DNA from: Nitrospiraceae bacterium
Lineage (GTDB): Bacteria; Nitrospirota; Thermodesulfovibrionia; UBA6902
NCBI GenBank assembly: GCA_020356065.1
Contig: CP070632.1
Location: 1,572,799-1,614,042, forward strand
Length of the DNA stretch: 41,244 nt
Direction: 5' to 3'
Shown: one piece after another, positions 1 to 41,244 of the stretch
Layout of the letters: each line of letters opens with the position of its first letter
Position numbering within the stretch: position 1 is the stretch's first letter
Notes under the pieces: generated by a model
The model's input: only the letters and a program-made list of their open reading frames with translations
Database searches by the model: none
Told to the model about the DNA's origin: nothing
Program-made: the position numbers and the translations under genes

Positions 1-32
1 CAATCAGCATCCACCCCCTAAGGTTTTTTTAT

Positions 33-218
33 TCAGCGGCCTGTTACTCTTTCGGCCGAGCATGCACATGACAGAGTGTGAGTAGAATTCTCTGAGGTAT
101 CACCAGTCACTCTGCAGCTGCAGCTGGTGTTTTGTCTTTTATATTTGCTGAAATACATGCCGGCAGCAAATATTATGATGGCTATAAAAACACATATGAA
201 GATGATCAAAAATTCCAT
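33..218 (-). CDS. nqrM: NqrM-like Na+-NQR maturation protein
   Basis: A 61-residue protein with one N-terminal membrane helix (about residues 2-22) followed by a short basic stretch and a cysteine-rich tail carrying two C-x-C pairs (C33/C35 and C51/C53). NqrM is a small single-helix protein with conserved cysteines, needed for assembly of Na+-NQR and thought to deliver iron for the Cys-ligated Fe site in NqrD/E; in Vibrio it is encoded at the end of the nqr operon. Size, topology, cysteine pattern and position after nqrABCDEF all fit. Sequence identity to reference NqrM is low by eye, and no clear Shine-Dalgarno precedes the ATG, so the call rests mainly on architecture and context. Confidence 0.68.
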   Translation of the reverse strand: MEFLIIFICVFIAIIIFAAGMYFSKYKRQNTSCSCRVTGDTSENSTHTLSCACSAERVTGR

Positions 219-271
219 CGCATCAATTTTTTATCAAGATAGAGACTCGGATAAATTAATGGACTGCTTCA

Positions 272-312
272 GTCATTCTGACCTGCCTGCCAGCTTCACT
301 TGCGGGAATGAC
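272..312. repeat. REP-like single inverted repeat
   Basis: Between the NqrM-like gene and the CBS gene, GTCATTC at 272-278 is matched by GAATGAC at 306-312. The outer GTCAT...ATGAC borders are the same as those of the double hairpin at 23364-23442, but the inner part does not pair well. It may be a decayed member of the same palindromic repeat family or chance. Confidence 0.3.
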
Positions 313-349
313 ACTCTTAATCTTGGTTTTACTGCGCATTTATTCCTGA

Positions 350-823
350 TTATTTGTTCTTCTTTCTCCACTTCCAGTTTTCATAAAATTCGAGGCTGAC
401 CATTTCGTCGAGTTCTCGCAGCTGTTTTGTCCTTTCGGTAAACCCTACCCGTATGACGTCCCGGGCATAGAGCAGGCCAATGTATTTCCCTTCTTTTTCA
501 ATCAACAGGTGTCGCGTGCGGAACCCTAGGAGTTTATCAATGAGCTGGAATATATTGTCAGTGTGTGGGGCTGATTTGAGCGGGAATGACATATGATCGC
601 TGACTCTCGTTGTTTTCGGATCATATCCATCCATAACGGTGTTTTTCATAAGGTCCCTTTCTGTCCATATGCCGACGTATTCCCCATCCTTCCGGATGAG
701 GACCGCATGACTTTCCCGTTCCAGCATTGCCTTGATAGCGTCGTACACCGTTGTTTCCGGAGACACACACAGCGGCTCTTCACCGATGTCCTTCAAAATA
801 TCTGCTGCGGTTATGTTAGTCAT
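350..823 (-). CDS. CBS-domain pair protein
   Basis: A 157-residue soluble protein made almost entirely of two CBS modules (about residues 8-65 and 72-130), each ending in the typical hydrophobic strand plus charged helix (VGIWTERDLMK and IGLLYARDVIRV). CBS pairs usually bind adenine nucleotides and sense energy state. The start is fixed by a GGAGGT Shine-Dalgarno six bases before the ATG. It lies on the same strand as nqrF, 150 nt downstream, and before the NqrM-like gene, so it may be part of the extended nqr locus. A regulatory link to the complex is inference only. Confidence 0.85.
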   Translation of the reverse strand: MTNITAADILKDIGEEPLCVSPETTVYDAIKAMLERESHAVLIRKDGEYVGIWTERDLMKNTVMDGYDPKTTRVSDHMSFPLKSAPHTDNIFQLIDKLLGFRTRHLLIEKEGKYIGLLYARDVIRVGFTERTKQLRELDEMVSLEFYENWKWRKKNK

Positions 824-973
824 GTCTTACCTCCGTAGTATTTAAATATCTATAACCAATCACAAGGTATATACGAAAATGACCAAAAAACTTCCTGCGA
901 AATTTGTTCTTTCAATCGTATAGTCTGTCTGTCACTTGTCATATAAAATTTCTAATTTGTATTTTCTTTTCCA

Positions 974-2212
974 TTATGATCCTCCAAAGTCATCATAAAA
1001 AATATTTTCCGGCTCTACACCCATGCTGTCCAGGTACATGATTACCGAAGCATTAAGTGCGGGTGGACCGCAGATATAGTACTCACAGTCTTCCGGCGCT
1101 GGATGATCTTTTAAATAGGTGTCATGCAGGCAATGCTGAACATATCCCTTATACCCTGTCCAGTTTTGCATCATGTGGGGACGGGAGAGGGCCAGGTGAA
1201 ACGCGAAGTTATCGTGTTTCTCTGCAAGTTTTGTAAAGTGGTCCACATAGAATGCCTCTCTCATACTTCTGGCTCCGTAATAAAAAGAAATCTTTCTGCT
1301 GGTTTTTACCCGCTCCAACTGATCAAATATGATTGAGCGGAGCGGAGCCATACCCGCGCCTCCCCCTATGATTATCATTTCATTGCTGCTATCCTGCGCA
1401 AAAAACTCGCCATAGGGACCTGATATGGTTATTTGGTCTCCCGGTTTCATGCTGAACAGGTATGAGGACATTTTTCCGGGTGGAATATCAGGCTCATCAA
1501 GGGGTGGGGTTGCTATCCGGACATTCAATACAATTACCCCTTTTTCTTCAGGGTAATTGGCCATTGAATAGGCCCGGATAACCGGTTCGTCAACAACAGA
1601 TTCAAACTTCCAGAGGTCGAACCTGTCCCAGTCCGGTTTATATTCATCCTCAATAATGAAGTCCAGATAACTTAAGGAGTGCGGCGGTGCTTCTGCCTGG
1701 ATATAGCCGCCTGCACGAAAGGCTACCTCTTCACCTGGGGGGAGTTCGAGGACCAGCTCTTTGATAAAGGACGCTACATTGCGGTTGGAACGGATCGTAC
1801 AGACCCATTGCTTTGTCTCAAGGGCCTCAGGGGGTATTTCCAGTTTCATACTGTTTTTTACCGGTACCTGGCAGGAGAGACGGAACTGGTCATGGATTTG
1901 CCGCCGGGTGAGTTTTGACTTCTCGGTCGGCAGAACATCTCCGGCACCTTCCCGTATGACCACCCGGCATTCCCCACAGGTACCGCCTCCGCCACAGGCA
2001 GAAGCCAGATAGATTTTGTTGTCTGCTAGTGTATTTAACAGTTTCCCGCCTGCAGGTACAGTCAGTGATCGCTCGGGGTCATCATTGATTTGCAATGTTG
2101 CCGGGCCGCTTGCAACCAGCTTTGATTTTGCCGCCAGGATAATGAATACGAGAACAAGGATAAGAAGGGTGAATGTGACTACAGCGAGCGTTACGAGAGA
2201 GATTCCGGTCAT
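974..2212 (-). CDS. nqrF: Na+-translocating NADH:quinone reductase subunit F
   Basis: NqrF is the NADH-oxidising entry point of the sodium pump: NADH gives electrons to FAD, then to a 2Fe-2S centre. The 412-residue protein has one N-terminal membrane helix (about 5-28), a ferredoxin-type 2Fe-2S domain with C73, C79, C82 and C114, then an FAD-binding barrel with RAYSMANYP and a NAD-binding domain with [11 protein letters not shown]. It ends in DDFGGS, the typical NqrF tail. The length matches the family. It follows nqrE by 13 nt and is the last subunit gene of the nqrABCDEF operon. Confidence 0.97.
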
Positions 2213-2225
2213 TGATGTATCCTTA

Positions 2226-2837
2226 CTATAGCTGAATTCCCGAAAAGAGCATAAAGGCCATTGCCATAAGCCCTGACACGATAAAAATGATTCCTGCCCC
2301 TCTCAGACCCTTTGGAACATTACTGTATTGCATCTTTTCCCTGATTCCGGCCAGTGCTATGATCGCCAGTGCCCATCCCGCTCCTGCACCAAACCCGTAT
2401 ATCACACTTTCCACAAAATCATAGTCTCTTTCAACCATGAACAGAGAGCCCCCGAGAATTGCGCAGTTTACTGTTATCAGGGGAAGGAAAATGCCCAGCG
2501 ACGTATAGAGGACCGGGACATATCTGTCGAGTGCCATTTCAAGGATTTGTACCAAAGCGGCAATCACGCTTATGTATATAATCAGGCCGAGAAAGGTGAG
2601 ATCTACGCTTGGGATCCCGGCCCATAGCAGGGCCCCTTCCTTCAGGACATGATTGAAAATAAGATTATTGACAGGGATCGTAATGGTCATTACTGCTATA
2701 ACAGCAAATCCAAGACCAATTGCTGTTTCCAGTTTTTTTGATACGGCAATAAACGTGCACATGCCAAGAAAGAACGCAAGGGCAAGGTTTTCAACAAATA
2801 CGGCTTTCAGAATTATACTGAGGTAGTGTTCGATCAT
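2226..2837 (-). CDS. nqrE: Na+-translocating NADH:quinone reductase subunit E
   Basis: Integral membrane subunit with six predicted helices, paired with NqrD; together they hold the membrane-embedded iron site. The protein starts MIEHYLSI and contains [14 protein letters not shown], whose Cys is a conserved iron ligand, and a second half with NCAILGG. The ATG at 2837 is chosen over an upstream in-frame start because it overlaps the nqrD stop as ATGA, is preceded by GGAGGAAG, and gives the usual NqrE N-terminus. The result is 203 residues, normal for the family. Confidence 0.96.
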
Positions 2838-3457
2838 TCTTCTTCCTCCCGCAGTTCCGGCTTCCACGTCCTCAGTGCCCAGATCAGGAGTCCCACAATA
2901 ATAAACCCGCTGGGAGCAAGTAAAAAAAATCCATTGGGCGAGTACCAGCCTCCCACGACCTGTGTAAGGAGCACAGGATATCCGAAGAGTCTTCCCGTTC
3001 CCAGGAGTTCGCGGAAAAAGGCGACTGACAGCAGCATAACGCTGTATCCGAGGCCGTTACCGATACCATCGACAAAACTGATACCCGGAGGTTTTTTCAG
3101 GGCAACGGCTTCAGCCCTCCCGAGGACAATACAGTTTGTTATGATCAGCCCCACGAATACGGACAGCTGTTTGCTCAATCCATAGGCAAAGGCCTGCAGA
3201 AACTCGTCAACGATGATAACGAGAGAGGCGATGACGGCCATTTCCACGATGATGCGGATGCTTCCCGGGATCTGGCTCCGGATAAGGCTTATGGTCAGAC
3301 TGGAAAAGGCGGTGACAAAAATCACGGCCACACACATAACAAAGGCTGTTTCCAGTTTTGTTGTAACTGCAAGGGCTGAACAGATCCCCAGGATCTGCAC
3401 GCCGATGGGATTTTCCTGAAACACCGGAGCGAGAAGGGTCTTCTTATAGATACCCAT
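2834..3457 (-). CDS. nqrD: Na+-translocating NADH:quinone reductase subunit D
   Basis: The 207-residue polytopic membrane subunit, homologous to NqrE in inverted topology. It has the conserved segments [16 protein letters not shown] and [14 protein letters not shown], each carrying one Cys expected to ligate the NqrD/E iron. The C-terminus is acidic. The start at 3457 has an AGGAAGGA ribosome site and overlaps the end of nqrC by 14 nt; its stop overlaps the nqrE start, so translation is probably coupled. Confidence 0.96.
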
Positions 3458-4244
3458 ACATATCCTTCCTGAGCCTCTCGATCAAAGCGCTGTAACCATT
3501 TTCGCCGAGCCAGAACCGCACCATGGCATCCACACCATGTGATGTAAGGGTCGCACCCGAGAGACCTTCAATCTGGTAGGCAGAATTTGGCCGGGAAGCA
3601 TCGACATTCCCTTTTATAACGCGGATCCTGAGATTGCCTTCTTCATCAAATGCCTGCTTCCCCTTCCAAGTACTCTTCCATCTGGGGTTATCCACTTCTC
3701 CTCCGAGTCCCGGGGTTTCTCCGTGTTTATATATCGTAAACCCCCGCACCGTTTTCAGATCCCTTTCAAGAGCGATGAATCCATACAAGGTTGACCATAT
3801 GCCGTGACCGACGATGGGAAAGACAATACTTCGGATCTCTTCTCCGTCAAGAATAAAGTATATGGGCATATATGAGGGCACCCTGCCGAGTCCAGCAATA
3901 TCCTCGCCTTTGGGAATGCTCCTTCCATATTGGGAATCTGCGGCAAGTTTCCTGATATCAAATTTCTCTATGTTCAGCAGATCATTAAATTCACTTATGG
4001 GTACCCTTTTCCCGCTGCGCAGATCCACGAGCAGGGGCCGGACCCGTTCTTCATAGACCTTGACAGCTTCGTCCCGGCCATTCGGGAGCTCTGCGGCCTT
4101 CAGGATATTCCTTATCCTGTCGAGCTTTTTGTTTTTGTAGCGAAAGTCCCGGAGGGTTACTTCTGCCGTTGACACGAGGAGAGAACAGGCGATGCAGACG
4201 GCAAGAGCCACGATAATGGTTTTTTTCTTACTTTCATCGGGCAT
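3444..4244 (-). CDS. nqrC: Na+-translocating NADH:quinone reductase subunit C
   Basis: NqrC carries a covalently attached FMN. The protein has one N-terminal membrane helix (about 9-27) and a periplasmic FMN-binding domain with [14 protein letters not shown] and the flavinylation motif SGAT at residues 229-232, whose Thr232 should take FMN from ApbE. The ATG at 4244 (266 residues) is chosen because AAGGAGG lies just upstream and it gives a normal NqrC length; an in-frame start farther upstream would add 28 residues inside nqrB. It overlaps nqrB by 11 nt. No apbE is present in the window. Confidence 0.95.
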
Positions 4245-5433
4245 TCCGTGAAAGCCTCCTTCTGATATTGATATTAATAAAGATTCTGTCGATGAGCGGG
4301 GCAAACATGTTCCCAAAGAGGATAGCAAGCATAATACCCTCAGGATAGGCCGGGTTAATGGATCTGATGAGTACTGTCAAAACGCCAATAAGAAAGCCGT
4401 AGATATACTGTCCCTTTTCAGTTATGGAACCGCTTACCGGGTCAGTGGTCATAAAAACCGTACCAAAGGCAAAACCACCCAGAACAAGATGCCACAGCGG
4501 TGAAAGCTGAAACATCGGATTTGTCATACTTCCCGATATCTTAAGCAGTGATGCCAGAGCAAGCAGCCCGGCCACGGTGGACAGCATAATCCTCCAGGAT
4601 GCAATACCAGTGACGATTAATATCACTGCTCCGATAAGGCATGCCAGTGCAGAGGTTTCCCCCATAGAACCGGGGATAAGACCGATAAAAGCATCTATCC
4701 AGGAAACGGTCACTGATAGTGAAGGGTCAGCAGCTTCTGCAAGGGGGGTTGCTCCTGTAACTCCGTCCACAGCAACCCACACAGCGTCACCGCTAATCTG
4801 TGCCGGGTAGGCAAAAAAAAGAAACGCACGCCCCATCAAGGCCGGATTGAATATGTTTCTGCCGGTACCGCCGAAGATCTCCTTGCCGATTACAACGCCA
4901 AAAGAAATCCCGAGCGCTGCCTGCCACAAAGGGATGGAGGGAGGCAGGGTAAGGGGAAAGAGGAGGCTTGTTACGAGAAATCCCTCACTAATGTCTTCTT
5001 TTCTGATTGCAGCGAACAGACCTTCCCACACACCGCCCACTGCCAGCGTGACCATATATACAGGGAAAAAATAAAGTGCACCATGGACCATGCAGGACAG
5101 AATGCTCTCAGGGTTTAATCCTGTATTGAGAAAAGCAAGCACTGTTCCCCGCCATCCTTCGACAGATGCTTTTCCCATACCGGCCAGGGCTGTATTTGCC
5201 TGAAATCCCGTATTGTAGAGTGCCATGAATATGCAGGGGATCAGAGCGTAAACAACCCAGACCATAACCCGTTTCAGGTCAATAACATCCCGTACATGGG
5301 AGGCCTGTTGAGTAACCTTGCCCGGGGTGTACAGAAATGTGTCAGCAGCCTCAAACAGAGGAGAGAGCCTTTCCAGCCTTCCCCCTTTTTTAAAATATTT
5401 CTCCTGTCTGTCGAGGAGGTTGCGTAACCCCAT
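4234..5433 (-). CDS. nqrB: Na+-translocating NADH:quinone reductase subunit B
   Basis: Large membrane subunit that holds one covalent FMN and riboflavin and forms much of the sodium path. The 399-residue protein has about ten hydrophobic segments after a soluble N-terminus. The flavin attachment motif TGAT lies at residues 226-229 inside GVTGATPLA, so Thr229 is the expected FMN site. The conserved [17 protein letters not shown] precedes it. The start overlaps the nqrA stop by one base (TAATG) and is preceded by GGAAGGG. Confidence 0.97.
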
Positions 5434-6788
5434 TACCCTTCCTTTTCAATCAATAACAGGTTTCTGCGCAGTTCTTTTCCATGGTCGATTTTTGACGGGC
5501 AAACGAATGTACACAGTGCAAGGTCCTCCTCATCAAGCTCTATACATCCCAGCATCTCTGCGTCGTCAATATCATCTACTGCCAGAGCCTTCATGAGAGG
5601 TGTCGGCATAATATCCAGCGGCATGACCTTTTCATAGGACCCTACGGGAACGATTGCACGCCTGCTTCCATGACTGGAGCTTGTAAAACTGAACAGCCTG
5701 TTCGGCAGCAGCCGCGAGAGCACGATATTTTTTACCGAATACCGGTTAAGCCCCGGACGCAGCCAGCCCAGGAATTCTCTCTTCCCTCCCTCCGGGATCA
5801 CGGATATCTGTTGATGATACCGCCCGAGGTATCCTGTTTCCTCATGTGCTATAAAGCCGGACAGGACCGATCCGGAGATGCATCTCTGTTGTCCTTCGAT
5901 GAGTTCTCCTGATGTAATATCACTGACAGACGCGCCAATTCTTGTCTTGATCAGTCGTGGCTGTTTTACAGAAGGACCTGCCAGAGAAATGATTCTATCT
6001 ACGCTCAATGTCCCTGTTGTGAAAAGAATGCCTGCGGCGATGACGTCCTGTGCATTGATAAACCAGATATGTTTATTTCGTGCCGCAGGATCAAGAAAAT
6101 GAATGTGAGTGCCGGAATTTCCAGCTGGATGCGGGCCTGAAAATTCAGCAACAGTGAGTTGATCCATCTCGGGCCTGGGAATTTTGTCACCTGGAGACGA
6201 GCACAGGTACACCCTGCCGTCAGTCAGTCTGGACAGAACAGTGATTCCTTGTATAAAATGTCTTTCGTTTCCTTCCAGAATCTTCACCACAGCGGGAGCC
6301 AGAGGATTTGTATCCATGGCATTAATAAACAGAGAATGCGGAACTGTTTCGGGGTTTGCAACTTTACTGAACGGACGGGACCGGATTGATGTCCATAGCC
6401 CTGATGTCAGGAGCATACTTTTAACATCCTGCCTGCTCAATGAGGCCAGTTCATGTTCATCATATGAGGTGAACGAAACCCGATCATCTCCTTGAAGGGA
6501 AATAACAACTGAAACAAGGGCCCTCCTGTCTCCCCTGTTTATTGCAATGACTGTTCCTGAACCAGGCGATGTGTACCGCAGAGAGGGCACTTTTTTGTCC
6601 GTAAAAAGGAGCTGCCCCTGTTTAACAAAGTCCCCCACAGACACGGCAAATCGGGGTTTAATGCCTACATAGTCAGAGCCCAGGAGTGCTACTTTACCGG
6701 GATGCTTTACCTTGCTTATTGTCTGTACCGGTGCACCAGCGATGGGAAGGTCAAGCCCCTTTGTTATTTTTATCCTTCTGGATTCCAT
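5433..6788 (-). CDS. nqrA: Na+-translocating NADH:quinone reductase subunit A
   Basis: Cytoplasmic subunit that contributes to the quinone site; it binds no known redox cofactor. The 451-residue protein starts with the family signature of an RnfC-like barrel: [11 protein letters not shown], then PKFAV-like [16 protein letters not shown] and [17 protein letters not shown]. It is the first gene of the nqr operon. Only 81 nt separate it from the response-regulator gene upstream on the same strand, and no strong promoter is obvious there, so read-through from the two-component genes is possible. Confidence 0.96.
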
Positions 6789-6869
6789 ACCTGCTAAAAT
6801 TTAAAAAATAAAACTTCCCAAATGAAACAAGCACATGAAATCTTTCCCTTGTTGTGATAGCTTCGCGTA

Positions 6870-7502
6870 CTAATAAACCAGCTGATTTTTTATTGCGTAG
6901 TAAGTGAGCTCGGCATTGCTCTTCATGCCCATTTTCTCAAGGATTCTCGCTCGATATGTGCTTATGGTTTTGACACTTAAAGACATCTCCTCGGCAATTT
7001 CTGAAATTGTATTTCCGGAAGATATTTTGCACAACACCTGATATTCTCTATCCGACAGGGTTTCATGAAGGAGCTTTTCTGTATCAGCCTCAAGATGAAA
7101 AGCCAGTTTTTCAGCAAGAGACGCACTGACATACTTGCCCCCGTTCGTAACTTTGCGTATTGCGGTTATAAGTTCATCAGGGGCACTTTCCTTGGTAAGG
7201 TAACCCGAGGCACCGGCTTTCAAAACTCTTACCGCATACTGCTCTTCAGGATGCATGGTTAAGATGAGTACCGGTATTTTCTGGTTCTCAGCTTTTATTT
7301 CCTTTAATGTTTCCAGTCCACTTTTACCCGGCATCGAAATGTCCAGCAAAATAACATCAAACCTGTTTTCTCTCATTTTAGCCAGTGCTTCATTGCCGTT
7401 TGTTGCTTCATCAGCTATGTCCATGCCGGGTACGTCAGAGATGATCTGCTTTAAACCTTCACGAACAATCGTATGATCATCGACAATCAGTATGTTAATC
7501 AT
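6870..7502 (-). CDS. NarL/FixJ-family response regulator
   Basis: A 210-residue two-domain regulator. The receiver domain (about 1-118) shows the acidic pair D8/D9, the phosphorylation site D54 in LLDISMPG, T82 and K104. The C-terminal LuxR-type helix-turn-helix (about 147-205) has LSDREYQVLCKISSG and SLSVKTISTYRARILEKMGM. Its start overlaps the stop of the kinase gene as ATGA, so the two are a cognate pair. It is followed by nqrA after 81 nt on the same strand, which makes nqr expression a reasonable but untested target. Confidence 0.93.
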   Translation of the reverse strand: MINILIVDDHTIVREGLKQIISDVPGMDIADEATNGNEALAKMRENRFDVILLDISMPGKSGLETLKEIKAENQKIPVLILTMHPEEQYAVRVLKAGASGYLTKESAPDELITAIRKVTNGGKYVSASLAEKLAFHLEADTEKLLHETLSDREYQVLCKISSGNTISEIAEEMSLSVKTISTYRARILEKMGMKSNAELTYYAIKNQLVY

Positions 7503-9406
7503 ACGACAATTCCCGTTCCGTTTAAAGGGATAATGACAGTTATGGTTGTTCCCTGATGCGGATTCCCGATAATCTCTACACTGCCTCCAAGGGCAATAGC
7601 GCGTTCGCGTATTCCTATAATACCGAAAGATCGTGGGTTTGCTAACTGACTTTGCTGGATTCCTATTCCATTATCATGAATCTGAAGTACAATGTTATCA
7701 TCTTCATTATACATGCTCATATTTACTTTTTTTGCTTTTGCATGTCGTACGACATTTGTCAATGCCTCCTGATATATACGAAACAATGCGATGGAAGCAT
7801 TCTCAGGGACTTTAATATAACCACTATTAATGGAGAGTAAACATTGAATGTTCGTCCTGCGCTGAAAATCTTTTGACTGCCATTCAATAGCTGCAATGAG
7901 CCCGAGATCATCCAGAACAGCCGGTCTGAGTTCAGAAGAAATCCTCTGTACCGTATGGATAGTTGTTTCAGCGTGTTTGGACATGGTCCTTACTTTCTCC
8001 TTCAGTTTCTCCTGATCGTCCGGCAGCTTCTTTTCAAGCCAGTACATATCAAGTTTCAGGGCGGTAAGCACCTGACCGAGCTCGTCATGAATCTCTCTGG
8101 CTATATTGGCCCTTTCCTCCTCCCGGGATGATTGCAAATGCGACGAGAGGTTACGCAGCCGCTGCTGGGAATCTTTTACCTGCGCCTCAGCAAATCTTCG
8201 CTCTTCTTCAACACCGATTGCTGATGCTATTATGCCCATTATTTTCTTGTCCTCACTGCCGGGTGAAAAATTCTTATCATAAAATGTACTGAGCGCTCCC
8301 ACAAACACTTCACCGCATTTCACACCATTACCCATATAGGTCATAATATGATAATTGCGTATCATGGGATCGGATGCCGCATAAGCTGTCTTGTGAAGAT
8401 TATTGATGATGGTAACATCTGTTCTCTGCTGTTTGATCACATCATAATTTATGTTCCCTTCGGTTTGACAGATATCACTATAGTCCGCGGGGACATTCCA
8501 TTTCCCATGAGTAAAAATAAGGCCGTTTTCAAATCTATTGTATGTCGCACATACTCCTTCAAGCAGTTCACCGCAGAGCTTGGTCAGCCGGTTAATATTT
8601 TCACTTGAATTGCTGCCAAAGCTTAAAAAGCTCTTGTTAAGCTTTGATAATCTTTCTTCGCTCCTCCGGAGCCTGGAATTCAAATCTGCCCAATACACTG
8701 CCGGAAAAAAAGGAATTGCCCAGATATGAAGGTTGTGCCTTATAGGAGCGAATATTTCGGCATGAACTTCATTGGACAACAGGTTGAATATCATGAGAAA
8801 TTCATCGAGAAAGAGAAAGGAAAATCCAGCGAACAGAGGCAGAGGGATATGCCTTCTTCTTCTATTGCCGATAAAAAAACATATCAGCACTGTCCCCATA
8901 AGTATGGATGCTGATATTCTGAATGTCATATCTCCCCAGAATGACCCGAACTGTGCTCCGGGGTGAGCATGCATGAATGATACCCACAATGGGGCGGTGA
9001 GGAGATATAATATTGCTATGGTGCTTAAGCCTGTTATTACAAAAAAGCGTGAAAATTTAGACCAGTCAAGAAAATACAGCATAAAGGCAAACCCGGCTAG
9101 TACCCCTGACAACATTGTCGCTGCATGTTCAAAAGGGGGGAAAAAATGATATATGGCTTCAAAAGAAATATATCCCCGCCATCCACCGTACTCAGCCACA
9201 AACATGATCATTTCACGACCTATACCTGCTATTGCGGCTATGCCTATGTAAAGATCTTTATATTCATGGAATCTTCTCCATTGCCTGAGCGAAATAAAGG
9301 CAAGAACTGACCAGAAAACGGTAGGTAATAAAAAACGTACTGCCAGATTTGCGGGGTCGCCTCTTCCGCCGCCGAACTGCGCCAGGATATCAAGTATTTC
9401 ATTCAT
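7499..9406 (-). CDS. Membrane sensor histidine kinase (HisKA_3 type)
   Basis: A 635-residue kinase of the NarX/DesK group. Residues about 20-255 form roughly seven hydrophobic helices, an unusual multi-pass sensor with several conserved-looking His, Trp and Tyr residues. A GAF-like region spans about 270-405. A short coiled coil leads into the HisKA_3 dimerisation helix with the phospho-acceptor H440 in REIHDELGQ, followed by a HATPase_c domain with N-box QEALTNVVRHA (near 546) and DNGIGI (near 578-583). The ligand cannot be told from sequence. It is translationally coupled to the downstream regulator. Confidence 0.9.
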   Translation of the reverse strand: MNEILDILAQFGGGRGDPANLAVRFLLPTVFWSVLAFISLRQWRRFHEYKDLYIGIAAIAGIGREMIMFVAEYGGWRGYISFEAIYHFFPPFEHAATMLSGVLAGFAFMLYFLDWSKFSRFFVITGLSTIAILYLLTAPLWVSFMHAHPGAQFGSFWGDMTFRISASILMGTVLICFFIGNRRRRHIPLPLFAGFSFLFLDEFLMIFNLLSNEVHAEIFAPIRHNLHIWAIPFFPAVYWADLNSRLRRSEERLSKLNKSFLSFGSNSSENINRLTKLCGELLEGVCATYNRFENGLIFTHGKWNVPADYSDICQTEGNINYDVIKQQRTDVTIINNLHKTAYAASDPMIRNYHIMTYMGNGVKCGEVFVGALSTFYDKNFSPGSEDKKIMGIIASAIGVEEERRFAEAQVKDSQQRLRNLSSHLQSSREEERANIAREIHDELGQVLTALKLDMYWLEKKLPDDQEKLKEKVRTMSKHAETTIHTVQRISSELRPAVLDDLGLIAAIEWQSKDFQRRTNIQCLLSINSGYIKVPENASIALFRIYQEALTNVVRHAKAKKVNMSMYNEDDNIVLQIHDNGIGIQQSQLANPRSFGIIGIRERAIALGGSVEIIGNPHQGTTITVIIPLNGTGIVV

Positions 9407-10080
9407 GGAAGGTACTCCGTGCTCGGAATCACAGATATTATACTATATTACCAAGGAAATTAGGGATAAGGACACAGGTGGATAGCAGGCAGCGTAACGA
9501 TAAAATGATGGTATCTGAATTAAACTATTCTGCCCATAAGCATGGTTGTTTACAGACCGGTAAACAGAACGATGGCTGATCAATCATTATATTTTTTATT
9601 GCAGGACATTTATGATCCAACGGGCTATTGATAATCTTCATTCGTTTATTTTTTCTCTGGCAGCGTCTATGCCACGCACACAGAACCTGAATGTATCGAG
9701 GTGAGAGTCTTCCTTTGCGTTCACATGATACAGCAAGGTGTTCAATTTTTTTAAGGGAAGTCATGATGGCTTCACTCAGTTCAAAATGTTAAAAACATTC
9801 TGCGTTTCCATAACATATAATGTGGAAAAATTGAAGGAGAGTTCTTCTGTTTTTATTATAAGGGTATGTCTCACAGCAATGGGCGAGATTGTGCAGTCGT
9901 ATGAGTAATAACAAATAGAGTCATTTAAGAGAATATGAAAGGCTGATTGACAAATAAATGTAATGTCAATTTACACTTTATTTATAAATACTTAACATAC
10001 GTTTGGCATCTCCGCGAAATCAATTAAAATTCTGATACTTGCATTTATGTGTAACCTATTGAATAATAAATAGATATACT
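9407..10080. other. 674-nt region without a confident gene
   Basis: It separates the divergent histidine kinase and DUF5658 genes. A 79-codon minus-strand reading frame (9525-9764, Cys-rich C-terminus) exists but has no Shine-Dalgarno and no recognised family. The sequence becomes very AT-rich toward the DUF5658 gene, where a promoter-like inverted repeat is described separately. The kinase promoter should also lie here but is not obvious. Confidence 0.5.
9946..9975 (+). promoter_or_regulatory. Promoter-like site with inverted repeat
   Basis: TTGACA at 9947-9952 and a weak -10 (TTTACA, 9970-9975) are 17 bases apart. The -35 is one arm of ATTGACA-N11-TGTCAAT (9946-9970), so a dimeric regulator could cover the spacer. 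It sits 105 nt before the DUF5658 gene. The -10 match is poor, so the promoter call is tentative. Confidence 0.4.
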
Positions 10081-10530
10081 ATGAATATTCAACAGATAAC
10101 TGATTACAGCAGGACTAAACAAGACAGAAGAGTAAGTCCTACGCCAATAATAAGCAAATATTCTATTAAAGGCGGTCGTAGAAGGATAGTGCGAAGAAAC
10201 GATGATAAGACTGCTCATATTTTTGTTGATTTATACAGTACCAGGCTTTTCATGATTGTGCTGTCTCTGCTGTTCCTCAGTTTATTCGATGCTTATATGA
10301 CTCTTACATTAATCAGCAAGGGGAAGGTTTATGAAGCTAACCCCTTTATGGCCTATTTTCTTGATCATGGTATTTTGCATTTTACCGTAGTCAAACTTTT
10401 TATCACCATTGCTTCCATATGTATTTTATGTATTTTCAAAAATGTCCGGCTTACCCGTATCGGTCTTCCTGTTGCCATAAAAATTTATATCCTGATAGTT
10501 GCATATGAATGTTATTTATTCATGATATGA
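10081..10530 (+). CDS. DUF5658-family membrane protein
   Basis: A 149-residue protein of unknown function. A basic soluble N-terminus (about 1-50) precedes three or so membrane helices (about 57-77, 100-122, 128-148). The block DAYMTLTLISKGKVYEANP followed by a small-residue loop and a Lys-bearing helix (TVVKLFIT) is the DUF5658 signature as I know it. No Shine-Dalgarno is visible before the ATG. It lies alone, upstream of a membrane phosphoesterase on the same strand. Confidence 0.75.
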   Translation: MNIQQITDYSRTKQDRRVSPTPIISKYSIKGGRRRIVRRNDDKTAHIFVDLYSTRLFMIVLSLLFLSLFDAYMTLTLISKGKVYEANPFMAYFLDHGILHFTVVKLFITIASICILCIFKNVRLTRIGLPVAIKIYILIVAYECYLFMI

Positions 10531-10789
10531 GACCTCCTGATGCTTCGGTATGATATACTTCATGAAGTAAAACAGGTGTGCCGGAAAAACGAATTCGAAG
10601 CGGCAATACCTGAGCAAATAAAACAAGACAGAATGTATATGCACAAACATACGTGCTTTGCTTCCATGAAAGCATCAGAACGCATTGAATACGTTTTAAC
10701 GGTATGCCTGCTTTTTGTATACCATTCATGAATAACCAAGGTTAATCAGATCTCAGCTTCCTCCGTTGCGTAATTAACAGGAGTTTTAT

Positions 10790-11941
10790 TTGTACGTATT
10801 TTTTATTGTTTTTTTCACAATCTATGGACTGATGCATTATTATGCATTCAGTAAAGCACAATCAGCCCTGCCGTTTAATGCACTCCGATACTGTCTTGTA
10901 ATTACATGGATTGTTCTGATGATTTTTGCCCCGTTTATCATCCGCCATTCCGAAAGACTCGGCTTTGAACGCCTTGCTATATTATTGTCGTATGTTGCGT
11001 ATGTATGGATGGGGATTCTGTTCCTTTTTATCGTTGTATCACTTCTTATCGATTTTATAAAATTGTTGTGGTATATTGCCGGTAAGATATTAAGCAAGGA
11101 TCTTTCTTTCATCTCGCCTGCAGGAAAAACATCATTTTTTTTACCTCTTGCTGTATCAATAATAATAAGCGGCTACGGATATTATGAAGCTGAACATATA
11201 AGGATTGAAAACATTATCGTTCAAACACCAAAGCTTCCGGCTGATATTGACCTGCTGCGCATCGTGCAGATTTCAGACGTTCATCTTGGTCTCATAGTAC
11301 GAGAAAAAAGACTGAAAAAAATACTCGATCTTGTAGCCGCTTTAAAACCTGATATCCTGGTTTCAACAGGGGATCTTGTCGACGGGCAGATAGACAAATT
11401 TAATGGGTTATCAGATCTATTTAATGAAATAGAGCCACAATACGGAAAGTTTGCGATAACCGGTAACCATGAATTTTATGCCGGGCTTGTCCAGGCACTG
11501 GATTTTACGGAAAAAGCAGGATTTACCATATTAAGAGGAGAGGCAGTCAATATTGAAGGCGTTATGAATATCGCAGGGGTTGATGACAAAACAGCATTAA
11601 GTTATGGACTTTATCGAGATGTCGATGAGAAGACCCTGTTATCAACCATTGATCAAAGCCTGTTTACATTGCTGCTTAAACACCGACCACGAGTAAATGA
11701 AACTTCAAAAGGTTTTTTTGATCTTCAGCTTTCTGGTCATACCCATAAGGGTCAGATATTCCCCTTCAGTCTTGTTACCGCCATGTACTTTCCTCAGGTC
11801 TCCGGGCTTTTTCATGTCCAGGACACATATTCACTATACGTGAGCAGGGGTACCGGTACGTGGGGACCGCCCATACGGTTTCTGTCACCACCGGAAGTGA
11901 CAGCAGTAGATATAGTCCCGTTAAGGCAGACCGGACAATAA
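10790..11941 (+). CDS. Membrane-anchored calcineurin-like metallophosphoesterase
   Basis: A 383-residue protein with about four N-terminal membrane helices (to about residue 130) and a C-terminal metallophosphoesterase domain of the YkuE type. Metal-binding motifs are complete: ISDVHLG (D163, H165), TGDLVDG (D195), GNHEF (N226, H227) and GHTHKGQ (H317, H319). YkuE-type enzymes act at the membrane surface, some on lipid phosphates such as UDP-diacylglucosamine, but the substrate here is unknown. The start is TTG at 10790: an AGGAG ribosome site lies six bases upstream, and no ATG occurs before residue 15. Confidence 0.9.
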   Translation: MYVFFIVFFTIYGLMHYYAFSKAQSALPFNALRYCLVITWIVLMIFAPFIIRHSERLGFERLAILLSYVAYVWMGILFLFIVVSLLIDFIKLLWYIAGKILSKDLSFISPAGKTSFFLPLAVSIIISGYGYYEAEHIRIENIIVQTPKLPADIDLLRIVQISDVHLGLIVREKRLKKILDLVAALKPDILVSTGDLVDGQIDKFNGLSDLFNEIEPQYGKFAITGNHEFYAGLVQALDFTEKAGFTILRGEAVNIEGVMNIAGVDDKTALSYGLYRDVDEKTLLSTIDQSLFTLLLKHRPRVNETSKGFFDLQLSGHTHKGQIFPFSLVTAMYFPQVSGLFHVQDTYSLYVSRGTGTWGPPIRFLSPPEVTAVDIVPLRQTGQ

Positions 11942-11971
11942 CATCAGTTTCAGAGCTGCAGCCTGTTCTGA

Positions 11972-12775
11972 TTAATTATAAGTCTGATAAAGCTGCAGCC
12001 CGGTAAAGCCTTTATGCGCTGTACTTTCATTTCTGTTCATTCTTTCATCCAGCCACAACGTGACCAGCCGGTAATCATCTGCTCCCTTGGAGAGGCGAGA
12101 GGAAAGTATGACAGGTTTTCCAAGGCCGGGCGCTTCTGCAAGGGAAACATTTTCGCGAATGACAGGTGATATTCTTCCCGGAAACATTTCTTTCAATTTG
12201 TCCATGATGTCCCAGTGTATGCGACGGCGTCTGTGCGCACGGCAGGGGATAACAGCTTCTATTCTGAGAGATGCATTGGTAGATTTAATATTGTCTATAG
12301 CAGTGACCATCTGTTTTAATCCGTTCAGTCCGAGAAAAGATGCCTCCACTGGGACAAATACGTGTTGGCTGGACACGAGAGCATTGTTCGTGAAAACACC
12401 AAGACTTGGAGGACAGTCAATAATTATATAATCCCAGATACCATCCGTCTGATCAAGACAGGGATTGAGAATGCTTGAAGATTCATTCCCGGAGATCCAC
12501 TGACCTGCAGACGCAAGAGCGATTCCGGAAGGGACGAGGTCTACTCCGGGAACATCAGTTGATACTACGGGAAGTGCGGTACTGTTCTGCAGCGCCTGCA
12601 GCAATTCATTCCCGTCATTCGTTATTCCCACACTCAGACTAGCACTGCCCTGGGGATCGAGATCAATCAAGAGAACCTTTTTCCCTATTTCACCCCAACA
12701 GGCAGCTATGTTTACCGCTGAAGTTGTCTTGCCTACACCACCCTTAAGGTTTACTACTGATATTACCTGACGCAT
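11972..12775 (-). CDS. ParA/Soj-family ATPase (orphan)
   Basis: A 267-residue deviant Walker ATPase. The P-loop KGGVGKTTS with the signature Lys (K11) and K16/T17 is followed by IDLDPQGSAS and IDCPPSLG, all typical of ParA/Soj. The C-terminal about 35 residues are polar and unlike the chromosomal ParA tail. There is no parB next to it and no parS-like site nearby, so it may position cargo other than the chromosome or act in another MinD/ParA role. GGAGGT precedes the ATG by about 11 bases. Confidence 0.88.
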   Translation of the reverse strand: MRQVISVVNLKGGVGKTTSAVNIAACWGEIGKKVLLIDLDPQGSASLSVGITNDGNELLQALQNSTALPVVSTDVPGVDLVPSGIALASAGQWISGNESSSILNPCLDQTDGIWDYIIIDCPPSLGVFTNNALVSSQHVFVPVEASFLGLNGLKQMVTAIDNIKSTNASLRIEAVIPCRAHRRRRIHWDIMDKLKEMFPGRISPVIRENVSLAEAPGLGKPVILSSRLSKGADDYRLVTLWLDERMNRNESTAHKGFTGLQLYQTYN

Positions 12776-13115
12776 AAATATTATTTACCTCCTCAAGATT
12801 TACAGATAATTGCTGTACAATTATGTGCCTAAGTTTTAATTTCTGGAAGTTAAAAGTGTGACACTCTGTTGGGATAATAATCTAAATCTTTTTAACATAT
12901 TTGTCAACTGCTTCAATTGAAGTAATTGAATTTTAAAAGCATCGTAAACAATAGTACGGAACCCTGATTAATCATAAGCAGTGCAGGCCTGCTTTTCTTA
13001 ATGTCATATATGCATCATAATTAATGTTTTTTTACCGTAACAATAAATAGTTAGCAATGCGGTATATGTTGAGCGTATATTGACTTGCTTCAGACACTAT
13101 GGTTATTCTGATGGC
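12776..13115. other. 340-nt divergent intergenic region
   Basis: The spacer between the divergent parA-like gene and smpB. It contains a perfect 12-bp palindrome CTTCAATTGAAG at 12911-12922 that could be an operator, and a small GCAGGCCTGC palindrome near 12984. No tmRNA gene, tRNA or protein gene is recognised. TTGACT at 13080 with TTATTC at 13103 is a weak candidate smpB promoter. Confidence 0.5.
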
Positions 13116-13559
13116 ATGGAACAGACAGTTACTAAAAACAGGAAGGCGTATCACGACTATTTCATACAGGAGAGCTACGAAGCAGGAATTGCACTCCTGG
13201 GAACAGAGGTCAAGTCCCTCAGAGATGGAAGAGCCAATCTTAAAGACAGTTACGCTGTTATAAAGAATGGAGAGGCGTTTCTCCTGAACTGTCACATAAG
13301 CCCGTACAGCCATGGAAATATGCAAAATCATGATCCTGTAAGAACAAGAAAACTGCTCTTTCACAAAAAAGAAATCAGTAAACTCTGGGGCAAGACGAGC
13401 CAGCAGGGTCTGACGTTAATACCGTTAAGAATCTATTTCAAAGACGGAAAAGCCAAGGTGGAGATAGGAGTGGCAAAGGGTAAACGTCAATATGAAAAAA
13501 GGGACTCTGTTAAAGAAAGAGAAGCAAAGCGGGAAATTGAAAGACACCTTAAAAAATAA
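13116..13559 (+). CDS. smpB: SsrA-binding protein SmpB
   Basis: SmpB binds tmRNA and brings it to stalled ribosomes for trans-translation. The 147-residue protein has the full signature: NRKAYHDYFIQESYEAGIAL, GTEVKSLRDGRANLKDSYA, NCHISPYSHGN and NHDPVRTRKLL, with the basic C-terminal helix. The ATG at 13116 is chosen over an upstream TTG at 13080 because family members begin a few residues before NRKA. There is no Shine-Dalgarno in front of it. Confidence 0.96.
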   Translation: MEQTVTKNRKAYHDYFIQESYEAGIALLGTEVKSLRDGRANLKDSYAVIKNGEAFLLNCHISPYSHGNMQNHDPVRTRKLLFHKKEISKLWGKTSQQGLTLIPLRIYFKDGKAKVEIGVAKGKRQYEKRDSVKEREAKREIERHLKK

Positions 13560-13620
13560 AAAATTGAAATAGATTTAATAAAAAAATTCATTACATGTAA
13601 TCTTTTATCTTTCATTCTTC

Positions 13621-14841
13621 TTACTTATCAGTAAGCGCTACAAGTCCGGGCAGGTCTTTCCCTTCAAGAAGTTCCAGAGCAGCGCCACCGCCAGTTGAAA
13701 TAAAAGATATACTCTCGGAAACCCCGGCCCTGCTCACGGCCAGATCTGTATCACCACCACCCACTATGGTAAGTGCATAAGCATCCGCAACTGAGTGGGC
13801 AACAGAAAATGTCCCTCGTGAAAAGGCATCTACTTCGAATACACCCATAGGACCGTTCCACAAGATGGTTTTGGCGCTTTCCAGTGCTTCGGAGAACAGT
13901 TTTACTGACGCAGGTCCGATATCCACAGCTTTCCACCCGTTTGGTATTTCCTGAGATGTTACCAGTTTGGTCTCAGCGCCTGCTTCGATGCTTTGAGCAA
14001 TAACACAGTCAACCGGCAGGTAAAACTTGATCCCTTTGGCAATGACACCTTTGCGGATGTCATTAGCAAACTCAAGCATATTCTGCTCTACAAGGGAATC
14101 GCCGACATTGAATCCCATGGCCTTGAGGAATGTATATGCCATTCCGCCGCCAACAATAACTTTATCAACCTTGTCTTCAAGATTGCGGATTACATCAATC
14201 TTGCCTGACACTTTAGCTCCTCCCAGTATGGCAACAAATGGCCGTACAGGATGATTAATGACGCCCTGCAGATATTCAATTTCTTTTTGAAGAAGAAAGC
14301 CTGCGGCAGACGGCAAAAATTTTGTAATTCCTACAACAGAGGCATGGTTGCGATGCGCGGCACCAAAGGCATCATTAATATAATAATCTGCCAATCCCGC
14401 AAGGGCCCTGCTGAACTGTTCATCATTCCTCTCTTCCTCGATGTTGAATCTCAGGTTTTCAAGAAGTACGATATCTCCATCTGACATCCGGGAAACTGCT
14501 GATTCGGTATTGGGACCTGTGCATTCAGGGAGAAACGTGACATCTTTTTTAATGAGACGCTGCAGTCTTCGGGCAACTGAGGAAAGGCTGAAACGATGAT
14601 CCGGTTTTCCTTTGGGTCTTCCGACGTGTGAAGCAAGTATGACCTTGGCACCCTCATCAATGGCATAATTAATCGTTGCCAGTGCAGACCGGATTCTTCT
14701 GTCATCAGTTATGTTATGGTTTTCATCAAGGGGAACGTTAAAGTCAACACGAATGAAAAGCCTTTTACCCTTGATATCAAGGTCTTTAATAGAAAGCTTA
14801 TTTAAAACCCCCTTTATCGGCACAGACAGTTCATCACTCAT
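13621..14841 (-). CDS. pgk: Phosphoglycerate kinase
   Basis: Interconverts 1,3-bisphosphoglycerate and 3-phosphoglycerate with ADP/ATP. The 406-residue protein shows RVDFNVPLD, ASHVGRPKG, LLENLRF, GGAKVSGK, WNGPMGVFE and GGGDT, the family's substrate and nucleotide motifs in the right order. It has a short N-terminal extension of about 15 residues relative to many bacterial enzymes. It follows gapA by 9 nt on the same strand, so the two consecutive glycolytic enzymes are co-transcribed. Confidence 0.97.
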   Translation of the reverse strand: MSDELSVPIKGVLNKLSIKDLDIKGKRLFIRVDFNVPLDENHNITDDRRIRSALATINYAIDEGAKVILASHVGRPKGKPDHRFSLSSVARRLQRLIKKDVTFLPECTGPNTESAVSRMSDGDIVLLENLRFNIEEERNDEQFSRALAGLADYYINDAFGAAHRNHASVVGITKFLPSAAGFLLQKEIEYLQGVINHPVRPFVAILGGAKVSGKIDVIRNLEDKVDKVIVGGGMAYTFLKAMGFNVGDSLVEQNMLEFANDIRKGVIAKGIKFYLPVDCVIAQSIEAGAETKLVTSQEIPNGWKAVDIGPASVKLFSEALESAKTILWNGPMGVFEVDAFSRGTFSVAHSVADAYALTIVGGGDTDLAVSRAGVSESISFISTGGGAALELLEGKDLPGLVALTDK

Positions 14842-14850
14842 TGCTGTGTA

Positions 14851-15879
<1,029 letters not shown>

Positions 15880-15929
15880 TTATTAGGTTAAAGACAGTAT
15901 GTAATATCTGGAACACTCTGTATTATAAC

Positions 15930-15958
15930 TATATACCTGATTTCGGATGACCGGTCAA
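15930..15958 (-). promoter_or_regulatory. Promoter of gapA-pgk
   Basis: On the minus strand TTGACC (15953-15958) and TATATA (15930-15935) are 17 bases apart, about 75 nt before gapA. The -35 lies inside the palindrome TGACCGGTCA (15948-15957), which could serve as an operator. Its place between frr and gapA separates the two operons. Confidence 0.6.
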
Positions 15959-15996
15959 TACAACAGCATCAGCCCCATGACCAGGAAATGGCAGAT

Positions 15997-16554
15997 TTAC
16001 ACTTCCATGACCTCTTCTTCCTTATGAGCCACGGTTTCTTCTACTTTTTTAATGTACGCATCAGTCAAGTTCTGGGTTTCCTCTAATGCACGCTTTGTTT
16101 CGTCCTCACTCAGGTGCTCTTCCTTTTCAATTTTCTTTATTTCCTCATTTGTGTCACGTCGAATATTTCTGACAGAAATTTTTGCTTCCTCACCTCTCTT
16201 ATGTACCTGTTTCACGATCTCTTTCCTTCTCTCCTCGGTAAGGGCAGGGATGGCGACCCGTATTAACTTGCCGTCATTGGAGGGATTAAGACCAAGGTCA
16301 GACTTCTGGATGGCTTTTTCAATATCACTTATGGTTTTCGGATCAAAGGGCTGAATGGTGATCAGCCTGCTTTCAGGAACACTGAGTGTAGCAACGTGAT
16401 TTATGGGTGTGGGTGTTCCAAAATAATCGACCGTTATTCCGTCAAAGATGGAAAGGGACGCTCTCCCCGTCCTCATGCCGGCAAGGTCCTTTTTCAGGGC
16501 CTCTATCGTTTTATCCATTTTTTCGGTCATTCTTTTTTTTGCCTCTTTTTGCAT
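15997..16554 (-). CDS. frr: Ribosome recycling factor
   Basis: RRF splits the post-termination ribosome together with EF-G. The 185-residue protein has the family length and motifs: LRTGRAS-like [34 protein letters not shown], and [26 protein letters not shown] precedes the ATG. Last gene of rpsB-tsf-pyrH-frr, six bases after pyrH. Confidence 0.97.
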
Positions 16555-16560
16555 TGGTCC

Positions 16561-17887
<1,327 letters not shown>

Positions 17888-17891
<4 letters not shown>

Positions 17892-18721
17892 TGACTTACT
17901 TCCTCCTTGTTCTCTGTATCTGTCTGCTCCTGCTGTTCTCCTTCAGATTCTTCTTCCCGGGCTTTTTCGGCTGCCACCTCCTGTTCAGCAACAGCTTTTG
18001 TAGCAGCTTCCTGAGCAGCAGCCTCTTCTAACGTCTTATTTAAAATGTTCTTTCCTTCAAGACATGCTTCTGCCATTTTTGAGGAAATTAACCGGATCGA
18101 CCTGATTGCGTCATCATTGCCCGGGATAATGTAATCTATTCCGTCAGGATCACAATTAGTGTCAACAAGGGCCACTATCGGAATCGCCAGTTTCTTTGCC
18201 TCAGCAATTGCGATTGACTCTTTTTTGGGATCAATAATGAAAATTGCACCAGGCAGTTTATTCATCTCTTTAACACCGCTCAGATTTTTTTCGAGACGCT
18301 GCCGTTCTGTTTCATACTTTGCCACTTCTTTTTTAGTCAGCAGATCATAGGTGCCGTCCTCATTCATCTTCTCTATCTTCTTGAGCTTTTCGATACCCTG
18401 CTTGACTGTCTTGAAATTGGTCAGCATACCGCCAAGCCACCGCTGATTTACAAAATAGGACTGTGACCGCTGCGCTTCTTCAATGATTACGTCCTGGGCC
18501 TGCTTTTTTGTGCCTACAAAAAGAATTGATTGACCATTTACAGACAGGTCTTTAACAAAATTGTAGGCAACCTCAAACATCTTTACTGTTTTCTGAAGGT
18601 CGATGATATAAATACCATTTCGCTGTCCAAAAATATATTTTTTCATTTTCGGGTTCCAGCGTTTGACCTGATGTCCGAAATGAACACCAGCCTCCAGAAG
18701 CTCTTTCATAGTTACAACCAT
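17888..18721 (-). CDS. rpsB: 30S ribosomal protein S2
   Basis: Structural protein of the small ribosomal subunit. The 277-residue protein contains [47 protein letters not shown] and [13 protein letters not shown], all S2 signatures. It has a C-terminal extension of about 45 residues rich in Ala, Glu and Gln that is probably disordered. GAGGAGG lies before the start. First gene of the translation operon; the 216 nt upstream hold its leader. Confidence 0.97.
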
Positions 18722-19019
18722 GGAAACCTCCTCAGTTTTTCCTCCGTCCTTTCTCGCTAAATTCCGGAAACCGGAACACTGTTAGAGAGAAGATTAGATG
18801 GACGTGTGATTTATCAGACACATCTTCCTGCTACAAGCAGTTATAAGATTATCATACATTATGACCGTATTTCAATGATTTTTCTTTAAAAATTCATTAA
18901 AAGGCCGGGAATCAACCGAGTTAGGCAATATTTTACTTTATTTGGTGGAGGAGAAGTCTTGACCTGACAATATGAAGTATGTAACGTATGTAGACAAATC
19001 ACGTATGAAGGAGGCATTC

Positions 19020-19259
19020 ATGACCGGAATAATGAAATCTCTTTGCGTCTCAATGGCCCTGATGATTGCCGTTGGTGTGAGTTCCTGTACGGCAGATAAA
19101 ACAGAAGAACTATTTGAAACAGCACAGTTTGAAGAATTGCAGAACAATAAAGAACATGCGAGGCAAATATATGAGGAAATAGTTCAGAAATATCCGGGCA
19201 GTGACGTTGCAAAAAAAGCTAAAGAACGGTTGTCTGCTCTTGACAATGAAAATAAATAG
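19020..19259 (+). CDS. Small lipoprotein with a TPR-like segment
   Basis: A 79-residue protein with a lipoprotein signal: hydrophobic core about 5-20 and lipobox V-S-S-C with C23 as the lipidated residue. The mature part is helical and resembles one tetratricopeptide unit (KEHARQIYEEIVQKYPGSDVAKKAKERL). The ATG at 19020 is chosen because AAGGAGG lies five bases upstream and the signal peptide then has a normal length; longer in-frame starts lack a ribosome site. Function unknown; likely membrane-anchored in the periplasm. Confidence 0.8.
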   Translation: MTGIMKSLCVSMALMIAVGVSSCTADKTEELFETAQFEELQNNKEHARQIYEEIVQKYPGSDVAKKAKERLSALDNENK

Positions 19260-19435
19260 TAAACCTTAGGCAGTTCATCCTTCTCTTGACAGGGATCTTG
19301 AGTATTCACTCCAAAAACGTGAATAACATGATCATGATCATTTCCTGTATAAAGGTTAGAACAACTATTGCCGATTAGTAACGTAATGTGATACGTAATA
19401 TAATGTATTAAAAATTAATATTATTGGAGGACAAC

Positions 19436-20056
19436 ATGTTTAAAAAATGGGGAACAGAGGATGAATCCATGGTTGCAAATGATGAGCAGAAGGTCTCTGA
19501 AGTAACGGAGCCTCCTGTTGCTACCAACAGCATAAAAACGAATAAAAATGACAGTATCAATACCATTCTTCGCGGCAGCAAGCTGAAGGGTGATATAAAT
19601 GTAACATGCGACCTGGAGTTAAGCGGAGATGTTGAGGGGAATATAACATCGGCACAAGACTCAAGTATTGTCATAAAGGGATCATGCAAGGGAAATATAG
19701 AAACAAAAGGAGGCAGTGTCGTGATTGACGGACGGCTGAGCGAGGGAAATATCATTGCCGGCGGGGATGTAACGATTTCGGGTAAGTTTGACGGCGGAGA
19801 AATAATGGCAAAAGGCAAGGTGTACATAAACGGTGATTTTAACGGAAAGCTTGAAGGGAATGAGGTTGAACTGGGCGCAAAGGCAAGCGGTAAAGGCGAG
19901 ATATCGTACATAGAAAATATATCCATTGCAAAAGGGGCAAACATTGAGGTACAAATCAGCAGAGGACAGAAGGAACTCAAACTTATCAAGAGCGAACCAG
20001 AAAAAAAGCCTGTACCTAATAAAAAAGATGAAGAAGCTGTTGCAGCGGCAAAATAA
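19436..20056 (+). CDS. Bactofilin (polymer-forming cytoskeletal protein)
   Basis: Bactofilins form filaments from a right-handed beta-helix and organise cell shape, stalks or envelope machinery. The 206-residue protein has a polar N-terminal tail (about 1-45), a beta-helical core (about 46-160) with the repeated G-D/N-I/V pattern (LKGDINVTCDLELSGDVEGNI, then similar turns), and a Lys/Glu-rich C-terminal tail. The ATG at 19436 follows GGAGG by five bases. It is convergent with the next gene. Confidence 0.93.
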   Translation: MFKKWGTEDESMVANDEQKVSEVTEPPVATNSIKTNKNDSINTILRGSKLKGDINVTCDLELSGDVEGNITSAQDSSIVIKGSCKGNIETKGGSVVIDGRLSEGNIIAGGDVTISGKFDGGEIMAKGKVYINGDFNGKLEGNEVELGAKASGKGEISYIENISIAKGANIEVQISRGQKELKLIKSEPEKKPVPNKKDEEAVAAAK

Positions 20057-20060
20057 CCAG

Positions 20061-21095
20061 TTACGGGGTTTCCTGGTCCTTACTGGCGGCAAGTTCAGCA
20101 AAGGATATATTGTCTTTTAAAATAAAAACCAGGCCTGCCAGTATAATAAACCCCATATTCACAAGCCAGGCAACAATTCCATAACTCGCTGAAACGGCTT
20201 CTGATATTCCAAATATATCGTGGAGAGCTACCACACATGCCAGCTGAAATGAACCAAGAAAAGCAGGAGTGGGCAGTACGGAAATAAATATACCCACGGT
20301 CAGGCTCAGGATTACCAGAGATGATATCATCGGGAGCTCTGCTTCAATACCAAATGCCAGGTAAATGGGATAATACACAGATATCATTGCGGCCCACACA
20401 AAAAATGTAAGTATGACAGAGGCCATAAATCCTTTTGGATCTTTTAAAATACTAAGCCCTTCAGTAAACGAATGAACCATCCCCGTAATTTTGTCTTTCC
20501 ATTTAAGAGGAAGATGTTTAACACATACACCGACTATCCTCATGGCCCACTTATTTTTATACTGCAGCAATCCGGAAAATACACAGATTCCTATTAATAC
20601 GACAAAACTGAACCATCCAAAGCTTTTCATGGTGCCTACCAGGTCATGACTTCCCGCGGCATTTCCCCGGGCAAGTATATCGGAACTGTATAGCATGACA
20701 CCCACAAGCAGACCCAAAAATAACATCATATCCATGAGTCTCTCAACAAAGATCGTGGCAAATGAGGCGCTGAAGCTGATGTTTTCTTTTTTGCCGAGCA
20801 GATATGCCCGAATTAATTCTCCCGCCCGTGCCGGAAGTATATTACTCATAAAACCTATCATCATGGGAGATGCAAGATCAGCTGTTTTTACTTCTTTTAC
20901 AGACCCCACAAGATAACGCCATCTCATGGTTCGGAATAAAAAAGTTAATGCAACAAAAAAGAGTGACGGAATGAGATACAGATATTGAACAGATTTCAGG
21001 GCACTGCCCAGTTCTTCTAATGATACGTTCTTGAACGCATAGGAAAAAGACAGCACTACTATGACAATGCCTATAATGAGATGTTTTTTATTCAT
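20061..21095 (-). CDS. Flippase-like membrane protein (LPG synthase TM family)
   Basis: A 344-residue polytopic membrane protein with about eight hydrophobic segments. FRTMRWRYLV, GFMSNILPARAGELIRAYLLGKKENISFSASFATIFVERLMD and the closing VLPTPAFLGSFQ are the signature of the UPF0104/AglD-MprF membrane domain family. Members act as lipid or lipid-linked sugar flippases or accessory proteins; the substrate cannot be assigned. The synthase domain of MprF is absent. It ends four bases from the convergent bactofilin gene. Confidence 0.85.
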   Translation of the reverse strand: MNKKHLIIGIVIVVLSFSYAFKNVSLEELGSALKSVQYLYLIPSLFFVALTFLFRTMRWRYLVGSVKEVKTADLASPMMIGFMSNILPARAGELIRAYLLGKKENISFSASFATIFVERLMDMMLFLGLLVGVMLYSSDILARGNAAGSHDLVGTMKSFGWFSFVVLIGICVFSGLLQYKNKWAMRIVGVCVKHLPLKWKDKITGMVHSFTEGLSILKDPKGFMASVILTFFVWAAMISVYYPIYLAFGIEAELPMISSLVILSLTVGIFISVLPTPAFLGSFQLACVVALHDIFGISEAVSASYGIVAWLVNMGFIILAGLVFILKDNISFAELAASKDQETP

Positions 21096-21228
21096 TGAGT
21101 TATGTGAGGATTACATAGTATAGCTATTATATTTGTTTAGTAGCAAGTTAGCCAGTATCTTTGCGTATTTCAGTAATACATGGCAAACGATGTTAAGTCC
21201 CCCTGTGCATGTATATAGTATGCCCGGT

Positions 21229-21945
21229 TCATCTTATTGCTTCTCCCATATCAAGAATATCAATAATTTTATTGACAATTAATTTCACTGCCTGATCACC
21301 TTTTTCTTTACTTGCCTTGCCAGGATTACCCCATACGCCTCCGGGCCAGTACTTGATCTTATTCTTTACAGTGAAGGGTTTTGGAAGCCGGGGATACTCC
21401 TCTTTAGCCCTGCCCTTAACTAATTCAGGTGCCAGAGACAGAATGAGAGAGGTCTCTATTTCTCCGGCATGAGAATCATTTGGGGTGTCTGCAATTTCCG
21501 ACAGTTCGTAATGTAACATATCATAAGGACAGAGTACGGCGATCCTGATCCCTTTCAGTTCATTTACAAGAGTTTCTGATGCTTCTTTCATGGCAGAAGA
21601 GTGCAGCCCACCTCCATGACCGGTGATGAGAAAGATATTTCTTAACCCTTTTTCGTATGCATCCTTTGTAAGATCGTACGTAATCCGGCGGAGTGTAGCA
21701 GGTGATATACTGATGGTACCCGGATGCTGACTTGTGGATGTGCACACTCCGTAATACAGAGGTGGTGCAAGAAAGACCTTTCGTTTCTTCACCACCCGTT
21801 TCAATATTTCGTATATTATTAGCGTGTCTGTGTTCAGGGGCAAATGGCTGCCGTGCTCTTCAACGGTTCCAAAAGGGAAAATTATGGTCTTTGTTTTCTT
21901 AAGGTGTTTTGCAAAATCTGTCATGGTAATGTGTTCAAGAATCAT
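21229..21945 (-). CDS. Creatininase-family amidohydrolase
   Basis: A 238-residue metal-dependent hydrolase of the creatininase/MftE fold. Metal and active-site motifs are visible: PFGTVEEHGSHLPLNTD (Glu, His, Asp ligands), ITGHGGGLHSS and SHAGEIETS. Family members open cyclic amides or trim peptides; the substrate here is unknown. GGAGGGT precedes the ATG. No mycofactocin genes or other hints lie nearby. Confidence 0.88.
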   Translation of the reverse strand: MILEHITMTDFAKHLKKTKTIIFPFGTVEEHGSHLPLNTDTLIIYEILKRVVKKRKVFLAPPLYYGVCTSTSQHPGTISISPATLRRITYDLTKDAYEKGLRNIFLITGHGGGLHSSAMKEASETLVNELKGIRIAVLCPYDMLHYELSEIADTPNDSHAGEIETSLILSLAPELVKGRAKEEYPRLPKPFTVKNKIKYWPGGVWGNPGKASKEKGDQAVKLIVNKIIDILDMGEAIR

Positions 21946-22080
21946 TATGACCCTCCGGGCAACCTTATGTATAATTTTTTTCAGGTTTACTCGTATTATA
22001 CCTTAAGAAAAAACCTTGTAACCTGTAGATTGTTGTATAATTTACATATATTCAATATTAATTGACAAGAGGTGCAAGTT

Positions 22081-22500
22081 ATGAAGACCGTAAAGAAGGA
22101 AATAAAATATAATCATCTTACAACATGGGAAGAAGAGAGTGGATTTCTTGAGTTTCTTACAATCATACCTGACGAAGTAGCCAGGTTCAATGAAACCTTT
22201 GGATTTGATATTCATAATCTCGTGAATCACCCTTCAGATATTGATGGTGACAGGAAGATGGCCGTAAAGCTGGGGTTTGTTCTTGAGCGTTACAATCCTT
22301 TGATCCCTGAACTTACGTACTGCCTGTATTCCCTGCTTAGCAACGGGATGCTGCATGGATATATAGGAATATATAAGAATGGATCCATCACAACTCTCAG
22401 GGAGATGAAACCGATAAAGGATTATAAAAGGGGGCAGGTTGTGCTGCATGAATGGCTGGGTAAGCTGGTGAAGGCCTCATGTGAAAAAATAATGCCATAA
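22081..22500 (+). CDS. Conserved-looking protein of unknown function
   Basis: I do not recognise this 139-residue protein. It has no signal peptide or membrane helix, is mixed alpha/beta in feel, and has many acidic and aromatic residues in the first half (TTWEEESGFLEFL, then FNETFGFDIHNLVNHPSDIDGD). The ATG at 22081 is favoured over a GTG nine bases upstream because AGAGGTG lies seven bases before it. It is followed by the MBL-fold gene after 49 nt on the same strand, but that gene appears to have its own promoter. Confidence 0.75.
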   Translation: MKTVKKEIKYNHLTTWEEESGFLEFLTIIPDEVARFNETFGFDIHNLVNHPSDIDGDRKMAVKLGFVLERYNPLIPELTYCLYSLLSNGMLHGYIGIYKNGSITTLREMKPIKDYKRGQVVLHEWLGKLVKASCEKIMP

Positions 22501-22549
22501 CCTGTTTTTATTATTTTTTTTCTTAAACGTGCCTTACAATGTTTCCCAT

Positions 22550-23296
22550 ATGAAAGTTACTATTTTAGGAAGCGGTACGTGTGTTCCTTCTTTAAAGAGG
22601 AATGCTTCAGGATACCTGCTTGAGGCTGATGATAAGGAAGTCCTGATTGACTGTGGCAGTGGCATTCTCCTGCAGCTTGAGAGGGCTGGCAGAAGTTATA
22701 GAAAGATTGATGCCCTGTTTTTAACCCACGGGCATCCTGACCATTTCGCTGATTTAATGCCATTGCTGCATGCCCTTTTTTATACCCCGAATTTTACAAG
22801 GGAAAAGGATTTCAGCATCATAGCACCCAAGGGGTTTGAGCAATACTATAACAGGGCCATTGGGTCGATAATCGGAGAATCAAAGGATTTTCGCATTTTG
22901 TTTATGGAAGTGGCTCATACCATGTGTTATGGACCCTGGAATATCAGGACTGCTGAGACGGAGCACTCTGCAGACAGTACTGCTTACCGGTTTGAACTCG
23001 AAGGAAGGTCTGTTGTTTTTTCGGGTGATGCTGATTATGACAGCGGGATTATTGAACTTTCAGAGCATGCAGACCTCTTAATTGCAGACTGCTCTTTTCC
23101 TGATGCCATGAAGGTTAAAGGTCATCTAAGCGCAAAAGAATGCGGTCTTCTTGCAATGCATGCACACGTAAAAAAACTGGTGCTTTCTCATATATACCCG
23201 GCAGATATTCCAGATGCGGATAGAGTAAAGGAGGCACAAACACATTTTAATGGGGAAATTGTCCTGGCGGAAGACTTAATGGAGTTCCGGATTTAG
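22550..23296 (+). CDS. MBL-fold metallo-hydrolase (RNase Z-like)
   Basis: A 248-residue beta-lactamase-fold enzyme. It starts with MKVTILGSGTCVPS, typical of the RNase Z/ElaC-like branch, and has the metal motif THGHPDHFAD, later ligands in FSGDADY and the closing SHIYP. The long exosite arm of true tRNase Z is not evident, so a role in tRNA 3' processing is uncertain; a phosphodiesterase or arylsulfatase-like activity is equally possible. The ATG at 22550 is nine bases after TACAAT and has no Shine-Dalgarno. Confidence 0.88.
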   Translation: MKVTILGSGTCVPSLKRNASGYLLEADDKEVLIDCGSGILLQLERAGRSYRKIDALFLTHGHPDHFADLMPLLHALFYTPNFTREKDFSIIAPKGFEQYYNRAIGSIIGESKDFRILFMEVAHTMCYGPWNIRTAETEHSADSTAYRFELEGRSVVFSGDADYDSGIIELSEHADLLIADCSFPDAMKVKGHLSAKECGLLAMHAHVKKLVLSHIYPADIPDADRVKEAQTHFNGEIVLAEDLMEFRI

Positions 23297-23363
23297 CCTG
23301 TATTACTGATGAAGTATAATTATTATTGGAGAAAGAGAGTCTGTGTATAAAGTACCTTGTGTT

Positions 23364-23442
23364 GTCATGCCTGAAGTCAGTAATCGGGCATCGAAAAGCT
23401 AATGAAAAGACTGCATTTCGGCTTAAGGACTGCCGGAATGAC
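23364..23442. repeat. REPIN-like double-hairpin palindromic element
   Basis: A 79-bp element bordered by GTCAT and ATGAC. The left hairpin pairs ATGCCTGA (23367-23374) with TCGGGCAT (23384-23391) around a 9-nt loop; the right hairpin pairs CATTTCGGC (23414-23422) with GCCGGAATG (23432-23440), again around a 9-nt loop, each with one mismatch. Two REP-type hairpins in opposite orientation are the REPIN layout. It lies in the 224-nt spacer before the HDAC gene. No RAYT transposase is in the window. Confidence 0.65.
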
Positions 23443-23520
23443 GAACAATGAAAATAAACTTTCATCAGGCCTGTTGCTAAGTATAAACAATACAGGATAC
23501 CAGCTTGGGAATAATTTAAT

Positions 23521-24369
23521 ATGAAAATATATTACTCTCCACAATGTCTGCAATACTCACAGCCCGGACACCCCGAGGCACCTGCTAGGGTCCGTTCAAC
23601 TTATGAATACCTTGAAGAAAAGGGGTATTCTTTTGATGAGCCTGGTCTGTGTTCTGAAGAAGATATTTTACTCGCCCACACATCCGGTCTTCTTGAGAGT
23701 GTAAAAAATGAGAGTTTTTTTGATTTTGATACTCCGGTGTTTAGAGGTATATATGAAATAGCCAGGTTATCAGCTGGCAGTGCGATAGATGCAGCAACGC
23801 ATTGTCTTGAAGACGGTGAAAAGGCGTTTTCACTTATGCGCCCTCCCGGACATCATGCGACAAAAAATACCCTTGGAGGGTTTTGTTACTTTAACAGCAT
23901 TGCCATCGCATCATTAAGTGCACATGAAAAAGCTCATAAAGTGGCGATAGTGGATTTTGATTGCCATCATGGAAACGGGACTGAAGATATCATGTTGGGC
24001 CGAAAAGACTTTTTGTATCTATCCCTTCATCAGAGCCCGCTCTATCCCGGGACCGGACTGAAAAGCAATAACAACTGTCTGAACTACCCGTTGTCTGCCC
24101 ACACAACACCGGATGAATTTTTATCTGTTCTGCAGGATGGACTGAAAAAAGTCGAGCAATTCGGTCCGGACCTGCTTGGTGTCTCAGCAGGGTTTGATTC
24201 ATACCGGCTTGATCCGATAACCAACCTGACCCTGGAGCTTGAGACCTACAGACGTATTGGTCGTATGATTGCTGCCTTGAATAAACCAACCTTCTCTGTC
24301 CTCGAAGGAGGGTACAGCAGAGACCTTCCGGAATGCATATATCAGTATTTGCAGGGACTTGAAGAGTAA
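23521..24369 (+). CDS. Histone-deacetylase-family protein
   Basis: Bacterial members of this zinc hydrolase family remove acetyl groups from lysine or polyamines (AcuC, ApaH-like deacetylases). The 282-residue protein has LMRPPGHHA (H111/H112 charge relay), GFCYFNSIAIA, and VDFDCHHGNGTEDI with D145, D147 and H149 as zinc and relay residues, then SAGFDSY with another metal Asp, and LEGGYS. The length is typical of the compact class II type. The substrate is unknown; no acetyltransferase or acetoin gene lies nearby. Confidence 0.92.
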   Translation: MKIYYSPQCLQYSQPGHPEAPARVRSTYEYLEEKGYSFDEPGLCSEEDILLAHTSGLLESVKNESFFDFDTPVFRGIYEIARLSAGSAIDAATHCLEDGEKAFSLMRPPGHHATKNTLGGFCYFNSIAIASLSAHEKAHKVAIVDFDCHHGNGTEDIMLGRKDFLYLSLHQSPLYPGTGLKSNNNCLNYPLSAHTTPDEFLSVLQDGLKKVEQFGPDLLGVSAGFDSYRLDPITNLTLELETYRRIGRMIAALNKPTFSVLEGGYSRDLPECIYQYLQGLEE

Positions 24370-24398
24370 AACCATTCAGGTCTTACCCGTGATGCTTG

Positions 24399-24407
24399 TG
24401 TTATAAT
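24399..24407 (+). promoter_or_regulatory. Extended -10 of hisC
   Basis: TGTTATAAT is a perfect extended -10. The end of TATAAT is eight bases from the hisC ATG, so the transcript should start at or next to the start codon. No good -35 is seen at 16-18 bases, which an extended -10 can tolerate. Confidence 0.6.
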
Positions 24408-24415
24408 TTCCCGGA

Positions 24416-25432
24416 ATGGATATAAAAAAACTTGTAAAACCAAACGTTCGTGCTCTCAAGGCCTACCGGGCTGAAGAAATCCGATGCAAAGTTAAGCTGG
24501 ATGCCAATGAAAGCCCGTATGGCTTCAGAGTGTTAAAAAATGTCAGGACCAGCAAATATCCTGACCCCGAAGCAAAGGAGCTCAGAAGGCTTTTCGCAAA
24601 GAGCCTGAAAGTCAGGACTGAAAATGTTCTGCATGGAAACGGTTCTGATGAACTCATTTATAACATTATCACGACGTTTGGAGGGCCTGTTCTTTATCCT
24701 ACGCCAACGTTTACAATGTACGGAATAATATCTCAGGCCCTGGGCGAAAAACATGCAGGTCTTTCTCTTGATGACTCATTTGATCTTGACATGGACGGGA
24801 TGAACAGGCAGGTTCAAAGGGTAAAACCGAAACTTATTTTTCTCAGTTCTCCCAATAACCCGACCGGAAACAGTCTTTCTTCCGACCGTATGTTAAAGGT
24901 TATTAAAAAAACAAAAGGCATTGTGGTTGTTGACGAGGCCTATCAGCAGTTTTCACGTAAGAAATCCTTTGTTCCATTGTTAAAGAAGTACAAGAATCTT
25001 ATTGTGCTCAGGACATTAAGTAAAGTAGGACTGGCAGGGATTCGTACAGGCTTTATGGTTGCTCATAAAGAGATTGTCGATGAGGTAAATAAGGTAAGGC
25101 TTCCCTTTAATGTAAATGCTCTTTCTCAGAAGGTTGCCATTGATGCATTGAAAAAGAACCGTCAATTAATTTCTCATATCAACTCAATTATTTCAGAGAG
25201 AAAAAGACTTTTCAAAACAATGGCGAACATGGACAGAGTCTTGCCATTTCCATCAGATGCTAACTTTATATTATTTTATGTAAAAAACGCGGATAAAATT
25301 TACAGAGGTCTTCTGAAGAGGGGTGTGCTTGTCAGGAACTTGAGAGATATTGCCGGAGGGTGTCTGAGAGTCACCGTAGGAACACCGGCTGAGAATAATA
25401 CGTTTATAAAAAATCTGAGGCAACTGTTATAA
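24416..25432 (+). CDS. hisC: Histidinol-phosphate aminotransferase
   Basis: PLP enzyme that makes histidinol phosphate from imidazole-acetol phosphate and glutamate. The 338-residue protein has LDANESPYG, HGNGSDELI, PTFTMYG, SPNNPTG (Asn/Pro/Gly PLP contact), VDEAY (Asp-PLP nitrogen) and the Schiff-base Lys K203 in RTLSKVGLAGIRTGF. A broader aromatic aminotransferase role cannot be excluded, but the hisB gene follows after 25 nt. No Shine-Dalgarno precedes the start. Confidence 0.94.
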   Translation: MDIKKLVKPNVRALKAYRAEEIRCKVKLDANESPYGFRVLKNVRTSKYPDPEAKELRRLFAKSLKVRTENVLHGNGSDELIYNIITTFGGPVLYPTPTFTMYGIISQALGEKHAGLSLDDSFDLDMDGMNRQVQRVKPKLIFLSSPNNPTGNSLSSDRMLKVIKKTKGIVVVDEAYQQFSRKKSFVPLLKKYKNLIVLRTLSKVGLAGIRTGFMVAHKEIVDEVNKVRLPFNVNALSQKVAIDALKKNRQLISHINSIISERKRLFKTMANMDRVLPFPSDANFILFYVKNADKIYRGLLKRGVLVRNLRDIAGGCLRVTVGTPAENNTFIKNLRQLL

Positions 25433-25457
25433 TTGATAAAAAATTCCGGAGGGATTC

Positions 25458-26051
25458 ATGCCGAGAAAAGCAACAGTCTCAAGAAAGACTAAAGAGACGA
25501 ACATAAAACTGATCCTTAATCTTGACGGCAAGGGAAAATATAAGGTCAATACATCCGTACCGTTTGTTGACCACATGCTCAGTCTTATGTCAAAGCATGG
25601 TCATCTTGATCTGGATGTCCAGGCTCAAGGAGATATAGAAGTTGATTATCATCACCTCGTAGAGGACCTCGGAATTGTTCTGGGAGAGGCAATAAAAACG
25701 GCCCTCGGTGAAAAACTCAGGATACGGCGTTACGGCGAGGCATTGACGCCCATGGATGAGAGCCTTGCTCAGGTTGTTATTGACCTCAGCGGAAGACCCT
25801 ATCTGGTGTATAAAGTAAAATTTCCAAGAGGGAACTCCATGATCCAGAATATCCCGGTATCCATATTTAATGATTTTTTCAGGGCTCTCTCGAACGGTGC
25901 AGGCATGAATCTTCATATCAACCTGCAATACGGGCGGGATGCGCACCACATTCTTGAGGCCGTATTCAAGGGTTTTGGCAGAGCGCTCAGAATGGCTTCT
26001 GAAATTCATCCCCATGCCAGGGGAGTGCCTTCAACCAAGGGAACACTTTAA
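25458..26051 (+). CDS. hisB: Imidazoleglycerol-phosphate dehydratase
   Basis: Manganese enzyme that dehydrates imidazole glycerol phosphate in histidine synthesis. The 197-residue protein has the two internal-repeat metal motifs: [13 protein letters not shown] with [14 protein letters not shown], and [19 protein letters not shown]. It is the stand-alone dehydratase without the histidinol phosphatase domain. GGAGGG precedes the ATG. Second gene of the hisCB pair. Confidence 0.97.
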
Positions 26052-26237
26052 AAGAAATCCCGGTTATCAATTTCCAAACGACAGGGCGGTCATGCCTCAT
26101 ATTAAATCATTCGAAAGGTTCCTGAAATTTCACATAGAAACCGTAGAAATTTCTGGAAGCCTGCAGAATTTTGTGTTAAACTTTACCGTGTCCTGCAAGT
26201 TATAATTCCTGATTACTATTATAAGGAGGATTGTAAT

Positions 26238-27449
26238 ATGAATATCAAGAGAATAGGGGTTCTTACCAGCGGAGGAGACTGCGGCGGCCTGAACGGAGTA
26301 ATAAAGGGGGCTGCCCTGATGGCCATGTCCATGGGGATAGAAACAGTCATCATTTCAAATGGCTATGCAGGTCTCTACAACCTTATTGATGTCGATAACG
26401 TTTCAGTACTCACAGCTGAAAGACTGGATCATATCAGGGCTGAATTGGCTGGATCCGAGGCAGGCAATTCAAGGGTCAAAATAAAAAAAATAGATAATAA
26501 GGACAAATATGAAAGGATTAAAAAGGGTCTAGAAAAACATGGCATTGACGGCCTTGTCATCAGCGGAGGTGATGACACGGGCAGTGTCATGGTTGATCTG
26601 GCCGCGCAGGGCATCACCTGTGTTCATGCCCCGAAGACCATGGATCTGGATCTTCAGACGTACAGTGTCGGTGGTGATTCTGCTATTAACAGAATAGCTG
26701 AAATGGTCAGAGATTTGAAGACAACGGGCCATACCCACAACAGGGTGATTGTGCTTGAAGCATTTGGCCGGTATGCAGGTCATACCGCATTCAGAGGAGG
26801 GATAGGGGGGGATGCTGACTGTATACTGATTCCCGAGATCCCGGCTGACTTTGATATCGTGTATGACCATATGAAGAAGAGATTTATATCTCGTGTTGAA
26901 AACAGTGATGTGAAGGCCGGTACGTACTCAATAGTCGTAGCAGAGGGCATGACAGATGCAAAAGGGGAGAGTATTGTGGATGAAAGCGCGGGAGTTGACT
27001 CCTTTGGCCACGCCAAACTGGCAGGAGCCGGCAAATATGTGAGAAAGAGACTTGAGGCCATTATGAAGGCGGATCCTGAGATGAAAGCGTTCATGAAGAG
27101 AAATAATATTGCGGTGGAGGGTGTGTACGAGCTTCCGGAAGTCAGGGAGGTAACTCCCGGACATCTTGTTCGTGCGGGAGCGTCTTCTGCTTTTGACGTT
27201 AATTTCGGTAAAGAAGCAGGAGCTGCTGCAGTTGTTCTTTTAACCAGAGGGCTGGGTGGGAATACCGTCGTGAGGGTAAGGGGCACGAAGGTTACCTACA
27301 AGCCAACAGCTGAAGTTATTAAACAGCGGCATGTTGATGTTAATACCATAGCATTATACGAAGCCCTCGGTACATGTTTCGGACGCAGGCCTGAAGAATT
27401 CAGGCCTGAAACCGTAGAGGTTGAGGGAGAAATTCAGAGGGAATATTAA
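26238..27449 (+). CDS. 6-phosphofructokinase, PPi-type active site
   Basis: Interconverts fructose 6-phosphate and fructose 1,6-bisphosphate. The 403-residue protein has LTSGGDCGGLNGVI, GGDDTGS at 110-116 and PKTMDLD at 132-138. Asp after GGD (D113), in place of the Gly of ATP enzymes, together with Lys133 is the known signature for pyrophosphate use, so this is probably a reversible PPi-PFK. Later motifs are EAFGRYAGH and AEGM. The loop normally read as T-I-D-N-D has M and L at its second and fourth positions, which is unusual, though both Asp residues are kept. AAGGAGG precedes the ATG, and TATAAT at 26201 may be its -10. Confidence 0.92.
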   Translation: MNIKRIGVLTSGGDCGGLNGVIKGAALMAMSMGIETVIISNGYAGLYNLIDVDNVSVLTAERLDHIRAELAGSEAGNSRVKIKKIDNKDKYERIKKGLEKHGIDGLVISGGDDTGSVMVDLAAQGITCVHAPKTMDLDLQTYSVGGDSAINRIAEMVRDLKTTGHTHNRVIVLEAFGRYAGHTAFRGGIGGDADCILIPEIPADFDIVYDHMKKRFISRVENSDVKAGTYSIVVAEGMTDAKGESIVDESAGVDSFGHAKLAGAGKYVRKRLEAIMKADPEMKAFMKRNNIAVEGVYELPEVREVTPGHLVRAGASSAFDVNFGKEAGAAAVVLLTRGLGGNTVVRVRGTKVTYKPTAEVIKQRHVDVNTIALYEALGTCFGRRPEEFRPETVEVEGEIQREY

Positions 27450-27463
27450 AAGCAAGAGCTCTG

Positions 27464-27658
27464 GCCCGCATTATTCACACAGCCATGGAGGGAAGCCTTA
27501 AAAAAAGTTTTGGGAGTGGCTTCAACGGCAGAACATTAACACACACTTTTAAGTGTTGATGAAGTGCTACGATTGATCATATCCCCCTGCTTTGCGCCGT
27601 ATTCAGAACTTTTTTAAGGCTTACCTCCATGGCTCAAATATTTATTAATAATGTGAGC
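27464..27658. mobile_element. MITE-like palindromic element, copy 1
   Basis: Long inverted repeat: GCCATGGAGG then AAGCCTTAAAAAA at 27482-27505 returns as the reverse complement at 27606-27633. Positions 27464-27633 align end to end with 30304-30473 (both 170 bp, compensating single-base indels), including the non-palindromic centre with GATGAAGTGCTA and GATTGATCATATCCC. There is no coding capacity. It lies between the convergent pfk and fabF genes and could also stop transcription from both sides. The outer ends up to 27658 are less certain. Confidence 0.8.
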
Positions 27659-27686
27659 TGGTATACTTAAAGGTATGCTCAATCAT

Positions 27687-28904
27687 TCAACTTTCATTAT
27701 ATGTTTTGAACACCAGTACGGTATTTAACCCTCCGAAGGCAAAAGAGTTGCTCATGGCTGCGCTCATGGACATGGGGCGGGCTTTGTTGGGGACATAATC
27801 CAGGTCGCACTGCGGATCCGGTTCCAGAAAATTTGCTGTAGGCGGGGCATGTTGTTCCTGGAGGGCATGAATGGTTGCAATGGCTTCCAGGGCAGAAGCT
27901 GCACCAAGCGTATGACCATGTATTGACTTGGTTGAAGAAACTGCAAGATTGTCAGCATGTGAACCGAATACGTCATGTATCGCGCGTGTTTCTGTTGGAT
28001 CGTTCTGAGGGGTCCCGGTTCCATGAGCGTTTATATAGTCAATATCTTCAGGTGTCATGCCGGCATCATCCAGTGCCGCACGCATGGCACGGGCTGCACC
28101 CTTATCCAGAGGCTGTAACATATCATGGGCGTCAGAGCTCATTCCAAAACCCGCAAGTTCTGCGTAGATTTTTGCTTTTCGCGCTTTCGCATGTTCCAGT
28201 GTCTCGAATATTAATGTGCCGGCGCCTTCACCGATTACCATACCGCTCCTATTTTTACTGAAGGGACGACATGTGTCATTGGACATGACGCGAAGTCCTT
28301 CCCATGCTTTAATTGTGCCGAATGTAATTAATGCCTCAGAGCCACCGGTTACGGCAACATCAGCTATGCCCGCGCGTAACATAAGTACACCCATGCCGAT
28401 AGCATGGCCTGCTGAAGAACATGCCGATGTTGTTGCAAAGGCCGGCCCGGTTATTCCAAGGTCCATACTTATCCAGCTAGCACCTGCACTTGGTATTAGT
28501 TTGGGAACCGTGAAAGGATGCAATCGTTTTATTCCCTGAGAATAGATACGGTGATAATTGATGTCCTGTGTAGACTGACCGCCTATTCCTGTGCCGTGCA
28601 CTACCGCTATGCGCTCTGCTTCAGGACCGGTTATGTTCAGCCCGGCATCAGTGACTGCCTCACGGCTTGCAAGAACGGCAAACTGGGTATACCGGTCAAG
28701 CTTGGTAAGCTGTTTTTCAGGGAAAAAATCAAGTTCGTCGTAAGCTTTAACTTCAGCAGCTATCCTGACCCTGAATCCGTCTGTATCAAAGAGAGTAATC
28801 GGGCCGATGCCGCTTTCTCCCTGCATCAGTTTACGCGTAAAGTCATCGCAGGTATGCCCCAGTGATGAAATACAGCCCATGCCCGTTACAACGACCCGCT
28901 TCAT
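27687..28904 (-). CDS. 3-oxoacyl-ACP synthase II-type ketosynthase
   Basis: Condensing enzyme of the FabF type, extending an acyl chain with malonyl-ACP. The 405-residue protein has the Cys-His-His triad: TSACSSAGHA, NAHGTGTPQND and KSIHGHTLGAA, and ends with MSNSFAFGGLN. It is translationally coupled (ATGA overlap) to a dedicated ACP gene. The pair stands apart from any other fab gene in the window and follows fba, so it may serve primary fatty-acid synthesis or a specialised lipid; which cannot be told here. Confidence 0.93.
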   Translation of the reverse strand: MKRVVVTGMGCISSLGHTCDDFTRKLMQGESGIGPITLFDTDGFRVRIAAEVKAYDELDFFPEKQLTKLDRYTQFAVLASREAVTDAGLNITGPEAERIAVVHGTGIGGQSTQDINYHRIYSQGIKRLHPFTVPKLIPSAGASWISMDLGITGPAFATTSACSSAGHAIGMGVLMLRAGIADVAVTGGSEALITFGTIKAWEGLRVMSNDTCRPFSKNRSGMVIGEGAGTLIFETLEHAKARKAKIYAELAGFGMSSDAHDMLQPLDKGAARAMRAALDDAGMTPEDIDYINAHGTGTPQNDPTETRAIHDVFGSHADNLAVSSTKSIHGHTLGAASALEAIATIHALQEQHAPPTANFLEPDPQCDLDYVPNKARPMSMSAAMSNSFAFGGLNTVLVFKTYNES

Positions 28905-29164
28905 GAGGTCTTTTTGTGCTGTATCAGTTTCTCCACAAGACGTACGACGTCAGCAGCAGTTTCCAACTCCTGGTTCTGCATTCCCAGCAGCTCATCAGGG
29001 ATGGTAATGTCAAAGTGCTCTTCCAGGTCAAATATAATTTCCACCATTAAAAGAGAATCTACTCCACTCATTTGAAGGAGGGTAGAGGGGGTAACTTTAT
29101 CGGGGTCCAGTTCAGCATGCCTGGCCAGGATGTCAAACACCTCGCGGCTTATTGATTCAGTCAT
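28901..29164 (-). CDS. Acyl carrier protein
   Basis: An 87-residue four-helix carrier. GVDSLLMVEIIFDLEEHFDI contains the Ser that takes 4'-phosphopantetheine (D-S-L motif). It differs from the usual AcpP, which has A-D-S-L-D-T-V-E, and has a less acidic helix II, which fits a dedicated carrier rather than the main one. It begins directly after the fba stop (TGA-ATG) and overlaps the ketosynthase start by four bases. Confidence 0.93.
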   Translation of the reverse strand: MTESISREVFDILARHAELDPDKVTPSTLLQMSGVDSLLMVEIIFDLEEHFDITIPDELLGMQNQELETAADVVRLVEKLIQHKKTS

Positions 29165-30157
29165 TCAAGCCTTACCGGCAGAGCCCAGAACATTATTGTT
29201 TTTATGCTTATACAGCTCTTTCAGCGCATCTCTTGCAGGGCCAAGATATTTTCTTGGATCAAATTCAGCAGGTTTTTCTACGAAAACCTTTCTTACAGCA
29301 GCTGTCATTGCGAGTCTCCCGTCAGAATCGATATTTATCTTGCAAACCGCGGACTGTGCAGCCCGTCTGAGCTGTTCTTCCGGAATGCCGATTGCATCTT
29401 TCAATGCGCCGCCATGATCATTGATAATCTTTACGATGTCTTGCGGTACAGAAGAAGAGCCATGCAGCACAATAACGAATCCGGGAAGCTTTTTCTCAAT
29501 CTCTTCAAGGATATCAAAGCGCAGAGGCGGTGGAACGAGTACCCCTTCTTCGTTTCGTGTGCATTGCTCCGGGGTGAATTTGTTAGCGCCGTGTGACGTA
29601 CCGATAGATATGGCCAGGCTGTCTACTCCGGTTCTGTTAACAAATTCTATAACTTCTTCAGGCTTTGTGTAAGTTGACTTTTCCGCGGACACATCGTCTT
29701 CAACACCCGCGAGCTGTCCCAATTCGCCCTCAACCGTTACATCATGCTGATGTGCATATTCAACGACTTTTTTGGTCAGTGCAATATTATCCTCAAACGG
29801 GTGATGGGAGCCATCGATCATGACTGAGGAGAATCCGTTATCTACACAGTCTTTGCAGAGCTCAAATGTATCACCATGGTCAAGGTGCAGTGCGATGGGT
29901 ATTTCATATCCAAGCTCTTTTACATATTCAACAGCGCCTCTGGCCATATTTCTGAGAAGGGTCGAGTTCGCATACTTGCGGGCGCCTGAGGAGACCTGCA
30001 GAATGACAGGAGATTTTGTTTCTACGCAGGCTTGAAGGATTGCCTGAAGCTGTTCCATATTATTGAAGTTATAGGCCGGGACGGCATACTTGCCTCCCAT
30101 TGCTTTTTTAAACATTTCGTTCGTGTTGACCAGTCCTAAATCCTTGTAGCTGACCAT
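29165..30157 (-). CDS. fba: Class II fructose-bisphosphate aldolase
   Basis: Zinc enzyme that splits fructose 1,6-bisphosphate to triose phosphates. The 330-residue protein has AVPAYNFNNMEQ, LHLDHGDTFELCKDCVDNGFSSVMIDGSHHPFEDN (zinc His and catalytic Asp), VEGELGQLAG, and VLHGSSSVP, with SIGTSHG for phosphate binding. It is the first gene of fba-acp-ketosynthase. GAAGGAG precedes the start. With PPi-PFK and gapA-pgk it forms a near-continuous lower-hexose pathway in this window. Confidence 0.96.
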   Translation of the reverse strand: MVSYKDLGLVNTNEMFKKAMGGKYAVPAYNFNNMEQLQAILQACVETKSPVILQVSSGARKYANSTLLRNMARGAVEYVKELGYEIPIALHLDHGDTFELCKDCVDNGFSSVMIDGSHHPFEDNIALTKKVVEYAHQHDVTVEGELGQLAGVEDDVSAEKSTYTKPEEVIEFVNRTGVDSLAISIGTSHGANKFTPEQCTRNEEGVLVPPPLRFDILEEIEKKLPGFVIVLHGSSSVPQDIVKIINDHGGALKDAIGIPEEQLRRAAQSAVCKINIDSDGRLAMTAAVRKVFVEKPAEFDPRKYLGPARDALKELYKHKNNNVLGSAGKA

Positions 30158-30250
30158 ATTTTTTCTCCTTCTGAATAATGTTTTATAAATATTAAAGGCA
30201 GACAGCCCTATATTAACTTATAGTAATGTTGCAGATGTCACAGCCATTTT

Positions 30251-30278
30251 ATCATATTTTAGTAATATTTCATCCCAA
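30251..30278 (-). promoter_or_regulatory. Candidate fba promoter
   Basis: On the minus strand TTGGGA (30273-30278) and TATGAT (30251-30256) are 16 bases apart, about 95 nt before fba. A moderate match only. Confidence 0.35.
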
Positions 30279-30303
30279 CGGGTTCCGAAAGTGCAATTAT
30301 TTA

Positions 30304-30495
30304 GCCCCCATTATTCAAGCAGGCACCGAGGGAAGCCTTGAAAAAAATTTTGGAAGCGGCCTTTACAGTAGACCGTTAGCATATAATTTAAAATGTTGAT
30401 GAAGTGCTAAGATTGATCATATCCCATGCTTTGCGCCGTAATCAAAACTTTTTTCAAGGCTTCCCTTCATGGCGTATATATGAATATAGTGGGTT
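30304..30495. mobile_element. MITE-like palindromic element, copy 2
   Basis: Second copy of the element at 27464-27658, in the same orientation. The inner arms are GAGGGAAGCCTTGAAAAAA (from 30328) and its near-complement ending TTCCCTTCATGGC at 30473; weaker outer arms extend to about 30495. The central part matches copy 1. It lies between the fba promoter region and the 3' end of ino1. Confidence 0.8.
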
Positions 30496-30553
30496 AGGCT
30501 GTTTACTATCTGCATTTCCAGTCAAACTAACGTGCATACCGAAAATTCAGGGT

Positions 30554-30613
30554 AAAAAAATAAAAAACCGGGAACATAGACATCATATTGTATGATGATG
30601 TAATCTTTCCCGG
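30554..30613 (-). terminator. Rho-independent terminator of ino1
   Basis: On the minus strand TTCCCGG...CCGGGAA (30607-30613 with 30568-30574) encloses a second hairpin, CATCATA-TTG-TATGATG (30581-30597), and is followed by two runs of T (complement of 30554-30567). It lies 18 nt after the ino1 stop. Confidence 0.75.
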
Positions 30614-30630
30614 ATGAAAAAGGGTATAGA

Positions 30631-31803
30631 TTATTTAGCTATGACTTCGTCTGAAACCTTAAGTATGGTTTTATCGCCATTATCGCCTGATATATGAGCA
30701 CCTTCAATATCCTGACCGGCAATAAACTCCTCCGTCATTTTGTAAGCGATATCATCAGGAAACTGCTTTGGAGGATGCTTCATAAAGTAAGCAGAAGGAG
30801 AGTACAGCACACCTCCCTTGCTACGGATGAGGGCAAGTTTGCAGCACCTGATTGCATCTATGGAAACACCGGCAGAGTTTGGAGAATCCTCAACAGAAAG
30901 CCTGAGCTCAATGTTCATGGGCACGTCACCAAACAGTCTGCCTTCCATGCGGATAAAACAGAGCTTATTGTCCTTCTGCCAGGGGACATAGTCGCTGGGT
31001 CCTATATGGATATTGTCAGGATCGAGCTTCGTGTCAAGAATAGACTGGACCGCCTCGGTCTTGGATTTCTTTTTTGAGGCCAGTCGGGTTCTATTTAACA
31101 TATTAAGAAAGTCTGTATTTCCGCCTGTGTTTAACTGGTACGTCCTCTCTATTTTTACGCCTCTCTTCTTAAACAGGTCAGCAAGTGTTCTGTGAGTTAT
31201 TGTGGCACCAAGCTGGGCTTTTATATCATCACCAATGATGGGAATATTCTTCTTTTTGAATTTATTAGCCCATTCCGGGTTGCTCGCTATAAAAACAGGC
31301 ATGTTATTTATAAATCCTATACCTGCCGCAAGCGCGCAGTCTGCATAGAAGCGTGTCGCTTCTTCAGAACCTACGGGAAGATAATTAAGCAGCATTTCAG
31401 CACCGGATGATACTAATTGCTTTACCACCTCTGCTTTTGTCGGCTCCTTTGCATCACTCAGTACAAAGGTATGTTTGTCTTTATAATTTCTCATGTGCTC
31501 GGAAAAACCGTCAAGGACCTTGCCCATGCTGACGCTTACTCCGGCCGCGGGGAGGGTGCCACAAAAAACCGTAGTGTTGTTGGGGGGTGAAAAAATTGCT
31601 TCGTTGACATCCCTGCCTACTTTTCTCCTGTCAATATCATATGCAGCAACAACTTCAATATCATATGGCCTGTAGCCGCCGATGTCCCAATGCATGAGTC
31701 CGATTGCATCTTTACTATTCTTGGATTTATAGTATTCAATACCCTGAAGTAATGAACTTGTACAATTACCTATTCCAGCAATAGCTATTTTTATCTTATC
31801 CAT
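30631..31803 (-). CDS. ino1: Myo-inositol-1-phosphate synthase
   Basis: NAD-dependent enzyme that cyclises glucose 6-phosphate to inositol 3-phosphate, the entry to inositol lipids and solutes. The 390-residue protein starts with the Rossmann segment IAIAGIGNCTSSLLQGIEYY and has LNYLPVGSEEA, GDDIKAQLGATITHR, LNTGGNTDFLN and SPNSAGVSIDAIRCCKLAL, all typical of the bacterial/actinobacterial-size synthase. GGAGGAGG precedes the start. It is a single gene with its own promoter and terminator. Confidence 0.95.
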   Translation of the reverse strand: MDKIKIAIAGIGNCTSSLLQGIEYYKSKNSKDAIGLMHWDIGGYRPYDIEVVAAYDIDRRKVGRDVNEAIFSPPNNTTVFCGTLPAAGVSVSMGKVLDGFSEHMRNYKDKHTFVLSDAKEPTKAEVVKQLVSSGAEMLLNYLPVGSEEATRFYADCALAAGIGFINNMPVFIASNPEWANKFKKKNIPIIGDDIKAQLGATITHRTLADLFKKRGVKIERTYQLNTGGNTDFLNMLNRTRLASKKKSKTEAVQSILDTKLDPDNIHIGPSDYVPWQKDNKLCFIRMEGRLFGDVPMNIELRLSVEDSPNSAGVSIDAIRCCKLALIRSKGGVLYSPSAYFMKHPPKQFPDDIAYKMTEEFIAGQDIEGAHISGDNGDKTILKVSDEVIAK

Positions 31804-31845
31804 AATTCATTACCTCCTCCATACAATAAAAATTCGGACCCTAGT

Positions 31846-31874
31846 AATATAATGTCCGTAAAAATAAAAAGCAA
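31846..31874 (-). promoter_or_regulatory. Promoter of ino1
   Basis: On the minus strand TTGCTT (31869-31874) and TATATT (31846-31851) are 17 bases apart, 42 nt before the ino1 ATG, with a Shine-Dalgarno in the leader. Confidence 0.55.
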
Positions 31875-31972
31875 CTGAATTATTATAAGAGCGTATCATT
31901 ACAAATGATATCAGAAACTTTTGATACATTCAACCGAAAAATATCATATATATTATACGAGATGGTTTTTAC

Positions 31973-32000
31973 TTGCAATATGTATGTCGGATGTTATAAT
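31973..32000 (+). promoter_or_regulatory. Promoter of scpA, leaderless spacing
   Basis: TTGCAA (31973-31978), a 16-base spacer and the extended -10 TGTTATAAT (31992-32000). The -10 ends eight bases before the scpA ATG and there is no Shine-Dalgarno, so the mRNA probably starts at the AUG. Confidence 0.65.
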
Positions 32001-32008
32001 ATTTTCTG

Positions 32009-32875
32009 ATGCCAGAAGTACTTGAAGAGGCGATAACGCTTCAAAACGATTTAAAAGAAAGCAGCAAAGCACTCCTGCCAGATCCAGGAAGAGATTCCGG
32101 ATCAATAAACGGTTTTCACTTCAAACTCCCTGTTTTCGAAGGACCCCTTGATCTTCTGCTTCACCTGATCCGAGAGAACAAAATAGACATTTATGATATT
32201 CCCATCGTTGATATAACCCGACAGTACATGGTGTATATAGAACTCATGAAAGAGCTGAACCTTGAGATAGCAGGAGAGTTCCTTGTGATGGCGGCAACAC
32301 TTATTCACATTAAATCAAGGACCATTCTCCCCCCTGCCGAAGAAGAGGTTGCAGAACCGGAGGAAGATCCCCGTTCCGAGCTCGTCAGGAGACTGCTGGA
32401 GTATCAGGCCTATAAGGAATCCTCTATCAGTCTGAGAAAAAGGGAAGAAATATGGAAGAATGTCTTTTGCAGGGACCTGCCTGACAGGAACGATTATGAA
32501 TTTGAACCGGAACCGGTGCTTTTTGAGGCAAATGTATTTGATCTGATCACGGCATTCCAGAAGATGCTGGAAAAGGCACCTGAGCAAAACCTTGAAATCA
32601 CCCGTGAAACCCTTACGGTAGCTGATAGAATCAATTACATTGTGGAGCGTATTGAACATGTGGACGGGGTACGATTTGAAAACCTTTTTGAGGAGGGCTG
32701 TACAAAGGTCACATTGCTGGTAACGTTTCTTGCCGTACTTGAGGTCGTCAGGCTCGGGCTTATAAAGATTTATCAGGAGCGTGCATTTGGACTTATATGG
32801 TTGATGAATCCCAGGAAACAGGGAGCACAAGCTCCGGAAAAGACACATGAGGAATCCCTGACGGATTCCGCTTAA
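32009..32875 (+). CDS. scpA: Segregation and condensation protein A
   Basis: Kleisin subunit that bridges the SMC heads in the bacterial condensin. The 288-residue protein has the family N-terminal core FKLPVFEGPLDLLLHLIRENKIDIYDIPI, then LVMAATLIHIKSRTILPP, and a C-terminal winged helix with VTLLVTFLAVLEVVRLGLIKIYQ. It has a non-conserved leader of about 35 residues and a polar tail. No scpB follows: the next gene is convergent, so ScpB must be elsewhere. Confidence 0.95.
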   Translation: MPEVLEEAITLQNDLKESSKALLPDPGRDSGSINGFHFKLPVFEGPLDLLLHLIRENKIDIYDIPIVDITRQYMVYIELMKELNLEIAGEFLVMAATLIHIKSRTILPPAEEEVAEPEEDPRSELVRRLLEYQAYKESSISLRKREEIWKNVFCRDLPDRNDYEFEPEPVLFEANVFDLITAFQKMLEKAPEQNLEITRETLTVADRINYIVERIEHVDGVRFENLFEEGCTKVTLLVTFLAVLEVVRLGLIKIYQERAFGLIWLMNPRKQGAQAPEKTHEESLTDSA

Positions 32876-32876
32876 A

Positions 32877-33281
32877 CTATCTGCTGTTTTTTATTTCCTC
32901 AATCGCCTCACTGACATGTTCTCTTACCATCTCATGATCATCATGCAATGCATTTACCAGATAAGGCAGAGCATCTTTATGGCCGATGATTCCGAGCATG
33001 TGTGCTGCATCACCTCTGATGGTAACGTTGGGATCTTGTAACAGCGATGCGATGCCCGGAATTGAGACGGGAAGGTTATTGTTTTCCAGTTCTGCCAGAG
33101 TCTCTACAAGCGCAAACGTCCCTATTCTGACTCCCATTCTTTCATCAGCAAGCATGGTCCCGATATACGGGTAGTATTCGGGAGAATGCTTAAACATATC
33201 GACAATATTTTCCAGAAAGCCTTTCTCCATATAGTCTGCAATCATACGAATCGTTGATTCCGTGTCCTGTTTATTATCCAT
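32877..33281 (-). CDS. HEAT-repeat protein
   Basis: A 134-residue all-helical protein. At least three HEAT-type units are visible (about 41-75, 76-107, 108-132), e.g. IPGIASLLQDPNVTIRGDAAHMLGIIG and ALPYLVNALHDDHEMVREHVSEAIEEI, like PBS-lyase HEAT proteins that act as protein scaffolds. No catalytic residues. It follows selD by 19 nt on the same strand, so the two are likely co-transcribed; a functional link is not known. Confidence 0.85.
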   Translation of the reverse strand: MDNKQDTESTIRMIADYMEKGFLENIVDMFKHSPEYYPYIGTMLADERMGVRIGTFALVETLAELENNNLPVSIPGIASLLQDPNVTIRGDAAHMLGIIGHKDALPYLVNALHDDHEMVREHVSEAIEEIKNSR

Positions 33282-33300
33282 CTTGTTTCATACAACCTGA

Positions 33301-34326
33301 CTACCGAACGACTATTTTACCACGGCCTTTTTCAACTTCCCCGATAATCCAGTAGGGCATCTTTCCCTTTTTCGCAACCCGTTCAAATTTCTTCAATCCT
33401 TCAGATGGAAGAGATATCAATAGCCCCCCGGAAGTCTGGGGATCTGAAAGCGCCAACCTGGCACCTTGAGAAACCTCATTTGCAAAGCTGGTATCTTTAA
33501 TACAGAAGTCCAGGTTGTTTCTTGCCCCTTTCGGGACAGCTCCTGTTTCTGCGAGATCCTTAACTTTTTTCATGAGAGGTACTTTTTCACTGTCTATTAT
33601 CAGATTTACTCCAGAGCTCTTTGCCATATTTAATCCGTGGCCGAGGAGGCCAAATCCTGTTATGTCCGTTGCAGCATGCGCCCCTGCTGATACCGCGGCC
33701 TTTGAGGCTGTATTGTTTAATGTCAGCATTGACTCAACAACCTCATTCAGGTACTGTTTCCCTACTTTTTTCTTTTTAACGGCAGAGGTAAGAATTCCTG
33801 TTCCCAGGCTTTTGGTTAACACCAGAATATTACCCGGCCTTGAACCGGCTACCTTCAGTATCACGTCTTTTTCAACAACCCCTGATACGGCAAATCCAAA
33901 TTTGAATTCGTTATCCTCAATTGTATGTCCACCTATTAAACATGCATCAGCTTCATTCAGCTTGCTGATGGCGCCCTGTAACAGTCTCCTGATGGTGGAT
34001 GAATCGAAATCGCATGAGGCAAATCCCAGGATGGCAAGTGCCGTAAGGGGCTTCCCTCCCATTGCATACACATCACTTACCGAGTTGGCTGCACAGATAG
34101 CCCCGAAAGTGTAAGGATCATCAACGATGGGCGTAATGACATCAACCGTCTCCACCATAAGGGTATTTTTATAACGGTAGACCCCTGCATCATCGCCGGG
34201 ACCGACGACAACGCTTCGGTTTTTGCACTTATAAAGATCTGACAGTATTTCAGAAAGGTCCGCCGGACCTAATTTTGCCGCTCACCCGCCGGCTTTGACC
34301 TTTTCTGTTAGTCTGATATGTTTCAT
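33301..34326 (-). CDS. selD: Selenide, water dikinase, a selenoprotein
   Basis: SelD makes selenophosphate from selenide and ATP, the selenium donor for Sec-tRNA. Translation from the ATG at 34326 gives RLTEKVKAGG, then an in-frame TGA (34282-34284, codon 15), then AAKLGPADL and VVVGPGDDAGVY before continuing into VETVDVITPIVDDPYTFGAI. TGA sits where other SelDs have the catalytic Cys or Sec, followed by the conserved catalytic Lys18, so it must encode selenocysteine. Full length is 341 residues, normal for SelD; starting at the ATG at 34158 would lose the active site. No Shine-Dalgarno; a strong promoter ends eight bases before ATG. Confidence 0.95.
34256..34284 (-). promoter_or_regulatory. 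UGA-Sec codon and bSECIS-like hairpin in selD
   Basis: Counting from the U of UGA, nucleotides 15-20 (AGGTCC) pair perfectly with 24-29 (GGACCT) around a GGC loop at 21-23; the hairpin is at 34256-34270. In E. coli fdhF the SelB-binding apical loop lies at about the same distance. The coding sequence is also constrained here, so function is inferred. Confidence 0.75.
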
Positions 34327-34334
34327 ATTCGATT

Positions 34335-34363
34335 ATATTACTGAAATGAATTTGGCATGTCAA
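34335..34363 (-). promoter_or_regulatory. Promoter of selD, leaderless spacing
   Basis: On the minus strand TTGACA (34358-34363), a 17-base spacer and TAATAT (34335-34340), ending eight bases before the selD ATG. An overlapping TATAAT (34332-34337) is an alternative -10. Confidence 0.7.
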
Positions 34364-34385
34364 AAGTATGCATATGTTTTGACAT
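34357..34385. promoter_or_regulatory. 29-bp palindromic operator candidate between selD and PHP gene
   Basis: ATGTCAAAA-N11-TTTTGACAT, with perfect 9-bp arms. Each arm contains the -35 of one of the two divergent promoters, so a dimeric protein bound here could control both. A near-identical palindrome is at 37952-37980. Confidence 0.6.
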
Positions 34386-34408
34386 TTAGCTTAAAATTAC
34401 TGCATATT
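34379..34408 (+). promoter_or_regulatory. Promoter of the PHP gene, leaderless spacing
   Basis: TTGACA (34379-34384), an 18-base spacer and CATATT (34403-34408), ending eight bases before the ATG at 34417. The -10 is weaker than that of selD. Confidence 0.5.
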
Positions 34409-34416
34409 ACATAGTT

Positions 34417-35070
34417 ATGATCGATCTTCATACTCATAGTCTGTTAAGTGACGGTGTGCTGCTTCCAACAGAACTGGTCCAGAGGGCCAATCATGCCGGA
34501 TATCGTGCAATAGCTATTACTGATCATGTTGACAGGTCAAACATAGATTTTGCAGTTCCACGGCTGATTCAGGCCCTTGATGAACTGCAGGAACACACAC
34601 CCGTGCAGGTCATTCCCGGAGCTGAGATTACCCATGTTCCTCCTGTGTTGATCGGAACACTTGTAAAAAGGGCCCGGGAGCTTGGAGCCAGAATAGTGGT
34701 GGTGCACGGGGAAACAGTTGCAGAGCCGGTGATAGACGGCACAAACAGAGCGGCCATTGAATCAGGGGCTGATATTCTTTCTCATCCCGGTTTAATAAGC
34801 ATGGAAGACGCTGTGCTGGCTCGGGAAAAAGGAGTGTACCTTGAAATATCAGCCCGCAAGGGGCATAGCCTGTCTAACGGTCATGTAGCCAAAGTGGCAA
34901 TGGCAGCTGGTGCAGGCATGGTTATTAATACGGATGCGCATGCACCTGAAGACCTGATATCTCGTGAAAGGGCCGTTATGATTCTGAAATCTGCAGGTAT
35001 TCCGGAAGAAAGTATAGAGACGATCTTTGCTCATTCGCAAACGCTTGTCGATAAAGTCGGGAGGAAATGA
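34417..35070 (+). CDS. PHP-domain phosphoesterase
   Basis: A 217-residue protein consisting of one PHP fold, the trinuclear metal hydrolase fold of histidinol phosphatase and of DNA polymerase PHP domains. It starts MIDLHTHSLLSDG (metal His residues), then AITDHVDR, PGAEITH, VVVHGE, LSHPGLI and INTDAHAPED with the expected His and Asp ligands. Likely a phosphatase; the substrate is not known. A histidinol-phosphatase role is possible given hisCB in the same window but is not supported by linkage. No Shine-Dalgarno. Confidence 0.88.
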   Translation: MIDLHTHSLLSDGVLLPTELVQRANHAGYRAIAITDHVDRSNIDFAVPRLIQALDELQEHTPVQVIPGAEITHVPPVLIGTLVKRARELGARIVVVHGETVAEPVIDGTNRAAIESGADILSHPGLISMEDAVLAREKGVYLEISARKGHSLSNGHVAKVAMAAGAGMVINTDAHAPEDLISRERAVMILKSAGIPEESIETIFAHSQTLVDKVGRK

Positions 35071-35071
35071 G

Positions 35072-35899
35072 ATGCCTAAAGTAATAAAGAAGAAAACACC
35101 AAAGAAGAAGGCGGTGCAGGACGATGATGTGAAAAGTGCTGCTTTCCAGGCACTGGACGTCATAAAGAAAAAACAAAAGGGAATCATCATTGGAGTCAGT
35201 GTTATTGCAGCCATAGCTATTTTATTTATCGTAATTTCATTATATTCGACATCCCGGTACAAGAAAGCCAGCACGATACAGGTTGATGCCAATAATTATT
35301 ATTACGGCATGTCTGATGCAGAGGCTTCCGAAGAGCAGAGGCTAAAGAAAGCCATAGACCTTTATAAACAGTCACTGGCGATCAGAGAAACCCCACTGGC
35401 TCTGTTTTATCTCGGAAATTCCTATTTCAAACTGGGTGATTTTGATAATGCAAAAAAAGAGTATGAGAGATTTATACATGACTTTAGCGGAAACGAGCTG
35501 ATACTGCCTCTTGTTTATCAGAAAATGATATCCGCACATTTCAGGACCAATGAAAATGACAAGGCCATTGAAGCAATTAATACACTGTCTTCACTGAACA
35601 ATGGCATATTCAGAGATACGGCATTAATACTTGAAGCAAGGCATTATGACCGCATCGGCGATGATGATAAAGCATTAGCGAAGTACAGGGAAATTGTTGA
35701 CACGTTTCAGACGTCTCCATGGAGCGCTGAGGCAGCCTCAAAAATAGCAGCAGCTACAGAAGAGACCGGAGGAGAAGAGTCCCAGGCTTCTGGCTCTGCA
35801 ACAGAAGAAAAGACAGAATCGATGGCAGAGAAAAAACCTGCTGAACCGGTAACTGAGAAACCATCAGTTGAGAAACCGTCAACAGAGAAGGACGAATAA
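35072..35899 (+). CDS. Single-pass membrane protein with TPR-type domain
   Basis: A 275-residue protein with a strongly basic cytoplasmic start (KKKTPKKK), one membrane helix (about 37-60) and a helical TPR-like domain (about 85-225: ALFYLGNSYFKLGDFDNAKKEYERFI, then KALAKYREIVDTF). The last about 45 residues are Glu/Pro/Ser/Thr-rich low complexity with PVTEKPSVEKPSTEK repeats. The layout resembles YfgM-like periplasmic helpers. GGAGG precedes the ATG at 35072, which starts one base after the PHP stop codon, so the two are an operon. Confidence 0.85.
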   Translation: MPKVIKKKTPKKKAVQDDDVKSAAFQALDVIKKKQKGIIIGVSVIAAIAILFIVISLYSTSRYKKASTIQVDANNYYYGMSDAEASEEQRLKKAIDLYKQSLAIRETPLALFYLGNSYFKLGDFDNAKKEYERFIHDFSGNELILPLVYQKMISAHFRTNENDKAIEAINTLSSLNNGIFRDTALILEARHYDRIGDDDKALAKYREIVDTFQTSPWSAEAASKIAAATEETGGEESQASGSATEEKTESMAEKKPAEPVTEKPSVEKPSTEKDE

Positions 35900-35905
35900 T
35901 TCAGG

Positions 35906-37210
35906 CTATTTGCTGTTATATGTTGTAACACTGTTTTTCAGTGTTTCCAGTTCCTTCCAGTCATACCCTGCATACAGGGTACTGAATACCGAGTTATTCG
36001 TGAGAAGAGGATCAATATCTCCATCTATCACGCTATTTGCTATGAGATCATTCCAGCATTCAGTATAGGGTAGCGGGGAAAATTCAGTGAGATTAATTCG
36101 CACATCCAGGCCCTTCAGAAAATTAACTCCGTTTTTTACTTCAGCAAGGTCCTGTCCAGGCAGGCCATACATTAAATATACACCGATATGATCCTTTTGA
36201 AATCCTGCGGCCTTTAAGGCGAGTATGCTCTGCTCAAAAGCCTCAGACGTAATCTTGCCCCCTGTATCAGTCTGTCTGACCGCATCTACTGTTTCAAGGC
36301 TGATTCTCAGTGTTGTAAATCCAGACTTTTTTAACAGTACGGCCAGATCATTATCAATAAACCGTGCATGAACTCCGTTGGGGCAGTGAAACCTGATATG
36401 TAAGCCGGCATTTATCACTTCTGTAAGGATGACTTTTAGATGAGTATCTGAATGAACAAATAGGGCATCGTCGTAAAACGCAAAGTCTCTGACACCCAAA
36501 TTGTAAAGTTCCATAATCTCCCTGAACACCTCGGCAGGATTCCTTTGATTGAATTCCGGGACCAGGGAAGATGACGCACAGTACGAGCACCGGTAAGGAC
36601 AACCCGTACTTGTTATTAATGGAGCAAAGGGATAAGATCTGTACAGATCTAATGTATAGTAAGAAACCGGTTTGTTTTTCCTCTTCAGATGAAAACCGAA
36701 TTTCCGCATGACTTTATCGATTTCACTGTTAACGGGACCTGTGTAAATATGGTCTGCTCCGGAGTTTTGCCGGGCATGTTTTTCGTAAAGACTTGCATAT
36801 ATGCCGCCAAGTATGACAGGAACGGCAGGATGCAGATCTCTGATAATCTCTATGGTCTTACGCACCCCGGGATACCAGTACGTCATGATAGATGTCACAA
36901 ACACCATATCAAAGAAAGACTGTTTTCTTAATACTTCTTTATACGCTTCGATTGATATGCCGTATCGGGCGAAATTTCTTGGTACGGGCTTAAGAATGTC
37001 TGGTTTATCTATAATTTCTCTTGGATATTTTCCTGTGCCATACCGCTTTTTTGTCTTGTATATATCGGTGCAATCGATCATATGGATATCCGTGTCATAC
37101 TGGCTGAGATACTCAGCGACCTTGAGAAGACCGAGCGGTCTGGACCACAGGTTAACAGCAGAAAAATCATATATCCAAGGATTGACAAGAAGACATTTCA
37201 TTGTCTTCAC
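35906..37210 (-). CDS. B12-binding-domain radical SAM protein
   Basis: A 434-residue protein with a Rossmann-like cobalamin-binding N-terminus (LLVNPWIYDFSAV, VPVILGGIYASL) and a radical SAM core whose 4Fe-4S Cys motif is GCPYRCSYC. Such enzymes do methylations or rearrangements on unreactive carbons, e.g. in lipids or cofactors. The substrate is unknown. The start is uncertain: GTG at 37210 has GGAG ten bases upstream, while ATG at 37201 gives the common MKCLLVNP beginning. Confidence 0.88.
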   Translation of the reverse strand: MKTMKCLLVNPWIYDFSAVNLWSRPLGLLKVAEYLSQYDTDIHMIDCTDIYKTKKRYGTGKYPREIIDKPDILKPVPRNFARYGISIEAYKEVLRKQSFFDMVFVTSIMTYWYPGVRKTIEIIRDLHPAVPVILGGIYASLYEKHARQNSGADHIYTGPVNSEIDKVMRKFGFHLKRKNKPVSYYTLDLYRSYPFAPLITSTGCPYRCSYCASSSLVPEFNQRNPAEVFREIMELYNLGVRDFAFYDDALFVHSDTHLKVILTEVINAGLHIRFHCPNGVHARFIDNDLAVLLKKSGFTTLRISLETVDAVRQTDTGGKITSEAFEQSILALKAAGFQKDHIGVYLMYGLPGQDLAEVKNGVNFLKGLDVRINLTEFSPLPYTECWNDLIANSVIDGDIDPLLTNNSVFSTLYAGYDWKELETLKNSVTTYNSK

Positions 37211-37266
37211 AATAGACTTGCTCCAAAAAAATAATTCATACGATAATTAAATCAGGTACTTGCTGT

Positions 37267-37280
37267 CAAAGAATTCTTTG
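37267..37280. promoter_or_regulatory. 14-bp perfect palindrome in a divergent spacer
   Basis: CAAAGAATTCTTTG lies between the divergent radical SAM and DUF2914 genes, about 58 nt upstream of the former's -most likely- promoter-proximal start and 55 nt before the DUF2914 -10. It may be an operator; no regulator is known. Confidence 0.35.
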
Positions 37281-37334
37281 TGGAATCCATTTATATATTG
37301 CCTGCGTCACCCGTTTTTTCGGTAATTGCAATTG

Positions 37335-37343
37335 TGGTATAAT
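37335..37343 (+). promoter_or_regulatory. Extended -10 of the DUF2914 gene
   Basis: TGGTATAAT, with TTTTTC 17 bases upstream as a weak -35. The ATG is 46 nt downstream and has an AGAGAGG ribosome site. Confidence 0.55.
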
Positions 37344-37389
37344 CACGTCATAATCTGAATATTAACTTAATGTAAGAGAGGAAAATATT

Positions 37390-37890
37390 ATGAAAAAATA
37401 TTCTGTCTGTCTGTTGTCCATGATCCTGTTAACTGTTTTTCCTGCTGTGATGCATGCTGCTACTGAAATGCAGGAGGCTGCCGAAGAGAATACTGCTGCG
37501 GGAATGCAGGAGATTGCTGAAGAGACTGATACTGCGGCAATGCAGGATAATGCCGAAGAAAGTGTTCCGGGTTTTTCTGTTACCCGCATGTTAATTGCCG
37601 GCAGTGTTGAGAACAGAGAACCTGTTGGCGTTGTGAGTGTATACGCGGCATCAACAGAGAAGGTCTATTGTTTTCTTGAGGCTATTGATATAACTGAAGA
37701 CACAGAGGTCAGTTTCGTCTGGTATCATGAAGACAGAGAAATGGCGGTTGTAACGCTTCCTCTAAAAAAAGGCCCAAAATGGCGTACGTACTCCAGCAAG
37801 AAACTTGGCGGTTTAACAGGAACATGGAAAGTAGAACTTCATGATGCCAGTGGAAATTCCATACTCGAAGTAGATTTCACTGTTGAATAA
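37390..37890 (+). CDS. Secreted DUF2914 protein with 12-residue repeats
   Basis: A 166-residue protein with a Sec signal peptide (about 1-23, cleavage near AMHA). The mature start holds three tandem 12-residue units beginning at M27, M39 and M51 (MQEAAEENTAAG, MQEIAEETDTAA, MQDNAEES). The rest (about 62-166) is the DUF2914 domain: GSVENREPVG, KVYCFLEA, VSFVWYHEDREMA, KWRTYSSKKL and GTWKVELHDASGN. Function unknown; probably periplasmic. It is transcribed alone from its own promoter. Confidence 0.85.
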   Translation: MKKYSVCLLSMILLTVFPAVMHAATEMQEAAEENTAAGMQEIAEETDTAAMQDNAEESVPGFSVTRMLIAGSVENREPVGVVSVYAASTEKVYCFLEAIDITEDTEVSFVWYHEDREMAVVTLPLKKGPKWRTYSSKKLGGLTGTWKVELHDASGNSILEVDFTVE

Positions 37891-37951
37891 ATCCGTGAAG
37901 CAGGGCTGACACTGCAAAAATGGTTTTTATTTGTCTTAAAAGTATCCTGCA

Positions 37952-37980
37952 ATGACAAAAATTTAGAACTGTTTTGTCAT
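37952..37980. promoter_or_regulatory. 29-bp palindrome before the TPR gene
   Basis: ATGACAAAA-N11-TTTTGTCAT: perfect 9-bp arms and an 11-nt centre, the same geometry as the selD/PHP palindrome, with arms differing at one base per arm. It sits 62 nt after the DUF2914 stop and just before the -10 of the next gene. It lacks a T-run, so it is not a typical terminator. Confidence 0.5.
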
Positions 37981-37991
37981 GTGCAGCATGC

Positions 37992-38000
37992 TGATATAAT
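37992..38000 (+). promoter_or_regulatory. Extended -10 of the TPR lipoprotein gene
   Basis: TGATATAAT, with TTGTCA (37974-37979) only 15 bases upstream, inside the palindrome arm. The ATG is 32 nt downstream. Confidence 0.5.
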
Positions 38001-38032
38001 TAACATCATAAATCAGTGCTGAAAAACATTGT

Positions 38033-38779
38033 ATGAATAAAATATATGTACACATACTATGTATTAAGCTCCTGGTATTTGTTCCTGCCTGCAGCGGCAA
38101 AGTTGCCAGATCAGAGAACGCTCCAATTGTTCCAGAGGAAATAAGCATCTCTGCTGTATCTCCTGAGTCCATGCAAGCCATACATAATGCCAAAGAATAT
38201 GTGAAGAATAATCCCGGCATTGCAGAGGGCTACTACCATTTAGGGACCGCTAGCCTTGGAGGAGGATTTATTGATGAAGCAGCAAAGGCGTTTATTGAGA
38301 CGATCAGAATTAATCCTGACCATGCAAAGGCCCATAACGGTCTTGGTGTTGCTCACGGAAAATTAAATATGTACAATGAAGCCATAGAGGACTTTATGCA
38401 GGCGGTACGAGTCATGCCGGAATATGCGGAGGCTCACTATAACATGGGACGAGCTTTTGAAATACTGGACAGGCCTGATGCAGCAATTACAGCTTATGAA
38501 AAGGCAATTGAGGCTGATAACGAGTTTTTTGCAGCCCATTACAATCTTGGTAATGTGTTCATAAAGCGAGAAAACTATGTACAGGCTGTAGTTGCACTGA
38601 AAAATGCTGCTCTGTTAAATCCGGATGACATCATGACTCATTTCAATCTTGGTACTGCTTATGCAAAATCAAAAAACAGAGGTCTGGCCCTTGAAGAATA
38701 TAAAATACTAAAATCCCTCGACAGACAGATGGCTGACTCACTGTTTGACGTGATATATGAATCCCCGGATGAAAAATAG
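38033..38779 (+). CDS. TPR-repeat (lipo)protein
   Basis: A 248-residue protein. The N-terminus is a short hydrophobic signal with a possible lipobox V-P-A-C (C20), though the signal is weak. From about residue 64 on, five consecutive 34-residue tetratricopeptide units follow (AEGYYHLGTASLGGG, AKAHNGLGVAHGKLN, AEAHYNMGRAFEILD, FAAHYNLGNVFIKRE, IMTHFNLGTAYAKSK), a protein-interaction scaffold. Partner unknown. Confidence 0.88.
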   Translation: MNKIYVHILCIKLLVFVPACSGKVARSENAPIVPEEISISAVSPESMQAIHNAKEYVKNNPGIAEGYYHLGTASLGGGFIDEAAKAFIETIRINPDHAKAHNGLGVAHGKLNMYNEAIEDFMQAVRVMPEYAEAHYNMGRAFEILDRPDAAITAYEKAIEADNEFFAAHYNLGNVFIKRENYVQAVVALKNAALLNPDDIMTHFNLGTAYAKSKNRGLALEEYKILKSLDRQMADSLFDVIYESPDEK

Positions 38780-38791
38780 TCCCAGATTCCA

Positions 38792-39211
38792 TTAATCCCC
38801 TATAATCTTAACCAGCACCCTCTTTCTCCGTCTGCCGTCAAACTCTCCGTAAAAAATCTGTTCCCATGTACCAAAGTCAAGGTTGCCTCCTGTAACCGCT
38901 ACTACCACTTCACGACCCATGACCTGTCTTTTCAGGTGAGCATCTCCGTTATCTTCACCTGTGCGATTATGCTGATATTGAGATATTGGCTCATGGGGTG
39001 CAAGTTTCTCAAGCCAAACGTCATAGTCAAGATGAAGACCAGACTCATTATCATTAATAAAAACTGAAGCGGTGATATGCATGGCATTAACCAGAGCAAG
39101 CCCCTCTTTTATGCCGCTCTCTCTCAGGCATTCATTGACCTGTGGCGTAATATTTATAAATGCCCGCCGTGATGGTATGTCAAACCACAGCTCTTTTCTA
39201 AATGATTTCAT
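38792..39211 (-). CDS. YjbQ/UPF0047 family protein
   Basis: A 139-residue protein of the widespread YjbQ family, some members of which have weak thiamine-phosphate synthase activity in vitro; the true role is not settled. It has [76 protein letters not shown] and [15 protein letters not shown], the family's conserved His, Glu and Gly blocks. AAGGAGG precedes the start. Confidence 0.92.
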
Positions 39212-39285
39212 GTATCCTCCTTATCAGAGTCATCGGCCAAGCCTGCCGGGAGACAGATCAGAAATGATGTATCATTTTATAATGA

Positions 39286-39801
39286 TCATCCCTGTATCAT
39301 ACTGATTATTTTTTTAGCAGCATCCTTGGGAGATATCAGTTCAGAGTCAATAACAAGATCAGGGTGATCAGGCTCTTCGTATTCCACATTAAGACCGGGC
39401 ACCGGAGCACCTTCTCTGCCCCTGTCATAAATGTCTTTCGGAGCTGCATGTGTGTCAAGCCTGGTTTTCTCTCTCTCAATACATACATCCAGAGGACATT
39501 TCAGATAGACCTCAAAAAAAACCGGCAGCAGTTTTCTTGCAATTTCTCTCCATATTTTCCTGTTTGCCGTGGCATCAATAATTACATTATGTCCCAATTC
39601 AGCCACTGTTTTGGCGGTGTACACCAGGGCCTTGTAAACATATTCTCTTTCATTACCTGAGAACGTGGGAGAAGGCGTTACAATTTTTCTCAGCTCATCA
39701 GAGTTTAAAATCACTGTTTCAGGCATTTTTTTCTTAAGCTCGATAGCAACAGAACTTTTTCCGCATCCGGGAAGGCCGGTTATCCATATCACCCATGACA
39801 T
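39286..39801 (-). CDS. Adenylylsulfate-kinase-like P-loop kinase
   Basis: A 171-residue kinase related to CysC. The P-loop is GLPGCGKSS; NSDELRKIV replaces the usual D-G-D-x-x-R block, and IYDRGREGAPVPGLNVEYEEPDHPDLVID matches the CysC closing region. The segment IIDATANRKIWR stands where APS kinases have S-F-I-S-P-x-R, so the acceptor may not be APS. No sulfurylase gene lies nearby. TATAAT ends six bases before the ATG and no Shine-Dalgarno is seen. Confidence 0.82.
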   Translation of the reverse strand: MSWVIWITGLPGCGKSSVAIELKKKMPETVILNSDELRKIVTPSPTFSGNEREYVYKALVYTAKTVAELGHNVIIDATANRKIWREIARKLLPVFFEVYLKCPLDVCIEREKTRLDTHAAPKDIYDRGREGAPVPGLNVEYEEPDHPDLVIDSELISPKDAAKKIISMIQG

Positions 39802-40155
39802 GGATATATTATACTTTAGATGAATATGAAGTGATAATTGTGATACTAAATAAAGTTGGTAACCGCTGTAATAAATATTATACGTATACCATCATTTATA
39901 TGTTTATCAGTGATCTGTAGCCCCATCCCGAATTGAAGACTCGTCGATTTTTAGTCATAATTTCGAAAGATATTCATTCTGCAGTAACCGTTTTAACTCT
40001 TCGGGAATAAAGACAGTGAGAAGAGAGCAGAATTCAATCCGAAACGGGCTCTGCGAATGGGAAGGAAAAATTTTCTTGCCATCGCGTATTCTTTATTCTC
40101 CTGAAACCGAACATAAATCTTAATTCGATCATATACATTTTATATAATATATACC
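39802..40155. other. 354-nt divergent spacer
   Basis: It separates the kinase gene from DUF4416. Each edge has a -10 box close to a start codon: on the minus strand TATAAT at 39808-39813 with TTATCA at 39832-39837, and on the plus strand TATAAT at 40143-40148. The middle holds a minus-strand frame (about 39955-40100) whose translation ends FIPEELKRLLQNEYLSKL but has no start codon; it may be a decayed gene end. Confidence 0.5.
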
Positions 40156-40680
40156 ATGGGTAATATAAGCGAACCAACTCCGGTGAAACTGTTTGTCGGG
40201 ATGCTGTCAAGCGAGGGACCACTTTTTGCAGCTGTAGTCAATCAACTGCAGAAAATCTTTGGAGAAATCGATCTTGAAAGCCCTGAATGGCCATGGGAAT
40301 TTACGAAATACTATGCAAGAGAAATGGGGGAAGGGTTAAAAAGGAAATTTGTTTTTTTTAAAAAACCGATTCATCCCGGAGAGATATCAGATATCAAAGT
40401 AAAGACCAATGATATTGAAAAACAGTTTCTCAGAAATGAAGGGGGCCGAAAGATTAACCTGGATCCGGGGTATCTTGACAGTGCAAAGCTTGTTCTTGTT
40501 TCCACCAAAAACTTCTCCCACAGGATGTATCTTGATAAAGGCATATACGGGGAAGTTACCCTTATGTACTCTGGTGATAATTATCAGCCCCTTCCCTACA
40601 CATTTCCAGATTATAAATCAGATGAATATCTTGCAGTTTTTAATGAAGCAAGGAGGCTTTTTAAGGAAAGGTTTAAGTAA
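40156..40680 (+). CDS. DUF4416 family protein
   Basis: A 174-residue cytoplasmic protein of unknown function. It shows the family pattern: PVKLFVGMLSSEGPLF, then FGEIDLESPEWPWEFTKYYAREMG, GRKINLDPGYLDSAKLVLVSTKN, HRMYLDKGIYGEVTLMY and YTFPDYKSDEYL. DUF4416 is common in Planctomycetota, Nitrospirota and related phyla. TATAAT ends seven bases before the ATG, with no Shine-Dalgarno. Confidence 0.9.
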   Translation: MGNISEPTPVKLFVGMLSSEGPLFAAVVNQLQKIFGEIDLESPEWPWEFTKYYAREMGEGLKRKFVFFKKPIHPGEISDIKVKTNDIEKQFLRNEGGRKINLDPGYLDSAKLVLVSTKNFSHRMYLDKGIYGEVTLMYSGDNYQPLPYTFPDYKSDEYLAVFNEARRLFKERFK

Positions 40681-40951
40681 TATTAGGACATGCACATTTC
40701 CGTTTTTTTGTATTTATTCTTGTCTTTCTGATATAGCAGAGACGTAAGAGTTTTCATCTGGATTGTATTTATTCATTCAGTTGTGAAGCTGCATCTTCGA
40801 ATTATATGGTCCTTCCAGAGCGTGTTCATTGACTTGAAATAATTCTGTATCTTGATTATTCTTTACTATACGTATTGCGCAATTACCCAGTAACTTTTTC
40901 TGCATGTAACCGGAAACCAATAAATTCAGAGACAAAAATAAAGGGGCATTT

Positions 40952-41244
40952 TTGAGAGTACTGCTTATCTCATTGCAGACAAATTCATACCTTACCGGCC
41001 TCAAGTATATTGCCTCAAATGTCATTGCACACGGACATGATGCCAGGATACTGTTCCTGCCGGGGTATATGGAAGAGAGGTTATCTCCTGAGATCAAGCG
41101 CTTTATCAATGATTATGCCCCGGACCTTATCGGGATAGGACTTATGTCGATAGAGTATTACCCTTCAAGGAACATTACTGATTTATTGAAGGAGTCTTTT
41201 GCTATTCCATTAATCTGGGGTGGGGTCCACGCAATCATGAGTCC
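40952..41244 (+). CDS. B12-binding domain protein, 5' part (cut by window end)
   Basis: An open frame running off the window edge. From TTG at 40952 it reads (M)RVLLISLQTNSYLTGLKYIA, then IAHGHDARILFLPG, YAPDLIGIGLMSIEYYP and IPLIWGGVHAIMS. Secondary elements and the IGIGLMS and WGGVHA segments match the cobalamin-binding N-terminus of B12/radical SAM proteins, so the radical SAM core is expected past the edge. AAAGGGG lies before the TTG, and TTGAAA-N17-TATTCT (40834-40862) may be its promoter. Confidence 0.8.
   Translation, partial: MRVLLISLQTNSYLTGLKYIASNVIAHGHDARILFLPGYMEERLSPEIKRFINDYAPDLIGIGLMSIEYYPSRNITDLLKESFAIPLIWGGVHAIMS

Follow-up and report, generated by a model that had tools for sequence, protein, structure and literature searches.

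Gene organisation of the selD-PHP locus

The window analysed here is a stretch of 41,244 nucleotides from the genome of a Nitrospiraceae bacterium. It contains selD and a gene for a PHP-domain protein in divergent orientation, separated by an intergenic region of 90 bp (34327-34416). The features of the locus are as follows.

33301-34326, minus strand: selD, selenide water dikinase, 341 amino acids (TIGR00476, E=3.6e-100), with an in-frame TGA (Sec) at codon 15, translated with TGA=U
34335-34340, minus strand: predicted -10 box of the selD promoter, TAATAT, ending 8 bp before the ATG (promoter scan and relatives)
34358-34363, minus strand: predicted -35 box of the selD promoter, TTGACA, inside the left palindrome arm (promoter scan and relatives)
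34357-34385, no strand: inverted repeat of 29 bp, ATGTCAAAA-N11-TTTTGACAT, its spacing kept only in the genus of the window (g1)
34379-34384, plus strand: predicted -35 box of the PHP promoter, TTGACA, inside the right palindrome arm (promoter scan and relatives)
34403-34408, plus strand: predicted -10 box of the PHP promoter, CATATT (class consensus CTG-TATNTT), ending 8 bp before the ATG (promoter scan and relatives)
34417-35070, plus strand: PHP-domain protein of the PRK06361 type, 217 amino acids (NF004981, E=5.3e-86; PF02811)

The PHP gene is annotated as histidinol-phosphate phosphatase domain-containing. The mechanical list of open reading frames wrongly starts selD at 34158, and SelD is thereby shortened by 56 residues. 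The N-terminus encoded at 34266-34326 on the minus strand contains the TGA codon 15 within an AGGU motif, which would make SelD a selenoprotein itself. A single in-frame TGA was likewise found in SelD orthologues from about 70 relatives, orthologues from most of the class share this feature, and SelB is encoded in the genome. Because these relatives share the codon and selB is present, selenocysteine is the most likely reading of the UGA at codon 15. No tRNA-Sec above the Rfam cut-off was detected in the genome, selB notwithstanding.

Two promoters and an inverted repeat in the intergenic region

A promoter scan over 2 kb returned only two promoter-like sites with 10 of 12 matching positions, TTGACA-18-CATATT on the plus strand (34379-34408) and TTGACA-17-TAATAT on the minus strand (34363-34335). 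Each strand thus has its own -35 and -10 boxes, as is the case in a divergent pair of sigma-70-type promoters. CATATT, the -10 box of PHP in the genus of the window, is a poor match to TATAAT. The first-pass annotation had described a palindrome with one TTGACA -35 box in each arm, and this was confirmed at 34357-34385 by the sequence and the promoter scan. The left arm ATGTCAAAA occupies 34357-34365, the middle is GTATGCATATG and the right arm TTTTGACAT occupies 34377-34385.

As a palindrome alone, the 29-bp repeat is unremarkable. Perfect 9-bp inverted repeats with spacers of 1-25 bp occur nine times in the window, compared with 3.7 +/- 1.7 in first-order Markov shuffles. A second inverted repeat, TGACAAAA-N11-TTTTGTCA (37953-37979), has the same spacing as the selD-PHP palindrome and an unrelated-looking sequence, and lies upstream of a TPR gene at 38033. 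A scan of the window against Rfam gave no match at the gathering threshold. In the 3.17-Mb genome, the exact palindrome occurs a single time. When up to 3 mismatches were allowed, a whole-genome search for a regulon gave 41 matches for the palindrome and 40 for its reversed control. Since the motif count equals that of the control and the exact copy is unique, these sites do not form a regulon.

Conservation of each promoter on its own

Judged by its named relatives, the genome of the window belongs to Nitrospirota and lies near Thermodesulfovibrionia. For comparison, 37 genomes of the family and 64 from the order and class were used. The PHP promoter was modelled as TTKAC, a spacer of 16-19 bp and YANNNT, and was tested on 70 genomes. 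It matched in 50 of them, most of which do not have selD next door. The spacer is 18 bp long in 49 of these 50 genomes, and 35 of them have 8 bp between the end of the -10 box and the ATG. The model of the selD promoter matched in 26 of 30 cases. Nine of the matching promoters face PHP and 17 do not, and the two groups do not differ in their -35 and -10 consensus. TTTGAC is present in 25 of the 26. Their -10 box (TATCAT, TATTAT or TAATAT) lies 8 bp from the ATG in 17 cases and at 6-12 bp in all 26.

Conservation starts sharply at each -35 box. The profile of pairwise identity among the relatives is at chance level ahead of this box (0.28 for PHP, 0.27 for selD), rises to 0.91 (PHP) and 0.98 (selD) inside it and is 0.79 (PHP) and 0.82 (selD) in the -10 box. 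No conserved operator was seen in this profile outside the two promoters. The arm belonging to PHP is conserved where selD does not adjoin, and that of selD where PHP does not adjoin. The earlier proposal of back-to-back promoters that run straight into their genes, with 8 bp between -10 box and ATG, is thus supported, both promoters being strongly conserved in relatives.

These data also bear on a chance origin of the repeat, devoid of any promoter role. Palindromes of such size are indeed not rare in the window, but both arms lie within promoter blocks that are sharply conserved in many genera, which renders this explanation extremely unlikely.

Variable spacing between the two promoters

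Direct divergence of selD and PHP was seen in three members of the genus and in eight genomes belonging to other genera. Within the genus, 15 bp separate the -35 hexamers, corresponding to a distance of 21 bp between the centres of the arms. Where the pair occurs in other genera, the gap is 25 bp (five genomes of four genera), 37, 38 or 54 bp, and the arms are 31, 43, 44 or 60 bp apart from centre to centre. Among the five pairs with the 25-bp gap, the left and right promoters have mean pairwise identities of 0.60 and 0.78, against 0.35 for the middle.

Another genus, g2, was found to lack an orthologous selD, and the SelD protein encountered there is a paralogue with about 39% identity. Even so, the left TTTTGACA promoter persists in g2 without its selD orthologue, at a gap of 26-27 bp, and is now adjoined by a HEAT-repeat gene which elsewhere follows selD.

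The first-pass annotation had further proposed that selD and PHP could be switched jointly by a dimeric regulator bound to the 29-bp palindrome. The 9-bp arms are perfect, they are kept in all three sequenced members of the genus with the gene pair except for one base in one of them (right arm TTTTGACTT in place of TTTTGACAT), and their spacing of 21 bp corresponds to two helical turns. A shared operator should nonetheless display half-sites at a fixed spacing, tied to both genes or recurring at other targets. No fixed half-site spacing was found among the relatives with the same pair: outside the genus the palindrome is not conserved, which is what the annotation itself had named as evidence against its proposal. 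Either arm is conserved separately where the partner gene is absent, conservation ends at the -35 boxes, and the motif is not enriched in the genome, where no other good copy of the palindrome exists. With neither the spacing nor the middle conserved and the arms kept singly, a regulator tying selD to PHP is not supported and is considered very unlikely.

The distances were also examined for helical phasing. If they corresponded to whole helical turns (about 2, 3 or 4), two polymerases, or a regulator tolerating flexible spacing, could sit on the same face of the DNA. The -35 to -35 distances of 21, 31, 32-33 and 43-44 bp amount to 2.0, 2.95, 3.1 and 4.1-4.2 turns, and the state of the genus is 10 bp away from the common 31-bp state. 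This 31-bp distance is held in four genera while the intervening sequence varies, and its constancy next to an unconserved middle could reflect a phasing constraint. Against this stand a pair whose distance is 60 bp (5.7 turns) and the Rayleigh test, with p about 0.09 for distinct states and about 0.17 for changes, from few independent events. The phasing of the -35 boxes is thus suggestive but not significant, and functional placement on one face of the DNA appears unlikely.

Predicted leaderless transcription of selD and PHP

Leaderless bacterial genes are conventionally recognised by a TANNNT-like signal that precedes the start by about 10-12 bp (Zheng et al., 2011; PMC3160421). The text of that study makes no mention of Nitrospira. 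In selD and PHP, the -10-like box is situated 8 bp before the start codon, within the range of about 6-9 bp expected of TA-led leaderless genes, and this position is conserved in relatives. The scored list has no Shine-Dalgarno-like tetramer ahead of the PHP start, and none was found before the selD start by reading. The two genes therefore resemble the TA-led leaderless genes of Zheng et al. (2011; PMC3160421) in having a -10-like TANNNT some 10-12 bp ahead of the start codon and in lacking a Shine-Dalgarno site. They differ in that two such genes are here divergent, and in that the PHP promoter adds a conserved 18-bp spacer and a TTTCTG block.

Because each -10 box lies 8 bp before the ATG, the 5' end of each mRNA is predicted at or next to the start codon, with transcription starting no more than about 2 bases away from it. 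Both mRNAs would then be translated without a Shine-Dalgarno site. In a genome sample of 441 kb, -10-like boxes 6-8 bp before ATGs numbered 10, 13 and 9, compared with a mean of 5.3 (sd 2.5). Since this enrichment is only moderate, leaderless genes are probably a minority class in the genome. Another likely leaderless gene, judged by its upstream sequence, is scpA at 32009, where a promoter-like TTGCAA-16-TATAAT ends 8 bp before the ATG and a Shine-Dalgarno site is lacking. The motif TTGAC-N17-19-GTATCWT gave nine matches in the genome of the window and one in the control; it was dropped as a promoter class, as only one match (L151) was located at the start of a leaderless gene.

Probable origin of the palindrome and possible coupling of the two genes

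The arrangement is very probably that of two independent sigma-70-type promoters placed back to back, TTGACA-17-TAATAT-8-ATG for selD (minus strand) and TTGACA-18-CATATT-8-ATG for PHP (plus strand), from which leaderless or nearly leaderless mRNAs are predicted. The palindrome would be a by-product, and any coupling of the genes at most passive. The repeat would be made up of a -35 box on either strand, both bordered by conserved T-rich sequence of their own and lying 15 bp apart in the genus; a palindrome would result from the short distance at which two conserved TTTTGACA(T) boxes oppose one another. The distance in the genus, 10 bp off the commonest state, would bring the boxes near enough to resemble one element. 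The locus offers a clean example of a palindrome arising from two opposing -35 boxes, and the attractive idea that selenium metabolism is tied to the PHP enzyme is left without support.

Back-to-back promoters are able to affect each other via supercoiling or competition (PMC4469952). At this locus, two polymerases may compete for the shared 15 bp, and negative supercoiling would be generated behind each of them. Such passive competition and supercoiling is the sole form of coupling between selD and PHP to which the data lend support. The E. coli pairs fepA/fes and ilvY/ilvC (PMC4469952) are comparable in having two opposed promoters in a short intergenic region, where coupling by supercoiling or competition is possible. 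In contrast to these pairs, the selD-PHP locus has both transcription starts predicted at start codons, and neither a regulator gene nor an operator was identified there.

Divergent transcription also results from the symmetry of promoter sequences in the bidirectional promoters described by Warman et al., with transcription start sites 7-25 bp, usually 18 bp, apart (PMC10268837). These promoters have one near-symmetric -10 element serving both strands, whereas selD and PHP have two complete promoters with their -35 boxes facing each other. A bidirectional promoter with a shared -10 element was ruled out, as the -10 boxes of selD and PHP are 62 bp apart and the predicted start sites about 90 bp. 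A literature search for divergently transcribed selD found nothing.

The PHP promoter in Thermodesulfovibrionia

The consensus of the PHP promoter is TTKACWTTT-N9-TTTCTG-TATNTT (TTKACWTTT-N9-TTTCTGTATNTT), with a fixed spacer of 18 bp. The promoter (34379-34416, with homologues L005-L031 and L108-L147) can be recognised in much of Thermodesulfovibrionia, several families having TTTAC in place of TTGAC. It was not recognisable in the deltaproteobacterial homologues. A putative leaderless promoter that can be followed across much of this largely uncultured class should be useful for promoter annotation there.

Some of its conserved positions go beyond the needs of sigma-70, namely TTTCTG before the -10 box and, within the family, the 8 bp that lead up to the ATG. 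This pattern of conservation makes a gene-specific factor or an additional protein contact at the PHP promoter possible. When the promoter core was searched as a genome-wide motif in 46 relatives, perfect matches fell at the PHP start and looser ones were at control level. Similarly, TTTAC...GTATYYTT was near control level in ten genomes of other families, except for the PHP site and one repeated sequence. A more elaborate reading would be a class-wide control element specific to PHP, mostly with one good copy per genome and recognised by a dedicated factor beyond sigma-70, with the selD promoter lying in helical register and hence mechanically coupled. This combination is regarded as quite unlikely.

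The sequence TTTACTTTTCTCTCCATTTTGCGGTATCTTT, which fits the consensus of PHP promoters in other families, is present in three copies in one genome (L264, G072) and also in a second one (G087), possibly as part of a repeated element. In two genomes (L018, L017), some 45-60 bp are found in addition between the conserved -10 box of PHP and the ATG, an extension which would end leaderless initiation there.
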